From Steroidobacter gossypii (lineage in GTDB: Bacteria > Pseudomonadota > Gammaproteobacteria > Steroidobacterales > Steroidobacteraceae), in the NCBI RefSeq assembly GCF_016801985.1, contig NZ_JAEVLS010000009.1, positions 1 to 64,000 on the forward strand: a DNA stretch of 64,000 nt, in the 5' to 3' direction. Below the pieces are notes generated by a model. The model made no database searches, was not told the DNA's origin, and saw only the letters and a program-made list of their open reading frames with translations. How positions within the stretch are numbered: position 1 is the stretch's first letter; each line of letters starts with the position of its first letter. Shown here piece after piece: positions 1 through 64,000 of the stretch. Both the position numbers and the translations under genes were made by a program.

Positions 1-2
1 AG

Positions 3-56
3 AGCTACCGCGGCGTCAAGGCCCGGAAACTTGCCAGCAAGAAACACGGCGCGTAA
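3..56 (+). CDS. C-terminal fragment of a gene cut by the window edge
   Basis: The open frame ends at TAA 54-56, and its last residues are SYRGVKARKLASKKHGA. This basic tail is too short to identify. Because two tandem imperfect repeats typical of the ends of IS21-type elements follow within 40 bp, it could be the end of an IS21-type transposition helper (IstB), but that is a guess. The alternative is any other island gene. Only the stop and 17 residues are seen. Confidence 0.3.
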   Translation, partial: SYRGVKARKLASKKHGA

Positions 57-92
57 GAATCGCCCACTTCTGCTCCGCCAGTGACCTCATCA

Positions 93-138
93 GGTGGTCC
101 CCAACTCGGGAAATCGGGTGGTCCTCACGGGGAAATCG
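93..138. repeat. Two tandem imperfect 22-24 bp repeats, possible IS21-like end
   Basis: Positions 93-116 and 117-138 are adjacent copies of GGTGGTCC-(CCAACT/TCA)-CGGGGAAATCG-like sequence. They share GGTGGTCC at the left and CGGGAAATCG or CGGGGAAATCG at the right. IS21-family elements carry multiple short terminal repeats of this kind. The mate end would be left of the window, so this is a suggestion only. Confidence 0.35.
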
Positions 139-323
139 CGCACTCATGCGCACCGAAATCTCAGTCTCACCATAAAACACACGCGCTCGAGGCCAAAGAT
201 CACCGGCCTCGAAAAATTAGCAAACATCGCCAACGGTCGAACTATCCCTCCTCGAACTACTACGCACTCCGCTGCAATCAGTGACTGCGAAAGTTTGAGT
301 TTTGATCAAAAAAGCGGCTAAAG

Positions 324-338
324 GCAGGATTGGCCTGC
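324..338 (+). promoter_or_regulatory. Conserved GCAGG-N5-CCTGC hairpin upstream of mobC copy 1
   Basis: The arms GCAGG 324-328 and CCTGC 334-338 lie 27 bp before the mobC start. The same hairpin, with the flanks GGCCTGCGGC also conserved, lies at exactly the same distance before the second mobC at 14680-14694. Conservation between two otherwise diverged modules points to a relaxosome-protein operator or part of oriT (inference). Confidence 0.5.
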
Positions 339-365
339 GGCTGCTTTTGTTTAACACTCTGGTCC

Positions 366-917
366 ATGGGCACCACGCACCTCATCGCTGCTCGCGTCTC
401 GCCGGAGACGAAAGCACGGTTCCGCAGCCTCGCGGAACAGCAGCAGATGACGGAGTCGGCCTTGCTGAAACGGCTCGTCGATATGGCCGTACACACCGGC
501 GGCGTGAACGATGCCGATGCTCTGAAGTCGCGAGAGCGACGCCTGCGAGGCGCTCGGCTGTGTGTCCGACTGCACCCGGATGATCAGTTGTTGCTGGCGG
601 AAAGGGCGGCCGCTCGGCAGATGCCGGCGGCCACGTACGTCTCCGTCCTGGTGCGCGCCCATCTGCGGACGCTGTCGCCGCTTCCCAAGGCAGAGCTGAT
701 AGAGCTCAAGCGCTCTGTCGCCGAGCTCAGTGCGATCGGTAGAAACCTCAACCAGTTGGCTCGTCTGGCGCACCAGCGACCGGGCTCGGTCGCCCCCGGC
801 GGCCAGGTTCTGCAAATGATGCTAAAGGTATGCGAAGCGATGCGCGCTCACATTAAGGGGCTGATCAAAGCCAACGTCCGGAGTTGGGAGGCAGGCCATG
901 CGAACGATCAGACTTGA
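366..917 (+). CDS. MobC-like relaxosome accessory protein, copy 1
   Basis: This is a protein of about 183 residues starting at ATG 366. That start matches the MGTT start of the paralogue at 14722. The N-terminal half looks like a ribbon-helix-helix DNA-binding region (RVSPETKARFRSLAEQQQMT). The C-terminal part has the GRNLNQLARLAH motif that is characteristic of plasmid MobC proteins. MobC helps open oriT and load the relaxase. The gene overlaps the downstream relaxase by 20 bp, so the two are translationally coupled. An upstream start at 330 is possible but is not conserved in the second copy. Family assignment is good; the exact oriT is not known. Confidence 0.8.
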   Translation: MGTTHLIAARVSPETKARFRSLAEQQQMTESALLKRLVDMAVHTGGVNDADALKSRERRLRGARLCVRLHPDDQLLLAERAAARQMPAATYVSVLVRAHLRTLSPLPKAELIELKRSVAELSAIGRNLNQLARLAHQRPGSVAPGGQVLQMMLKVCEAMRAHIKGLIKANVRSWEAGHANDQT

Positions 918-1896
918 GACCGGTCGGCCGACCCTCGACATCATCAGCTATGGCCGTGCAGGTCCGGGCGCTCGGCTCACGCTGACGCCCGCTCAGATCG
1001 CACAGATCCACCGGACGGTCTCGCGAGCGCCTGAAGTGGCGGTCAAAGTGACGGGCGGTGGGGGTTCGACCACGGGCCGAGGCGTCCACGCACATTTCAG
1101 CTACATCGGCAGACGGGGCGAGTTGGAGACCGAGACCGACGATGGCCAGCGCCTGACCGGTCGGGGAGTAGCGCGGCATCTCATCGACGATTGGGACTTG
1201 GATCTAGAGGAGGATCGCAAGCGGCTCGACCTCTTCGCGACGAATCGGCGAAAGCCGCCGAAGCTTGTCCACAGGCTGATCTTCTCGATGCCGGCGGGCA
1301 CGCCGCCACAGAAGGTACTAGCGGCTGTCCGCGACTTCGCTCGTGAGGAGTTCGGGCTCAAGCATCGCTACGCGATGGTGCTGCACACGGACGAGCTACA
1401 CCCGCATGTGCATGTCGTGGTGAAGGCGCTCAGCGAAGATGGCGTGCGGCTCAACATTCGCAAGGCGATTCTGCGACATTGGCGGCAGGAGTTTGCACGT
1501 CAACTTCGGGCGCATGGCGTTGAGGCAAACGCCACGGAGCGCAGTGTGCGCGGGCAAAGTCGAGCTCCGAAGTTGGACTCAATTTTCAGGGCAGCTCAGA
1601 GGGGAGAGTCGACGCACATGGCCGCGCGAGTAAACGATGTCGTGCGTGAACTGAAGGCAGGGTCTCTAGATAGATCCGGTGCCGCTCAGCTCCGGCGAAC
1701 CAGGATGGACGTCATGCGCGGATGGGAAGCGGTGCGAGATCTCTTGCTCATTGAGGGGCGGCATCAACTTGCCAACGATGTTGCGCGATTCGTCAATCAA
1801 ATGCCGCCCGCGCGCACTGAGAAGGAGAGGTTGGCGCATGAGCTAATGGCGCTTGTGCGCCAGCAGCGCGAGAAAGATAGAACGCTCCTTCGATAG
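898..1896 (+). CDS. MOBP/VirD2-type relaxase, copy 1
   Basis: A 332-residue relaxase that would nick oriT and pilot the transferred strand. The three-histidine metal-binding motif is visible at about residues 163-172 (H-T-D-E-L-H-P-H-V-H followed by VVV). The upstream AHFSYI segment near residue 69 fits the catalytic-tyrosine region of the family. There is no C-terminal helicase or primase domain, which is normal for a small mobilizable element. The start overlaps mobC. The paralogue at 15248-16240 is clearly homologous along its whole length. No coupling protein is nearby. Confidence 0.85.
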   Translation: MRTIRLETGRPTLDIISYGRAGPGARLTLTPAQIAQIHRTVSRAPEVAVKVTGGGGSTTGRGVHAHFSYIGRRGELETETDDGQRLTGRGVARHLIDDWDLDLEEDRKRLDLFATNRRKPPKLVHRLIFSMPAGTPPQKVLAAVRDFAREEFGLKHRYAMVLHTDELHPHVHVVVKALSEDGVRLNIRKAILRHWRQEFARQLRAHGVEANATERSVRGQSRAPKLDSIFRAAQRGESTHMAARVNDVVRELKAGSLDRSGAAQLRRTRMDVMRGWEAVRDLLLIEGRHQLANDVARFVNQMPPARTEKERLAHELMALVRQQREKDRTLLR

Positions 1897-1920
1897 GTGA
1901 GAGCTTTGAATTAGGGCTAA

Positions 1921-2121
1921 ATTTATGTTCCCAGGAATGGCGATGCGGAGCCGCCGGACCTGGCAGTTTGGGCTGACCGAGATCGATCAGCCGAGTTGGA
2001 TGATTACGGCTTCAATCCATATCTTGTTGCCTGCGCACAGCCAACGAGTGACTCATGCTACGACGAACTCGTTCGCCATGCCGTCACTGGACACGTTACT
2101 ACTGTGGAGGGCGCGGTATGA
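1921..2121 (+). pseudogene. Open frame without a normal start codon, possible gene remnant
   Basis: After the relaxase stop, a 66-codon frame runs from just after TAA 1918-1920 to TGA 2119-2121. It encodes a natural-looking peptide (fragments DLAVWADRDRSAELDDYGF and CYDELVRHAVTGHV). It contains no ATG, GTG or TTG at its front. It may be the 3' remnant of a deleted gene, or chance. No family is recognised. Confidence 0.25.
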
Positions 2122-2195
2122 TGCTGCCCGATGCAGGGCACACAGCTACCCAATGCAGACGATGGGATCAATGCTCGTAATACTAAGGAGCGATT

Positions 2196-3851
2196 ATGTC
2201 GTACACGGGGATTTCGGTGCGAGAGGCGTTGGAGAGAATTAACTCTCCTATTGGCGGCTGGTATCTCCCCGAAGTACAGCGCCAGTATGTTTGGGGCTCT
2301 CGAGACGAATCGGAGGAGTACGTATGCTTGCTGTTGGACTCGCTGCTACGCAAGTACCCTATCGGAGGAATAGTGCTGTGGCAGACGAAAAGTGCCGTTC
2401 CATTCCGAGAGTTCGTCGGAGATTACGCTCCCGGTAACTTCGCGCTGCTCGTCGACCAAGGCCGATGGAGTATGGAGAAGTCTCTGGTGTATGACGGACA
2501 GCAGAGGCTGCAAACGCTGTTCTCCGTTCTGTACCACCGTTTCAAGGATCGGATTCTCCACTATGATTTGCTTTTCGATGCAAAGAAAGAGGAGCCGGAT
2601 GAAACAGGGTTCGATTTCAGGGACGCTGACGCTCCTGAGAACCCAAGATTCTTGCGTATGACACGGCTTGTGAGCCTTTCGACAGATCAAGAGGAACGTA
2701 TAAACCTTGAAAGTGAGGCAACACGTGCTCTTGGGCCAGATCACGAGTTAGTTATTAAAAGAAACATCGCGGCGCTCTGGGACGTATTTGTCGAGACGAA
2801 CCAGAAGTCGATCGCATACTTCTCGGTTCGTGCCGACTCCGCCAGGGAAGTGAACGAAGTTTTCCGCCGTCTGAACACCGGCGGCGTCGCTCTAACTCAA
2901 CTCGAGCTCATCTTGGGGCAAATCAAGGCAGTGCAGCCCACCTACGAGGAGAGTCTCTGGAAGCTGTCGAACCGGATCAAAGATTTGAGCGCTGGCTACG
3001 AATTTCTTTCGGCGGACGTACTTCAGTTCTTCCACCTTCTTGTAAAAGGCACTATTCGGATCGATGCTGAACGAGTAAATGCGGAGGACGTTGCGAGCTT
3101 CCGTGCGCGTATAGGCGAGGATGCGGACACGTTGATAGAGATGTTTCAAGGCTATTTGTATGGCCTCTTCCGAATAAACCATGCCTCAATCATTCCTCGG
3201 CCTCTCGCATTGCTGCCCATCGCCGCCTATCTCACTGCTCGCCGACGAGCTGGACACGAGTGGCGGATCCGTGGCCTGCCCGACGTCGAGCTCACGGCGA
3301 TACATCAGTTCTTCCTGCTGTCGCAGTTCTGTGATTGGGCAACCCAGACGATGGTAAATGCCTTCGCGCGTTCTGCCATTGACGCAGGAGAGGTTGGAAA
3401 ACCGTTCCCAATCGAGGAAGCTCGGAGAACCGCAATCCAGAAGAATCGTACGAGCTTCTTGCGAGATCAGCAGTTTCTAAGCCGGCCTTGGTTTGCCGCA
3501 AAAGTTTTGATGCCTCAGCGAGCGTACATATTTCATGAGCACAAGCCGCAGGTTGACCATATATTCCCGCTGAACCTTGCAGGCAGGGATGAGCAATACA
3601 AACGAGAGGTTGATGTACTCTGGAATTTCCAGCCAATGCCGGCAGAAGTCAATAACTACAAACGAGCCAAGCATCCCAGAGACTTTTTCCGGAGCGAGGA
3701 GGGCGGAAAGTATTGGGACCTTTATGATTTCATCCCTAGCCCGGATTCAGAGTTGTGGGACGATCATCAAGTGTTTCTTACTGTGCGCGAACAAAAGATG
3801 CGCGCCCGTCTCAACAAATTGTACGGAATCGTGCTCAAGCCTTCCCTTTAG
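2196..3851 (+). CDS. DUF262 plus HNH-type protein (GmrSD/SspE-like defence candidate)
   Basis: A 551-residue protein. The N-terminal DUF262 domain shows LPEVQRQYVW at about 24-33 and the NTP-binding motif DGQQRLQTL at 100-108. The C-terminus has a DUF1524-like HNH region with QVDHIFPLN at about 452-460 and the trailing NNYKRAKHPRDFF. This order is seen in single-chain GmrSD-type modification-dependent nucleases and in SspE of phosphorothioate-based defence, which use nucleotide hydrolysis to control DNA cleavage. It stands alone behind a relaxase module, with no visible dnd/ssp genes, so a stand-alone type IV restriction role is more likely (inference). The start has the RBS AAGGAG eight bases upstream. 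Confidence 0.8.
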   Translation: MSYTGISVREALERINSPIGGWYLPEVQRQYVWGSRDESEEYVCLLLDSLLRKYPIGGIVLWQTKSAVPFREFVGDYAPGNFALLVDQGRWSMEKSLVYDGQQRLQTLFSVLYHRFKDRILHYDLLFDAKKEEPDETGFDFRDADAPENPRFLRMTRLVSLSTDQEERINLESEATRALGPDHELVIKRNIAALWDVFVETNQKSIAYFSVRADSAREVNEVFRRLNTGGVALTQLELILGQIKAVQPTYEESLWKLSNRIKDLSAGYEFLSADVLQFFHLLVKGTIRIDAERVNAEDVASFRARIGEDADTLIEMFQGYLYGLFRINHASIIPRPLALLPIAAYLTARRRAGHEWRIRGLPDVELTAIHQFFLLSQFCDWATQTMVNAFARSAIDAGEVGKPFPIEEARRTAIQKNRTSFLRDQQFLSRPWFAAKVLMPQRAYIFHEHKPQVDHIFPLNLAGRDEQYKREVDVLWNFQPMPAEVNNYKRAKHPRDFFRSEEGGKYWDLYDFIPSPDSELWDDHQVFLTVREQKMRARLNKLYGIVLKPSL

Positions 3852-4128
3852 AAGCTTGGCAGCTAGGACATCCCATCCATAGCGTCGCCCGCTCTTGCGC
3901 TTGATGCTCATGTACGCTCCTGGCCGAGAGGGGTCAGGGCTACTACTAAAAGGGACAGATCTACCGATTCTGAAGCGTGCAGAGATACGTCCCAGGGTCT
4001 ATTTCGTTTTCGGAAGAGTTAAAGTCATCTCAGTGGGCGCCACTGGCTGGAGGCCACGTACGTGAAGCTCAGCAGTAAGAAATAAAACTGGCGATGATCG
4101 TCACTTAGGTAGGGCAAGCGAGAGGAAT

Positions 4129-4929
4129 ATGAGCAGAGGGATATGGATGCGGAGCATCGGGGCTTGGCTTTCCCCCTTGCGATGGTGTCGCGGCGCGCGA
4201 CTGTCCGTTGAGAACCCTGACATGACCGATCGGGTCAACATCGACAACTGTCCATCGCGCGAGCAGTTGCTGACAATGCTCGCGAAGACGCGATTGGATG
4301 TTCCTGGCCGAACCGAAGGCAGATCGACCGAACATACGGAGCGATGGGTCATCTGTAGACTGTTGGCTACGGTAGCCGCATTGGATCGCCTTCGCTTTCC
4401 TCTGTCGGTGTCGCATGGAGACAAGCCGGATTTCTCGATCATATGGCCTGGCTTGAGCATCGGCATTGAAGTAACCGAGGCGATCTCGACGGACTACGCG
4501 CGATGCCTGGCGCTTGCCGAGCTCGAGAGGCCCGGCGCGATTATCGACATGTCTCTCTTTCGATGGGGAAGCAAATCGAAATCCCTTGAGGAACTCAGAG
4601 GGATCATCAAGGCGACCAGGTTGCAAGGCGATGGCTGGGTAGGTGACAGTGCCGAGATCGAGTGGTCGCGCTACATCGAGAGCATTATTGCCGCCAAGCG
4701 TCAAAAGCTCAGCGGCTATCTCGCTCGCGATCGGCAATGGCTTGCAATTTACGACAACTTACCACTTCCCCATGTGCACCTGGCGGGAGCGGCTGAAAAA
4801 CTGCAGTCACTCCTTGAACCGTGGGCGGAGAAAGTTGGCTTTGATGCCCTCTTCATTGAGCGTGGACCAGTAATTCTCGAAATGACCGCGCATAGTATCT
4901 GCTTTCACCACCTAAATGATCTTTGGTGA
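4129..4929 (+). CDS. Unknown protein with PD-(D/E)XK-like motif pair
   Basis: 266 residues from ATG 4129, which has a GAGAGGA just upstream. A second start at ATG 4222 would remove a low-complexity, basic N-terminus. The central segment GDKPDFSII (Asp at about 101) followed by IGIEVTEAI (Glu at about 114) resembles the D...ExT/K core of PD-(D/E)XK nuclease-fold proteins, but a clear catalytic Lys is not evident. No named family is recognised. It lies alone between the DUF262 and DUF2971 genes in the same orientation, which would suit a defence cargo gene (inference). Confidence 0.6.
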   Translation: MSRGIWMRSIGAWLSPLRWCRGARLSVENPDMTDRVNIDNCPSREQLLTMLAKTRLDVPGRTEGRSTEHTERWVICRLLATVAALDRLRFPLSVSHGDKPDFSIIWPGLSIGIEVTEAISTDYARCLALAELERPGAIIDMSLFRWGSKSKSLEELRGIIKATRLQGDGWVGDSAEIEWSRYIESIIAAKRQKLSGYLARDRQWLAIYDNLPLPHVHLAGAAEKLQSLLEPWAEKVGFDALFIERGPVILEMTAHSICFHHLNDLW

Positions 4930-5110
4930 GCCGTGCTCGCTCGGTGCCGCCGTCCAATCGCGATATGCATATGACGCGCCGGGATAATAGACTGGTTCGC
5001 GCAGAGTCATGCCTCAAGATCCTTGGGGAGGGGCGGCGCCTGACGCCGGCAGTGACTGGTGAGTTGTGGCCACTATTGCATTCTAACGTATCGAGCTAAG
5101 AGGCATTGCC

Positions 5111-5818
5111 ATGCGGCTTTACTACATGACAGCGGCAAAGTGGGCGGAGGTGATTCTGAAGGAACGTCGCTTGAAACTATCCCGATTCTCTGAGGCTAAT
5201 GACCCTTTCGAACTCAGGATCATCGACAGCCGGGACCGCGCGGTGCGCAAATACGCCGAGCTTATCTGCGAGTACTTCGAAAAGAATGTGGGATTTATTT
5301 GTTTTGGTGCGAGCTGGAGAAGTCCCGTGATGTGGGCTCACTACGCGGAAAAGCATAGTGGCGTTGCGCTAGGCTTCGAAGTGCCTGATGAACTCGCGAC
5401 AAAGGTCGAGTACACGAACGACAAGATCCAGATACCTTTCGGGCCGCACCTCCCGAAGCATGGGCTGTCCGCGGATCTTTTAACCAAGGTCCGTAGGACA
5501 AAGGCGAGTGACTGGGCATATGAACGCGAGTATCGGGTCGAAGCGGAGCTCACCATCCAGGATCGCACTACGGGACTTTACTACACAGAGTTTGGGGCAA
5601 AGGTTGACCTGCGCGAAGTGATTATTGGCCATCGGTGTTCTTGGTCAATGGCGAAGACTCGTGAACTCGTGGGAAAGGTCGATCGACCTGTTCGGATATG
5701 CAGAGCCCGGCCGGCGTTCGGCCGATTTGAGATGGTAGAGCAGCGATTGGTCAGGTCGGCTGTTATCGGGGCAGACTTGAAGTCATCGGCACGTCGCACT
5801 CGCCAGGGTCCATTGTGA
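5111..5818 (+). CDS. DUF2971 family protein
   Basis: 235 residues. The segment VGFICFGASWRSPVMWAHYA followed by GVALGFE is the signature of DUF2971, a cytoplasmic family of unknown function often found in mobile islands and near phage-exclusion genes. The early LSRFSEANDPFEL also fits. The start ATG 5111 has AAGAGG upstream. It is monocistronic as far as can be seen. The last 40 or so residues are basic and low in complexity. Function is unknown; a defence link is context only. Confidence 0.7.
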   Translation: MRLYYMTAAKWAEVILKERRLKLSRFSEANDPFELRIIDSRDRAVRKYAELICEYFEKNVGFICFGASWRSPVMWAHYAEKHSGVALGFEVPDELATKVEYTNDKIQIPFGPHLPKHGLSADLLTKVRRTKASDWAYEREYRVEAELTIQDRTTGLYYTEFGAKVDLREVIIGHRCSWSMAKTRELVGKVDRPVRICRARPAFGRFEMVEQRLVRSAVIGADLKSSARRTRQGPL

Positions 5819-6341
5819 GAGCACCTGCCAGTGAGATTATGGGGGCGCCACGTTAGTGTCCGCTTCCGGCCGGTAGCGGGAGTTAACGTTGATCTCTAGA
5901 ATTGTGGTTTATGCGGACATAGGGAGCAGCAACAACCTCCGCCCGGGTTGTCTTTTTGTTGCATGCATGTTCTGCGCCGTGCACTGACTCTGATTGTCTG
6001 GACTTCCAACACGATATCGGAATAGTGTCGTCCTGCGGCCAGTGATCCGCCCGAGGGCGGCCCCCGCCGGTGCTACCAACACCAACGAGGGCCTAACCAC
6101 AACGCCTATAACGAGGCTGTTATGGCTACCTTCATTATGGCGCACCCGGCGCTTGCGCGGGTATGTGCGCGTGTATCTCACAGAACAAGCGGCGCTGCCG
6201 TGCTCCCCCGAACTTCATCGGGTAGGGCGCAGCCATGAACCGGCGGCGAGAATGCGTTCGCAACTACTCGCCGGTATCTTCTAACAATCGTTTAGGCCAG
6301 CTCAGTTCAAGCACCGGCGCATCTCGCGCGAGGTACGAGCC
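5819..6341. other. Gene-poor 520 bp stretch
   Basis: I see no convincing coding frame, RNA or repeat here. One 38-codon frame opens at an ATG near 6121 with GAGG upstream, but its product is unlike any family. The right end carries the RBS-like GAGGT before the start of the split gene at 6342. Confidence 0.4.
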
Positions 6342-6545
6342 ATGACCCGCGCCAGCCGCGAAGACATGGTCGTCCTCAGCATGGGTCTGAACACGCTGCT
6401 GGCCAGCGTGCGGCAGACCGAGGCATGGTGCCGATCCCAGGGTGATATGGCGTTACTCCGGCGTAAGCGCTCGATCTTCCGCAGCCTGCCCACCTGACCC
6501 CGGATCTGCTGGGGTGTGTCGTTTTCTCAACCAACGGAGAGCGAC

Positions 6546-6917
6546 ATGTCGAAGCAAGAAGCACGTGCGCAGCGGATCAACGAGTGGCTGGAGCACCTGC
6601 GCCGATGGAAGGCGACCGGCGGATCATTGGCGGCCTACGCGAAGGAACATGGGGTGGCGCTGTGGGTGCTGTATCACTGGCGCGGTGTCCTGATCCAAGA
6701 AGGCCGCTGGGAGCCAGCGCGGATGCCAAAGGTGAAGCCCGCTACGTCCCGCCTTGAAGCGGTCCCCTTGCAGTTTGCCCGCGTAGCGGTGACGGAGGCG
6801 CCCATGGCGCCGTGTATCGTTCGATTGCAGTTAGGCAATGGGCGTCGCGCCGAGATCGAGTTGCGTCAGGTGGAGCCGCTGTTGCAACTGATCGCGGCCA
6901 TGGAGCGGCAGCCATGA
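6546..6917 (+). CDS. tnpA: IS66 accessory protein TnpA
   Basis: 123 residues from ATG 6546 with GGAGAG upstream. The N-terminal helix-turn-helix (EWLEHLRRWKATGGSLAAYA) is typical of IS66 OrfA. Its stop overlaps the start of tnpB as ATGA, giving translational coupling as in other IS66 elements. It is needed together with tnpB and tnpC for transposition in the family. Confidence 0.85.
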   Translation: MSKQEARAQRINEWLEHLRRWKATGGSLAAYAKEHGVALWVLYHWRGVLIQEGRWEPARMPKVKPATSRLEAVPLQFARVAVTEAPMAPCIVRLQLGNGRRAEIELRQVEPLLQLIAAMERQP

Positions 6918-7267
6918 TGCGCCCGGGTTCGGAGATCACGGTGTATCTGTGCGTGGCGCCGGTGGATGGACGCAAGCAGGCGGCGAGCCTGGCCCTGCTG
7001 GTCGAGCAAAGCCTGGGCCACAACGTGTTCGAGCCGGCCTTGTATGTCTTTACGACGCGGCGACGTGATCGCGTGCGGATCTTGTACTGGGAGCGCAATG
7101 GCCTCTGCCTGTGGAGCAAGCGGCTGGAGCAACAGCAGTTCGTCTGGCCGCGCTCGGCGCCTGGCGAGACGGTGTTGATGAACGGGCGCACCTTGAACGC
7201 GCTGCTGGATGGATTCGATCTGTTCAGTCACGGACACCGTGAGCTCGAGATCCGCCGCGTGGGTTAG
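6914..7267 (+). CDS. tnpB: IS66 Orf2 family protein TnpB
   Basis: 117 residues. The segments FTTRRRDRVRILYWERNGLC and LWSKRLEQQQFVWP are the hallmark of the IS66 Orf2 (TnpB) family, which is essential but has no known enzyme activity. The start at 6914 overlaps the tnpA stop. It is intact. It is followed by about 90 bp before tnpC. Confidence 0.9.
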   Translation: MMRPGSEITVYLCVAPVDGRKQAASLALLVEQSLGHNVFEPALYVFTTRRRDRVRILYWERNGLCLWSKRLEQQQFVWPRSAPGETVLMNGRTLNALLDGFDLFSHGHRELEIRRVG

Positions 7268-7359
7268 CGGTTGAGCGAGCATCGATTGTTTGTTTTCTCG
7301 GGTCGATTCTTCCTTCTCATTTGTTTCTTTGAACGCTCCGGCATGCGATACTCCAACGC

Positions 7360-8901
7360 ATGCTGGAGCCCTCCTCGAGCACCGACGCCCAAGCGCAGAT
7401 CGCGCAGCTCCAGGCATTGCTGTCGGAGCGTGAACGACGTATCCGAGTGTTGGAAGAAGCGCTGCGCCTGATGCGTGTCGAGAAGTACGGCGCGAGTCGC
7501 GAGAAGCTCGGCGAAGCACCCGGCCAGCGCGGGTTGTTCAACGAAGCCGAAGCCGCGGTCGAGATTCTGGAAGCCGCCGGCGTGGAAGCGACGTTGATCG
7601 CCACGCCGTTGCGCGACGATAAAGCTCCCGCAAAGTCTCCTGGCCGCAAAGCGCTGCCCGCCCATCTGCCACGCATCGAGGTACGGCACGAGCTGCCGGC
7701 AATCGAGCGTGTTTGCGGCTGTGGCGCGGCCCTCCAGGAGATCGGCGCGGAGACCTCCGAGCAGCTGGACATCATCCCGGCGAAGATCCACGTCATCCGC
7801 CACGTGCGACCGAAGTATGCGTGCGCCCACTGCCATGTCGGCGTGAAGATCGCGCCGGTGCCGGCGCAGATTCTGCCTCGGAGCAACGTGTCGTCCCGAT
7901 TTCTGGCTCACCTGATCACCTCGAAGTTCGTCGATGGATTGCCGTTCTATCGACTGCAGACGGTGCTGGCGCGCCATGAGGTGGCGATGCCTCGCGGCAC
8001 GCAGGCGGCGGTGACGATCAATGCGCACGCGCCGGTCGTGCCACTATTGAACTTGATGGATGAGCGGATGCGAGCCTCCGGCTACATTCGCATCGACGAA
8101 ACGCCAGTACAGGTGTTGAAGAGCGAAGCCAACGGCACGCAACAATGGATGTGGGTCAGAGTCGCCGGCCCACCCGGACAACGATTGATCCTGTTTGATC
8201 ATGATCCGAGCCGAAGCGCACAAGTGGCGGCGCGCTTGCTGGAGAGCGCGTCTGGCTATGTCCAAAGCGATGGCTACGCGGCGTACGACGCCGTAGCAGC
8301 CTCGTCACAACTGACGCACGTCGGCTGTTTTGCTCACGCGCGGCGTCGTTTCTTCGAAGCCGTGCAGGCGCTGCCCCGATCGGAGCAGAAGAGGAACACC
8401 GCCGCGCACGAGATCGTTCGTCGCATCGATGCGCTGTACGCGATCGAGCGCGAGATCAAGCATCTCTCCGACGAGGAGCGGCGTCACGCACGACAAACGC
8501 GCGCGGCCCCGCTACTCGATGCGTTACATACATTCACGAAGTCGCTGCAAGGCCAGACGCTGACCTCGGGCAAGCTCGGCGAGGCGCTCGCGTATCTCCA
8601 CAAACAATGGGCCAAGTTGATTCGCTATGTCGACGATGGACGCATCGCCATCGACACGAACCTGGCGGAGAACGCGATTCGCCCGTTCGCTCGGGGCAGG
8701 CGCGCCTGGCTGTTCGCTGACAGCGTCAAAGGCGCGAAGGCCAGTGCGGCGTTCTTCAGCCTGGTCGAGACCGCCTAGGCCAACGGATTGGAGCCGTATG
8801 CCTATCTGTGCCGCCTGTTCGATCGGCTGCCGCACGCCAGGACGGTCGAAGACTTCGAAGCCTTGTTGCCCTTCAGCACATTCGACCTCTCGCCGCAATA
8901 A
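7360..8901 (+). pseudogene. tnpC: IS66 transposase TnpC with in-frame amber stop
   Basis: The frame opens at ATG 7360 and shows an N-terminal coiled-coil-like helix, a zinc-binding region (VCGCGAAL to YACAHC) and the DDE domain of IS66 transposases (RIDETPVQVL, then SDGYAAYD, then the late AENAIRPFARGRRAWLF). At 8776-8778 a TAG interrupts it. The same frame then continues through ANGLEPYAYLCRLFDRLP to TAA 8899-8901, which is the normal family C-terminus. Family members have ETAKANG here, so AAG to TAG is the simplest explanation. The product as read would be 472 residues and lack about 40. Confidence 0.9.
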
Positions 8902-9166
8902 CGGGGAAGAATTCGCGCTTACACTCCGGCGCACCCGCCTGCTGATACACGCGATCCTCATCACCCGCAGCAAGTTCTTCGCAAGCTCAGGCACTGGCGA
9001 AGCAGCGAACGACGACATCACCGAAGCGATCTTCGTCGCCGACGGCCTCCGCGACGCCGCCCAGCAATGTCACGAAGGGCAGGCGGCCCTCCACGAACGA
9101 CTAATCGGTGGCGCAGAAGCCATCGAGCGGTTGTGTAGCTCACCGCTCCGCAAGAGGTAACAACTC

Positions 9167-9466
9167 ATGGCGGAGAAGGAAACATACGAAGCACTTCCCG
9201 CCGGCCGCTCTCTCGAAGAACTCATCGAAGCGGAGCGCGCCAACCTCATGCAGGTTCAAGGGATGGCCAGGGTTCTGTACGACGTCTTGCTCTACTCCGA
9301 CGACGATGACGGAACGATGCACGCCGACGTGGCCCACGTCATCGCGAGGTTGATTGCGGAGACGGTCGATGCGCTGGAGAAGATCGTAAGGCGCTTCAAG
9401 GCCGGCGAGTTCGGCCCGCCGCCCAACGAGCCAGCGGACGACGCTGACTCCGGACGTTCGACGTAG
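9167..9466 (+). CDS. Unknown 99-residue acidic protein
   Basis: A short, mostly helical, acidic protein with a DDDDG stretch in the middle and a proline-rich tail. The family is not recognised. It begins six bases after the end of the split gene and stops 17 bases before the XRE gene, so the three form one operon in the island. Such small proteins preceding an XRE regulator are common in mobilizable elements; no function can be given. Confidence 0.65.
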   Translation: MAEKETYEALPAGRSLEELIEAERANLMQVQGMARVLYDVLLYSDDDDGTMHADVAHVIARLIAETVDALEKIVRRFKAGEFGPPPNEPADDADSGRST

Positions 9467-9483
9467 AAGGGCAGGGCGCGCAC

Positions 9484-9918
9484 GTGAGCGACATGCAACC
9501 CGCCTCACCGAAGTCGCCGCAGATAAAAAAAGAAAGTCGAGCGTACTTCGCTGCGCTCGGAAAGCGCGTCACGCAACTGCGCAAGTCACGAGGTATGACG
9601 CAAGCGGAGCTCGCTCGCGCGCTCGGTGTTTCTCAGCAGGCGGTGTTTGCTTACGAAATCGGGGACAGGCGAATTTCCGTCCTCATTCTCGAACGGCTCG
9701 CGAGGCTGTTCCGCCTCAACATCGACCAGTTCCTCGGCTTCGCTCCAGAGCAGCCGGTCAGGAAGCGCCGGCTTTCGCCGAGAGCGATGCGACACGCCGA
9801 GCGCCTGCAGGCGCTATCTAAAACGCAGCAGCGCTTCGTCGTCCGGATCCTCGACGTGCTCGAGGAGCACAATAAGAACAGCGGTAAGGCCGGCGCTGCG
9901 CCGCAGGCGCGGCACTAA
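9484..9918 (+). CDS. XRE-family transcriptional regulator
   Basis: 144 residues starting at GTG 9484. The N-terminal third is a clear Cro/C1-type helix-turn-helix (GKRVTQLRKSRGMTQAELAR followed by LGVSQQAVFAYEIGDRRI). The C-terminal half (RAMRHAERLQALSKTQQRFV) is a short helical dimerisation tail. It is the last gene of the operon broken by IS66, so polar effects of the insertion on its expression are likely (inference). The target operator is unknown. Confidence 0.85.
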   Translation: MSDMQPASPKSPQIKKESRAYFAALGKRVTQLRKSRGMTQAELARALGVSQQAVFAYEIGDRRISVLILERLARLFRLNIDQFLGFAPEQPVRKRRLSPRAMRHAERLQALSKTQQRFVVRILDVLEEHNKNSGKAGAAPQARH

Positions 9919-10330
9919 CCAAAGCTGATCTGGTGGGGTCGAAGTTTGCGCAGATCGCGCGGAAACGCCAAACACCCCGCCCGCACCCCAAGCAGAATCC
10001 CGCCGGAACCCCGGCTTCAACGCGCGAAAAATCTTGAATGTTTTGAATGGTCGGGGTGACTCGATTTGTCGTGTACCTGCGGTCCCGCTCGATGCCCGGC
10101 TCAAATAGCGGGGCGACTTCCCGACGGCCTGCTTTGGTAGGGCGCCTGATGAAGGAGTTATTTTGAGTTTGGCGGGGAATCAGCGGTTGCGCTCTCTCAT
10201 TTTCCGGATAAGCGATCGCAGACTCCGCGTAATTACTACCACAGTCCGTGAATTTTCCGGAGCCGTTCGCCCCATGGCATCCATCAGAACACGTGGCAGT
10301 CGGGGGACTCGACTGCGCTTGTAATGGGAG
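9919..10330. other. Intergenic stretch between convergent genes
   Basis: It holds no convincing gene, repeat or RNA. It lies between the end of the plus-strand XRE operon and the 3' end of the minus-strand HD-ATPase gene. No strong hairpin with a T tract was noticed. Confidence 0.4.
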
Positions 10331-12958
10331 TTAGCTTGTGCGGGTGTATACATACGCCTCCCTGATAATGGGTTTCCCAGACACATGCGCGATTATCGTA
10401 TCCACCTTCTCAGCCAAATTATATTTTCCCCAAGCGGAGAGTAGGCGGCACTCCAACATCTCTTTGTAATTTGGAGCGGGCACACTTGGACCTAGAGCCT
10501 TGGGTAGATTGTTCTCCAACGATGGAAAGAACCAAAGATCTCCCTGAAACTCTGGGATAACGCCACCAAAGCCGCGGTAGAGCCATTCTGGTGGGTCCCA
10601 AGCCATCGCGTGAAGCTCCCCAAACACCGCAACAACTTTGTCTCGGTTTCTCGCGAGCGCCTCGCACTGGCCAAAGTCTATCGGCTCCCGGTTCGCGACC
10701 AATATGACTGGCAGATCCAAATCGGGACAAACTGCATGCAGTAGTCTTAGTCGGTCGGTATCAAGTCTGGGAGATACCTGCAGCGTTGACTTGGCCCATG
10801 CCTTCCACGCTGTCGGACTAGCAAGGGTAACAGCCTCCTGCCGACGCAAGTCTAGAGGCCGCTGTGCGAGGGCGATTCCCGTGAATCTCTCCAGCTTGCC
10901 GCAACGCACGCCCCCGTATACCAGGGTCGCCTCGCCATGATGCGTGGCGAGACCCAGCCGACCGACGCAGGAGCCGTCCGGCTCGATAAGCGGAACTAAA
11001 GGAGTGCTTGCATGTATAAATAGACGCTGAAGAAGATTCGGGTCTTGGAGGGCGAGCCAATCCTGGGCGGTGACGGCACGTTGCTTCCTCGACCCACTGC
11101 GAACCTCAATGGTTACGTCGCTTGCCGGACAGAGCCACGCTACGAGCCGCGCCCAATGTGCAGCGGCGACATCACTATCCAGGTTGTGTTCGGTCATCTG
11201 CCATGGTTTTCCCCGCCTTTCTTCCCGCTCTGCTAGTAGTGCACGTCTTTGCTCGGGCTGCAAGCTAGGCGAGAACGCTAAATTGATGGTCAGATCTTGC
11301 TCAAACTGCTTTGTTCTCGAATGAAGCTGCTCCATTAGCTTTCTGCAAACATCAGTACGCATGCGGACCGAAATCTGCGTGCCAGGACGAGATAGGCGCT
11401 CAAGTGCAAGCGGCTCCCGTAACGTTGGTCGTCCGCGCACCCCAGAATGGAATGAGAGAGCCAAATGGTCTGATGTGTCCGATTCATGACGGGACTGGCG
11501 TCGAGTGCTGACCGTCACGCAATCGCCGAGCATAAAGACCGAGAAAAATCCTATTCCAAACTGACCCGCTGCATCGAACTTGAGAGACGCAAGCCCTGGC
11601 CACTCGTCTCGGAGCCGATCGCTCTTCCAAAGCGACTGGCCAAAATCCAAAAGAACAGTTGTAAGTACAGTCCGACTCATTCCGATGCCCGTATCAGTCA
11701 CCTTGAGCCAAAACGATTCTGAGTCACAGGGATCCACAGAGACTATTACTTGGCCTTCACACTCCCCTAGTCCTCCCAGGGCTCGAAGGGCGCGGACAGC
11801 ATCAATCGCGTTCTGAAGAAGTTCACGCAGTGCCATGGCAGGGTCTTCACCATAAAGCTTCGACCCTCCTAGCATCTCGATCACTCGTGGCACATCGTCG
11901 ATACGTGCGGCGACGCCAACCGGTTGCCACCCAGCCGCCGGAACATGCCTCGCAAACGTCTCTGGACTTTGGACACCCTGCACCCCCGACACCGCGAATA
12001 CAGCTCGACGTTCGTCCTGCATCAGTGCGCGGGCTGACCGGAGTTCGGCGTCAATCATCTTGGCACTGTCAAATGCCAACCACCACGCTTCGCGATCATC
12101 TATCGAGAAGGGACTTCCGCTAAGATTCAGTTCTCCCTCAGGAGTACTCACCGGCTGTCCTAACTTCGCCTGAAACTTCCAGTGATTTTGAGAAATCCCG
12201 TCGGGGCTGCGAAGAGCGAACAGAAACCACGGAGCCCGCTGCTCGTCAATATGTGCCGCGTCAGCCGTCCTAAGCAGAAACGCGACTTTCATCGCATCCA
12301 CTTGCCATTCCGTAGGCAGAGAGGCAGGTGAAGTAACTATTCGGTCGCAGAACGTATTTGCAACGCGGTGTGGTGACCAATGATGGCTTGACGCAATTTG
12401 TCCTATGAGATCGCCGTAATGCTGACGAAGCTCGAAGTTCTCCAGCAAGAAGAGGGGATGATCTGTCCCTGGCGCGCGCCATTCGATGTGGGGCAGCCTG
12501 TGCGCTTGCTCCGCATGCAGATGGCGTAACGTCTGAAACAACGCTGACTTTTCGCCTTCCGACCCAGGGATGGGCTCCAATCCGTCGTAGCGCTGCGCGA
12601 TTAGGTCTCTCCAATAAAGGGACTCTTTGATCTGCGCCAAGCCACCGGGGTAGGCCGCAAGAACATGAGCCGCATCGTGAAGCAGGAACGCGCCGCCGAG
12701 CACAAAGGCTTCCGCAGGGTTGATAGGATAGTCGCCACCGGCAATCTGGTCGGCGACACGCCATAGTGCGTCGAGGTGAGTGATGTCATGAACTGTTAGC
12801 CCAGGAAGTTCGGCCCCCAAAGTCGCCACCAGCCCCGCGACACGTTCGCGGAACCCTTTGAAGTGAGTCCGAAGATATGTTCTCGCCTCCTCATTGGGCC
12901 CTGAGGATGGGCCGAGTGTGCGAACCCAGAGAGGGCCTAGCTCGTAGTTTGTTGTCAT
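10331..12958 (-). CDS. HD-domain plus GHKL (HSP90-like) ATPase protein
   Basis: 875 residues from ATG 12958, chosen over 12970 because GAGGAG lies five bases upstream of it. N-terminus: an HD-like metal region with VHDITHLDAL (about 56-65), FLLHDAAH (about 92-97) and a late LLRTADAAHID. Middle: a GHKL ATPase with ELLQNAID (Glu 379, Asn 383), DTGIGM (Asp 422) and GQFGIGFFSVF (about 465-475), as in HSP90 and MutL. The C-terminal 350 residues are unassigned. HD plus HSP90-like proteins of this size occur in defence islands; the role here is inferred from context. It is monocistronic, with an IS3 element inserted less than 200 bp upstream. Confidence 0.75.
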   Translation of the reverse strand: MTTNYELGPLWVRTLGPSSGPNEEARTYLRTHFKGFRERVAGLVATLGAELPGLTVHDITHLDALWRVADQIAGGDYPINPAEAFVLGGAFLLHDAAHVLAAYPGGLAQIKESLYWRDLIAQRYDGLEPIPGSEGEKSALFQTLRHLHAEQAHRLPHIEWRAPGTDHPLFLLENFELRQHYGDLIGQIASSHHWSPHRVANTFCDRIVTSPASLPTEWQVDAMKVAFLLRTADAAHIDEQRAPWFLFALRSPDGISQNHWKFQAKLGQPVSTPEGELNLSGSPFSIDDREAWWLAFDSAKMIDAELRSARALMQDERRAVFAVSGVQGVQSPETFARHVPAAGWQPVGVAARIDDVPRVIEMLGGSKLYGEDPAMALRELLQNAIDAVRALRALGGLGECEGQVIVSVDPCDSESFWLKVTDTGIGMSRTVLTTVLLDFGQSLWKSDRLRDEWPGLASLKFDAAGQFGIGFFSVFMLGDCVTVSTRRQSRHESDTSDHLALSFHSGVRGRPTLREPLALERLSRPGTQISVRMRTDVCRKLMEQLHSRTKQFEQDLTINLAFSPSLQPEQRRALLAEREERRGKPWQMTEHNLDSDVAAAHWARLVAWLCPASDVTIEVRSGSRKQRAVTAQDWLALQDPNLLQRLFIHASTPLVPLIEPDGSCVGRLGLATHHGEATLVYGGVRCGKLERFTGIALAQRPLDLRRQEAVTLASPTAWKAWAKSTLQVSPRLDTDRLRLLHAVCPDLDLPVILVANREPIDFGQCEALARNRDKVVAVFGELHAMAWDPPEWLYRGFGGVIPEFQGDLWFFPSLENNLPKALGPSVPAPNYKEMLECRLLSAWGKYNLAEKVDTIIAHVSGKPIIREAYVYTRTS

Positions 12959-13192
12959 GCCGCTCCTCATCTCCGAATAGCGATCATCTTGGTGTTCTCA
13001 AGGAGTAGCTTAGTGATCTTGCCCGTGATTTAGAACATTCATAGCGTCCCAGTTCTCGAAAGTGTGGTCTGATCTCGGCTTGTCATCGCGGCCAAGCGTC
13101 TCGTCGGCGGCGCGGAATCCGTCATCGCTATGCAGTGATCCTCCCCCGATTTCGTGGACACCCCAAGAAGGTGGACAATACGAGGTCGGAGG

Positions 13193-13498
13193 ATGGAAGT
13201 GTCAGAGAAGCAGACGAGAAGGCAGTACAGCGACGAGTACAAGTCCGAGGCGGTGCGCTTGGTCCGAGAGTCCGGCAAGCCGCTGTCGCAGGTCGCGCGT
13301 GAGCTGGGAATCAACGACAACATGCTGCATCGTTGGTCGCGGGAAGAGCGTGATGCGCAGGCAGCGGGTAAATCGCGGAGTGAGGTCAAGACCGATCAGG
13401 AGGAGCTGGCTCGATTGCGTCGAGAGCTGGCGCGGGTGACCGCGGAACGCGATTTTTTAAAGCGAGCGGCGGCGTTCTTCGCGAAGGACGTGAAATGA
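13193..13498 (+). CDS. IS3 transposase OrfA (helix-turn-helix)
   Basis: 101 residues from ATG 13193, preceded by GGAGG. It has a helix-turn-helix (EAVRLVRESGKPLSQVAREL) and a C-terminal leucine-zipper-like coiled coil (ELARLRRELARVTAERDFLK). A canonical -1 slippery heptamer T-TTT-TTA lies in frame at 13453-13459. From there the -1 frame is open into OrfB, so an OrfAB fusion transposase is expected. The stop overlaps the OrfB start as ATGA. Confidence 0.9.
   Translation: MEVSEKQTRRQYSDEYKSEAVRLVRESGKPLSQVARELGINDNMLHRWSREERDAQAAGKSRSEVKTDQEELARLRRELARVTAERDFLKRAAAFFAKDVK
13453..13459 (+). promoter_or_regulatory. Programmed -1 frameshift heptamer in IS3
   Basis: T-TTT-TTA in the zero frame of OrfA (GAT TTT TTA AAG), followed by an open -1 frame into OrfB. 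This is one of the standard slippery sites used by IS3 elements to make the OrfAB transposase. Confidence 0.65.
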
Positions 13499-14358
13499 AG
13501 TTCCGTGCCATCCGGGACAGCATTGGCCGCTTCACCGTGAGCTTGATGTGCGCAGCGCTGGGTGTATCGACATCGGGCTATTACGCTTGGCGGGATCGGC
13601 GGCCGAGCCCACGGACGCAGGCCAATGTTCGACTGCTGAATCAAATTCGCGAGGCGCACCAGCGTTCGCGCTGCACGTATGGCAGCCCGCGGATTACACA
13701 CGAGTTGCGGGCCCAAGGCCATCGAGTCGGTGAGAACCGGGTCGCTGAGCTGATGAGAACGGCACAGATACGCGCCAGGAGCGCTCGCAAGTGGAAAGCC
13801 ACGACGCAGTCAGCTCACCGCTTGCCAGTGGCCGAGAATACGCTGGGTCGAGCCTTCAGCGTCGCTCAGCCGAACCGCGTGTGGGCTGGAGACATCAGCT
13901 ACGTGTGGACGGCGCAAGGCTGGTTGTATCTGGCCGTGGTGCTCGATCTGTACTCGCGAGCCGTGATCGGCTGGGCGATGGGCGAACGGCTAACGGCAGA
14001 GTTGGCGACACAGGCACTGACGATGGCCCTGTGGCGGCGCAAGCCGCATCGCGGCCTGCTGCATCACTCTGACCGTGGAATCCAATATGCGGCTGGAGAT
14101 TATCAGCGGCTGCTGGCCACGCACGGCATCGACTGCTCGATGAGCCGCAAGGGCAACTGCTGGGACAATGCGGTGGTCGAAAGCTTCTTTCACACGCTGA
14201 AAGTTGAACTCGTGCATCATCGTCGCTATCTCACGCGCGATGAAGCACGCCAGGACATCTTCGAATGGATCGAGGTGTTCTACAATCGGCAACGTCGTCA
14301 CTCTACACTCGGCTACCGTTCACCGGCCGAGTTCGAGGCGACGGGCAAAGTCGCTTAG
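13495..14358 (+). CDS. IS3 transposase OrfB (DDE integrase domain)
   Basis: 287 residues with the rve integrase fold. The catalytic signatures are visible: WAGDISYVWT (first Asp), LLHHSDRGIQYA (second Asp) and MSRKGNCWDNAVVESFF (Glu). The HTH_21-like N-terminal region (QIREAHQRSRCTYGSPRI) precedes it. It is intact and in the -1 frame relative to OrfA. The product is most likely made both as OrfB and as the frameshifted OrfAB transposase. Confidence 0.92.
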   Translation: MKFRAIRDSIGRFTVSLMCAALGVSTSGYYAWRDRRPSPRTQANVRLLNQIREAHQRSRCTYGSPRITHELRAQGHRVGENRVAELMRTAQIRARSARKWKATTQSAHRLPVAENTLGRAFSVAQPNRVWAGDISYVWTAQGWLYLAVVLDLYSRAVIGWAMGERLTAELATQALTMALWRRKPHRGLLHHSDRGIQYAAGDYQRLLATHGIDCSMSRKGNCWDNAVVESFFHTLKVELVHHRRYLTRDEARQDIFEWIEVFYNRQRRHSTLGYRSPAEFEATGKVA

Positions 14359-14391
14359 CGATGTGTCCGCGATCTCGGGGGAAGATCACAG

Positions 14392-14712
14392 CCTATCTTC
14401 AAGGGTGGCATCGAGTAATGAGGAGACCCTGACACTCCTTATCCCCTCTGGAACGTAGCTTGGTGCCGATCCCTCGTGCTTGGGCTCGCTTGATGGGGCC
14501 ATCCGTGCGATAGCCATTCCGGCTCTCGACATGCTGGGATCTCCCTCGATTGATCGTCTCGGCTTCACTGAGGAGGCAATGGTGACGGCTGTCAGAGGTC
14601 GGTAAGCATACCGATCCGTCCATCCATACGTCCGGGTTTGGCTTGCAAAAAGGGAGAAACGCCGAATTTTCCACAAAACGCAGGATAGGCCTGCGGCGGC
14701 TCTTGTTGAACA
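14392..14712. other. Leader region of the second mobilization module
   Basis: No gene is supported between the IS3 right end and the second mobC. The right part carries the hairpin shared with copy 1. Being upstream of mobC, it is a plausible place for an oriT, but no nic site can be named from sequence alone. Confidence 0.35.
14680..14694 (+). promoter_or_regulatory. Conserved GCAGG-N5-CCTGC hairpin upstream of mobC copy 2
   Basis: The arms GCAGG 14680-14684 and CCTGC 14690-14694 are 27 bp before ATG 14722, the same geometry as copy 1. Flanking bases GGCCTGCGGC and a following CTTTTGTT/CTCTTGTT are also shared. Confidence 0.5.
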
Positions 14713-14721
14713 ATGTGGTTC

Positions 14722-15267
14722 ATGGGCACCACACAATTCATCGCCGCACGCTTCTCGCCGGAGACGAAAGCTCGGTTTCGCAATCTCGCGGAACGGCGGC
14801 AGATGTCCGAGTCGGCGTTACTGAAGGTGCTCGTTGATTCGGCCGTGCGTGGCGTTGGCGAGGTCGATGCCGACGTTCTGGAGCCCCCGGGGCGTCGATT
14901 GCGAGGTGCGCGCACCTCCGTCCGGCTGCATCCGGACGACAAGCTATTGCTGCGCGAGCGGGCGGCGTCTCGGCAGATGGCGGTAGCGACGTATATATCG
15001 GTTCTTGTACGTGCCCACTTGCGAAACCTTGCTCCGCTGCCCAAGGCCGAGTTGATGGCGCTTAAACAGTCGGTTGCCGAAGTCAGTGCGATTGGCCGCA
15101 ACCTCAACCAGCTGACGCGACTGGCTCATCAGGGGGCGGGCGGACCCACCCGTGGGGATCTGCTCGCGATCCTCAAGGTCTGCGAGGCGCTGCGCGATCA
15201 CACAAAGGATTTGATGAAAGCCAACGCGCGCTCATGGACGAGAGGGGATGAGAATGTTTCGCCTTGA
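14722..15267 (+). CDS. MobC-like relaxosome accessory protein, copy 2
   Basis: About 181 residues from ATG 14722 (MGTTQFIAARFSPETKARF). It is colinear with the protein at 366-917 and shares most residues, including the C-terminal GRNLNQLTRLAH MobC motif. The same 20-bp overlap with the following relaxase is kept. The divergence shows that the two modules are not a recent duplication but were probably brought together as separate elements. Confidence 0.8.
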   Translation: MGTTQFIAARFSPETKARFRNLAERRQMSESALLKVLVDSAVRGVGEVDADVLEPPGRRLRGARTSVRLHPDDKLLLRERAASRQMAVATYISVLVRAHLRNLAPLPKAELMALKQSVAEVSAIGRNLNQLTRLAHQGAGGPTRGDLLAILKVCEALRDHTKDLMKANARSWTRGDENVSP

Positions 15268-16240
15268 TCGCGACGAGCCGCTTTTTGAGATCGCGAGCTA
15301 CGGACGGGCAGGCCCGGGCCGCCGGCTGTCGCTGGGTCTCATGGAGCAGATCCGTCGAACGGTAACGCGCACGCCCGAAGTGATGGTCAAGGTGTCGGGC
15401 GGCAGCGGCTCGAGCTCGAGCCGCGGCGTGGCTGCCCACTTCAACTACATCAGCCGGAAGGGTGATCTGGACATCGAGACCGACGACGGCGAGCGGTTGA
15501 TCGGCAAGGAGGCAGGTCAGCAACTCATCAGGGATTGGAACTTGGATCTGGACGAGGATCGTCAGCGTCCCGATTTGTTCGCGGTCAATCGGCGAGCCCC
15601 GCCCAAGCTCGTGCATAGGATCATCTTCTCCATGCCGGCCGGCACACCGCCGCAGAAGGTGTTCGGGGCGGTCCGCGATTTCGCGCGCGAGGAATTCGGG
15701 AGCAAGCACCGATACGCGATGGTGCTGCACACGGACGAGCCGCATCCCCACGTGCATGTCGTGGTGAAGGCGGTCAGTGAGCAAGGCGTGCGGCTCAACA
15801 TTCGTAAGGAGACGCTGCGGCGTTGGCGGCAGGAGTTTGCCCGTCAACTTCGAGCGCGGGGCGTGGAAGCGAATGCCACAGACCGACGCGTTCGTGGTCA
15901 GAGTCGGGCGCCGAAGTTGGATTCCATCTTCAGAGCCGCGCAGAGAGGAGAGTCCTCGCACATGACCGCGCGTGTCCGCGACGTGGTGCGCGAACTGAAG
16001 GCCGGCTCCCTGGGTCGATCCGGTGCCGCCAGGCTGCAGCGAACCCGAATGGAGGTTGTGCGAGGGTGGCAGGCGGTGCGAGATCGTCTACTCGCCGAGG
16101 GTAAGCATCAGCTCGCCGATCAAGTGTCGAGATTCGTGAGTCAGATGCCGCCGCCGCGCACAGAGAAGCAATGGTTGGCGGCTGAACTGATTGAGCGAGC
16201 GCGTCCGTCCCGTACGAGGGACGATCCGTTTGTTCGCTAA
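15248..16240 (+). CDS. MOBP/VirD2-type relaxase, copy 2
   Basis: 330 residues, homologous end to end with the relaxase at 898-1896. The metal motif H-T-D-E-P-H-P-H-V-H is intact, as is the upstream AHFNYISRKG, which matches the HxxYxSR pattern of the catalytic region better than copy 1 does (AHFSYIGRRG). The function is DNA nicking at oriT for conjugative mobilization. Being next to the regulators, csrA and recombinase, this copy may be the one belonging to the resident element. Confidence 0.85.
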   Translation: MRMFRLDRDEPLFEIASYGRAGPGRRLSLGLMEQIRRTVTRTPEVMVKVSGGSGSSSSRGVAAHFNYISRKGDLDIETDDGERLIGKEAGQQLIRDWNLDLDEDRQRPDLFAVNRRAPPKLVHRIIFSMPAGTPPQKVFGAVRDFAREEFGSKHRYAMVLHTDEPHPHVHVVVKAVSEQGVRLNIRKETLRRWRQEFARQLRARGVEANATDRRVRGQSRAPKLDSIFRAAQRGESSHMTARVRDVVRELKAGSLGRSGAARLQRTRMEVVRGWQAVRDRLLAEGKHQLADQVSRFVSQMPPPRTEKQWLAAELIERARPSRTRDDPFVR

Positions 16241-16309
16241 CGCCTCCACGCGAGGTCGTAGCATGAAATCTGCGACGGTCGCTCGGGTCGTCCCTTACTC
16301 AGTTGGCCA

Positions 16310-16621
16310 TTATAGGTGTCGAGGGTCAACTCCGGCCTCTTCCAAGATACTGCGCCGAGTGGACACGGGGATCTTGGCGTAAGCGAGAATCCAGGCGGCC
16401 AAACCGTCATCCACGGCGTAAAAATACGCTGCAGGAATCTTTAGGGCTTTGGCCAATTGCTCAGCAACCGCAAACCCTGGCACGTGCACGTTGCGTTCGT
16501 ATTGGTTGATGCGCGCGCTCGCGACCGATTGGTCCAGGCCAGCATTGATACCCACTTGCGCTTGGCTCAGTCCCGTCCGCAGACGCGCTTCCTTCAGTCT
16601 CTTCCCCAGCACTGACGACAT
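16310..16621 (-). CDS. XRE-family regulator, paralogue A
   Basis: 103 residues. It has a Cro/C1 helix-turn-helix (KRLKEARLRTGLSQAQVG, then ARINQYERNVHVPG) and a C-terminal tail AYFYAVDDGLAAWILAYA. The start ATG at 16621 has GGAGG five bases upstream. It is clearly paralogous to the next gene at 16688-17011, with the same domain layout and the same tail. A CTAAG-N5-CTTAG palindrome lies 60 bp upstream, which suggests autoregulation or cross-regulation (inference). Confidence 0.85.
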   Translation of the reverse strand: MSSVLGKRLKEARLRTGLSQAQVGINAGLDQSVASARINQYERNVHVPGFAVAEQLAKALKIPAAYFYAVDDGLAAWILAYAKIPVSTRRSILEEAGVDPRHL

Positions 16622-16680
16622 CGAGCCTCCACTGTTTCGTGCGAGGCCACTAGGGTCTTGATTCGCAGGATCGTCGCCTA

Positions 16681-16695
16681 CTAAGACTTACTTAG
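16681..16695. promoter_or_regulatory. Operator-like palindrome CTAAG-ACTTA-CTTAG
   Basis: An exact copy of the 15-bp element found three more times at 17039-17118. It overlaps the stop of XRE paralogue B and sits upstream of paralogue A. It is a likely binding site for one or both XRE proteins (inference). Confidence 0.6.
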
Positions 16696-17011
16696 CAGGA
16701 GGGTGGGACTCCGCTTTCGCTTCGTGCAGGACGGCATCCCGAAGTGCCGGCCCGACGGTTGTATAAGCCAAGATCCAGGCCGCAAGCTGATCGCTTTCGG
16801 CATAGAAGTACGGCGCAGGTATGGACAAGCAGGACGCGATACGTTCGACCGTTCCCAATCCCGGTCGGTGCTTGCCACGTTCGTATTGATTGATCCGAGT
16901 GCTGGCTACCGAGGCGTCAATGCCGGCGCGCAAACCGAGCAACGCCTGACTGAGTCCGGCGCGCTGCCGGGCTTCGCGCAACCTCCTCGCAACGACTGAT
17001 TCCTCTCGCAT
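16688..17011 (-). CDS. XRE-family regulator, paralogue B
   Basis: 107 residues with the helix-turn-helix RLREARQRAGLSQALLGLRA followed by ASTRINQYERGKHRPG, and the tail APYFYAESDQLAAWILAY shared with paralogue A. It is divergent from the csrA operon. The intergenic stretch between its start and csrA holds three copies of CTAAG-N5-CTTAG, the nearest ending 28 bp before this start. It is a probable repressor of its own gene and of the mobile-element operon (inference). Confidence 0.85.
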   Translation of the reverse strand: MREESVVARRLREARQRAGLSQALLGLRAGIDASVASTRINQYERGKHRPGLGTVERIASCLSIPAPYFYAESDQLAAWILAYTTVGPALRDAVLHEAKAESHPPAK

Positions 17012-17038
17012 CCTTCCTGGCCAATCATCCTCTCGGTC

Positions 17039-17118
17039 CTAAGACTTTCTTAGTTTTCGGTTTGACTGGCTACTAAGACTTACTTAGTATCAGGTCATCG
17101 CTACTAAGACTTCCTTAG
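17039..17118. promoter_or_regulatory. Three CTAAG-N5-CTTAG operators in a divergent promoter region
   Basis: Copies lie at 17039-17053 (spacer ACTTT), 17073-17087 (ACTTA) and 17104-17118 (ACTTC). Start-to-start spacings are 34 and 31 bp, about three helical turns, placing the sites on one DNA face. They fill the gap between XRE paralogue B and csrA, the place expected for a switch controlling both directions. Confidence 0.7.
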
Positions 17119-17177
17119 TTGTGGTGACGGCGGATCGTGATTGGCGGCGTGCCGCCGCCCAGACAGGAGGTTCGACC

Positions 17178-17432
17178 ATGTTGGTCCTGATGAGACGGGC
17201 GGGAGAGACCCTGATGATCGGCGACGACATCAGGGTAACCATCCTTGGCGTGAAAGGCGCTCAGGTGCGTATTGGTGTCGGCGCACCCAAGAAGGTGCGG
17301 GTCTACCGGGAAGAGATTTTCGAGCGGGTCAAGCTCGAAGAAGCGAACGCCGAAAGGGATGGGCTTTCTGCCGAGACTCCCGGTTGCGAGGCAAAGGATC
17401 CGGAACTCGGTGCCGGTGGAGTCGTTCCGTGA
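17178..17432 (+). CDS. csrA: CsrA/RsmA-family RNA-binding regulator, island-encoded
   Basis: 84 residues from ATG 17178 with AGGAGG seven bases upstream. The core ([20 protein letters not shown], then [20 protein letters not shown]) is a normal CsrA fold with the conserved RNA-contact region VRVYREE. The C-terminal tail of about 25 residues is longer and differs from chromosomal CsrA. CsrA binds GGA-containing mRNA leaders. Copies on conjugative elements are common and are thought to tune host or element genes. It is coupled by GTGA overlap to the next gene. Confidence 0.9.
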
Positions 17433-17797
17433 GCCGGTCAGCGGAAACGCCGTTTGTTCGCGCAGTCAAACGGGCGTTTGCGGACGCTTTGCTGGCGGAA
17501 ATAGGTCGCACCCAATTGCGTCGCAACGAGACCGCCACATCGGGCCACGTCAGCCGCTCTTACCTGCAATATCTGCTCAAGGCGCAGCGTCACGCGACCA
17601 TTGGGACGGTGATATCGCTGGCAGAAGGGTTGGGCGTGCGGCCCGAGGATCTGATGGCGAGGGTCATGGAGCACCTCTGCCGCATCCGTGGCCACATCAC
17701 GCCTCCCAGAGACGGCGTCGGCTCCAGCGTTCACGACGACGGGGCAGTTATGAACGCAGCCCGGGGCGACGGCGAGCAAAAGGCACCAAGCACGTGA
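17429..17797 (+). CDS. Probable helix-turn-helix protein coupled to csrA
   Basis: 122 residues from GTG 17429, which overlaps the csrA stop as GTGA. The segments [20 protein letters not shown] and [17 protein letters not shown] are the C-terminal part of an XRE-like HTH (recognition helix, then IxxLAxxLGV). The front of the HTH is unusual, with little basic sequence. The tail is poorly structured. It is probably a regulator of the island operon. An alternative start further upstream would overlap csrA fully and is rejected. Confidence 0.65.
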
Positions 17798-17879
17798 CAG
17801 CGCACGCAAGCAGCAGCAGAACGCCACCGCCGCTCCGCTGCCGACCAACCTAATTCAGCCGATTTTTCGGAGTAACAAG

Positions 17880-18206
17880 ATGGAACAACAACCGGGGGAC
17901 CAAATGAGCGTCACTGAGGCCACGGCGCTGCCGGAAAGCGCGGTCATCGTCGACGCAGTGAAAAAGCTAAGTGCCACGGTCGTAGATATCGACCAAGTTG
18001 CTAGCTATCTCATCACGGGCATGAACGCGCTCCGGTTTGGGGATGGGGACGGCGCAGCCATAATTGACGATGCTCTGGTGGTGATGGGCGACGCATATTG
18101 TAAGTTGATCGATGATGTTTGTTCGGACATCAGAACAGTCCTCGATGAAATGGATCCGGCCGACGCGGAGAGGCGTCGCGAGTTGCGCAAAATGAGATTG
18201 CCATGA
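17880..18206 (+). CDS. Unknown small island protein, paralogue of 18542
   Basis: 108 residues and helical, of no recognised family. The segment DIDQVASYLITGMNALRFGD followed by DDALVVMGD aligns with DLDKVDRYFATSMEALRLSD and RDALVVMHD in the gene at 18542. The two are therefore paralogues in one operon. The stop overlaps the next start as ATGA. No membrane segment or signal peptide is present. Its role in the element is unknown. Confidence 0.65.
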   Translation: MEQQPGDQMSVTEATALPESAVIVDAVKKLSATVVDIDQVASYLITGMNALRFGDGDGAAIIDDALVVMGDAYCKLIDDVCSDIRTVLDEMDPADAERRRELRKMRLP

Positions 18207-18520
18207 GCGCACGCAAGGGCAAGGCCAATGCGCGGCGGAAAGGCGCATCGTTGAAGACCCTCAATCCCATCCTCCACGAACTGGGCATGGCGAGAGCGAC
18301 GGCGCACTCCGTGGAACGTTCCGCCATTCATGGACTCATTGAGATCGGCTGCGCTGCCGATGGGGCAGCGGCGGTTGTCGCTTGCATCGATCGAGCCCTC
18401 GACCTGCTCGACCAAGTTGAGTGGCGCGCCGTGAAACAGCGATCAGCTGGCGAGCGGCGTGCGGGTCACGCAGGGCCGCTTAGCCGAGATTCGGTTCAGA
18501 CGGCTGTTCGGGGTGAGTAA
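18203..18520 (+). CDS. Unknown small island protein
   Basis: 105 residues with a basic start (ARKGKANARRKGASLKTL) and a helical middle (GLIEIGCAADGAAAVVACID). No family is recognised. It is translationally coupled to the upstream gene by ATGA and sits between two paralogues, so a three-gene functional unit is likely (inference). Confidence 0.6.
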   Translation: MSARKGKANARRKGASLKTLNPILHELGMARATAHSVERSAIHGLIEIGCAADGAAAVVACIDRALDLLDQVEWRAVKQRSAGERRAGHAGPLSRDSVQTAVRGE

Positions 18521-18541
18521 CATGCCTGTGCCTGAGTTGTC

Positions 18542-18874
18542 ATGAGCGCGGCCAAGGACGCCAAGGGCAGGCCGAGACGCAGTTCCCACAAGGCGCACAA
18601 GCAACTCAAGAGACTACAGGACACCGTCGCCGAGACGGTGAAAAGCCTGATCCTCACGGCGGAGGACCTCGACAAGGTTGACAGATACTTCGCCACGTCC
18701 ATGGAAGCGCTGCGGCTTTCAGATGACGAATGCATGATGCGCGATGCCTTGGTGGTGATGCACGACGGCTGGGAAAAGCTGCTCGAAACGTCTCGTTACC
18801 TTAACCGCGCCATCGATGCACTCGACCCGGACGGCGCGGACGCGCGTCTCAAGGAGCGGCAACAGCGGGGATGA
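18542..18874 (+). CDS. Unknown small island protein, paralogue of 17880
   Basis: 110 residues, starting with a very basic stretch and continuing with the helical motif shared with 17880 (ALVVMHD, MEALRLSD). No known domain is recognised. ATG 18542 lies 22 bases after the previous stop. It belongs to the chain of small genes running from csrA toward the recombinase. Confidence 0.6.
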   Translation: MSAAKDAKGRPRRSSHKAHKQLKRLQDTVAETVKSLILTAEDLDKVDRYFATSMEALRLSDDECMMRDALVVMHDGWEKLLETSRYLNRAIDALDPDGADARLKERQQRG

Positions 18875-19060
18875 GCGCGCTCGTAAAAGAAAGCATGTTG
18901 GATATTCATCCATACCGGTCGCTTTCAGGCAATGTAGCCGCGTCGTGCAATTTCACCGCTTTTTCCGTGAAACTCGCCCCTGACGTTTGCATCGAGATGA
19001 GCGACACTCGTACTCGTGACAGTTCGCCTCTAGCTCACGGGAACCACAGTAACGCCCATC

Positions 19061-19270
19061 ATGATCGACTCAAGGATCGAGTCACGCGATTTGCAGCCAC
19101 CTCAGCTTTCTGCGCATTTATTGGACGAACTCGCGCGCGTTTACGCGCGTGCGGCTGCGAGAGCGTATTTCGCCGAATGTATGCAACGAGAGTTGCAGAA
19201 TCGAGAGAGCAGCGCCGACTCGATGACCTCGTCAACGGATCCGAAACCGAAGGCAGAGCTTCGAGCATAG
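19061..19270 (+). CDS. Small protein preceding the serine recombinase
   Basis: 69 residues. The middle, HLLDELARVYARAAARAYFA, resembles the short helical proteins usually found immediately upstream of large serine recombinases in proteobacterial elements. No enzymatic domain is seen. It ends 32 bp before the recombinase start. A longer frame on the same strand in another register (18871-19284) overlaps it but has no protein-like character. Confidence 0.6.
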   Translation: MIDSRIESRDLQPPQLSAHLLDELARVYARAAARAYFAECMQRELQNRESSADSMTSSTDPKPKAELRA

Positions 19271-19302
19271 GCGGGCGAGCCTAACGATTGAGGAGAGATG
19301 CT

Positions 19303-21007
<1,705 letters not shown>

Positions 21008-21099
21008 AAGAAGGACTCGAACGAAGCGGAAGGGCCATCTCCGATCGGCTCCAGCCGACTCGGCCAGACGCCGACTCAGCCTATCGCCGATCCAGCAGG

Positions 21100-22068
21100 T
21101 CAGTACGACCGCCCCACCGAAAACTCCGCCAGCTCGCGCAACGCCTGCTTGTACGGCGACTCTGGCAATACACCGATTGCCTCGATGGCGAGAGAGGCCT
21201 CCTGCCGCGCGAGCCGCGCAGTGTACGCAAGGCCCCCAGTAGATTCAATTGCGGCGGTGATCTCGGTGAGGCGGTCGATGCTGCCTTCCTCGATGCTGTG
21301 GCGGATGAGGGAGCGCTGTTCCTCGGTCCCGGTGCGCAGGGCATATATAAGAGGAAGGGTGGGCTTGCCCTCGGCGAGGTCGTCGCCCAGATTTTTGCCG
21401 AGGTCGGCGCTGTTTGACTGGTAATCCAGTACATCGTCGATAAGTTGGAAGGCGGTGCCCAGATGGCGGCCGTAGGCGGCCATCGAGGCTTCCACCTCGG
21501 CGGAGGCGCCGGACAGGATGGCCGCGATTTGCGAGCCGGCCTCGAACAGCTTCGCCGTCTTCCGATAAATGACCTCGAAATACCGATCCTCGGTCGTGTC
21601 CGGGTCGTTCGCGTTCAGCAGCTGCAGCACCTCGCCCTCGGCGATCTTGTTGGTGGCGCCAGCCATCACGTCCATGATCCGCATGCTTTCCAGCGACACC
21701 ATCATCTCGAACGAGCGCGAGTAGACGTAATCGCCCACCAGCACGCTCGCCTCGTTGCCCCACACCTCGTTCGCCGTGTCGCGACCACGGCGCATTTTTG
21801 AGCCGTCGACCACGTCGTCGTGGAGCAGGGTGGCGGTGTGGATGAATTCGATGATCGCCGCGGCCTCCGAGTGCCGCTGGCCCTGATAGCCGCAGGCACG
21901 AGCGACCATCACCACCAGCAGGGGCCGAAGGCGTTTGCCGCCGCTGCCGACGATGTATTCGGCGATCTGGTTCACCAGCACGACATCGCTGGCGAGGCGT
22001 TTGCGGATGACCGCATCGACCTGTCGCAGGTCGTCTTCGACCAGCGCTTTGACGGACTCGAAGCTCAT
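21100..22068 (-). CDS. ispB: Octaprenyl/polyprenyl diphosphate synthase
   Basis: 322 residues from ATG 22068. It elongates farnesyl diphosphate to the polyprenyl chain of ubiquinone. Both aspartate-rich motifs are present: the first, LLHDDVVD, followed by RRGRDTANEVWG, and the second, LIDDVLDYQ. GSGGKRLRP near the start binds the diphosphate. It is divergent from rplU, the usual gammaproteobacterial arrangement. The length matches IspB. A TTG three codons upstream is an unlikely start. Confidence 0.95.
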   Translation of the reverse strand: MSFESVKALVEDDLRQVDAVIRKRLASDVVLVNQIAEYIVGSGGKRLRPLLVVMVARACGYQGQRHSEAAAIIEFIHTATLLHDDVVDGSKMRRGRDTANEVWGNEASVLVGDYVYSRSFEMMVSLESMRIMDVMAGATNKIAEGEVLQLLNANDPDTTEDRYFEVIYRKTAKLFEAGSQIAAILSGASAEVEASMAAYGRHLGTAFQLIDDVLDYQSNSADLGKNLGDDLAEGKPTLPLIYALRTGTEEQRSLIRHSIEEGSIDRLTEITAAIESTGGLAYTARLARQEASLAIEAIGVLPESPYKQALRELAEFSVGRSY

Positions 22069-22433
22069 GGATTCCAAGGAGAAAACAGCGAGTGCGAATG
22101 GTAGCCCATCGGGGGCGAAAGCTGTCGCATGTCAGAGACTTCGTTCGCTTCGCAAGCTGGAGAAATCCACGAAAACTTTCGTTCGGGACGAGCAGGCGGA
22201 TGCCCGAGCGCGATCCAACAACTCTTTGAGATCGAGGTAAACAACGAAATGTAGTAGACTCGATCAGGTAAGTCATTGGCGGACAAGAATTTCCAGCGCG
22301 AATGACTGTTCAAAGGATCACGGAACCGAGCCCCAGAATCCACAACGAGAAGTTGTAATTGGGCCTGCTGCTCCGTACACTTCACGCCCTTTTCAGCCGG
22401 GGTGTCTCCCGGCCCCCGGAGCTTTGCAAGGTC
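22069..22433. other. Divergent promoter region between ispB and rplU
   Basis: 365 bp with no convincing gene. It must carry the promoters for ispB (minus) and for rplU-rpmA-obgE (plus). No riboswitch or attenuator could be recognised by eye. Confidence 0.5.
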
Positions 22434-22748
22434 ATGTACGCCGTCATTTCCACGGGTGGTAAGCAGTATCGCGTGAGCGAAGGCCAGGTGCTGCGCGTCG
22501 AGAAGCTGGAAGCCGAAGCCGGCGCCGATGTCGAGTTCGACAAGGTGCTGCTGGTCGGCTCGGGCGATCAGGTCAAGATCGGCTCGCCGTTTTTGAGCGG
22601 CGGCAAGGTCACCGCGACCGTGCAGAGCCACGGCAAGGGCGACAAGAAAGTCATCGTCAAATTCCGTCGCCGCAAGCACTACCTGCGCCAGGGCACGCAT
22701 CGCCAGCCCTTCACGGAAGTGAAGGTCACCGGCATCGTCGGCGGCTAA
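22434..22748 (+). CDS. rplU: 50S ribosomal protein L21
   Basis: 104 residues, the normal length, starting [14 protein letters not shown] at ATG 22434. The C-terminal [20 protein letters not shown] is the family signature. It binds 23S rRNA in the large subunit. First gene of the rplU-rpmA-obgE operon; rpmA follows 31 bp later. An earlier in-frame ATG at 22359 would add 25 residues that are absent from the family. Confidence 0.98.
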
Positions 22749-22779
22749 CCTCATTCATTGATTTCGGAGAGCACACGCC

Positions 22780-23037
22780 ATGGCACATAAAAAGGCAGGC
22801 GGCAGTACCAAGAACGGCCGCGAATCGGAAAGCAAACGACTCGGCATCAAGAAGTTTGGTGGCGAGCGCGTGATTCCGGGCAACATCATCGTCCGTCAGC
22901 GCGGCACGCAGTATCGCGCCGGCGACAACGTCGGTTGCGGCACGGATTACACCCTGTTCGCGACGGCCGAAGGCCGCGTGGTGTTCCGCAAGCGCGGGCT
23001 CGAGCAGAAGACTTTCGTGAGCGTCGTCAGCGAGTAA
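22780..23037 (+). CDS. rpmA: 50S ribosomal protein L27
   Basis: 85 residues, starting [20 protein letters not shown]. The N-terminus begins directly with the mature-type sequence, which reaches the peptidyl-transferase centre; there is no cleaved extension as in Firmicutes. GGAG lies upstream. It is followed by an intrinsic terminator, so obgE may also be transcribed partly on its own. Confidence 0.98.
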
Positions 23038-23066
23038 TCGCTCTCGCGCTCTACGCAGATCGAAGG

Positions 23067-23098
23067 AGCCCCGGCCCGCGCGCCGGGGCTCTTTTTTT
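23067..23098 (+). terminator. Intrinsic terminator after rpmA
   Basis: The stem AGCCCCGG / CCGGGGCT with an eight-base loop is followed by CTTTTTTT. It is strong by eye and lies between rpmA and obgE. Confidence 0.9.
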
Positions 23099-23158
23099 CG
23101 GGCTCCGCGATACCCAAACTAGCGTTGCTCATTCAGCGCCAACTCACACTCAACCACC

Positions 23159-24196
23159 ATGCGTTTCGTCGACGAAGCCACCATCAAAGTTCAAGCCGGC
23201 AACGGCGGCCGCGGGGCCGTGAGCTTTCGTCGCGAGAAGTTCATCCCGTTCGGCGGCCCGGACGGCGGTGACGGCGGCAAGGGCGCGGACATCTATCTGG
23301 TGGGCAAAGCGGGCATCAATACGCTCGCCGACTTCCGCTACAACCGCAGCTTCCGCGCCCAGCATGGCACGGCCGGCTCGGGCAACGACTGCACCGGCGC
23401 AGGCGGCACGGACCTCGTGGTTGAGGTGCCGATTGGCACGTCGGTCGTCGATGTCGAGACCGAAGAGGAGCTGGGCGACATCACCGAGGCGGGGCAGCGT
23501 CTGTTGGTGGCCAAGGGCGGCAAGGGCGGCTGGGGGAATACGCGCTTCAAGAGCAGCACCAATCGCACGCCGCGCAAGGCCATGCCGGGGCTGCCGGGCG
23601 AGAAGCGGGATCTGCGGCTCGAATTGAAGGTGATGGCCGATATCGGCCTGCTCGGTCTGCCCAACGCCGGTAAATCGACGCTCATCCGCGCGGTCTCGGC
23701 GGCGAAGCCGAAAGTGGCGGACTATCCGTTCACCACGCTCCACCCGAACCTGGGCGTCGTGCGGGTCGGCGTTCACCGCAGCTTCGTGATGGCGGACATC
23801 CCGGGTCTGATCGAAGGCGCCGCCGAAGGCGCCGGGCTCGGCATTCAGTTCCTGAAGCACCTTCAGCGTACGCGCGTGTTGCTGCACCTCATCGATGTGT
23901 CGCCGCCGGATCCGGACGCCGATCCGGTGAAGGATGCGCGCGCGATCGTGGCGGAATTGAAGAAGTTCAGCGCGGACCTGGCGGCGAAAGAGCGCTGGTT
24001 GGTGCTGAACAAAGTGGACCTGCTGCCGCCGGATGAGGCGGACAAGCTCTGCAAGGACATCGTGCGCCGGCTGCGCTGGAAGGGGCCGGTGTTTCGGATC
24101 TCGGGCCTTGCGCGTCAGGGCACCGAGGAGCTGTGCGAGACCATCATGCGGCGGCTGGAGGAGATCGACGCGCCGCGCGAGACCGAAGCCGTCTGA
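23159..24196 (+). CDS. obgE: Obg GTPase involved in ribosome assembly
   Basis: 345 residues. The glycine-rich Obg fold comes first ([20 protein letters not shown], then GGDGG). The GTPase domain follows, with G1 [10 protein letters not shown]2 [12 protein letters not shown]3 DIPGLIEGA and G4 NKVD. It is a 50S-associated GTPase tied to growth and stringent control. The C-terminal acidic extension seen in E. coli is short here. It stands after the rpmA terminator and ends at a bidirectional hairpin shared with rpsT. Confidence 0.97.
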
Positions 24197-24222
24197 GGCA
24201 CACCAACTGACCCCACCAAATG

Positions 24223-24251
24223 AAAAAGCCGGGCTTGAAGCCCGGCTTTTT
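24223..24251. terminator. Bidirectional terminator between obgE and rpsT
   Basis: AAAAAGCCGGGC-TTGAA-GCCCGGCTTTTT is a near-perfect hairpin with A and T tracts on both sides, serving the two convergent genes. Confidence 0.92.
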
Positions 24252-24280
24252 CGCATTCACGAGGCGTGCAGGCGGCGGAT

Positions 24281-24550
24281 TTAGCCGACCGACAGCTCCT
24301 TCACGCGGGCATTCAAGGCGCTCTTGTGGCGGGAGGCCTTGTTGCGATGGATCAGGCCCTTGTTCACGGCCGAGTCGATGATCGGGCCGGCGGCCTTCAG
24401 CTTGGCGACGGCGGTTTCCTTGTCGCCGGCTTCCACTGCGTTCACCACGCTCTTGATGGCGGTGCGCAGCTTCGAGCGGCCGGCCATGTTACGCGCACGG
24501 CGTTTGACGGTCTGGCGAGCGCGCTTTTCGGCGGACTTGATATTGGCCAC
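24281..24550 (-). CDS. rpsT: 30S ribosomal protein S20
   Basis: 89 residues from GTG 24550 (family proteins begin MANIKSAEKRARQ). The basic helical bundle RARQTVKRRARNMAGRSKLR contacts 16S rRNA. A GTG start for rpsT is a minor oddity; E. coli uses UUG there, and weak starts are used for autoregulation of this gene. The gene faces obgE. An ATG-initiated longer form is not supported. Confidence 0.97.
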   Translation of the reverse strand: MANIKSAEKRARQTVKRRARNMAGRSKLRTAIKSVVNAVEAGDKETAVAKLKAAGPIIDSAVNKGLIHRNKASRHKSALNARVKELSVG

Positions 24551-24978
24551 GGTCGTGAAGGCTCCAAAAAATAGGCCGCGAATTCTGCCGATCACACCGC
24601 CGTAAGGCAAGGGCAAAGTGGGTATTTGCCAGGAATTTTCGCCAGGTTTCGGCCGATGCCGGCTTCGAAGGCGCGAATTCGTAAGGCGTCGGCTCGCAAG
24701 GGATCGCCGGGACGCGCTGTACGCGGTGGCGCCGCGCATTCGAAATGCGCCGGTCTCCTGCCGAACCAGCAGCGCGCCAAGAGTGGCCGGGGCGAAGACA
24801 AGCCAGCCGACGCGCACTGGCGCCGGGGCAGGCGAGCAACTTGCCTGCATTCCGCCACATTCCTCCGCAACCATCCTGGACGGCTGTCCCGAAGTGCCTG
24901 AGCACGTCGTCCGCTTCTTCACTACCATTGCCGCCCCATGTTCCGCCCAACCACCACCACCTTCGAGCCCGGCCAGTC
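24551..24978. other. Divergent region between rpsT and murJ
   Basis: 428 bp without a convincing gene. Frames here are shadows with biased composition. It should contain the rpsT promoter (minus) and the promoter for the murJ-ribF-ileS-lspA-ispH cluster (plus). Confidence 0.45.
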
Positions 24979-26562
24979 ATGAGCCGCGGCTTCTTTCGCA
25001 GCACCGCCATCGTCGGAATGACCACGCTGCTGTCGCGGATCACGGGGCTGATCCGCGACATCGTGCAGATCTACATGATCCCTTCGGTGTTTCTGGAGGT
25101 GTACGTCCTTGCCAATCAGATCCCCAATCTGTTGCGGCGGTTGTTCGCCGAAGGCGCGTTCTCGCAGGCCTTCGTGCCGGTGGTGGCGGAGTACAAGACC
25201 AAGCGCACCAAAGAGGACGTGCGCGAGCTGGTCGACTCCGTGGCCGGCACGTTGGGCGGCTTCCTTGCAATCGTCTCGCTCGTGGGCGTGATCGCCGCGC
25301 CGGTGGTCGTCACGATCTTCGCGCCGGGGTTCACCACGAAGGAGGTCGGGCAGTTCGACCTCGCCGTGGAGATGCTTCGCTGGACCTTCCCTTACCTGCT
25401 GTTCGTCTCGCTGACCGCGCTCGCCGGCGGCGTGCTCAACAGTTATCAGCAGTTCGCGCTGCCGGCGTTCACCTCGGTGGTGCTGAACCTCGTGCTGATC
25501 GTGTTCGCAGGGCTCGTGTCGCCGTATTTCGAGCAACCGGCCATGGCGCTCGCCGTAGGTGTGTTCGTCGGCGGTCTGTTGCAGGTCTTCATCCAGTTGC
25601 CGGCGTTGATCAAGCTCGGGGTGATCCGCCGCCCGCATTGGAATCTGCAGCACGAGGCCGTGCGCCGGATCGCAAAGCTCATGGGGCCGGCGATCATCGG
25701 CTCATCGATGGGGCAGTTGAGCATCATGATCAGCACGGGCATCGCCTCCCTGCTCGCCGACGGCAGCATGGCCTGGCTGTATTACGCGGACCGGCTGGTC
25801 GAATTCCCGCTCGGCGTATTCAGCATTGCGCTTGCGACCGTGATCCTGCCGAGCCTGTCGTCACAGCACGCCAAGGAATCGCCGGATGAGTTCTCGGCGA
25901 CGCTCGCCTGGGCCGTGCGCCTGGTGTGTCTCATCGTGATTCCCGCGTCAGTGGCGTTGTTTGCGATGTCCGGGCCGCTCACCGTCGCGCTTCTGCACTA
26001 TGGCGAGTATCGGGACATCGACGTCGAAATGACACGCATGGCGCTGATGGCGTTTTCGCTCGCGCTGTTGGGCTGGAGCATGATCAAGGTGCTCGCGACC
26101 GGTTACTACGCCCAGCAGAACACCAAGGCGCCGGTGAAGATTGCGATGCGCGCGCTCGGCGTCACCATGGCCCTGAACGCCGTCGTGGTGCTCGGCCTGT
26201 GGCTCACGGATCATCTGAAGACGCCCGGTGCGCACACCTTGCTCGCGCTCACCAACGGGGTGGGCGCCATCATGAATGCAGCGTTCCTTTATCTGGGGCT
26301 GTTGCGCTCTCAGGTGCTGCGGCGGGGTCAGGCCCTGCGGGGCCTGCTGATCAGGATCGTCGTGGCGAGCGCGCTCATGGCCGCATTCCTGTGGTGGTTC
26401 GGTGGGGACATCGGAACGTGGCTTGCCACCGGGAAGATCGAGCGCATCGTCTGGCTGGCGGGCCTGGTGGCGGGCGGAATCGCCATTTATTTCGGGGCCT
26501 TGTGGGCAATGGGCGTACGCGCCGGCCAGTTCCGACTGCAGCCGCCCGCGACTTCCCTATAA
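24979..26562 (+). CDS. murJ: Lipid II flippase MurJ
   Basis: 527 residues from ATG 24979 (MSRGFFRSTAIVGMTTLLSR). It is a multi-spanning MOP-superfamily inner-membrane protein that moves lipid II across the membrane for peptidoglycan synthesis. The conserved N-terminal stretch IPNLLRRLFAEGAFSQAFVP is intact. Length and the MurJ/RibF/IleS order agree with other gammaproteobacteria. It is first in a likely operon, with 62 bp before ribF. Confidence 0.96.
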   Translation: MSRGFFRSTAIVGMTTLLSRITGLIRDIVQIYMIPSVFLEVYVLANQIPNLLRRLFAEGAFSQAFVPVVAEYKTKRTKEDVRELVDSVAGTLGGFLAIVSLVGVIAAPVVVTIFAPGFTTKEVGQFDLAVEMLRWTFPYLLFVSLTALAGGVLNSYQQFALPAFTSVVLNLVLIVFAGLVSPYFEQPAMALAVGVFVGGLLQVFIQLPALIKLGVIRRPHWNLQHEAVRRIAKLMGPAIIGSSMGQLSIMISTGIASLLADGSMAWLYYADRLVEFPLGVFSIALATVILPSLSSQHAKESPDEFSATLAWAVRLVCLIVIPASVALFAMSGPLTVALLHYGEYRDIDVEMTRMALMAFSLALLGWSMIKVLATGYYAQQNTKAPVKIAMRALGVTMALNAVVVLGLWLTDHLKTPGAHTLLALTNGVGAIMNAAFLYLGLLRSQVLRRGQALRGLLIRIVVASALMAAFLWWFGGDIGTWLATGKIERIVWLAGLVAGGIAIYFGALWAMGVRAGQFRLQPPATSL

Positions 26563-26624
26563 TGCAGGGCTTCCGGTGGACGATCTCACCCTAATCTTTG
26601 GACTGGTGGAGCACGAGGGCCGCG

Positions 26625-27551
26625 GTGGAGCTCATTCGGGGCCTGTATAACCTGCGTGCGCGGCAGCGCGGTTGCGTGCTGACGATCGGGGCATTCGACG
26701 GCATCCACCTGGGTCATCAGGAGATGATCCGCGTGCTGCGCGAACGGGCGGCACAGCACGGACTGCCGGCGGCGCTGTTGTCGTTCGAGCCGACGCCGCG
26801 CGAGTTTTTCGCCAAGGGCGCGCCGCCGGCCCGGTTGACCCGCTTTCGAGAGAAGTTCGAAGCGCTCGAGCGCTACGGGGTCGATCGTTTCGTCTGTCTG
26901 CGGTTCGACGATCGCATGCGCTGCCTCGGCCGCGAGGAGTTCGTGCACGAGGTACTGGTAAAAGCGCTCGGCGTCCGCCACATCGTGGTAGGGCATGACT
27001 TCCGGTTCGGCCGCAACAACCAGGGCGATGTCGGCTGCCTGCGCACGCTCGGTACGGCGGCGGGGTTCGAGGTGACCGAAGTGCCGCCGTTCGAGGTCGA
27101 TGGCGAGCGCGTCAGCAGCTCCTCGATCCGTGAGGCGCTGGCCGTGGGTGACATGGCGCGCGCGGCGAAATTGCTGGGCCGTCCGTATCGGATGACCGGT
27201 AAGGTGATTCATGGCGAGAAGCTCGGGCGCAAGCTCGGCTTCCCCACGGCGAATCTGAGATTGCACCGGCGCGCCACGCCGCTCGCCGGAATATTTGCAA
27301 TTCGCGTGTCGGGCGGCGCGCTGAAGGATGCGCCAGGGGTTGCAAACCTCGGCACGCGACCGGCGGTGAACGGCAAGGAGCTGTTGCTCGAAGCGCACGT
27401 GTTTGACTTCGCGGGCGACTTGTATCGCCAGTGGCTGCACGTGGATTTCATCGCCTACCTGCGCGAGGAGCGCTGGTTCGCCGACATGGACGCACTGATC
27501 GAGCAGATGAATCGGGACGCCGCGCAAGCGCGCGAGATATTGGCTTCGTGA
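26625..27551 (+). CDS. ribF: Bifunctional riboflavin kinase / FAD synthetase
   Basis: 308 residues from GTG 26625; a TTG nine codons earlier is less likely because family members begin with ELIRGL. The N-terminal FAD synthetase nucleotidyltransferase has [13 protein letters not shown] and the late SSSIREAL. The C-terminal riboflavin kinase has [13 protein letters not shown] and GVANLGTRP. It makes FMN and FAD. Between murJ and ileS, as usual. Confidence 0.96.
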
Positions 27552-27558
27552 ATTGAGT

Positions 27559-30366
27559 ATGGACTATAAGCACACCATCAACCTGCCCCAGACCGACTTC
27601 CCGATGAAGGCGGATCTGGCCCGTCGCGAGCCGGACACTCTCAAGCGTTGGGAGGAAAGCCAGACGTACGCGAAGCTGCGCGAGATCGCGAAGGGGCGGC
27701 CGAAGTTCATTCTCCAGGACGGCCCGCCGTACGCGAACGGCGCGATTCACCTCGGCCATGCCATCAACAAGGTGTTGAAGGACATCGTCGTCAAGTCGCG
27801 CTCGATGGATGGCTTCGATGCGCCTTATGTGCCGGGCTGGGATTGTCACGGCCTGCCGATCGAGCACCAGATCGAAAAGACCCGAGGCAAGGAAGTGAAG
27901 GCGCTTGCGCCTCGCGAATTCCGTCAGGCGTGCCGCGAGTACGCGATGTCACAAATCAATGGCCAGCGCGAGGACTTCAAGCGTCTGGGTGTCATGGGCG
28001 ATTGGGATCGTCCGTACATCACCATGGCGCCGAAGTACGAGGCCGAGCAGTTGCGCGCGTTCGCGCAGATCCTGCGCAACGGCCATGTCTATAAAGGCTT
28101 GAAGCCGGTGCACTGGTGTCTGGACTGCCGCTCGGCGCTCGCCGAGGCGGAAGTCGAGTACGAGGACAAGGTGTCGCCCGCGCTCGATGTGCGCTTTGCG
28201 GTGAAGGATCCTCAGGATCTCGCGAAGCGCTTCGGCGTGTCCGCGTTGAAGTCGCCCGCCAGCGTGATCATCTGGACCACGACGCCCTGGACGCTGCCTG
28301 CCAACCAGGCCGTGGCACTCGGTCCCGAGTTCCGTTATTCGCTGGTGGACACCGGCAGCGAATTGCTGATCCTCGCAAGCTCGCTGGTCGAGCCGGTGCT
28401 CAAGCGCGCCGGCGTGGAAACATCGACGCGCATCGCGGAAGTCGAAGGCGCGAAGCTCGAAGGGCTGAAGTTGCAACATCCGTTCTACGAGCGGGTGGTG
28501 CCGGTGATCCTGGGCGATCACGTCACGATCGAGGATGGCACCGGCGCCGTGCACACCGCGCCCGGCCACGGCGTGGAAGACTTCGAGATCGGTCAGAAGT
28601 ACAAGCTCGAGGTCTACAACCCCGTGGGTAGCGACGGCCGCTTCGTCACTGGCACGCCGTTGTTCGAAGGCGAGCGCGTGTTCGATGCGAACAAGCATGT
28701 GAGCGAGGTGCTCAAAGAGCGCGGCACGCTCTTGCATGAGACCAAGCTCACCCACCGCTATGCCCATTGCTGGCGTCACAAGACGCCGGTGATCTATCGC
28801 GCGACCGCGCAATGGTTCATCAGCATGGAGCAGGCGGGTCTGCGCAAAGGCGCGCTGCGCGAGATCGCCAAGGTGAAGTGGGTGCCCGGCTGGGGTGAAA
28901 ATCGCATCGCCAGCATGATGGCCGAGCGACCCGATTGGTGTATCTCACGCCAGCGCGTGTGGGGCGTGCCGCTGCCGTTGTTTACTCACAAAGCGACGGG
29001 CGAGCTGCATCCGCGCACTGTCGAGCTGATCGAAGCGGTCGCAAGGCTCGTGGAAGAGGGCGGCATCGATGCGTGGTTCGATCTCGATCCGGCGGAGTTG
29101 CTCAGCCAGGAAGCGAGCGAGTACGAGAAGGTCAACGACATCATGGATGTCTGGTTCGACTCGGGGTCGGCGCATCACTGCGTGCCGCAGATGCATGAGG
29201 ATGTCACCGCGCCTGCGGATTTGTATCTCGAAGGCTCGGACCAGCATCGTGGCTGGTTCCACAGCTCGCTGCTCACCTCGGTCGCTCAACACGATCGCGC
29301 GCCGTACAAGGCGGTGCTGACGCACGGCTTTACGATCGATGAGAAGGGACGAAAGATGTCCAAGTCCCTGGGCAACGTCGTGGTCCCGCAGAAAGTCATC
29401 GGCACGCTCGGCGCCGATGTGCTGCGCCTGTGGATCGCAGCGACCGACTACGCCAACGAAATGGCGCTCTCGGATGAGATATTGAAGCGCGTCGCGGAGT
29501 CCTATCGGCGCATTCGCAACACCGCGCGCTTCCTGCTCGGCAATCTCGATGGCTTCGACCCGGCGACCGATAAAGTGCCGGCGTCGGAGATGGTCGAAGT
29601 CGATCGCTGGGCGGTGTGGCGCACTCAGCAACTGCAGGAAGAGGTGATCGCGGCGTATCGCAGCTATCAGTTCCACCTCATCTATCAGAAGGTGCACAAC
29701 TTCTGCAGCGTCGATCTGGGTGGCTTCTATCTGGATATCACCAAGGATCGCGTCTACACCACCGGCAAGAAGAGTCTGCCACGCCGCTCGGCGCAGACGG
29801 CGATGTTTTATATCGCCGAAGCGCTGGTGCGTTGGCTGGCGCCGATTCTGTCGTTCACGGCGGAGGAGATCTGGCGTTACATGCCGGGCGCGCGCTCCGA
29901 GTCGGTGTTCTTCAATACGTGGGCCGAGCTGCCGAGAGAGATGACGCATCAGCCGTCGATCAACTGGCCGGCGATCCTCAATCTGCGCAGCGCCGTCGCG
30001 CGTGAGTTGGAGAAGCTGCGCAATGCGGGCTCGATCGGTGCGCCGCTGGATGCGGAGGTGGATCTCTACCTGAGCTCGTCCTCGCTGTTGAGCGTGCTGC
30101 AATCGTTTGGCGAGGAGCTGCGGTTCGTCTTCATCACGTCCGCGGCACGTGTGCATCCGGCGGACACTCGTCCCGCGGACGCGGTGGCGGCGGAGGAAGC
30201 GGAAGGCAACGGCGCCTGGATCGTGGTCAAGCCGACCACGTCGGTGAAGTGCGTGCGCTGCTGGCACAAGCGTCCCGATGTCGGTCACGATGCACGGCAT
30301 CCGGAGCTGTGCGGCCGCTGCGTGACCAACGTGGAAGGCCCGGGCGAACAGCGGCGGTTTACCTGA
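27559..30366 (+). CDS. ileS: Isoleucyl-tRNA synthetase
   Basis: 935 residues. A class I synthetase with the HIGH motif as [12 protein letters not shown] near residue 60, the KMSKS motif as RKMSKSLGN near residue 597, a large editing domain between them, and a C-terminal zinc finger [12 protein letters not shown] with CGRC. It charges tRNA-Ile and edits valine. It begins eight bases after ribF. Bacterial-type length. Confidence 0.98.
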
Positions 30367-30376
30367 GGTTGATGCA

Positions 30377-30919
30377 ATGACCAACCCCCTGGCGAAAGTT
30401 TGGTTCACGCCCACGCGCGGCGGCAGCAACTGGCTTTGGCTGTCCTTTTTCGTGGTGATCCTCGATCAGGCGACCAAAGCCTTGGTCATCAGCACCGTGA
30501 AGTTTCAGGACAGTATCGCGTTGCTGCCCATTCTCGATATCGTCTATCTGGAGAATACAGGCGCGGCGTTCAGTATTCTGGCGCAGGCCTCGGGATGGCA
30601 GCGCTGGTTCTTCATTGCGCTCGCGGTAGTGGTGAGCGTGACGTTGATGATCTGGCTGCGGCGCATCCGCTCGGATCAAACCATCCTCGCGATCGGCTTG
30701 TCGCTGGTGCTGGGGGGCGCGCTCGGCAACGTGATCGATCGGGTGATGCACGGCTACGTGGTCGACTTCATCTACTTCAACTGGCGCACCTGGGACTTTC
30801 CGGCGTTCAACATCGCCGATACGGCCATCTCCATCGGCGCCGCCTGTCTGCTGATCGATGCCTTCCTCGAAAGCGGCCAGGATCGCCGCCCCGCCGACGG
30901 CACGACTCCGAGCAAGTGA
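30377..30919 (+). CDS. lspA: Lipoprotein signal peptidase
   Basis: 180 residues with four hydrophobic segments. The catalytic aspartates of the family lie in [14 protein letters not shown] and [21 protein letters not shown] near the start is the conserved N-terminal motif. It cleaves prolipoproteins in the inner membrane after lipid attachment. It starts 11 bases after ileS and ends three bases before ispH, so it is clearly in the operon. Confidence 0.97.
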
Positions 30920-30921
30920 CC

Positions 30922-31899
30922 ATGCAAATCCTCCTCGCCAATCCTCGCGGTTTCTGTGCGGGCGTCGATCGGGCCATCGACATCGTCGAGCGCGCGGTGG
31001 AGTTGTTTGGCGCGCCCATCTATGTGCGACATGAGGTCGTTCACAATCGTTACGTCGTCGAGCGCTTGCGCAGCCTGGGCGCTGTGTTCGTCGAGGAACT
31101 GGACGAAGTGCCGGACGATGCGACCGTGATCTTCAGCGCGCACGGTGTGGCGCGGTCGGTTCAGGAAGAAGCGCGTCGTCGCGATCTGAAGGTATTCGAT
31201 GCGACCTGTCCGTTGGTCACCAAAGTCCACATGGAGGTGTCGCGCTATGCGCGCGAGGCTCGCGAGGTGATCCTGATCGGGCACGAGGGTCATCCGGAAG
31301 TCGAAGGCACGATGGGCCAGTTCGATACTCAGTACGGCGGTCGCATCCTGCTGGTCGAGACACCCGAAGATGTGGAGAGGCTCGAGATCAAAGATCCCTC
31401 GCGCCTTGCGTTCGTGACGCAGACGACCTTGTCCGTCGACGATACTCAAAGAGTGGTCGATGCCTTGCGCGCCCGCTTCCCGACGCTTACGACGCCGCGC
31501 AAAGAAGATATCTGTTATGCCACGCAGAACCGGCAGGATGCGGTGAAGCGGCTCGTCGAACGCTGCGACATCATCCTGGTGGTCGGCTCACCCTCCAGCT
31601 CCAATTCGAATCGCCTGCGAGAGATCGCTGAGAAGGCCGGCATCCCTGGCTATCTGATCGACGGTCCCGAGGATATGAAGCGCGAATGGTTCGATGGCAA
31701 GCGCGTGGTCGGCGTGACGGCCGGCGCCTCAGCGCCCGAAGTGCTGGTCGAGCGCGTCGTCGCGAAACTCAAAGATTGGGGCGGACAGGCGCCGGAGAGT
31801 TTGCAAGGCCAGGTCGAGAACGTCGTTTTCAGCCTGCCCCGCGAGCTTCGCGTGCCGCTTCCGCGTGCTGAGGCGCGCGCAGGGACACTACAAAAATAA
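30922..31899 (+). CDS. ispH: 4-hydroxy-3-methylbut-2-enyl diphosphate reductase
   Basis: 325 residues from ATG 30922 ([19 protein letters not shown]). The three cysteines that bind the iron-sulphur cluster appear in [18 protein letters not shown] and later [10 protein letters not shown]. It performs the last step of the MEP isoprenoid pathway. It is the last gene of the murJ-to-ispH cluster and is slightly longer than E. coli IspH at the C-terminus. Confidence 0.97.
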
Positions 31900-31989
31900 C
31901 AATCGATGCGTCGATTGCTGAGAGCCGCGCTCTGATGCTCGCGAGCAATCGGCATGCTAACATCTGCGCTCCAATGAGTCCTTGGCCGA

Positions 31990-32876
31990 TTGCACGGATA
32001 TAGGGTGGCCCTAGCACCCCAGCTCATTCGGGCCCTGCCCGGTCTTCCACTCAAGCGCATGTTATGGAGCCTCGTACGTCGTCGAGAGTTCCACTATGAG
32101 ACTGTCACGCCGCGAGGCTGGCGCATCAGCGGCCACACACGCGACTGGATCCAACGCACGCTCTACTACTTCGGATTGTGGGAGCCCAACCTCACTGCGT
32201 GGATCGAAAGCAGGCTGAAGCGCGGCGACGCGTTCATCGATGTCGGCGCAAACGTCGGATACTTCACGCTGCTCGCGTCTCGCTGCGTCGGAACGGATGG
32301 AAACGTGGTGGCGATCGAAGCGATGCCCGCGATATGCGAGCATCTGGCCAGACACGTTCGCGATAACGGAATCAGCAACACACGCGTGGTGAACAAGGCT
32401 GCGGTCGGCCCGGACGCGCCGAGCGAAGTCCGCTTGTTCTGGGGAGAGGCCGGCAATCTCGGATCTACGGGGATGTTGCAGCAGGACAGCGCTTCGCCTT
32501 CCATTTGCGTTCCGGCCAGCACACTCGCGGATATTCTCACTGACGCGGAGTGCCGTCGCGCCCGACTGATGAAGGTGATGTCGAAGGCGTGGAGGACGAG
32601 GTCATCCGTGGGCTGCAATCGGAAAGCGGACGTTTCAACGACTCGCTGGAGCTCATCGTTGAAGTCGCCTGCGAGCCCGCTCGCGAGCAGCGCCGCACGT
32701 GGCTGATGAACCATCTGAACCGGCTGGGCTTCTTCCCGTATGTACTGCCGGAGTCGCACAACTTCCGAGATTACGCGTACCCGAAGCAAACGTTGCCGCG
32801 GCCGCGGCGGCTTCGAGAGCCGCTCACACGCATGCACAATGTGATTTTCTCAAGGATCGATGGCGAGACGCTGTAG
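31990..32876 (+). pseudogene. FkbM-family methyltransferase, frameshifted
   Basis: The first frame (31990 or GTG 32005 to 32706) carries the SAM-binding motif FIDVGANVGYFTLLA and then VVAIEAMP. After RARLMKV it turns into nonsense. The +1 frame continues with DVEGVEDEVIRGLQSES and runs to TAG at 32876. The conserved FkbM motif K-(I/V)-D-V-E-G-x-E is split exactly there, so a one-base loss around 32573-32577 is the simplest explanation (or a sequencing error). If repaired, it would be a methyltransferase of about 295 residues acting on a sugar or similar small molecule. Confidence 0.85.
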
Positions 32877-32897
32877 CCGGCGTATCCGGGAACGATC

Positions 32898-33353
32898 CTA
32901 GTTTCGGATCTCCACTCTCGTCACATACGACGCGGCGCCCGAGCCGGGCGCGGACCAGCTGACGGCGACGACGAAGCTCGCGGGCGTCATGGACGTATCT
33001 CGTGAGATCGAGCCGAGGCCGCTGGGCAGCGCCTTCTCCACTTCGTCTTCCCAGCAGGCCGCGATCTGTGCGGCCTGGTCCTGGGGCAGCTTGATCTTCG
33101 CGTTCGGGTCGCAGATCACACCCACGGTGGTGGCGAAGCCGTCGCGGCCTTCGCTGGTGTTTCGAATGCGCTCGGCCATCTGTTCAGCGAGCTCGGCGGC
33201 GCGCAGCGGCAGGCGGGCGTCCGCGGGGATGTGAGTCTGGTCGGAGTAGAGCGCAGCGATACCGATGATGGCGACAGCCATCACCAACAAGGCGGCAAGC
33301 ACTTCGACGAAGTTGAAACCGCGCGAGCGATGAACGCTGCGCAGGGTCGGCAT
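32898..33353 (-). CDS. pilV: Type IV pilus minor pilin-like protein (PilV)
   Basis: 151 residues from ATG 33353, chosen because GGAGG lies just upstream. A type III prepilin signal with cleavage before Phe (SRG-FNFVEVLAALLVMAVAIIG) and Glu at +5 is followed by one hydrophobic helix. The C-terminal globular part has one Cys pair (VICDP, AACWED). It is coupled to the upstream fimT-like gene, whose 3' end it overlaps. The rest of the usual cluster (pilW, pilX, pilY1, pilE) is not here. Confidence 0.8.
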   Translation of the reverse strand: MPTLRSVHRSRGFNFVEVLAALLVMAVAIIGIAALYSDQTHIPADARLPLRAAELAEQMAERIRNTSEGRDGFATTVGVICDPNAKIKLPQDQAAQIAACWEDEVEKALPSGLGSISRDTSMTPASFVVAVSWSAPGSGAASYVTRVEIRN

Positions 33354-33381
33354 TGGTCCTCCCATACAGGAGCCATCATGG

Positions 33382-33933
33382 CTATCCGCCGGGACAGCGT
33401 AAAGGGCGATTGTCACTGTCTCGTCTCGAGACACGTGGCCGACCCACGGCGCTGATGATGACCGCCCTCGCTTCGGTTGGCCCGCGGTGGTCGCAGAAGA
33501 CGAGCGTGCCGTTCACCACGCCATGATGATGCGGTCTGAACGTGTAGCTGCGCCGGTTCGAGGTGATCGTCCCGCCGCTCCACCGGTGCTGAACGGCAAG
33601 CACAGTCTCGTTCGCATCCCGGACGGGCGGCTCGTCCCGATCCGCGTTCTCGAACACCATCCAGCCGTGCTGCCAGTCGATCGTCTGGTGGGTGCAGGTC
33701 AGCCCGTCGGTGGAGCGGCAGATGCTCACCGCCTTGTTCCGGGTCAGCGCGGTGCTTCGCGCCAGAAAAATGGCATGGACGAAGCCGTTCACCGCCGCGG
33801 TTCGCTGTGAATCTCGCAACAGGGTGTCGAGCGATGGGATGGCCAGTCCCACCGCGATGGCCAGGATGGTCATGGCGATCAGCAGCTCGAACAGGGTGAG
33901 GCCCCGGGGCCGGGGATGAAGGGCGTCAGACAT
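33382..33933 (-). CDS. fimT: GspH/FimT-family minor pseudopilin
   Basis: 183 residues. The prepilin motif PRG-LTLFELLIAMTILAIAVGL is followed by the GspH/FimT globular domain with a Cys pair (SICRSTDGLTC). It is part of type IV pilus assembly and, for FimT, is linked to DNA binding in natural transformation in related genera. Its 3' end overlaps the pilV start, so the two genes are coupled. It stands without its usual partner genes, next to the broken methyltransferase. Confidence 0.85.
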   Translation of the reverse strand: MSDALHPRPRGLTLFELLIAMTILAIAVGLAIPSLDTLLRDSQRTAAVNGFVHAIFLARSTALTRNKAVSICRSTDGLTCTHQTIDWQHGWMVFENADRDEPPVRDANETVLAVQHRWSGGTITSNRRSYTFRPHHHGVVNGTLVFCDHRGPTEARAVIISAVGRPRVSRRDSDNRPLRCPGG

Positions 33934-34093
33934 GTGCGTTGCCTCGCTTCGACGCCGGCCAACATAGGGGTGTCGGCGTGCCCCGTAACGTCGATTTAGC
34001 GGCTTTTTCGCCTGATTTCTCGCCTCCGGCCGGTCGCCGATGTATGCTCGGCCATAGAGTATTTGCCCGGATTTATCAGTGGCGGGTTCTTAC

Positions 34094-34588
34094 GTGAGCT
34101 CCGAGTACAGCGCCCAGCATCGCCCCGACGTCGACCCCAGCGCCGACCCCTCCAGCAACCAGGGTACCCCGACCCGAGATCGGATCGCCCAGCAGCTGCA
34201 TCTGCATGGGCTGAAACCGACGCACCAGCGCGTGCGGGTGGCCGAGATCCTGATGGCGGCGCCCACCCACATGACTGCCGAGCAGATCCTGGCGCAGATC
34301 CGCAAGGGCGGCGAGCGCGTCTCCAAGGCCACGGTCTACAACACCCTGAAGGTGCTGGCCCAGCGCGGCCTGGTGCGGCAGATCCACCTGGATCCGGAGC
34401 GCTCGGTGTACGACTCGACCATCGTGCCCCACCACCATTTCCACGACCTGGAAACCGGCGAGCTCAAGGACATCGACCCGAACGACATCGCGTTCAGTCG
34501 ATTCCCGACATTGCCGGAGGGCATGGAGGCCGAAGTGGTGGAGGTGGTAATCCGTCTGCGCCGGAAACGTGCCGCCGACGGCGCCTGA
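34094..34588 (+). CDS. Fur-family regulator, Irr-like, without zinc cysteines
   Basis: 164 residues from GTG 34094 (an upstream GTG at 34079 is also possible). The winged-helix DNA-binding region LHGLKPTHQRVRVAEILM through SKATVYNTLKVLAQRGLVR is typical of Fur. The metal site HHHFHDLETGEL is present, but the CxxC pairs that bind structural zinc in Fur are absent. This is the pattern of Irr-type members. Its target is unknown. It stands alone, upstream of tRNA-Thr. Confidence 0.85.
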   Translation: MSSEYSAQHRPDVDPSADPSSNQGTPTRDRIAQQLHLHGLKPTHQRVRVAEILMAAPTHMTAEQILAQIRKGGERVSKATVYNTLKVLAQRGLVRQIHLDPERSVYDSTIVPHHHFHDLETGELKDIDPNDIAFSRFPTLPEGMEAEVVEVVIRLRRKRAADGA

Positions 34589-34683
34589 GTCGATGGCGGG
34601 CGGCCTGTTCCCCCGCAACTTCTTCCCCTATACTTCGCACCCCCGCCGCACCGGCCCCGCCGGTGCCGCTTCGGCTCATCGGT

Positions 34684-34759
34684 GCCGACTTAGCTCAGCT
34701 GGTAGAGCAACGCATTCGTAATGCGTGGGTCCGCGGTTCGATTCCGCGAGTCGGCACCA
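34684..34759 (+). tRNA. tRNA-Thr, anticodon CGT
   Basis: 76 nt starting GCCGACTTAGCTCAG and ending GAGTCGGCACCA with encoded CCA. The acceptor stem GCCGACT pairs with AGTCGGC. The anticodon loop is TTCGTAA within ACGCA/TGCGT, giving anticodon CGT (reads ACG). The T-arm GGTTCGATTCC is normal. Confidence 0.96.
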
Positions 34760-34823
34760 TTTACTTCGAGCCGTACCAAGGTAGAGCCGCTCGAAGTCCT
34801 CGCCAACCGGAGGCCGAAGAACA

Positions 34824-35957
34824 ATGAATCCCCCCGGACCCAATCGCTGGCGGAACGTGTCCCGTTTGATCGTGCTCGCGCTGGCCGCATACGGGGCCTG
34901 GTATTTGAGCACCGACACCTGGCGCAAGGTCGCGGTCGACGCCGCGCCGCGCCCGGTGGTGCCGCGCCGGGAGCTGATGCAGGACGAGCAGGCCGTCATC
35001 GGCTTGTTCGAGGCCGCGAAGGGCTCGGTCGTGTACATCTCGACCCAAGAGCGCGTCATGGATTTCTGGACGCGCAATGTGATGACGGTGCCGCGTGGCA
35101 CGGGCTCGGGATTCATCTGGGACGAGCAGGGTCACATCATCACCAACCTGCACGTGGTCCAGGGCAGCAGTCGGGCGATCGTGAAGCTCGCCGACGGTCG
35201 CGACTTCGAAGCGACTTTCATCGGCGGCAGCGCGGCTCACGACATCGCGGTGCTGCGAATCCAGGCGCCCGATGCGCCCACGCCGATTCCGGTCGGCACC
35301 AGCAACGATGTGCAGGTGGGCCAGAAGGTATTCGCCATCGGCAATCCGTTCGGTCTCGACTGGACCTTGACCACTGGCATCGTGTCCGCGCTCGATCGTT
35401 CGCTCGACGGCGAAGACGGCCGCGTCATTCAACATCTCATCCAGACCGATGCGGCGATCAATCCGGGCAATTCGGGCGGGCCGCTGTTGGACAGTTCGGG
35501 TCGATTGATTGGCATGAACACCGCCATCTTCAGTCCGTCCGGCGCGAGCGCCGGCATCGGGTTCGCGGTGCCGGTGGACACCATCAATCGCGTCGCGCCG
35601 GAGCTGATCGCTACCGGCCGCTATGCGCCGCCGAGCTTGGGGATCGAAGTCGATGAAGTGCTGAGCCGCGCGATCGCGCGCCAGCTCGGCGTCAGCGGTG
35701 CAGCCATCCTTCGCGTGCAGCAGGGCGGCACGGGCGATCGTGCGGGCCTGCGCGGCGCCCGCATCGGCCGGCGCAATTCCATCATCCCTGGTGATGTCAT
35801 CCTCGCGATCGACGGTGAGGAAGTCGACAGCGGTGCACTGCTGTCCGCGCGGCTCGATGATTACAAGCCGGGCGATACCGTGCGCCTGAGAGTCTGGCGC
35901 GAAGGCAAGGAGATCGAGCTGACCGCCGAGCTGCAGCAGGGCGACCAGGCGCGTTAA
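34824..35957 (+). CDS. degS: DegS/AlgW-like periplasmic serine protease
   Basis: 377 residues. One N-terminal transmembrane anchor (LIVLALAAYGAWYL), then an HtrA-type trypsin domain with His in IITNLHVVQG, Asp in AHDIAVLRI and Ser in NPGNSGGPLLD, and a single PDZ domain (GDVILAIDGEEVDSG). One anchor plus one PDZ is the DegS/AlgW layout, which cleaves the RseA/MucA anti-sigma factor in envelope stress. The partner genes are not in this window. It starts 64 bp after tRNA-Thr. Confidence 0.9.
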   Translation: MNPPGPNRWRNVSRLIVLALAAYGAWYLSTDTWRKVAVDAAPRPVVPRRELMQDEQAVIGLFEAAKGSVVYISTQERVMDFWTRNVMTVPRGTGSGFIWDEQGHIITNLHVVQGSSRAIVKLADGRDFEATFIGGSAAHDIAVLRIQAPDAPTPIPVGTSNDVQVGQKVFAIGNPFGLDWTLTTGIVSALDRSLDGEDGRVIQHLIQTDAAINPGNSGGPLLDSSGRLIGMNTAIFSPSGASAGIGFAVPVDTINRVAPELIATGRYAPPSLGIEVDEVLSRAIARQLGVSGAAILRVQQGGTGDRAGLRGARIGRRNSIIPGDVILAIDGEEVDSGALLSARLDDYKPGDTVRLRVWREGKEIELTAELQQGDQAR

Positions 35958-35967
35958 ACTTCGGGCG

Positions 35968-35990
35968 AACGCCGCGCTTCGCGCGGCGTT
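35968..35990 (+). terminator. Hairpin after degS-like gene
   Basis: AACGCCGCGC-TTC-GCGCGGCGTT is a perfect 10-bp stem with a short loop, 11 bp after the protease stop. The downstream T tract is minimal, so termination may be partial. Confidence 0.6.
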
Positions 35991-36016
35991 TGCGTGATCA
36001 GCATCAGGAGCAAGGA

Positions 36017-36748
36017 GTGTCAGGAGAAACTGCGCAGCCGACGCGGCCTGCGCGTACCAAATCGCAGCGCCGATTGACGCCGGCGCGCATGTTCGCCTAT
36101 CGGCTGGCCGTGTACCTGGGCGCCTTCATTCTCGAAGTGCTCTGGCGCACCAGTCGCTTGAAGCTCGTCGGCCTGGAGCGTCTGGAAGCCTTGTTGAAAG
36201 AACAAGGTGCAGTGGTGCCCGTGTTCTGGCATCAGCATCTGCTCATGGCCGCGCGATTCATGTGCTCCAATCGCATCGAGGGCATGAAGCCTGGCTTCAT
36301 GATTTCTCCTTCGGTCGATGGCCAGGCGCCGACCATGCTGGCGGAGTTGTACGGCGCGCATGTCGTTCGTGGCTCAGGCTCCTACACCGGCGTGCGGGCG
36401 GTGCGCGGCGTTTATACCGCGATCGTGAAGGAGGGCATCTCGCCCACCATCACGCCCGATGGTCCGCGCGGGCCACGTTTCAAGATGAAACCCGGCGCCA
36501 TCTTCACAGCGCAGATCAGCGGCAAGGCGGTGGTGCCGATCGCCTACGCGGCGAGTCCCGCCAGGCTGTTGAGCACCTGGGATAAGTTCGTCATTCCCTG
36601 GCCGTTTGCGCGCCTGCGCATCGCCATCGGCGAGCCTTACTTTCCGCCGAAGCGGATGAGTGACGAAGAGATGGTCGCAGCTCAGGAAGAGCTCGAGCGC
36701 CGCCTGCACGAGACGTTCAAGATCGCCGAGCGCGCGCTGGCGGAATAG
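36017..36748 (+). CDS. DUF374-family lysophospholipid acyltransferase-like protein
   Basis: 243 residues from GTG 36017, which has AAGGA directly upstream; a TTG at 35990 is less likely. The core has PVFWHQHLLMAA and SPSVDGQAPTMLAELYGAHVVRGS, then TPDGPRGPRFKMKPGAIF, the signature of DUF374 (LPLAT superfamily). Such proteins are thought to acylate lipid A-type or other membrane lipids. One N-terminal hydrophobic helix is present. Substrate is unknown. It is monocistronic. Confidence 0.85.
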   Translation: MSGETAQPTRPARTKSQRRLTPARMFAYRLAVYLGAFILEVLWRTSRLKLVGLERLEALLKEQGAVVPVFWHQHLLMAARFMCSNRIEGMKPGFMISPSVDGQAPTMLAELYGAHVVRGSGSYTGVRAVRGVYTAIVKEGISPTITPDGPRGPRFKMKPGAIFTAQISGKAVVPIAYAASPARLLSTWDKFVIPWPFARLRIAIGEPYFPPKRMSDEEMVAAQEELERRLHETFKIAERALAE

Positions 36749-36795
36749 AAGTGACTGATGACTGGTGACTACTGACTGGTCAGAAGGCGAAATCG

Positions 36796-37887
36796 TCACC
36801 CTCGCGCGGTGCGGTCTCGCTTGAGCGGCGGTTGCTCGCAGTCCTTGTCGACGCAATCTTCCACTTCGATTTGAATGGTCGCGTGCGTGATGCCGAAGCG
36901 CTCGGCCAGCAGCGCCTTGGTGTCTTTCAACACCACTGCTTGATCGGCCGAGACGCTCACCAGCGCGTGCATGGTCAGGAGCGTCTCGTGCGGCCCCACC
37001 GACCAGGTGTGCACATGATGCACATCTCGAATGGCAGGAATCCGCTGCTCGAGCGTCCGGCGCAACTCGACCTGATCGAGCCACTCCGGCGATCCTTCCA
37101 TGAGTATGTGCGCCGACCGGCGCACCAGTGAAACGGCGCTTTTCACGATCAGCGCGCACACCAAGAGCGACAGCAAGGGATCGATGGGCAGCCAGCCGGT
37201 CCACAAAATCACCAGCGCCGCCACGATCGCCGCCGCCGAGCCCAGCAGATCGCCGAGCACGTGGAGCGCTGCGGCCGAGACGTTCATGTCATCGTGCGCG
37301 TGGCCGCGGCTCAACATGGTGAACACGATCAGGTTCACAGCCAGACCGATCGAGCCGATCCAGAGGATCACGCTTGCGTTGACGGGCACGGGATTGAGCA
37401 ACCGCTCGATGGCTTCGAACGAAATCCACGTGACGATGAACAGCAAGGCGCAACCGTTCACGAATGTCGCCAGCACGCGCAGGCGTTGATAACCGAAGGA
37501 ACGTTTGGCGTCGGCAGGCCGGGCGGCGATGCGCACAGCGGCCCAGGCGAGCGCCAATGCAGCGGCGTCGGTCAGCATGTGGCCTGCATCGGCGAACAGC
37601 GCGAGCGATCTCGCCAGCAGTCCGCCTGCGAACTCGACGAACATGAACAGCGCGGTCAGCGCAAAGGCGATGCCCAGCACCCGGCCGCTGGCGCCGGCGG
37701 TATGGTCGTGATCGTGCCCACGGGAAGCGTGCGCGACGGAGCCATGGTCATGGTGATGATCGCCACATGCACCCGCCGAATGGCTGTGGCCTGCGTGATC
37801 GTGGGCGAAGTGGGCACCGCTGCCGCCGGCTTCCTGCCGGTGCTCGCCGTGGTGGTGTCCCCCGGCCCGGTGCCGGTGGTCGTTCAT
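36796..37887 (-). CDS. Cation diffusion facilitator metal exporter
   Basis: 363 residues from ATG 37887. A cytoplasmic His-rich start (HRHRAGGHHHGEHR, then HDHAGHSHS and DHHHDHG) is followed by six predicted membrane helices. The metal-site motifs of the ZitB/CzcD group are present: LFADAGHMLTDA and AALHVLGDLLGSA. The C-terminal cytoplasmic domain includes HVHTWSVG. It exports zinc, cobalt or cadmium by proton exchange. It faces the DUF374 gene and is divergent from the glycosyltransferase. Confidence 0.92.
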   Translation of the reverse strand: MNDHRHRAGGHHHGEHRQEAGGSGAHFAHDHAGHSHSAGACGDHHHDHGSVAHASRGHDHDHTAGASGRVLGIAFALTALFMFVEFAGGLLARSLALFADAGHMLTDAAALALAWAAVRIAARPADAKRSFGYQRLRVLATFVNGCALLFIVTWISFEAIERLLNPVPVNASVILWIGSIGLAVNLIVFTMLSRGHAHDDMNVSAAALHVLGDLLGSAAAIVAALVILWTGWLPIDPLLSLLVCALIVKSAVSLVRRSAHILMEGSPEWLDQVELRRTLEQRIPAIRDVHHVHTWSVGPHETLLTMHALVSVSADQAVVLKDTKALLAERFGITHATIQIEVEDCVDKDCEQPPLKRDRTARG

Positions 37888-38028
37888 GAAGCGAGCATAA
37901 GGCGATTGGTTTTCCCCGGCCAGACGTCTCCTCTGATCGGAAGTGGCCGAGGCCGCTTCGACACGTCCGACAAAAGGCGCGACTTTTGCCGGACGACCCA
38001 CAACCCTGACCCTATAATTTGGGTGCGC

Positions 38029-38760
38029 ATGAAGCTTTCCGTCGTCATTCCGGTCTGTAATGAAGCTGAGAATGTCGGGCCGCTGGCCCGTGAAATAAAG
38101 GCCGCCCTGGTCGATCACCAGCCCTTCGAGATCATCTTTGTCGATGACGGCAGCACCGACGGCACGGTCGAGGCCGTTCAGGCCGCCCGCGCCACGGGAA
38201 TCCCGGAGATCCGGCTGCTCGAGCACTCGCAGCGCTGTGGACAGAGCAGGGCAGTGTGTACCGGCGTGGAGGCGGCGCGCGCCGAATGGGTCGCGACCTT
38301 GGACGGCGATGGTCAGAACGATCCGGCAGATATTCCAGCGCTGATCAAAGCGCTCGTCGCCGGCGACGAGTCGCTCAAACTCGTGATGGGCAATCGCACC
38401 ACACGCAAAGACACGTGGTTGCGCCGGTTTTCTTCACGTGTTGCCAATCGTGTGCGCGGCGGGCTGCTTCGCGACGGCACGCCCGACACCGGCTGTGGCA
38501 TCAAGCTCATGCATCGAGCCACCTTCATGCGACTGCCCTGGTTCAACCACATGCACCGCTTTTTGCCGGCTTTATATCAACGAGACGGGGCGCGCGTGGT
38601 GTCCGTGCCGGTCAGTCATCGGCCGCGTACGCGCGGCGTTTCCAAGTACGGGCTGAACAATCGGCTCTGGGGCGGCATCGTCGATCTGTTCGGCGTGCGC
38701 TGGCTGATCCTCCGAAGTCCGCCGCAGACTCGCATCCGGGAAACCCTGCAAGGCGAATGA
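38029..38760 (+). CDS. GT2-family glycosyltransferase (dolichol-phosphate-mannose-synthase-like)
   Basis: 243 residues from ATG 38029. MKLSVVIPVCNEAENVGPL and the nucleotide-sugar motif IIFVDDGSTDGT are followed by ATLDGDGQNDPAD (the second Asp motif) and a late HRPRTRGVSKYGL. This is the polyprenyl-phosphate glycosyltransferase type. No membrane helices follow, so it is a soluble or peripheral enzyme. TATAAT lies 11 bp upstream of the start. The donor and acceptor are unknown. Confidence 0.88.
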   Translation: MKLSVVIPVCNEAENVGPLAREIKAALVDHQPFEIIFVDDGSTDGTVEAVQAARATGIPEIRLLEHSQRCGQSRAVCTGVEAARAEWVATLDGDGQNDPADIPALIKALVAGDESLKLVMGNRTTRKDTWLRRFSSRVANRVRGGLLRDGTPDTGCGIKLMHRATFMRLPWFNHMHRFLPALYQRDGARVVSVPVSHRPRTRGVSKYGLNNRLWGGIVDLFGVRWLILRSPPQTRIRETLQGE

Positions 38761-39182
38761 GTCAAGGATCTGACGGGGGAAGCGTCGGATCGCGTACGGC
38801 CTGCGCGGAGCAATGTCGCTGTTTGGCGTCTGGGGTCGAATGAAACACTTGGCACCGCGCTTTCCATCGCATATTTTGCTGTGCCACAATCGGTCGATCG
38901 CCACACTGCTATTCATATTCGCTCAGCGTCGAAACGGTTTACGCCGCTTTCGAACCAGATGCAGTGACGGCGCGAGAGTTTCGATTCGGGAGGGTGCCCT
39001 GAATGACTGTCTCAGCCTGCTTGGCGAACCAGTCAGCGGCGCCTGGGGTTCGCAAGGATTCCCGGCTCCGCGATAAGAACTGTAACAACGATTCGGGCGC
39101 GGCGAACAGAATGGATCGCTGCCCTTCGCTGAGTCCGCAACTACGCGGCTCGGCTTCGACGACTCACTGACGCGCTCCCCAA
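38761..39182. other. Gene-poor 420 bp stretch
   Basis: I see no supported gene or RNA. Frames here lack protein-like composition. It probably holds the promoter of the following GGDEF/EAL gene. Confidence 0.4.
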
Positions 39183-41870
39183 GTGGCAAGCAACCCGACA
39201 GAGCATGCGATGCTGAGTGCACCGAGCGGCGACACGTTGTTCACCGCGCGCCCGCGCCGCAAGTCCAACGCGGGTTTGGACGTACTGCTCACCAAGGCGT
39301 CCATCGATTTTCAGAACCTGACCAGCGAGCGCGACGATCCGCTGCTCAAACATAATCTCGAGGCGCTGCGGGAGGCGGCCGGGCTCGACGCCATCGTCAT
39401 CGCGACCTTCGATGAGGAGCACAAGAGCATCGAGCATGTGGTTGCAGCGAGCGGCCTGTTCGCGACCTTCAATCCCATCGTGTTTCATGGCGAGCCGCTC
39501 GAACGCTTGCCATATCTTCGTAACAAGCTCGGTCACCTGCGCATCGTCGAGATCCGCGACACCGCGCATCCGCGGCGTGAGCTGATCGCAGAAGGCGCTC
39601 GATTCGCATCGTTGCACATTGGCGCGGCGCTCGTGGTGGGCGTGGCCATTCAAGGGCGCGTTCAGGCGTTTATCGCGCTGTGCTCGACCCTGCCGCGCGA
39701 TTCCTGGGACGCCAACCTGCACTTGATGCTCAAGCTGCTCGGCTCGAGTTATTCGAGTGGCGTAGAAAGGTTGCGCTACCAAAAACACTTTCATGCGCTG
39801 GAAGAGCGCAACGAGCTCGCCCTGCATGGCGCAAACGACGGCTTGTGGGACTTCGAAGTCGACACTCAGAAGACTTGGTTCTCGCCGCGTTGGAAGGCCA
39901 TGCTCGGTTACACGGACGATGACGTCGAGCCGCTCACCGACTGGCAACAATTGTTACATCCGGATGACACGGTTCGCGTCAGTACGGCGCTGCGCGATCA
40001 CTTGTCCGGCAAGGAGCCGCTGTTCGAAAGCGTGCACCGTCTGCGGCATCGCGATGGCGTGTGGCTGTGGGTGGAGAGTCGCGCCAAGGCCCGAGTCGAT
40101 GAGCACGGGCGCGCCCGTCGCATCGTTGGCGTCGATCTCGATGTCACCGAGCGCAAGCTGTATGAAGAGGCGCTGTTCAAAGAGAAAGAAAGCGCGCAGA
40201 TCACGTTGCAGTCCATCGGCGATGGCGTAATCACCACCGATTCGAAGTGCCGGATCGAATATCTCAATCCGGTCGCCGAGCAGCTCACCGGCTGGCGGCT
40301 GGAGCATGCGCAAGGCCGCGTGATCGACGAGATCTTCCGCAGCTTCCACGAGGAGACCTGCGAGCCGCTGGAGAATCCGCTCGCGGTCGCGATCCGTCGC
40401 ACTCGCGCGATCAAATCGGTCCGTCCGACGCTGCTGATCCGTCGCGACGGCAACGAGCTTTACATCGAAAGTTGCGCCTCGCCGATTCGCGACGGCGCGG
40501 GCAATGTCTCCGGCGGCGTGCTCGTGTTTCATGATGTGAGCGAGAGCCGTGAGTTGAATCGCAAGCTTTCGTATCACGCGAGCCATGACATTCTCACCGG
40601 CCTGGTGAACCGCCGGGAATTCGAGTCGAGACTGGAGCGGGCGCTGAAGAGCGCCAAGGCGCGTGAGGCGTCGTACGCTCTTTGTCACATCGATCTCGAT
40701 CAGTTCAAGATCATCAACGACAACTGCGGTCACAGCGCGGGCGATGCGCTGCTCGGTCAGGTCGGCGCGTTGCTCAAGTCGAAGATCCGGTGGCGCGACA
40801 CGGTGTCGCGTCTGGGCGGCGATGAGTTCGGCGTGCTGCTCGAGAGCTGTTCGCTGGAAGAAGCCGTGCGCAATGCCGAGATGCTTCGCGAGGCGATCCG
40901 CAACTACAAGTTCGTGTGGGAAGAGCGCACTTTCCGGCTTGGCGCCAGCATCGGCGTGGTACCGCTATCGCCCGAGAACGAGGATGTCGCCTCGCTGATC
41001 TCGGCGGCTGACAGCGCGTGCGCCGCCGCCAAGGAAAGCGGCCGCAATCGCATCTACAGCTTCCAGGAAAACGACATCGACCTGATGCGTCGGCGTCGCG
41101 AGATGCAATGGGCGGCGCGCATCAACAACGCGCTGGAAGACAATCGCTTCGAGATCTTCCGCCAGGTCATTCAGCCGCTGCAGCACAAGGACGCGCGCGG
41201 GCTGCACTACGAGCTGTTGCTACGCATGCGCGATGAGGCGGGCAAGATCGTCGCGCCGGATCAATTCATCGTCGCCGCCGAGCGCTACGGGCTCACACCG
41301 AACATCGATCGCTGGATGATCGAACACGCGCTGCGCTGGCTGGTGTCCGAGGCGGATGAGCGCGAGAAGCTCGAGTTGTGCTCCATCAATCTGTCAGGCC
41401 AGAGCCTGGGGGACGACAAATTCCTGCCGTTCGTGATCGATCATTTCCATCGCAGCGGCATCGATGCCTCGAAGATTTGCTTCGAGATCACCGAGACCGC
41501 GGCCATCGCCAGCTTCTCGCAGGCGAACCGGTTCATCCATGCGCTGAAGGATCTGGGGTGCCGGTTTGCGCTCGATGACTTCGGCACCGGTCTGTCCTCA
41601 TTCGGTTACCTGAAGCACTTCCCGGTCGACTTCCTGAAGATCGACGGCAGCTTCGTCAAAGAAATCCTGCACGACCCCATCGACCGCGAGATGGTGCGCT
41701 CGATCAACGAAATCGGTCATCTCACCGGCAAGCAAACCATCGCCGAGTTCGCCGAGAACGTCGAGATCATCGAGATGCTCCGCAGCCTGGGCGTCGACTA
41801 CGCCCAAGGCTACGGCATCGCCACCCCTCAGCGCGTGATGAAGCTCGCCTCGGGCAGCGAAGCGTTCTAA
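39183..41870 (+). CDS. GAF-PAS-GGDEF-EAL cyclic-di-GMP protein
   Basis: 895 residues from GTG 39183; ATG 39210 is an alternative and neither has a clear RBS. The order is a GAF-like domain (about 50-190), two PAS regions (about 220-460, with the end of the first at GVDLDVTERKLYEEAL), GGDEF with SRLGGDEFGVLLES near residue 545, and EAL with YELLLRMRDEAG near 680 and DDFGTGLSSFGYL near 800. The EAL triad is altered to ELL, although the later catalytic residues look normal. It makes and/or breaks c-di-GMP in response to a soluble or redox signal. There are no membrane helices. Confidence 0.92.
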   Translation: MASNPTEHAMLSAPSGDTLFTARPRRKSNAGLDVLLTKASIDFQNLTSERDDPLLKHNLEALREAAGLDAIVIATFDEEHKSIEHVVAASGLFATFNPIVFHGEPLERLPYLRNKLGHLRIVEIRDTAHPRRELIAEGARFASLHIGAALVVGVAIQGRVQAFIALCSTLPRDSWDANLHLMLKLLGSSYSSGVERLRYQKHFHALEERNELALHGANDGLWDFEVDTQKTWFSPRWKAMLGYTDDDVEPLTDWQQLLHPDDTVRVSTALRDHLSGKEPLFESVHRLRHRDGVWLWVESRAKARVDEHGRARRIVGVDLDVTERKLYEEALFKEKESAQITLQSIGDGVITTDSKCRIEYLNPVAEQLTGWRLEHAQGRVIDEIFRSFHEETCEPLENPLAVAIRRTRAIKSVRPTLLIRRDGNELYIESCASPIRDGAGNVSGGVLVFHDVSESRELNRKLSYHASHDILTGLVNRREFESRLERALKSAKAREASYALCHIDLDQFKIINDNCGHSAGDALLGQVGALLKSKIRWRDTVSRLGGDEFGVLLESCSLEEAVRNAEMLREAIRNYKFVWEERTFRLGASIGVVPLSPENEDVASLISAADSACAAAKESGRNRIYSFQENDIDLMRRRREMQWAARINNALEDNRFEIFRQVIQPLQHKDARGLHYELLLRMRDEAGKIVAPDQFIVAAERYGLTPNIDRWMIEHALRWLVSEADEREKLELCSINLSGQSLGDDKFLPFVIDHFHRSGIDASKICFEITETAAIASFSQANRFIHALKDLGCRFALDDFGTGLSSFGYLKHFPVDFLKIDGSFVKEILHDPIDREMVRSINEIGHLTGKQTIAEFAENVEIIEMLRSLGVDYAQGYGIATPQRVMKLASGSEAF

Positions 41871-41877
41871 CCAGCTA

Positions 41878-41896
41878 GCGCCGGCTCTGCCGGCGC
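41878..41896. terminator. Hairpin between convergent EAL gene and nadC
   Basis: GCGCCGGC-TCT-GCCGGCGC is a perfect 8-bp stem just after the EAL-gene stop. No T tract follows directly. Confidence 0.45.
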
Positions 41897-42001
41897 AACC
41901 CGATCCTGCCTCTGTGCCGGCCGCAGGCCAAACTCACCGCGGCCGATATGGATGAGCCCCCTTCCGTGCCGGCCAGGCCGAAAAGAAAAATTGCGGCGGC
42001 G

Positions 42002-42853
42002 TTATGCGAAGCGCATCGACAGGTCCAGCGCCCTCACGTGCTTCGTGAGGCCGCCGACCGACACGAAATCGACGCCGGTCTCGGCCACCGTGCGCAACGT
42101 TTCCAGCGACATGTTTCCTGACGCTTCCAGCTCGATGCCCTTGTTCTGATGCGAGCGCGTGATGTGCACCGCGGCCTTCAAGTCTTCATGCGAGAAGTTG
42201 TCGAGCAGAATCCGATCGACCTTCGCAGCCAGCGCCTGCTGCAACTCATCGAGATTCTCCACCTCGACTTCCACCATCACCTTGCTGTTGACGAGGCGCG
42301 CCTCCGCCACCGCCGCAGCGATCGACCCCGCCGCCGCGATGTGATTTTCTTTGACCAGGATGGCGTCGAACAAACCGATGCGATGGTTCGTGCCGCCCCC
42401 ACAGCGCACCGCATATTTCTGCGCGAGCCGCAGCCCAGGAATCGTCTTGCGCGTATCGAGCACCCGGCACTGAGTGCCTTTCAGTGCCTCGGCGTACCGA
42501 CTGGTCTCCGTCGTCGTCCCCGACAGTAACTGCAGGAAGTTAAGCGCCGTCCGCTCGCCCGTGAGCAACGCTCTCGAAGGTCCGGTGAGCTCGCATAGCA
42601 ACTGATTGGCGCGAACACGCTCGCCGTCCTGCGCCTTCCAGGCAATCTGCACCCGGGTGTCGATCTGACGAAACACCTCATCGAACCAGGCTCGCCCACA
42701 CAGTGTCGCGTCCTCACGCGTGATCACGGTGGCCTTTGAGGTGCGATCTGCAGGAATCAGTTGCGCGGTCAGATCGCCGGTCGCGACATCCTCCTCGATC
42801 GCAAGGGCCACGGAACGGCTGATGTACTCGGGGCTGGGCAGGTCAATCGACAT
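42002..42853 (-). CDS. nadC: Nicotinate-nucleotide pyrophosphorylase (carboxylating)
   Basis: 283 residues from ATG 42853 ([19 protein letters not shown]). It converts quinolinate and PRPP to nicotinate mononucleotide in NAD synthesis. The family core is visible: [41 protein letters not shown] and VEVENLDE, then ILLDNFS. The length is normal. It is monocistronic on the minus strand, opposite the EAL gene. Confidence 0.95.
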
Positions 42854-43049
42854 GATTCGTCCTCGAACGCGAGAAACGAAAGATACGCTGGATTGGCCGA
42901 ACCCCCAAAACGGAAGAACCCACCGGAGGGCTCCGATGAGCCGCCCCGGGTGCAGGACATGCCCGCCGCCGCAGGCGGCGAGCGAGAGGCAAGAGTCACG
43001 CGTTTTGCCGGGGGTGGCAGGAGCCCGATCCCGAGTATGGAATAGCAGT

Positions 43050-43664
43050 CTAGAACGGCAGTCCGTGGCTCTGCCCACCCATGCACATCAGCATCGGCAC
43101 CGACAGAATGAAGTTCACCCGCGACGCATACAGCGCCACCTTGCGCGCTTTGGCTTTCTCCTCATCGGTGGCCGGTTTGATGCCGAGCACTTTTTTCTGG
43201 TTCGGCCAGATCAGGCCCCAGACATTGAGCAGCATGATGGTGCCCAGCCAGGCGCCGACCCCGATCACCACGAAGCCCTCCTGCAGCAGAAAGGCCTTGT
43301 GCAGGGCCATGGGCGATCCATAGCCGAACAGCAGGAAGTAGGCGCCGGTGAGCCAGGTCAGCACCGCGGCCCAACGGAACCACCACAGCGCCCTGGGGGC
43401 GACGTATTTGGTGATGCCGCCGCCGCCCGGGCCGCCTTTGTCCGCCGTCGCATCCGCCAGCGCTGGCAGCTGAACGACGTTGAAGTAGTAGAGCAAGCCG
43501 ATCCACATCACCCCGGAGACAATGTGCAGCCAGCGGTCGACCTGCGCATGGTGGAAGCCGATGCCGTCGGCGCCGATTACGGTGGTGGTGAGGATCAAGG
43601 ATAGGACGATCGCCAGCACGAACGCGGAAATGATGGCCCCGCGCACTGTCGTCAGTGGATGCAT
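43050..43664 (-). CDS. PuuD-like (urate hydroxylase membrane domain) protein
   Basis: 204 residues with about five hydrophobic segments. The haem-region-like [16 protein letters not shown] and [20 protein letters not shown] match the membrane domain of PuuD, whose full-length members also carry a cytochrome c domain. No CXXCH is present here, so this is the membrane-domain-only form common in proteobacteria. Its function in urate oxidation is not established without the cytochrome part. Monocistronic. Confidence 0.75.
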
Positions 43665-43810
43665 GACCCTACTCCTCGCTAAACCGTTGTTCTGTAGTTC
43701 TGGCCGAGGCAGGGCTTCCTTGCAGTACCCGGACTACGGCTTATGTCAGCAAAAAGCGTTTGAAGAATAGGGTAGCCATCCCCATAATTCAATTGTCAGC
43801 TCCGTCCGTC

Positions 43811-43999
43811 ATGACCTTCCCACCCGCCCCACTTCCCGTTGCGTCGCCCTGTATCAAGGTCTGTGTACTCGATGCGCGGAATGTGTGCGTCGGCTGCGGC
43901 CGCACCATTGACGAAATCACTCAATGGTCGCGCCTGACGGAAGAGCAGCAGCGCCAGGTCGTGGACCGGGCGCGGCAGCGGCGTGAAGCCGCATCTTGA
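43811..43999 (+). CDS. DUF1289 family small cysteine-rich protein
   Basis: 62 residues from ATG 43811. The conserved cysteine motif is visible as SPCIKVCVLDARNVCVGCGR, followed by TIDEITQWSRLTEEQQ, the whole of DUF1289 (an Fe-S or zinc-binding fold). Function unknown. It is 29 bp upstream of grxD and in the same direction, so the two may be cotranscribed. Confidence 0.88.
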   Translation: MTFPPAPLPVASPCIKVCVLDARNVCVGCGRTIDEITQWSRLTEEQQRQVVDRARQRREAAS

Positions 44000-44028
44000 A
44001 CCAGTTTGCCTTTACTTCCGAGGTTTCA

Positions 44029-44352
44029 ATGGACGTCATCGAACGCATCAAGTCGCAGCTGTCCTCCAGCCCGGTCGTGCTGTACATGAAGGGTACCCCC
44101 GACTTTCCTCAGTGCGGATTCTCGGCGGCGGCTGTGCGTGCGCTCGGCGCTGTCGGCGCAGAGTTTCAGCACGTCAACATCTTCGAGGATCCGGAGCTGC
44201 GCGAGGCGCTGAAGCAGTACTCGAACTGGCCGACCTATCCGCAGCTATACGTCAATGGCGAGCTGATCGGCGGCTCGGACATCATCATCGAGATGTACAA
44301 GAGTGGCGAGCTGCAGAAGCTGATCGGCGAAGCCGCTCGCGCGGCGGGCTGA
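44029..44352 (+). CDS. grxD: Monothiol glutaredoxin, CGFS type
   Basis: 107 residues from ATG 44029. The active site is CGFS (in TPDFPQCGFSAAAV), and the glutathione-binding NWPTYPQLYVNGELIGGSDI is complete. GrxD-type proteins bind and deliver [2Fe-2S] clusters. A start at 43996 would add 11 residues not seen in the family. It lies next to the DUF1289 gene and 100 bp before pyrC. Confidence 0.95.
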   Translation: MDVIERIKSQLSSSPVVLYMKGTPDFPQCGFSAAAVRALGAVGAEFQHVNIFEDPELREALKQYSNWPTYPQLYVNGELIGGSDIIIEMYKSGELQKLIGEAARAAG

Positions 44353-44452
44353 TTCAAGCGCTCCAAATCTCCCGGCAATCGCACCCTCTTCCGAAAAGGG
44401 CGAAGGTGCATCGGGGCGAGCCTTCTGCGTCGCCGTCCCTTAGACTCTCCGC

Positions 44453-45499
44453 ATGACTCAGCTGACTCTGCTTCGTCCCGACGACTGGCACTTGCACGTG
44501 CGCGACGGCGCCCAACTCACGAGCGTCGTTCCTTTCACCGCCCGGCAGTTCGCTCGCGCGGTCATCATGCCGAATTTGAAGCCGCCGGTGACCACGGTCG
44601 CAGCGGCGGCTCACTATCGTGAGCGCATCCTGCAGGCGGTGCCTGCGGGCCTGCGATTCGAGCCGCTGATGACGCTCTATCTCACCGACACCACCTCGCC
44701 GAAGGAAATCCATGCCGCGAAGGCAAGTGGTTTCGTGGTGGGCTGCAAGCTGTACCCGTCGGGTGCGACCACCAACTCGGATGCGGGCGTGACGGCGATT
44801 GAAGAAATCTTCCCGGTGCTCGAAGCCATGCAGGAAGTGGATCTGGTCTTTCAGGTGCACGGGGAGGTGACGGAGTCATCCGTCGATGTGTTCGATCGCG
44901 AGAAGGTTTTCATCGATCGCATCATGTCGCGCATCGTCGAAAAGTTTCCGAAGCTGCGCGTGGTGTTCGAACATGTGACCACCCGCGAAGGCGTGCAATT
45001 CGTGAAGAGCGCTCGCGCCGGCGTCGGTGCCACCATCACTCCGCAACACCTGCTGTTGAATCGGAACGCGATATTTCAGGGCGGCATTCGTCCTCACAAC
45101 TACTGCCTGCCGGTGCTCAAGCGCGAGCATGATCGCCAGGCGCTGGTCGAGGCGGCCACGAGCGACGATCCTCGTTTCTTCCTCGGCACCGACAGCGCGC
45201 CGCATGCTCGTCACACCAAAGAGAATGCGTGCGGCTGCGCCGGCGTGTTCTCAGCGCATGCTGCGATCGAGCTGTACGCCGAGGCGTTCGAAGCCGCCGG
45301 ACGCCTGGACCGTCTGCAGGCGTTCGCATCCGAGCGCGGCCCTGACTTTTATGGCCTGCCGCGCAATACCACCAAGATCACATTGAACCGCACCGCGTGG
45401 ACGCCGCCGGCCGTGTATCGTTTCGGTAACGATGAGCTCACGCCATTTCGCGCCGGCGAAAGCATCGCCTGGCAGCTGGCCGAGGAAAACCTGTCTTGA
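44453..45499 (+). CDS. pyrC: Dihydroorotase
   Basis: 348 residues, the E. coli PyrC (type II) length. The zinc ligands are visible in [10 protein letters not shown], in [11 protein letters not shown] (carboxylated Lys), and later [19 protein letters not shown] and GTDSAPH. It closes carbamoyl aspartate to dihydroorotate in pyrimidine synthesis. Its stop overlaps the rnt start by four bases (TTGA). Confidence 0.96.
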
Positions 45500-46131
45500 A
45501 CGAAGCAGTGACTGTCGAGGTTGAAGGCAAGCTGCCCATGGCTCGCCGCTTTCGCGGCTTTCTGCCGGTAGTGATCGACGTGGAGTGCGGCGGCTTCAAT
45601 CCGAACACCGACGCGCTGCTCGAAATCGCCGCGGTGCTGCTCGAGATTCAGGGCGACGGCACGTTGCTGCCGGGGGAGAGCTGGCGGTATCACGTTCAAC
45701 CCTTCCCGGGCGCGAACCTCGAGCCTGCCTCGCTTGCGGTCACCGGCATCGATCCGTTTCATCCGCTGCGGCCGGCGATTCCGGAGAAGGAAGCGCTCAC
45801 TCGTTTGTTCAAGGAGATTCGCCGTGCGATGAAGGAGAATGATTGCACGCGCGCCATCCTGGTCGGGCACAACGCATACTTCGATCTGAACTTCATCAAC
45901 GCGGCAATCGCGCGCACGGATATCAAACGGAATCCGTTTCACCCGTTCTCGAGCTTCGATACCGCTACGCTCGCGGGCGTGGCTTACGGTCAGACGGTGC
46001 TTGGAAAGGCGCTGCAGGCCGCCGGGATCGAGTGGGATTCTGGGGCGGCGCATTCGGCTGCGTATGATGCGCAGAAGACGGCGGAGTTGTTCTGCAAGAT
46101 TTGTAATGCGATGAAGGTGGCGGTGGGGTAG
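45496..46131 (+). CDS. rnt: Ribonuclease T
   Basis: 211 residues from TTG 45496. A DEDDh 3'-5' exonuclease that trims tRNA and rRNA ends. Exo I motif [11 protein letters not shown], Exo [14 protein letters not shown] and Exo [15 protein letters not shown] with the catalytic His are all intact. It overlaps the pyrC stop, so translation is coupled. The TTG start is unusual but no better one exists. Confidence 0.94.
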
Positions 46132-46213
46132 GGCTGCAGTACCTTGGCCGCTTGCGTCAGCTGCCGGCTGATCTCTTTTCGACTGGCGCTCGCTCTGCTC
46201 AAGGCCGCTGCCG

Positions 46214-46885
46214 TTAACTAATTCCGGTCGCCCAAGCTGCGATCGTATCGGCAAGCTCTTCCATTACCTCCCGATCGTTGCGCCCCGATCGCGCCAGCAC
46301 GTGGAACGAATGATCCGCGCCTTCGATGCGCTTCAACGTCGCGCGCTTTCCGAGCTTCTGAACGATCGGTTCAAGCAGTGTGAGGTCCGCGAGGTCATCT
46401 CGCGTTCCCTGCAGAAACAGCATCGGAATGTTCACCTGCGCCAGATGATCCGCCCGCCCGACCGACGGCTTCTTCGCAGGATGCAACGGGAACCCCACAA
46501 ACGCCAAGCCTTGCACATCCGGTAACAGCTTCGCGGCCTGCGCCTGCGAAGTCATCCTGCCTCCAAACGATTTCCCACCCGCAATCAGCGGCACCCCAGG
46601 CACCCGCTTCCGCGCTTCCTGCACTGCCGCTCGCACGGTGGCGTGACAAAGCGCCGGCGGATCAGGACGCTTCGAGCCATTCTCCATATACGGAAACTGA
46701 TATCGGAGCGTGCCTATCTCGCGGGCTTCGAGTGCATTCGCAATGTCGGCCATGAAGGAGTGGTTCATCCCCGCGCCGGCTCCGTGCCCGAGGACGAAGC
46801 ACGCTTTAGCGGACTCAGGCATCTGCAGCAGCGCCGAAATCTGGACGTTCTGTTTGACTTCGATGCTGAGGAGGGCAGGCTTCAT
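46214..46885 (-). CDS. Alpha/beta hydrolase of the KANL3/Tex30 type
   Basis: 223 residues from ATG 46885. It has the oxyanion region LGHGAGAGMNH, the nucleophile elbow GGKSFGGRM (Ser in G-K-S-F-G-G), an Asp in LFLQGTRDDLADL and the catalytic His in ADHSFHV. A family of esterase-like proteins with no fixed substrate. Convergent with rnt. Further upstream in-frame starts exist but are not family-like. Confidence 0.82.
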   Translation of the reverse strand: MKPALLSIEVKQNVQISALLQMPESAKACFVLGHGAGAGMNHSFMADIANALEAREIGTLRYQFPYMENGSKRPDPPALCHATVRAAVQEARKRVPGVPLIAGGKSFGGRMTSQAQAAKLLPDVQGLAFVGFPLHPAKKPSVGRADHLAQVNIPMLFLQGTRDDLADLTLLEPIVQKLGKRATLKRIEGADHSFHVLARSGRNDREVMEELADTIAAWATGIS

Positions 46886-47048
46886 GAGATGAGTATGGCC
46901 GGTTCGATTCGGTCCGCCAACTTCAATCCTCGGCGGGGTTGCGAGCGCCTCCGTTGAGTCGCTGTTTCGCCGGGCTAAAGCTGACATGCGCGGACGTTTT
47001 TTGCTTTTATGCTTTGCGGATCGGCAAGCGGCGCCATCGGAGATGGAC

Positions 47049-47471
47049 ATGAAACCACGCATCACCCTGATCACCCTCGGCGTCGACGATCTGGAACGCG
47101 CCGTTTATTTTTATCGCGACGGCCTCGGCTTGGAAACCGACGGCATCGTCGGCAAAGAATTCGAGCACGGCGCGGTTGCGTTCTTCCAGCTCGAAGGAGG
47201 CCTGCGACTGGCATTGTGGCCGAGAAAGAGTCTCGCGCACGACAGCGGCTTACCGGTGACCGCGTCCAGTCCAACGGATTTCTGTCTCGCGCACAATGTG
47301 ATTTCAAAGTCTGAAGTGGATAGCGTGATGACTCAGGCTCGGAACGCCGGTGCGACCATCGTCAAGGCCGCGCACGATACGTTCTACGGCGGTTATGCCG
47401 GCTACTTCCAGGATCCGGATCGGCACCTGTGGGAAGTGGCGTGGAATCCGCAGATGCTGCCGCGGGAGTAG
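47049..47471 (+). CDS. VOC (glyoxalase/bleomycin resistance) family protein
   Basis: 140 residues from ATG 47049 (alternative ATG 47043). It shows the two beta-alpha-beta-beta-beta repeats: LITLGVDDLERAVYFYRDGL in the first half, and YGGYAGYFQDPDRHLWEVAW in the second. The Asp-Pro-Asp-x-H-x-W-E end is the common metal-binding glutamate. Substrate unknown. Monocistronic; it ends at a hairpin shared with the GST gene. Confidence 0.88.
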   Translation: MKPRITLITLGVDDLERAVYFYRDGLGLETDGIVGKEFEHGAVAFFQLEGGLRLALWPRKSLAHDSGLPVTASSPTDFCLAHNVISKSEVDSVMTQARNAGATIVKAAHDTFYGGYAGYFQDPDRHLWEVAWNPQMLPRE

Positions 47472-47591
47472 CGCCGAGGTCACGCGGTTCGATGGCGGAC
47501 CAACTCCAATTTTACATTCGACGTTTCTGCAGAAAGGCGCCCAAACGTGTGACCGCGAAGTGCGAGGCCGCAGCCTAGGCTGTTTGAAACA

Positions 47592-47624
47592 GGTTTGCGC
47601 CCGAGAACACCTCGGGCGCAAGCC
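47592..47624. terminator. Convergent terminator between VOC and GST genes
   Basis: TTGCGCCCGAG-AACAC-CTCGGGCGCAA is a perfect 11-bp stem lying between the two converging genes. Confidence 0.75.
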
Positions 47625-47639
47625 TTTGCGCGGTAACAC

Positions 47640-48341
47640 TCAGGCGGCCAATCGCGGAAGCAGTTCTTCCAAAGAGACATGTCCGCGGAAGCCGCCGCTG
47701 CTCGCAGCGGGACGCTCATCTTCGATCGCATGAGCGAAGATCACGGCCGGATCTGCTTCGAGGCGATCGATGAATCGCTGCACGCGTGGATAGGCGCCGG
47801 GCTCGACGACGCGATGATACGTGCCCCAGCGAGCGAGCCCGATGAAGTACGCATCCGCCGGTGTGCGTCGCGGTCCGGCGAGCCAGTCGCTGCCGGCGAG
47901 CATGGACTCGAGTTTCAGATGCGCGTCCGCCACCCATTCCCGGCCCGTCTCGCGTAACACTTCCTGCGCGCGCGGATTGCCTTCCATCATGTAGGCGTGC
48001 CACAGCGGGCCGAACGAGGCGAAGAATGTCGTGGTCAGAAACGCGAGGCGTTGATTGAAAAAATCGAACTCGCGCGTGCCTTGCGCGAAACCCAGGCCGG
48101 ACTCGATGCCGCGAGCCGCGATGTGTTGCAGGATCGCGGCGCTTTCGGTGAGCACCCGGCCGTCCTCGAGCAGCAGCGCTGGCGTCTTGCCATGAGGATT
48201 GATCTTGGCGTAACGATCGGATCGTGAGTCCTCCGTCATCCTGATCCGGCACAGCCGATACGGCTGGCCCAGCCATTCCAGCGCGACGATCGATCCGAAC
48301 GAGCATCCCTGCGGGACGCCATAAAGCAATACGGGCTCCAT
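47640..48341 (-). CDS. Glutathione S-transferase family protein
   Basis: 233 residues from ATG 48341. The N-terminal thioredoxin-like domain has a cis-Pro region KTPALLLEDGRVLTESAAI, the glutathione-binding SNAIL-type motif. The all-helical C-terminal domain follows, with ADAYFIGLARWG. It conjugates or reduces small electrophiles. It is divergent from the HxlR regulator at 48498, and that arrangement suggests it is the regulator's target (inference). Confidence 0.88.
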   Translation of the reverse strand: MEPVLLYGVPQGCSFGSIVALEWLGQPYRLCRIRMTEDSRSDRYAKINPHGKTPALLLEDGRVLTESAAILQHIAARGIESGLGFAQGTREFDFFNQRLAFLTTTFFASFGPLWHAYMMEGNPRAQEVLRETGREWVADAHLKLESMLAGSDWLAGPRRTPADAYFIGLARWGTYHRVVEPGAYPRVQRFIDRLEADPAVIFAHAIEDERPAASSGGFRGHVSLEELLPRLAA

Positions 48342-48497
48342 AGTGAACTCCAATCGAGGTGTCAGCAGATGTCCAAGGGAGCCCTATGTTATTGAGCACG
48401 TCCTGGCTGTAAATTACGAACAATTATGTGACTGCCCCATGCGATGAATCCCAGGGGAGCGCCGCAGTAGGAACATTTTTGTTACTGACACACCGCC

Positions 48498-48845
48498 ATG
48501 AAGACCACCATTTCCGGTTGCCCGATCGAAGACGCCATGCGCCTGTTGAGCGGTCGCTGGCGCACGTTGCTGGTGTATTACCTGATCGATGGCAAGAAGC
48601 GCTTCGCCCAGCTGCGTCGTGACAATCCGAAAATTTCACATCGCATCCTGACGCACGAGTTGCGCGCGCTGGAGTCCGCCGGCGTGATCACGCGCACCGT
48701 CATTCCTGGAAAGATCGCGCACGTGGAGTACGAGCTGACGGAAGCGGGGCACAAGCTCGTGCCGCTGATCAACGCGCTGGGCGACTGGTATGAGGATCTG
48801 CAGCGACGACGCCAGGCCGAAGCGCCCCAGCTGACTGCTTCGTGA
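48498..48845 (+). CDS. HxlR-family transcriptional regulator
   Basis: 115 residues. A winged-helix HxlR protein with the conserved early cysteine (TTISGCPIEDAMRLL) used as a redox or electrophile sensor in some members, followed by GRWRTLLVYYLI and ISHRILTHELRALE. It is separated by 156 bp from the divergent GST gene, which likely includes a shared operator. Confidence 0.9.
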   Translation: MKTTISGCPIEDAMRLLSGRWRTLLVYYLIDGKKRFAQLRRDNPKISHRILTHELRALESAGVITRTVIPGKIAHVEYELTEAGHKLVPLINALGDWYEDLQRRRQAEAPQLTAS

Positions 48846-48878
48846 CGGCTGCTGAGCGTCAGCAGTGTGCCGCGGCGC

Positions 48879-49283
48879 TCAGTCCGGATCCTTCGCGTGA
48901 ACCCTGATGCCGTCCGGCAACTGCACCCACGAGTGCCGCCGGCAGTCATAGACAGAAACCTGCGGCGACGGGAAATCAGGATCGGCGAACGCGCCGACCG
49001 CGACGCTCACGATGCCGCTCACGCCCTCTTCGGTGTGAAATACAGTCGAGCCACACACCGGGCAGAAGCGAAACCTGAACTGGGCGCCCTGATCGCCCGT
49101 GCGCACGTATTCCGTCGCCTCGCCGGTCACCTTGAATGGGCCGGAGAAGCCCGCCAGCGCCGCGAACACACTGCCGGTGCGCTGCTGGCAAGCGAGGCAG
49201 TGACAAACGCCGACGCCGTCCGGCTCGCCCGAGACTTCGATCTTCAGCTGTCCACAGCAACAAGACGCGGTGCGCGTCGTCAT
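48879..49283 (-). CDS. GFA-family (glutathione-dependent formaldehyde-activating-like) protein
   Basis: 134 residues. The zinc-binding cysteines of the GFA fold are visible: ASCCCGQL, then CHCLACQQRTGS and FCPVCGSTVFHT. Family members are of uncertain substrate despite the name. It follows the leucyl aminopeptidase gene on the same strand with only five bases between, so the two are probably cotranscribed. Confidence 0.85.
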   Translation of the reverse strand: MTTRTASCCCGQLKIEVSGEPDGVGVCHCLACQQRTGSVFAALAGFSGPFKVTGEATEYVRTGDQGAQFRFRFCPVCGSTVFHTEEGVSGIVSVAVGAFADPDFPSPQVSVYDCRRHSWVQLPDGIRVHAKDPD

Positions 49284-49287
49284 GAAC

Positions 49288-50748
49288 TCACTCCTTGCGA
49301 GCGCGCTTGAATCGACCCGCGCTCAACACATCCTGTTCCAACAGCAACTGTGCCATGAATCGCACGCCGAAGCCGGTGAAGTCGGTCGGAATGTGAGCAA
49401 GTCCGCCCGATCGGTTGCTCGGCGCGAGATCCAGATGGATCCAGGGAATCTCCGCCGGCACGAATCGGTTCAGGAAACGCGCGGCGAGAATGTGATCGCC
49501 CTTGCTATCCGGCGTGCAGTGAAGGACGTCGGCGATGGAAGACTCGAGATCGCTGTCGTAATCCTCATCCATGGGGAAGGGCCACACGCGCTCGCCGCTT
49601 TCACGACCGGCCGCCTCGATCACTGAATGAAACTCGGGACGATTGGTGAATGCGCCGGCGTAGCGTTCGGTGAGCGCAGTGACGCACGAGCCCGTCAGCG
49701 TCGCGAAGTCGACGATCAAATCCGGTTGTTCGCGAGAGGCGATGGCAAGCGTATCGGCTAGCACCATACGACCCTCCGCGTCACTGTGCGCCACCTGAAT
49801 TGTGACGCCGTTGGCGGCGCGCACCACTTCCTGAGGACGAAACGCATTCGGGCCGATCTGATTTTCCGTGATGGCGAGCCAGCAATCGACGTCATAAGGC
49901 ACTTTCAGGCGCGTGAGTGCGAGCAGCGTGCCTACAGCGACGGCGCTGCCCTGCATGTCTTCGTGCATCTGATACATGCTCTTGTGCGGCTTCAGGTTGA
50001 TGCCGCCGGTATCGAAACAGATTCCCTTGCCAACCAGCGTCAGCTTTTTGCGCGCGCCTTCGCCGCTGCCGCGATAGCGAAGCCGCACGATGCCGGCGTC
50101 GCGATGCTCATTCGCGCGTGTGACGGCCAGAAATGCACCCGCGTTCAAGCGCTTCAACGCGCCCTCGTCTAGAAATGAGAAGGCCCAGCCTTCGCGTTTG
50201 GCGAGGGCACGCAACGCTTTTCGATAACTCGCGGTGTGAAGCACGTTCGGCGGCAGCGTGGTGAGCCAGCGCGCGAGGTGATTGCCGCGATCGATCGCAA
50301 TCGCCAGCGCCGCATCGATGTCCGGACCGTCGCCATTCAAAGTCAGCTGTGGCGGCTCAGGAGCCTTGGCAGGCTTCGATTTGATCACTGGCATGGGCGC
50401 GGTGGCGGCCAGTGCGGCAGCCGTCAGCGCTTCGAGCATGGCGGCGCTGTGTGGCTCATCCAGACCCTGGGTGGATATCAGCACTTTCGCGCCGGGCGCA
50501 GGCGATAGCTCCTTCCAGATGCGTCCAGCGAGCGAGAGCCGCTCGAATGCCGAGCTTGAAGCCTTTGCAAGCGCCACCACCATCGGTAGTGCATCGGCAG
50601 TGAGCCGGGCACTGAGGATAGATACAGGTCCTCGTGCCTTCGCTTCGCGATACAAGCGCTGCCAGATCGCACCGAACGGCAGTTTGACGAGCCGGCTTTC
50701 CGCCTGCTGGTGATCGCAAATGACGATGGAGGCATCGTGTTTTTTCAT
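49288..50748 (-). CDS. Leucyl aminopeptidase (M17 family)
   Basis: 486 residues from ATG 50748; GTG 50820 would add 24. The M17 metal and active sites are present: LVGKGICFDTGGINLKP with the Lys and Asp ligands, QVAHSDAEGRMVLADTL with Asp-Ala-Glu-Gly-Arg, and DFATLTGSC. A cytoplasmic zinc- or manganese-dependent exopeptidase. The N-terminal domain is shorter than in PepA. It is divergent from aceE. Confidence 0.92.
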   Translation of the reverse strand: MKKHDASIVICDHQQAESRLVKLPFGAIWQRLYREAKARGPVSILSARLTADALPMVVALAKASSSAFERLSLAGRIWKELSPAPGAKVLISTQGLDEPHSAAMLEALTAAALAATAPMPVIKSKPAKAPEPPQLTLNGDGPDIDAALAIAIDRGNHLARWLTTLPPNVLHTASYRKALRALAKREGWAFSFLDEGALKRLNAGAFLAVTRANEHRDAGIVRLRYRGSGEGARKKLTLVGKGICFDTGGINLKPHKSMYQMHEDMQGSAVAVGTLLALTRLKVPYDVDCWLAITENQIGPNAFRPQEVVRAANGVTIQVAHSDAEGRMVLADTLAIASREQPDLIVDFATLTGSCVTALTERYAGAFTNRPEFHSVIEAAGRESGERVWPFPMDEDYDSDLESSIADVLHCTPDSKGDHILAARFLNRFVPAEIPWIHLDLAPSNRSGGLAHIPTDFTGFGVRFMAQLLLEQDVLSAGRFKRARKE

Positions 50749-50888
50749 TGAGCTTTCGCTCAATGCGGCGCGCCCCTGGAAAATGCGGATGTCGCGCTCT
50801 GCGGGAAGCAATTCCACCACAGCGGGTTCCTTGACCGAAAATTCTCAAACTCCGATGATACGCGGCCTACTTTTGCAGCACACCCGAC

Positions 50889-53558
50889 ATGTCCGATCCC
50901 TCCAGGTTTGATGATCTCGATCCCGAAGAAACCCGGGAATGGCTTGAATCGATCGACTCGGTGATCAAGGCGCAAGGCGCCGGCCGGGCCCACTTTCTGC
51001 TCGAAAGGTTGATCGACTTTACGCGCCGCAGTGGCGGGTACCTGCCGTTCAAGCCCAATACCGCCTATGTAAATACAATTTCACCTGGGCAGGAGCAGGA
51101 GTACCCGGGCGATCGCAGCATCGAGCGGCGCATCGAGGCGTTCATTCGCTGGAACGCCATGGCCATGGTGGTGCACACCAATCGGCGCAGCTCCGAGTAC
51201 GGCGGACACATCGCAAGTTATGCCTCGTCGGCGACCATGTACGAAGTGGGCTTCAACCACTTCTGGCGTGCGCCCTCCGAGAAGCATCCCGGCGACATGA
51301 TCTACATCCAGGGTCACGTCTCGCCCGGCATCTACGCGCGTGCGTATCTAGAAGGCCGCTTGACCGAAGAGCACCTGCGTTACTTCCGACAGGAAGTGGC
51401 GAGCCCCGAGAAGGGCCTGAGCTCGTATCCGCATCCGTGGCTGATGCCGGACTTCTGGCAGTTCCCGACCGTGTCCATGGGCCTCGGCCCGATGATGGCC
51501 ATCTATCAGGCGCGCTTCCAGCGCTACATGGAAAGTCGCGGCATCGTGCCGGAGACCGACCGCAAGGTGTGGGCGTTCCTGGGCGACGGCGAAATGGACG
51601 AGCCCGAATCGATGGGCGCGATCACCATGCCGGTGCGCGAGAAGCTCGACAACCTGGTGTTCGTGATCAACTGCAATCTGCAGCGTCTCGACGGCCCGGT
51701 GCGCGGCAACGGCAAGATCATTCAAGAGCTCGAAGCGGCGTTTCTGGGCGCCGGCTGGAATGTCATCAAAGTCATCTGGGGCTCGCGCTGGGATCCGCTG
51801 CTCGCGAAAGACACCAAGGGCCTGCTGCGCCGTGTGATGGAAGAGTGCGTCGACGGCGAATATCAGAACTTCAAGGCCAAGGGCGGCGCGTACACGCGCG
51901 AGAACTTCTTCGGCAAGTATCCCGAGCTGAAGGAAATGGTCGCCAACATGTCCGACGACGACATCTGGCGCCTGAACCGCGGCGGCCACGACTACAAGAA
52001 AGTCTGGAACGCCTATAACGCGGCCGTGAATCACAAGGGCGCGCCCACCGTGATTCTGTGCAAGACGGTCAAGGGCTTCATGATGGGCAAGTGGGGCGAG
52101 AGCCAGAACATCACCCACCAGCAGAAGAAGCTCGACGACGAGGCGCTCAAGGAATTCCGCAAGCGCGTCCACATCGACATTCCGGAAGAGCAGCTCGCGA
52201 AGTCGCCCTTCCAGCGCCTGCCGGAAGACAGCGAAGAGATGAAATATCTGCGCGAGAAGCGCGAGCGGCTCGGCGGCTATCTGCCGCAGCGTCGCGCCAA
52301 TGCGCCTTCGCTGGTCGTGCCTTCACTCGAGGCGTTCGACTCGCTGCTGCAGTCCTCGGGCGACCGTGAGTTCTCCACCACGATGGCGTTCGTGCGCATC
52401 CTGCAGATGCTGGTGAAGGACAAGAACATCGGCAAGAACGTCGTACCCATCGTGCCGGACGAGGCGCGCACCTTCGGTATGGAAGGCATGTTCCGCCAGG
52501 TCGGCATCTATTCGTCGGCGGGCCAGCTGTACACGCCGCAGGACGCCGACCAGCTGATGTTCTACAAGGAAGACAAGAAAGGTCAGATTCTGAACGAGGG
52601 CATCAACGAAGGCGGCGCGCTCGCCTCGTTCATCGCGGCAGGCACCGCGTACGCCAACCACGGGGTCAATATGATCCCGTTCTACATCTATTACTCCATG
52701 TTCGGCTTCCAGCGCGTGGGCGATTTCATCTGGGCGGCGGGCGACAGCCAGGCGCGCGGCTTCTTGCTCGGCGGCACCTCCGGTCGCACGACGCTCGCGG
52801 GCGAAGGTCTGCAGCACCAGGACGGCCACAGCCATCTGGCGGCGAGCACGATTCCGAACTGCGTCGCTTACGATCCGACGTTTGCTTATGAGCTCGCGGT
52901 CATCATTCAGGACGGCATGCGCCGCATGTTCGCCGAGCAGGAGGATGTTTTCTATTACCTCTCGGTGATGAACGAGAACTACGCGCACCCGGCCATGCCG
53001 AAGGGCGCGGAGGCGGGCATCCTCAAAGGCATGTACCTGCTGCAGGCCGGCGGCAAGGGCAAGGTGCGCGTCAACCTGATGGGTTCGGGCACGATTCTGC
53101 GCGAGGTCATTAAGGCCGCCGAGATTCTCGAGAAGGATTACGGTGTGCCGGCCGATGTGTTCAGCGCGCCGAGCTTCTCCGAGCTGCGACGCGAAGCGCT
53201 CGATATCGAGCGCAAGAACATGCTGAACCCGGATGCGCCGCAGGCGGTGCCGTACGTTCGCCAGTGTCTCGGCGATCGCACCGGTCCATTCATCGCGGCC
53301 ACCGACTACATGCGCATCGTTCCCGATCAGATTCGTCAGTGGGTCCCCGGACGTTACGTCGTGCTCGGCACCGACGGTTACGGCCGCAGCGACTCGCGCG
53401 CCGAACTGCGTCGGCACTTCGAAGTGGACGCGCCTCACATCGTGGTGGCTTCGCTGCGCGCGCTCGCCGATGAGGGCAAGCTCGACATGGCGACCGTCAA
53501 GGCCGCGATCAAGAAGTTCAACATCGACCCGGATAAACCGAATCCGGTCACGCAGTAA
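50889..53558 (+). CDS. aceE: Pyruvate dehydrogenase E1, homodimeric type
   Basis: 889 residues, the E. coli AceE length. The thiamine diphosphate motif is GDGEMDEPESMGAI through NLVFVINCNLQ, and the substrate-channel stretch LQHQDGHSHL is present. It decarboxylates pyruvate and acetylates the lipoyl arms of E2. First gene of aceE-aceF-lpd; 18 bp before aceF. No pdhR-type regulator is next to it; the upstream gene is the divergent aminopeptidase. Confidence 0.97.
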   Translation: MSDPSRFDDLDPEETREWLESIDSVIKAQGAGRAHFLLERLIDFTRRSGGYLPFKPNTAYVNTISPGQEQEYPGDRSIERRIEAFIRWNAMAMVVHTNRRSSEYGGHIASYASSATMYEVGFNHFWRAPSEKHPGDMIYIQGHVSPGIYARAYLEGRLTEEHLRYFRQEVASPEKGLSSYPHPWLMPDFWQFPTVSMGLGPMMAIYQARFQRYMESRGIVPETDRKVWAFLGDGEMDEPESMGAITMPVREKLDNLVFVINCNLQRLDGPVRGNGKIIQELEAAFLGAGWNVIKVIWGSRWDPLLAKDTKGLLRRVMEECVDGEYQNFKAKGGAYTRENFFGKYPELKEMVANMSDDDIWRLNRGGHDYKKVWNAYNAAVNHKGAPTVILCKTVKGFMMGKWGESQNITHQQKKLDDEALKEFRKRVHIDIPEEQLAKSPFQRLPEDSEEMKYLREKRERLGGYLPQRRANAPSLVVPSLEAFDSLLQSSGDREFSTTMAFVRILQMLVKDKNIGKNVVPIVPDEARTFGMEGMFRQVGIYSSAGQLYTPQDADQLMFYKEDKKGQILNEGINEGGALASFIAAGTAYANHGVNMIPFYIYYSMFGFQRVGDFIWAAGDSQARGFLLGGTSGRTTLAGEGLQHQDGHSHLAASTIPNCVAYDPTFAYELAVIIQDGMRRMFAEQEDVFYYLSVMNENYAHPAMPKGAEAGILKGMYLLQAGGKGKVRVNLMGSGTILREVIKAAEILEKDYGVPADVFSAPSFSELRREALDIERKNMLNPDAPQAVPYVRQCLGDRTGPFIAATDYMRIVPDQIRQWVPGRYVVLGTDGYGRSDSRAELRRHFEVDAPHIVVASLRALADEGKLDMATVKAAIKKFNIDPDKPNPVTQ

Positions 53559-53576
53559 GCCTTAGGTCTTCAAAGC

Positions 53577-55334
53577 ATGCCGACAGATATCAAAGTCCCG
53601 GACCTGGGCGACTTCAAGGACGTCGAAGTCATCGATGTGCTGGTCAAGCCCGGCGATCAGATCGACATCGATACGCCGCTGCTGACGTTGGAAACGGAGA
53701 AGGCGACCATGGACGTGCCGTCCACGGAAGCCGGCGTGCTCACCGCGCTCGCCGTGAAAAAAGGCGATCGCGTTTCCAAAGGCAGTGTGATCGGACAGAT
53801 CGACGCCAAAGGCGGCGTCGCGGCGCCATCCACGCCGGCCAAGAAGAGCGGCACGGCGGAGGAACCTGTCTCTACGCACTCCCTCAGCCTCGAGCAATCC
53901 GAGGGCAACGCGGGCGCCACTGGCGGCAAGTCAGAAGCCGCCAGCAGCGCTGCGCCTGCCAAGCCTGCCGCAAGCGGTGGTGCTACCGGTGGCGGTGAGG
54001 TTCGCGTTCCCGACCTTGGCGACTTCAAAGACGTGGAAGTCATCGACGTGCTGGTCAAGCCCGGCGATCGCGTCGACGTCGACACGCCGCTGCTGACGCT
54101 CGAAACCGAGAAGGCGACGATGGATGTTCCTTCCACGGTCGCCGGTGTCGTGAAGTCGCTTGCCTTGAAGAAGGGCGATCGTGTTTCCAAGGGCAGCCTG
54201 ATCGGCTTGCTCGAAGGCGGCGCTGCGAGCCAAGGCGCGCCGGAAGAGCCTGTCTCGACACCGAGCAAAGCGCAGCCCGCGGAGAAAGCGGCGGCTGCGC
54301 CCAAAGCGGCTCCTGCGCCTGCAAAGAGCGCAGCGCCTGCTCCGACTCCCGCGCCGTCAGCGCCAGCGAAAGCGCCCGCCTCCCTGCCGCCGATCGACGA
54401 AGCTGGCTTCGCGCGCGCGTATGCGAGCCCGTCCGTTCGCAAGTTTGCTCGTGAGCTCGGCGTCGATCTGAGTCGGATCAAAGGCACCGGTCCGAAAGCG
54501 CGCATCACGCCGGACGACGTAAAGGCGTTCGTCAAACAAGCGCTGTCCTCTGGCGCGCCCGCGACGGCCGCTGCAGGCGGCGGTGGCGGCGCGCTGCCGA
54601 AGGTTCCGGAAATCGATTTCTCCAAGTTCGGCGAGATCGAGGTCAAGCCGCTCAGCCGCATCCAGAAGATCTCCGGTCCGCATCTGCAGGCCAGCTGGTT
54701 GAACATCCCGCACGTCTGGCAGATGGACGAAGCGGACATCACCGAGCTGGAAGACACCCGCAAGAAATTGAAGGGCGCGGCCGAGAAGGAAGGCATCAAG
54801 CTCACGCCGCTCGCGTTCGTACTGCGGGCGTGCGTCAAGGCGCTGCAGGAATTCCCGAACGTCAACAGCTCGCTGGAGTCTTCGGGCAAGAACCTGATCC
54901 TGAAAAAGTATATCAATCTTGGCTTCGCGGCCGACACGCCGGGCGGCCTGGTCGTGCCGGTGATCAAGGACGCGGACAAGAAAGATATCTACGAGATCGC
55001 TCGCGAACTGGCGGTGCTCTCGGAGAAGGCGCGCGCCGGCAAGCTCACGATTGCCGAAATGCAAGGCGCGACCTTTACGGTGTCGAGCCTCGGCGGCATC
55101 GGTGGCGTGGGCTTTACGCCCATCATCAATGCGCCCGAAGTGGCGATCCTCGGCGTGGCCAAGTCGAGCATCAAGCCCGTGTTCAAGGACGGTCAGTTCG
55201 TGCCGCGGCTGATGCTGCCGTTCACGCTCGCTTATGACCACCGCGTGATCGACGGCGCCGCCGGCGTGCGCTTCACCACCTTCCTGGCGGAAAAGCTCGC
55301 CGACGTTCGTGGACTCATCGAGGCTGTGCCGTGA
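53577..55334 (+). CDS. aceF: Pyruvate dehydrogenase E2 (dihydrolipoamide acetyltransferase)
   Basis: 585 residues. Two lipoyl domains (about 5-80 and 140-215), each with the lipoylated ETEKATMDVPS, are joined by Ala/Pro linkers. Then come the E3-binding domain (ASPSVRKFARELGVDLSR) and the catalytic domain ending with DHRVIDGAAG (His and Asp of the active site). It transfers acetyl to CoA. Its stop overlaps the lpd start as GTGA. Confidence 0.96.
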   Translation: MPTDIKVPDLGDFKDVEVIDVLVKPGDQIDIDTPLLTLETEKATMDVPSTEAGVLTALAVKKGDRVSKGSVIGQIDAKGGVAAPSTPAKKSGTAEEPVSTHSLSLEQSEGNAGATGGKSEAASSAAPAKPAASGGATGGGEVRVPDLGDFKDVEVIDVLVKPGDRVDVDTPLLTLETEKATMDVPSTVAGVVKSLALKKGDRVSKGSLIGLLEGGAASQGAPEEPVSTPSKAQPAEKAAAAPKAAPAPAKSAAPAPTPAPSAPAKAPASLPPIDEAGFARAYASPSVRKFARELGVDLSRIKGTGPKARITPDDVKAFVKQALSSGAPATAAAGGGGGALPKVPEIDFSKFGEIEVKPLSRIQKISGPHLQASWLNIPHVWQMDEADITELEDTRKKLKGAAEKEGIKLTPLAFVLRACVKALQEFPNVNSSLESSGKNLILKKYINLGFAADTPGGLVVPVIKDADKKDIYEIARELAVLSEKARAGKLTIAEMQGATFTVSSLGGIGGVGFTPIINAPEVAILGVAKSSIKPVFKDGQFVPRLMLPFTLAYDHRVIDGAAGVRFTTFLAEKLADVRGLIEAVP

Positions 55335-57196
55335 CCCAAGTCAATGTCCCCGATATCGGTGACTTCAAAGATGTGGAAGTCATCGACGTGCTGGTCAAGC
55401 CCGGCGATAGCGTCGAATTGGAAACACCGCTGGTCACGCTCGAGACCGAGAAGGCGACCATGGATGTGCCTTCGTCCGCCGCGGGCGTGGTGAAGTCGGT
55501 CGCGTTGAAGAAGGGCGATCGTGTCTCCAAAGGCAGCCTGATTCTCGAGGTCGAAGCTGCCGGTGCTGGCGCCTCGTCGTCTGCGCCCGCTGCTTCGAAA
55601 GAAACGGCGGCTCCGAAAGAAGCAAAAGCTCCGGCGGCTGCGGCCGCCAAAGACGATGCTTCCAGTGCGGACACCATGGTTCGCGAGAAGCCGGCGATCC
55701 AGGCTCCGGCTGAAGATACGTCTGGTGGTTCCTACGATTACGACATGGTCGTGCTCGGCGCTGGTCCCGGCGGTTACACCGCCGCGTTCCGTGCGGCCGA
55801 TCTCGGCATGAAGGTCGCTCTCGTGGAGCGCTGGCCGCAACTTGGCGGCGTCTGTCTCAACGTAGGCTGCATTCCCTCCAAGGCGCTGTTGCACGCCGCC
55901 AAGGTGATCGAAGAAGCGCACGAGATGGAAGTGGCCGGCGTCACCTTCGGCAAGCCGAAGATCGACACCGAGAAGCTGCGCGGCTGGAAAGAGAAGGTCG
56001 TCAGCAAGTTGACCGGCGGTCTGGGCATCCTGGCCAAGCAGCGCAAGGTCGAAGTCATCCGCGGCATCGGCAAATTCGTCTCCCCGCACGAGATGAGCAT
56101 CGCCAACACCGACATGACGCCTCAGTCCACGGTATTGTCCAAAGGCGAGAACGCGCCGGGCGAAGGCGCGCGCAAGATCTCTTTCAAACATTGCATCATC
56201 GCGGCCGGCTCCGAGTCGGTGCGCTTGCCGGGCCTGCCGGACGATCCGCGCATCATCGATTCGACCGGCGCGCTCGAGATCGACCTTCCCAAGCGCATGC
56301 TGGTCATCGGTGGCGGCATCATCGGTCTGGAAATGGCCTGCGTGTATGACGCGCTCGGCACCAAGGTCAGCGTGGTCGAGCTCACCGATGGGCTGATCCC
56401 CGGTTGCGATCGGGATCTGGTGCGGCCGCTCGAGAAGCGCATCGCCAAGCGCTACGAAAAGATCATGGTGAAGACCAAGGTCACCAAGCTCGAAGCGTTG
56501 AAGCAAGGCATTCGCGTGACCTTCGAAGGCGAGCAGGCGCCCGAGCCGCAGATCTACGACAAGGTGCTGGTGGCGGTCGGCCGCAGCCCGAACGGCAAGA
56601 AGATCGGCGCGGAAGCCGCCGGCGTGGTGGTCAACGAGCGTGGCTTCATTCCCGTGGACAAGCAGATGCGCACCAACGTCTCGCACATCTTCGCCATTGG
56701 CGACATTGTCGGGCAGCCCATGCTCGCGCATAAGGCGTCGCATGAAGGCAAGCTCGCCGCGGAGGTCGCGCAAGGTGAGAAGCGGTACTTCGATGCTCGC
56801 GTGATTCCGTCGGTCGCCTACACCGATCCGGAAATCGCCTGGGTTGGCGTGACCGAAACCGAAGCCAAGGCCAAGGGCATCCCGTTCGAGAAGGGCAGCT
56901 TCCCGTGGTCGGCCAACGCCCGCTCGCTCACGCTCGGACGAGATGATGGTATGACCAAGGTGTTGTTCGATCCCGAAACGCATCGCGTGATCGGCGGCGG
57001 CATCGTCGGGCCGAATGCCGGCGATCTGATCTCCGAGATCGCGCTGGCCATCGAGATGAACAGCGACGCCGGCGATCTGGGCATGACCATCCATCCGCAT
57101 CCGACGCTGTCGGAGACGGTGATGTTCTCGGCCGAGGCGTTCGAAGGCACGCTGACCGATCTGTACGTGCCGAAGAAGACCGCTCGCGCTAAATAA
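55331..57196 (+). CDS. lpd: Dihydrolipoamide dehydrogenase with N-terminal lipoyl domain
   Basis: 621 residues from GTG 55331. An N-terminal lipoyl domain nearly identical to those of aceF (ETEKATMDVPS) and an Ala-rich linker precede the E3 core: FAD site VLGAGPGGYTAAFRAADL, redox pair CLNVGCIPSK and the C-terminal HPHPTLSE. E3 reoxidises lipoamide with NAD. A lipoyl-carrying E3 is known in several beta- and gammaproteobacteria. It ends at a strong terminator. Confidence 0.96.
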   Translation: MTQVNVPDIGDFKDVEVIDVLVKPGDSVELETPLVTLETEKATMDVPSSAAGVVKSVALKKGDRVSKGSLILEVEAAGAGASSSAPAASKETAAPKEAKAPAAAAAKDDASSADTMVREKPAIQAPAEDTSGGSYDYDMVVLGAGPGGYTAAFRAADLGMKVALVERWPQLGGVCLNVGCIPSKALLHAAKVIEEAHEMEVAGVTFGKPKIDTEKLRGWKEKVVSKLTGGLGILAKQRKVEVIRGIGKFVSPHEMSIANTDMTPQSTVLSKGENAPGEGARKISFKHCIIAAGSESVRLPGLPDDPRIIDSTGALEIDLPKRMLVIGGGIIGLEMACVYDALGTKVSVVELTDGLIPGCDRDLVRPLEKRIAKRYEKIMVKTKVTKLEALKQGIRVTFEGEQAPEPQIYDKVLVAVGRSPNGKKIGAEAAGVVVNERGFIPVDKQMRTNVSHIFAIGDIVGQPMLAHKASHEGKLAAEVAQGEKRYFDARVIPSVAYTDPEIAWVGVTETEAKAKGIPFEKGSFPWSANARSLTLGRDDGMTKVLFDPETHRVIGGGIVGPNAGDLISEIALAIEMNSDAGDLGMTIHPHPTLSETVMFSAEAFEGTLTDLYVPKKTARAK

Positions 57197-57201
57197 AACA
57201 A

Positions 57202-57246
57202 AGGCAGGTCGCCGCGCGCCGGGTGCGGCGACCCTGCCTGTCTTTC
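57202..57246 (+). terminator. Strong terminator of the pyruvate dehydrogenase operon
   Basis: AGGCAGGTCGCCGC pairs with GCGGCGACCCTGCCT with one bulge, followed by TCTTTCC. It lies right after the lpd stop. Confidence 0.85.
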
Positions 57247-57393
57247 CGCAGCGACATCGCCTCGCCGCGATGTCACAAATAATTCAACCGATCTTGTTTC
57301 CCTGCCGGGGCTGAGCGGCCGCCGTAGAGCAGTCCTTATCTGCAGCTGCCCTGATATCGATGCGCCGGGCGCATGGAATGGCGAGGTAGGGAT

Positions 57394-57744
57394 ATGACGA
57401 AAGCCGCGCGAAGTTTGCTTGCCCTGACCTTCAGCGGCCTGATTGCTCCGCCGGCCACGTCCGCCGCCGAGCGCTACACACTGCACATCGATCGTCAGCC
57501 CGTCGTACGCACGCTCGCCGAACTTTCCAAACAAACACGCCTGCAGATCGTGGGTATGTTCCGAAATGAGGGCGGTGCGGCAAGCCGGCTGACAGGGCCA
57601 CTCACCGGCGAATTCACCATCGAGTGCGCTTTGCAAATGTTGCTCGCCGACAGCGATCTCACATTCGTTCGCGTCAATGCCAACACGATTGCGGTCATGG
57701 CAAAGCCCGCGGAGCCGGAGCCGGGCCAACGCGATCGATCGTGA
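57394..57744 (+). CDS. Secreted STN-domain protein without receptor barrel
   Basis: 116 residues from ATG 57394 with GAGGTAGGG upstream. A signal peptide (KAARSLLALTFSGLIAPPATSAA) is followed by a single STN domain (YTLHIDRQPVVRTLAELSKQ, then TGEFTIECALQMLLADSDLT). STN domains usually begin TonB receptors or secretins and contact FecR. Here it stands alone, about 415 bp upstream of the ECF sigma gene, and may be a free signalling domain (inference). Confidence 0.8.
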   Translation: MTKAARSLLALTFSGLIAPPATSAAERYTLHIDRQPVVRTLAELSKQTRLQIVGMFRNEGGAASRLTGPLTGEFTIECALQMLLADSDLTFVRVNANTIAVMAKPAEPEPGQRDRS

Positions 57745-58158
57745 AATATCGTTTACGGTCTCTCATATATATGAGAACACACCATTGACCGATCCACGTT
57801 ATCTATCGCGATGCAGCATGTAATGTGTTGATTGTGATAATCCGTGATTAACGCGATGTGGTGTATGGAGCGCGTGGGTTGCTCCTGGCGATGTGATGTC
57901 CGCGAAGTGTCATCTCATTCCGTGGTGCGCGCGCTCACATTGCATCGCTTTGATGTGAAATCAACCGATGCGTCATCCATCGTCTGAGGTTTTTATTGCC
58001 GTTTACGAGTAAGTACCCGGCACATATCAGATTTTCAGGGGTGACCTTGGCCGCTTCACCGGTCATTCTCTGCATGGAGCCCTTTGCCGCGATCGTCAGA
58101 TAAAACGTCGACGCATGGCAAAGGTGGTCGAACAAGGCACGTTGCTTCAGGAACGCTC
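57745..58158. other. AT-richer intergenic region with a 16-bp palindrome
   Basis: 414 bp without a supported gene, clearly AT-richer to the eye than its neighbours. It holds the perfect palindrome TCTCATATATATGAGA at 57761-57776. It is the likely promoter region of the sigma/FecR/receptor operon. Confidence 0.5.
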
Positions 58159-58794
58159 GTGATCGATCGCCGGGGTTATGGGGAAATCGATGCGTTATCA
58201 CAAACGCCCGGCGATGAGGCGCAGAGTGATGCCGCGTCTTCGGAATCGGACAGTGGCGCTGTCATTGGCGAAGCAGGTGCCGAGCCACGCGACAATCGGA
58301 TCGCGCAGTGGTTTCGGGACTGGCGCAAGCCCGTGAGGCATTGGTTGTCCCGTCGGGCCTCCGTGCCCGCCGCCGAGCTCGACGATCTCGCGCAGGAAGT
58401 CTTCGTGAGGCTGCTTCGCTACAGCGGCAAGACCACGGTCGAGAATCCGCTCGGCTACTTGTTACGCATCGCAAGCAACGTCGCCAGTGAATGGCGCGAG
58501 CGGGCGCGGGTTTCCAAACCGCACGAGCAGGAATGGCTCGACGATCTGCTGATCGAGTCCGAGCAGGAGCCGGAAAACTCCGTCTGCCAGGCACGCACCG
58601 ATGCGAACGTGCAATCCGAAGTCGACAAGCTGCCGTTCCGCCAGCGCCAGGTGCTGCTGCTGAGGGTGAACGAAGGCTTGACGTACAAGCAGATCGCCGA
58701 GCGCATGGAGCTGTCGCCGCGCGCCGTGCTTCGTGATCTGTCTCGGGCCTACAGCCAGCTGCGAATGCGACTGGATCCAGAAGACCTCAAGTGA
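58159..58794 (+). CDS. ECF-type RNA polymerase sigma factor
   Basis: 211 residues from GTG 58159 (a TTG at 58084 is possible but less likely). Sigma region 2 shows LDDLAQEVFVRLLRYSGK, and region 4 LPFRQRQVLLLRVNEGLTYK followed by RMELSPRAVLRDLSRAYS. It is of the FecI-like kind that works with FecR and a TonB receptor. The stop is 24 bp before the fecR start. It is expected to activate the receptor gene. Confidence 0.9.
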   Translation: MIDRRGYGEIDALSQTPGDEAQSDAASSESDSGAVIGEAGAEPRDNRIAQWFRDWRKPVRHWLSRRASVPAAELDDLAQEVFVRLLRYSGKTTVENPLGYLLRIASNVASEWRERARVSKPHEQEWLDDLLIESEQEPENSVCQARTDANVQSEVDKLPFRQRQVLLLRVNEGLTYKQIAERMELSPRAVLRDLSRAYSQLRMRLDPEDLK

Positions 58795-58818
58795 ATGGAT
58801 CCACGCGGGGACGCTCTA

Positions 58819-59895
58819 ATGACAACAGGACATGATCGGATGAGTATCGTGAGTCAGGAAGCCGCATATTGGTTGCTACGATTGAGGGATGACGCCGGCG
58901 CCATGCCGCTCGAGGACCGCCTGGAGTTCGCTCGCTGGATCAAACAGTCTCCAGAGAACGTGCGCGAACTCCTGCTCGCCCATCACATGGACGGCAGGCT
59001 GTCACGTCAGAAATTGTGCGATCAGAATACCAAGATCGACTCCACTGTGGTGCACGCCGACTTCGGCAGAGGCCTCTTTCAGTACGACTATCAGCCCTGT
59101 GCTTCAGTGAGCGACCAGGTGCCGCGGAAGCGGAAGCCGGTGTCCAAGCTGCGGGCATTGTTTGCTCGTGCGGCGATGGTTGCTATGGCGGTGCTGCTCC
59201 TGCTTATGCTTGTCAATCGCACGCCGGAAGGTGTGGTCGAAACAGCGGCCAGCCACCTGCAGCAAATGAGCATCGAGGACGGCAGCAGCATCCAGATGGA
59301 TGCTCGCACTCGATTGAAGGTGGATTTGAAGCCAACCGAAAGAATCGTTCATCTGTATTCCGGGCAGGCGGTGTTCGAGGTCGTCAGCAATCGCAAGCGT
59401 CCGTTTATCGTAAGGACCGAGCTGGTCGACGTCACCGCTGTCGGCACCAAGTTCGGTGTGCGCGTCGACGATTCGGGTGTGACCGCCACCGTGCTGGAAG
59501 GTGTCGTCGAGGTCACGTCCCGCGATCCTCGCGACGGCGACATCGTCCGCCTGTATCCGGGAGAGAAGCTGCACATGCCGAAGTCGCGGGCGCCCCACTT
59601 GCTGTCCGAACGCTCGAAGGAGAGAGTGGACGCGCAACGTGAGTTCGAGTGGACGACCGGCTGGATCACTTTGCGGGATGTCGAGGTGGGCGAGATTGTC
59701 AGGGAGTTCAACCGCCGCCATAAAGTGCAGGTGAGCATCGGTGACCCAGACATCGCAGCGCGCACCATCGACTACGGGCGCATGAAGGTGACTTCGGTCG
59801 AGAGTTTCGAAGCGGTGATGAAGAGCCAACCGGGCATTCAGGTGACCAACGAAGGTTCGGTGATTACGCTGACGCAGCCCGGGCGCTCGGAATAA
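58819..59895 (+). CDS. FecR-family anti-sigma/sensor protein
   Basis: 358 residues from ATG 58819, which has GGGGA seven bases upstream; ATG 58795 is an alternative. N-terminal cytoplasmic DUF4880-like region (EAAYWLLRLRDDAG, then FARWIKQSPENVREL), a transmembrane helix (AAMVAMAVLLLLMLVN) and a periplasmic FecR domain (AVFEVVSNRKRPFIV, TAVGTKFGVRV). The C-terminus has a further STN-like segment. It passes the receptor signal to the sigma factor. Confidence 0.9.
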   Translation: MTTGHDRMSIVSQEAAYWLLRLRDDAGAMPLEDRLEFARWIKQSPENVRELLLAHHMDGRLSRQKLCDQNTKIDSTVVHADFGRGLFQYDYQPCASVSDQVPRKRKPVSKLRALFARAAMVAMAVLLLLMLVNRTPEGVVETAASHLQQMSIEDGSSIQMDARTRLKVDLKPTERIVHLYSGQAVFEVVSNRKRPFIVRTELVDVTAVGTKFGVRVDDSGVTATVLEGVVEVTSRDPRDGDIVRLYPGEKLHMPKSRAPHLLSERSKERVDAQREFEWTTGWITLRDVEVGEIVREFNRRHKVQVSIGDPDIAARTIDYGRMKVTSVESFEAVMKSQPGIQVTNEGSVITLTQPGRSE

Positions 59896-59901
59896 GCGGC
59901 A

Positions 59902-62652
59902 GTGACTTACAGGATGTGGCGAATGTCGGCGGCGGTGCTGGTCGCGCTGCTCTGCGCGTCCGGCATCTCTGTTGCCGACGAAGCCACACCGCCACAGATC
60001 TACACGTTCAACATCCCTCGCAGCTCGCTGGTCTCCGCGATCCAACAATTCTCCGAACAGACTGGCATCCAGGTCACCGCCAACTTCGGTTCTCCCGAAG
60101 AACAGGAGCAACCGGTTGAGGAGATCCTCGGCGACTTCGCCGCTCGGGACGCGCTGCAACGCTTGCTCGCCGGCACCAAGTTGACTGCCAAATGGGAGGG
60201 CAATGGCACGGTGCACATCTATCCTCGGAGCTCACCTCGTTCGTGGGATGGCGTGAATCGCGTTGTGGTCACCGGCAGCCGGCTCACGTGGGACGTGGAG
60301 GGGCCGGAGCCGGTGAGGGTCTATGACCGGGATGAAATCGATCGATATGGGGTGTCCAGCTTGCCAGGCCTTGCTGGTTACCTTACTCAGCAACCCTATT
60401 CTTTTGGCGAATGGGGTCAACAAAGTGGAGCACAACACTTTCAGATGCGGGGGCTGGGTGTGGACACGACACTGGTGCTCATCAACGGACGTCGAGCGCC
60501 GCCCAGTGCGACGAGTGTCACTCTGAATGCCTTTGACCTGAATACAATTCCACTCACAGCGGTTGACCGCATTGAAATCATGTCGGATTCCGCCTCGGCG
60601 ATTTATGGAGCTGACGCGATCGGTGGGGTTGTGAATATCATCATGAAAAAGGATGTTCCGACGCCGGAAGTGTTTTTTCATTACGGAGACGCAGAGGGAG
60701 GCGCGCGGGAGCGCCGTGCGGCAACCTCCTTTGGTATTTCGGGCGAGCGATTCAAGTCCGCATTCACGATCGACTACCTCGAGCGCGGAATGCTCGTAGG
60801 CGCCGAGCGAGAGCTATGGAATAACCAGGACTTCACGCGATTTGGCGGAAGGGATTGGCGGGTGACTACTGCGAATCCGGGCAATGTATATTCGCTCACG
60901 GGCGACCTCCTGGGAACAGATGGAGAGCTTAGTCTCGATAGCTCTCGTCAGACCGTGTCCATTTTGCCGGACTTGGAGCGCCTGTCAGTGTTCGGCTCGG
61001 GGGAATCTTCGCTGGGCGACGGGGCGTCCTTATTTGGAGAGACTCTTATTGTCAGGAGTGATGTTGTTGCCCAAGGGCCTTCACCATTTATCTCGCAGCT
61101 GGTCGTCCCCGTGGACAACCCATACAATCCTTTTGGCCAGCCGGTCGTCGTGGATTACAAGCTCGCCGGAATGAAACCCCTATCCTATGTAACGGAATCA
61201 GAGCTCGAGAGATTCGTGCTTGGGGTGCGTGGTGGATTGCGGAGTTGGGATTGGGAGCTGGTTCTTACAAATAGCAATGAGCGTGTTGCCTCGGCGATCT
61301 ACAACGAGGTGGATGTCACGAGGATTCAAGCCGCACTGGATTCGACTGACCCGCAGTCAGCCCTCAATCCTTTCAGAGTCGGTCCTGCTGGAAGTGTCGC
61401 CTTGTTGTCTTCGCTGGTGGGCGATCCTCAAGTCGCCGGTTCTCACTCGCGTGCAGTGCAAGTAGGAGGATTCTTGCGGGGTCAATTGTTCCGGACGCCC
61501 GGCGGTGTGAGCGAATTCGTCGTTGGAGGAGAGTGGCGGCGAGACTCGGTAGAGCTCGATGACAGCATCCATCTTGTGGAGCAGACGGACGAGATCGCCT
61601 CTGGATTCGTTGAGCTCAAGGTGCCACTGGTTGAAGGGGTATCGATCAAAGCAGCCTTGCGAGGAGACTACTACGATAACGCTATCGACTCGGTGAACCC
61701 GCAGTATGGCCTCGTTTGGCAACCGGCACAGGATTTGTTGGTGCGAGCCGCGTACGGCACGAGCTTCCGACCCCCATCGGCGCTCGAGCTGTTTTCACCA
61801 GGAACAGAGTTTTTTCGTCGACCTGTTGCTGATCCACGGCGCGGTGACTCCGTATCTCTCGTCGGTTGGGGCGTAGGCGGCAATCCGGACCTCGAGAATG
61901 TATCAGCTCGTTCTTTCACCAGCGGGGTCGTATATCGGCCGAATCGGCGGCCGGGTGTACAGTTGGGCGCTCACTACTGGCGAGTGGTGATGGACGATCG
62001 CATCGTCACTCCCAGGACTTCGGGGATTGAGAAGCTCGAAGAATTGGGCCGCGTGACGCGGTTTGCGCCGACTGAAGCCGATGCATTGGCGGGCTGGCCC
62101 GGAGCGATCCAGTCCGTCGACGGTTCCCTCGTGAACTACGGGCGACTGGAGACCAGCGGAGTCGATGTTGATCTGTCGTATCGAACAGCGAGCAAACGGG
62201 GACAACTACAGTTTGCGCTTTCCGCCACGTGGGTGGATGAATATGCCTCTCAGGACCTGGGTCCAGTGCAGCGATCAGATCGAGTGGGCATCGCGAGTTT
62301 GGACGGCACGATTCCAGAATGGCGCTTCGTAGGGTCGCTGATATGGGAAGGAAAAGCTTCGGGTGCATCCACCACAGCGACCTTCACGCCGAGCTATTGG
62401 GATGCTGACGCGAGCGGCGCTCTGAATCGGCGATTACCCTCACGTACGATCATCGATATGCAGGCCTGGGTAGAACCCGGCCGGCTCTACGAGTCAGAAG
62501 CTCTCGATGGATTGAGGCTGACTGTCGGGGCACTGAACTTGTTGAATGAAGCTGTGGACTTCGCCAACGTGGGCGGATCGCTCGGCCACGATATATCGCA
62601 AGGAGATCTAAGGCAGCGGTTCGCGTACTTGCGAATAACGAAGTCCTTCTAG
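59902..62652 (+). CDS. TonB-dependent transducer with STN domain
   Basis: 916 residues from GTG 59902 (ATG 59914 or 59923 are possible). A signal peptide (AAVLVALLCASGISVADEA), an STN signalling domain (YTFNIPRSSLVSAIQQFSEQ), a plug (GVNRVVVTGSRLTW and MRGLGVDTTLVLINGRR) and a beta-barrel ending in FAYLRITKSF with terminal Phe. It is an outer-membrane importer that also signals to FecR. Long size and plug type resemble receptors for peptides or siderophores, but the substrate is not known. Confidence 0.92.
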   Translation: MTYRMWRMSAAVLVALLCASGISVADEATPPQIYTFNIPRSSLVSAIQQFSEQTGIQVTANFGSPEEQEQPVEEILGDFAARDALQRLLAGTKLTAKWEGNGTVHIYPRSSPRSWDGVNRVVVTGSRLTWDVEGPEPVRVYDRDEIDRYGVSSLPGLAGYLTQQPYSFGEWGQQSGAQHFQMRGLGVDTTLVLINGRRAPPSATSVTLNAFDLNTIPLTAVDRIEIMSDSASAIYGADAIGGVVNIIMKKDVPTPEVFFHYGDAEGGARERRAATSFGISGERFKSAFTIDYLERGMLVGAERELWNNQDFTRFGGRDWRVTTANPGNVYSLTGDLLGTDGELSLDSSRQTVSILPDLERLSVFGSGESSLGDGASLFGETLIVRSDVVAQGPSPFISQLVVPVDNPYNPFGQPVVVDYKLAGMKPLSYVTESELERFVLGVRGGLRSWDWELVLTNSNERVASAIYNEVDVTRIQAALDSTDPQSALNPFRVGPAGSVALLSSLVGDPQVAGSHSRAVQVGGFLRGQLFRTPGGVSEFVVGGEWRRDSVELDDSIHLVEQTDEIASGFVELKVPLVEGVSIKAALRGDYYDNAIDSVNPQYGLVWQPAQDLLVRAAYGTSFRPPSALELFSPGTEFFRRPVADPRRGDSVSLVGWGVGGNPDLENVSARSFTSGVVYRPNRRPGVQLGAHYWRVVMDDRIVTPRTSGIEKLEELGRVTRFAPTEADALAGWPGAIQSVDGSLVNYGRLETSGVDVDLSYRTASKRGQLQFALSATWVDEYASQDLGPVQRSDRVGIASLDGTIPEWRFVGSLIWEGKASGASTTATFTPSYWDADASGALNRRLPSRTIIDMQAWVEPGRLYESEALDGLRLTVGALNLLNEAVDFANVGGSLGHDISQGDLRQRFAYLRITKSF

Positions 62653-62667
62653 TCTAGGGATCTGGCA

Positions 62668-62691
62668 GAGGGCCCATTCGCTCGGGCCCTC
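62668..62691. terminator. Hairpin between the receptor and the small peptide gene
   Basis: GAGGGCCC-ATTCGCTC-GGGCCCTC is a perfect 8-bp stem after the receptor stop and before the end of the convergent peptide gene. The following sequence is only moderately T-rich. Confidence 0.65.
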
Positions 62692-62714
62692 AGTTAGGTT
62701 ATTTTACTTCAACA

Positions 62715-62861
62715 TCAGATGCCGGCATAGGTCCACGAGACGTGGTTGTCCTTGATGTCATGGATCGGATGGGGTTGCTTCGTCTCGACCATCGCATCGC
62801 CCAAATCGATCATTTTCACGCCGTCGTCCTCAACCTCTCTCGCCGCGATATTCTCATTCAT
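62715..62861 (-). CDS. 48-residue peptide with a lasso-precursor-like leader
   Basis: Read directly on the minus strand from ATG 62861 to TGA 62715, with GAGGT seven bases upstream of the start. The product begins MNENIAAREVEDD. The leader end is MIDLGDAMVETK and the tail starts QPHPIHDIKD and ends WTYAGI. In proteobacterial lasso-peptide precursors the leader usually ends LGxAxxET(K/R), with Thr at position -2 before the core. That pattern is kept, but core residue 1 would be Gln rather than the usual Gly, and Asp lies at core positions 7 and 10. It is convergent with the STN-TonB receptor. No cyclase or peptidase genes are in view. It could also be another kind of modified or unmodified peptide. 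Confidence 0.6.
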   Translation of the reverse strand: MNENIAAREVEDDGVKMIDLGDAMVETKQPHPIHDIKDNHVSWTYAGI

Positions 62862-63269
62862 GACGTATACCTCAGAGCGGTTCAGACGTCCTCCTGCCAG
62901 CGGGTAACCTGCGCTTCCTAATGGTTAACGGCAATGCGATTTCCCCTGGGGATGAAAAACGTCGGTTAGGTGATCAGTAAGAGGGGTTAAGTTCAATTCA
63001 TTGTCCGGTCAATGTGAGCAGAGACCGAGAGATCACAAGAACCTTGGTGCTTGGTTCGCCCTTGGTGGTCCGTAGCGGGCCTCATGGAAGAGGTCCGCTG
63101 CGTATCTTGCGAACGGAGCGCCGGAAAAAATGGGGTGCAGCCTCTCAGGGATGACGGGCTGCAAGCTCCGTTGCGGGCGGCCTGAGAATCTTCACGTTTG
63201 TGAGGACCTACCACTCGGTAGGATTTCTGCGGAAACGCCGAGTCTTAAATTCCATCGGCCAGCGGCGGG
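62862..63269. other. Intergenic region upstream of the peptide gene
   Basis: About 400 bp holding the peptide RBS and presumably its promoter. A minus-strand frame at 62993-63214 has no protein-like character. No maturation gene is present here. Confidence 0.4.
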
Positions 63270-64000
63270 CTACATCTGTCGGAACAGGTGCAGATAAGTC
63301 CTGCTCACCGGCAGCACTTCGCTGCGGCCTTTGAGATGAAGCTCCGCGGTTTCGTTCGCGCCGCGAGTGACGTGATCGATCGCGTTGAGGTTCACGACCA
63401 CGGAGCGATGAACCTGCGCGAAGCGTGAAGCATCCAACTGGCCGATGATGTCTTTGAGGGGCGTGCGGATCACGGCTTCGCGAGGCTGCTGTGCGTCGTC
63501 ACGCCAGGCGACAACGGTGTACTTCTCATCGGAGCGGAGGAAGTCGATGTCCTCGACGGGAATCAAGCGCACGGTTTGCCCGATGGAGGCGCGGACCCAG
63601 CGCAGAGGAGAGGACGAAGGAGCGGGGCGCAGGCGGGCCGCGAGTTGTTCCAGCAGCTCTTCGGTGTTGAGCGCTGGTTGAGCTGCGCTAAGGCGCTCTT
63701 GCAGCCGGGCCACGGTATCGGCGAGGCGTCGGGGCTCGACGGGTTTCACCAGATAGTCGAGCACGCCCTGTGAGAATGCCTGGACCGCGTATTGATCGTA
63801 GGCCGTGACGAACACCAGATGAGCGCGACGACCGATGTGCTGGGCGACCTCGATGCCCGTGACGCCAGGCATGTGCACGTCGAGAAAACAGATCGCCGGA
63901 TGCAGCGCTTCGAACTTATCGATGGCCTCGCGGCCATTGCGCGCTTGCGCGACCACGTGGAGCGCCGGCCATGCTTGCGCGAGCATGCGCTCCAGTGCGT
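63270..64000 (-). CDS. LytTR-type response regulator, N-terminus beyond the window
   Basis: At least 243 residues are visible; the frame stays open to position 64000. Receiver domain with the phosphorylated Asp in CFLDVHMPGVTG, Lys in LVKPVEP and the switch residue region FVTAYDQYA. The C-terminal LytTR DNA-binding domain follows (RLIPVEDIDFLRSDEKYTVV and QVHRSVVVNLNAI). The partner sensor kinase is likely just beyond the edge. AlgR/LytR-like regulators control envelope, alginate or motility genes; the target here is unknown. Confidence 0.92.
   Translation of the reverse strand, partial: ALERMLAQAWPALHVVAQARNGREAIDKFEALHPAICFLDVHMPGVTGIEVAQHIGRRAHLVFVTAYDQYAVQAFSQGVLDYLVKPVEPRRLADTVARLQERLSAAQPALNTEELLEQLAARLRPAPSSSPLRWVRASIGQTVRLIPVEDIDFLRSDEKYTVVAWRDDAQQPREAVIRTPLKDIIGQLDASRFAQVHRSVVVNLNAIDHVTRGANETAELHLKGRSEVLPVSRTYLHLFRQM

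Follow-up and report, generated by a model that had tools for sequence, protein, structure and literature searches.

A lasso-type precursor gene apart from its presumed maturation enzymes, facing a TonB-dependent receptor gene in Steroidobacter gossypii

Lasso precursors are usually sought next to their enzymes, and because searches look beside the enzymes, lone lasso precursors are missed. Among other ribosomally made peptides, the prochlorosin lanthipeptides have many unlinked precursors for one enzyme; their chemistry differs from that of lasso peptides, and we know of no receptor pairing in that system.

Several described lasso systems resemble the one presented here in part. Metanodin, a lasso peptide from an uncultured member of the Steroidobacterales, has Asn as residue 1 and a nine-residue ring established by MS, and its precursor gene was missed by antiSMASH even inside its cluster (PMC12670498). 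It shares with the present family the bacterial order, an amide residue at position 1 and Thr at -2, but differs in being clustered with B, C and isopeptidase genes and in its nine-residue ring; the words 'orphan' and 'TonB' are absent from the main text of that report (PMC12670498). The isopeptidase-type clusters of astexin and benenodin have genes for a TonB transporter and for sigma and anti-sigma factors next to the precursor gene, as well as a leader ending in LGxA..ET(K/Q), and are similar to the present locus in these respects; however, they keep precursor, B, C and isopeptidase genes together, whereas the precursor studied here has none of these adjoining it (PMC9266682). Likewise, caulosegnins I-III are made by one enzyme set from several precursors, with ring sizes of 8 and 9, as in the arrangement proposed below, but those precursors lie in one cluster, while here they are scattered, each facing a receptor gene (PMC13352647). 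In the literature consulted, mostly non-subscription, we found no account of trans-matured or orphan lasso precursors, of Gln1 or of a natural 10-residue ring.

Here we analyze a gene in a window of 64,000 nucleotides (C31:1-64000; contig C31 is one of 32 in a genome of 7.10 Mb). The gene does encode the precursor of a lasso-type peptide (a knotted ring) and stands apart from its presumed finishing enzymes; it is an ordinary-looking small gene inside an unusual arrangement of a known class.

The precursor gene and its receptor locus

The orphan precursor gene (62715..62861, minus strand) comprises 48 codons and its ORF translates as MNENIAAREVEDDGVKMIDLGDAMVETKQPHPIHDIKDNHVSWTYAGI, followed by the stop. 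Residues 1-28 form the leader (ending in MIDLGDAMVETK) and residues 29-48 the proposed core (QPHPIHDIKDNHVSWTYAGI). As the original prediction had it, the gene carries a ribosome-binding site and faces a TonB receptor gene: a GAGG run lies 8 nt ahead of the ATG (CTCTGAGGTATACGTC-ATG), and the convergent receptor gene (59902..62652, plus strand) ends at a stop-to-stop distance of 62 bp. A leave-own-out HMM, built on 23 peptides from other genomes with the own genome's three excluded, recovered the ORF with E=2.9e-11 when run against the window's 1575 six-frame segments; the sole other row had E=7.8. A full-length relative with 50% identity is present in Peristeroidobacter soli (E=3e-13, calculated relative to the candidate stretches only). 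The lasso-like character claimed for the leader stands with respect to the Thr at -2 of the proposed cleavage site, while its similarity to known leaders is weak: the Benenodin model NF033522 gives 18.7 bits (cut-off 33) and the Subterisin model PF24178 17.6 bits (cut-off 27), each over the leader part only. Both scores being under the curated cut-offs, membership in the benenodin or subterisin family was rejected.

The region upstream of the gene (62862..63050, minus strand) contains blocks that are kept in three syntenic relatives (CTTAACCCC and ATTGC/T..GTTAAC.A..AGGAA in a four-sequence alignment). The region is likely to be a promoter or operator; a consensus scan upstream of the gene found no sigma-70-type promoter. 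Comparison with the orthologues in the three relatives gave a whole-gene dN/dS of 0.10-0.35 in five of the six pairs computed, values that are rough because dS exceeds 1 in four of those pairs. The window core has three His where two adjacent Cys are found in each of its three orthologues, and another subgroup of the family has two spaced Cys; judging from these residues, metal binding or disulfide formation by such cores is possible.

The receptor has Plug (64.1 bits) and barrel (92.6 bits) domains, with an STN match of 21.4 bits that is below the cut-off of 28.4. It is preceded on the plus strand by genes for a FecR-type anti-sigma factor or signal transducer (58795..59895; FecR 66.1 bits) and an ECF-type sigma factor (58084..58794; Sigma70_r4_2 51.6 bits, Sigma70_r2 28 bits), so that domain matches are at hand for all three neighbors predicted in the stretch 58084-62652. 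A small free-standing STN-domain ORF (57373-57744; STN 22.3 bits, below the cut-off) lies ahead of the ECF gene and found no tblastn match in the syntenic loci at E 1e-8. The locus recurs in three relatives (genomes G168, G169 and G171) in the order aceE-(aceF)-lpd-ECF-FecR-TonB followed by the convergent peptide gene, again with no enzymes; identities to the window are 71-74% for ECF, 38-46% for FecR and 57-58% for the TonB receptor. ECF and FecR genes that are 77% and 43% identical to those of the window also flank L120 (G174:C214), a lasso cluster whose leader is of another type.

Lasso enzymes and the peptide family

A location of the maturation enzymes outside the window had been named as one possibility, and none is found inside it. 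Above curated cut-offs, the genome encodes four Asn_synthase + Transglut_core3 gene pairs, located at C31 83-86 kb, C22 494-496 kb, C22 756-758 kb and C27 210-213 kb. The C31 cluster (83.3-86.4 kb) is the nearest, the edge of its cyclase gene being 20.4 kb and the start of its B gene 23.1 kb from the window peptide. This pair has its own precursor, MTEVQDEMEIEVLDLGDATVETKQWGLWPQYYDSVFLLGERENG (MTEVQDEMEIEVLDLGDATVETKQ...), whose leader contains the DLGDAxxETKQ of the window peptide and which is 62% identical to the latter over residues 9-29. The precursors of the other three pairs have different leaders (LIELGMVVEETQ, PLELGTVTEETKG, MIKLGKVSEATRT), and the corresponding loci (L022, C22:494-497 kb; L023, C22:755-759 kb; L024, C27:209-219 kb) are further lasso clusters of other leader types; that on C27 includes an S9-family peptidase, likely an isopeptidase, along with STN-TonB, FecR and ECF genes. 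The C31 B protein matches lasso_biosyn_B2 with 61.4 bits (cut-off 33) and PF13471 with 53 bits; its PqqD-type match (NF033530) is 25.6 bits, under the cut-off of 70. The C31 cyclase C matches PF00733 with 86.4 bits and contains SGGLDS, scoring below the cut-offs of the lasso and albusnodin cyclase models (NF033535, 23.7 of 525; NF033561, 83.9 of 300). The cluster also holds genes for an ABC transporter and for a TonB receptor accompanied by FecR and ECF. Using the own C27 S9-family protein as a tblastn query (E<=1e-8), no isopeptidase match was found in L009/L010 (C31 60-100 kb) or in L060, L065 and L071, a search that distant isopeptidases may escape. The C31 cluster contains a tandem repeat of 13 bp in about 12.6 copies (L010 5984-6145), placed between its precursor gene and its B gene.

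Homologues with a conserved leader, by which the original prediction proposed to check the peptide, are present in related strains. Run at E<=0.1 against the 217 genomes of the family, a model made from the own genome's three peptides found 27 matches, distributed over 11 genomes: 3 in the own genome, 5 each in G168 and G169, 4 in G171, 3 in G178, 2 in G174 and five singles. We kept 26 of these, leaving out that of G156 (internal stop); a G179 peptide was found afterwards and is not among the 26. The alignment termed A2 comprises 22 of the 26, without those of G175, G170, G060 and G180, and the start codons of several family peptides were chosen by hand. A wider model matched 10 of 396 genomes at the order level (E<=0.01), nine of them of the window's genus, and 3 of 369 at the class level (E<=0.001), namely the own genome, one of the genus and one other lasso cluster. 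The match in G411, situated within a long frame and apparently due to chance, and G713, a lasso cluster of a different leader type, were rejected as family members. The scan for related loci gave one locus only.

Eleven of the 26 peptides are encoded beside a B gene, two have only a cyclase beside them and 13 are orphans. Two of these 13 are on contigs shorter than 9 kb, where adjoining enzymes may lie beyond the contig ends; for the others, enzymes were looked for by tblastn searches with the own C31 and C27 enzymes. B was also sought by a whole-genome PF13471 scan in the own genome, G168, G169 and G171. In 14 related genomes tested for PF13471, all 10 positive ones have a family peptide, and the four negative ones (G172, G173, G176, G177) have none, albeit in small numbers. 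In the two cyclase-only loci (G171 C7 and G174 C49), cyclase and precursor are intact, but the same contig gives no PF13471 match, so these loci need B in trans, if they are functional at all. G168 and G169 have a peptide of the same kind as these loci without the cyclase, which was either lost or never present there. In another locus (L073, G178:C93, 9739-14263), the cyclase frame that follows the precursor and B looks broken, and the opposite strand encodes a further cyclase of full length.

The cyclase tree sets the clusters with DLGDA-type precursors apart from the five others (support 100/99) and unites the C31 type of five species in one clade (100/100); the B tree agrees with it (99/96 for 12 rows). 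A truncated B (G178 C43) and a broken C (G178 C93) were left out of the trees. G168, G169 and G171 each have a full C31-type cluster about 20 kb from the syntenic locus (B 80-84%, C 63-65% identical). We consider it likely that the window gene encodes a lasso-type RiPP precursor matured in trans by the C31 B and C enzymes, that its product is read by the adjacent receptor, and that one lasso machinery thus serves a number of dispersed precursors, each encoded next to a receptor of its own. The leader peptidase B, with its PqqD-like recognition part, and the Asn-synthase-like cyclase C would recognize the shared leader DLGDAxxET(K/R).

Leader cleavage and ring size

The conserved leader end and the residue that follows it (62775..62810, minus strand; precursor residues 18-29) read I-D-L-G-D-A-M-V-E-T-K + Gln. 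Across the 22 peptides of A2, G21, E26 and T27 are invariant, and D19, L20, D22, A23 and Q29 are conserved in at least 90%. ETK or ETR is present in all 26 peptides, the rows having been cut at that motif. The Gln directly after the leader, already pointed out in the window peptide, recurs in 22 of the 26 (Glu in 2, Cys and Gly in 1 each) and in 13 of the 13 orphans. The proposed macrolactam acceptor is Asp38 (codon 62748..62750, minus strand; core position 10), which is invariant in the 22 rows of A2; counted from the first residue after ET(K/R), the family's Asp occupies position 10 of the core in 20 of the 26 peptides, position 9 in five and position 8 in one. The original prediction had called for a 7-residue ring closed on Asp7, and the window core does have this residue; Asp7 was rejected as the probable acceptor as it is not conserved in the family, and only Asp10 aligns with it.

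With cleavage assumed to occur two residues past Thr, B would cut the window leader after Lys28, and C would close a ring between the alpha-amine of Gln1 and the Asp10 side chain, with the tail then presumably threaded through it. With Thr at -2, as in metanodin, and the Asp at core position 10, the rings would have 10 residues. The predicted [M+2H]2+ of the window core's macrolactam is 1155.574 with Gln retained and 1091.545 without it. Characterized lasso peptides have rings of 7, 8 or 9 residues (PMC13352647; PMC9266682), and engineered fusilassin tolerated rings of 7-10 (PMC13352647). Strings reading 'Gln1' in both papers are Gln14, Gln15 and the like, not residue 1.

These known ring sizes lend themselves to a different cleavage point in the same system, namely one residue further on, behind Gln (Thr at -3). 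Such a cut would give rings of 9 residues in 20 of the 26 peptides, 8 in five and 7 in one, all inside the known range of 7-9. However, it would also place a hypervariable residue at position 1, including Pro in 4 of the 26, whereas the residue that follows ET(K/R) is Gln in 22 of them. Furthermore, in the five clusters with an isopeptidase-like neighbor, a cut after K/R gives ordinary rings of 8-9 residues with Q, E, Q, G and E as residue 1, and metanodin, from the same order, has Thr at -2 and Asn first (PMC12670498). We therefore regard the later cut as the less likely course, a judgment that concerns the cleavage point alone and overlaps with the explanation given above, and prefer Gln1 with moderate confidence.

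Receptor pairing and the proposed signaling system

Matured in trans by the C31 enzymes, the peptide would be exported; the TonB receptor encoded next to it would take it up or sense it, with the signal passed on by FecR and the ECF sigma factor so as to adjust expression of the receptor locus. Each of the 13 orphan genes converges on a TonB receptor gene, with gaps of -57 to +132 bp. These include the second orphan of the own genome, on contig C25, which lies tail-to-tail with a related TonB receptor in which no STN domain was detected. The peptide genes of the C25 type (L031 10014-10070, L059, L069) reach 45-57 bp into the 3' end of the receptor gene, and their products carry long extensions at the C terminus; a FecR gene lies behind the peptide gene of the own genome.

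Plug matches are numerous in these genomes (134 in the own genome, at least 150 in G168, 143 in G169 and at least 150 in G171). A search with the window receptor at E<=1e-60 returned at least 28 loci: 3 in the own genome, 5 in G168, 6 in G169 and at least 14 in G171. All 17 peptide-linked receptors of the four genomes are among the 28 listed, amounting to 3 of 3, 5 of 5, 5 of 6 and 4 of at least 14 receptor loci, respectively; within the own genome's 134 Plug matches, the only strong relatives of the window receptor are the two other peptide-linked receptors. For 16 of 21 pairs, the nearest neighbor is the same by core as by receptor (Mantel test, r=0.76 and p=1e-4), a correlation that indicates linkage rather than recognition, because shared descent alone would give such a result.

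The peptide might be matured by the shared machinery without being a ligand of the adjacent receptor, the linkage having been inherited from an ancestral lasso cluster that carried a TonB gene. Isopeptidase-type lasso clusters indeed carry TonB and sigma/anti-sigma genes (PMC9266682), and 11 of the 28 listed close receptors (10 of the 14 listed in G171 and 1 of 6 in G169) have no detectable peptide within 2.5 kb downstream, where the best HMM match among convergent ORFs had E 0.2. Against this stands the tail-to-tail pairing, kept in 13 of 13 orphans that lack local enzymes, and we judge this alternative unlikely.

Still less probable is that the orphans are left over from clusters whose B and C genes have disappeared, with maturation having ended. 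The cyclase-only loci do suggest enzyme loss or gain there, and the orphan pair G168 C1 / G169 1283k has a dN/dS of 1.04 (2.38 for the core) and is therefore under relaxed or diversifying selection; other peptide pairs have values of 0.22-0.58. Yet the window gene is intact in four species at the low dN/dS given above, with its leader motif, Asp and upstream blocks conserved, and the own genome, G168, G169 and G171 keep 3, 5, 5 and 4 intact family members. A spurious ORF, which its short length and scores below the curated model cut-offs might suggest, is refuted by the leave-own-out HMM match, synteny and selection.

The presence of lasso enzymes elsewhere in the genome, together with the HMM match and a family with a conserved leader, thus leaves the original assignment to the lasso-type precursors right in kind, and maturation in trans with reading by the paired receptor remains our favored explanation. 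Beyond this, at somewhat less than even confidence, we envisage a decentralized system, in which one B/C machinery serves scattered precursors that lie tail-to-tail with their own TonB receptors, often with FecR/ECF genes, new channels arise by duplication of the pair and loss of the enzymes, and the products have Gln1 and natural 10-residue rings. The window peptide itself may act in signaling, carry metal or serve as a weapon directed at kin. If this picture is true, several peptides per genome escape enzyme-anchored searches, and they would make up a family with Gln1 and probably 10-residue rings. The pairing would name a candidate receptor for each peptide, and the purpose that TonB/FecR/ECF-linked lasso peptides have for their producers would become testable in several paired loci of one cell.
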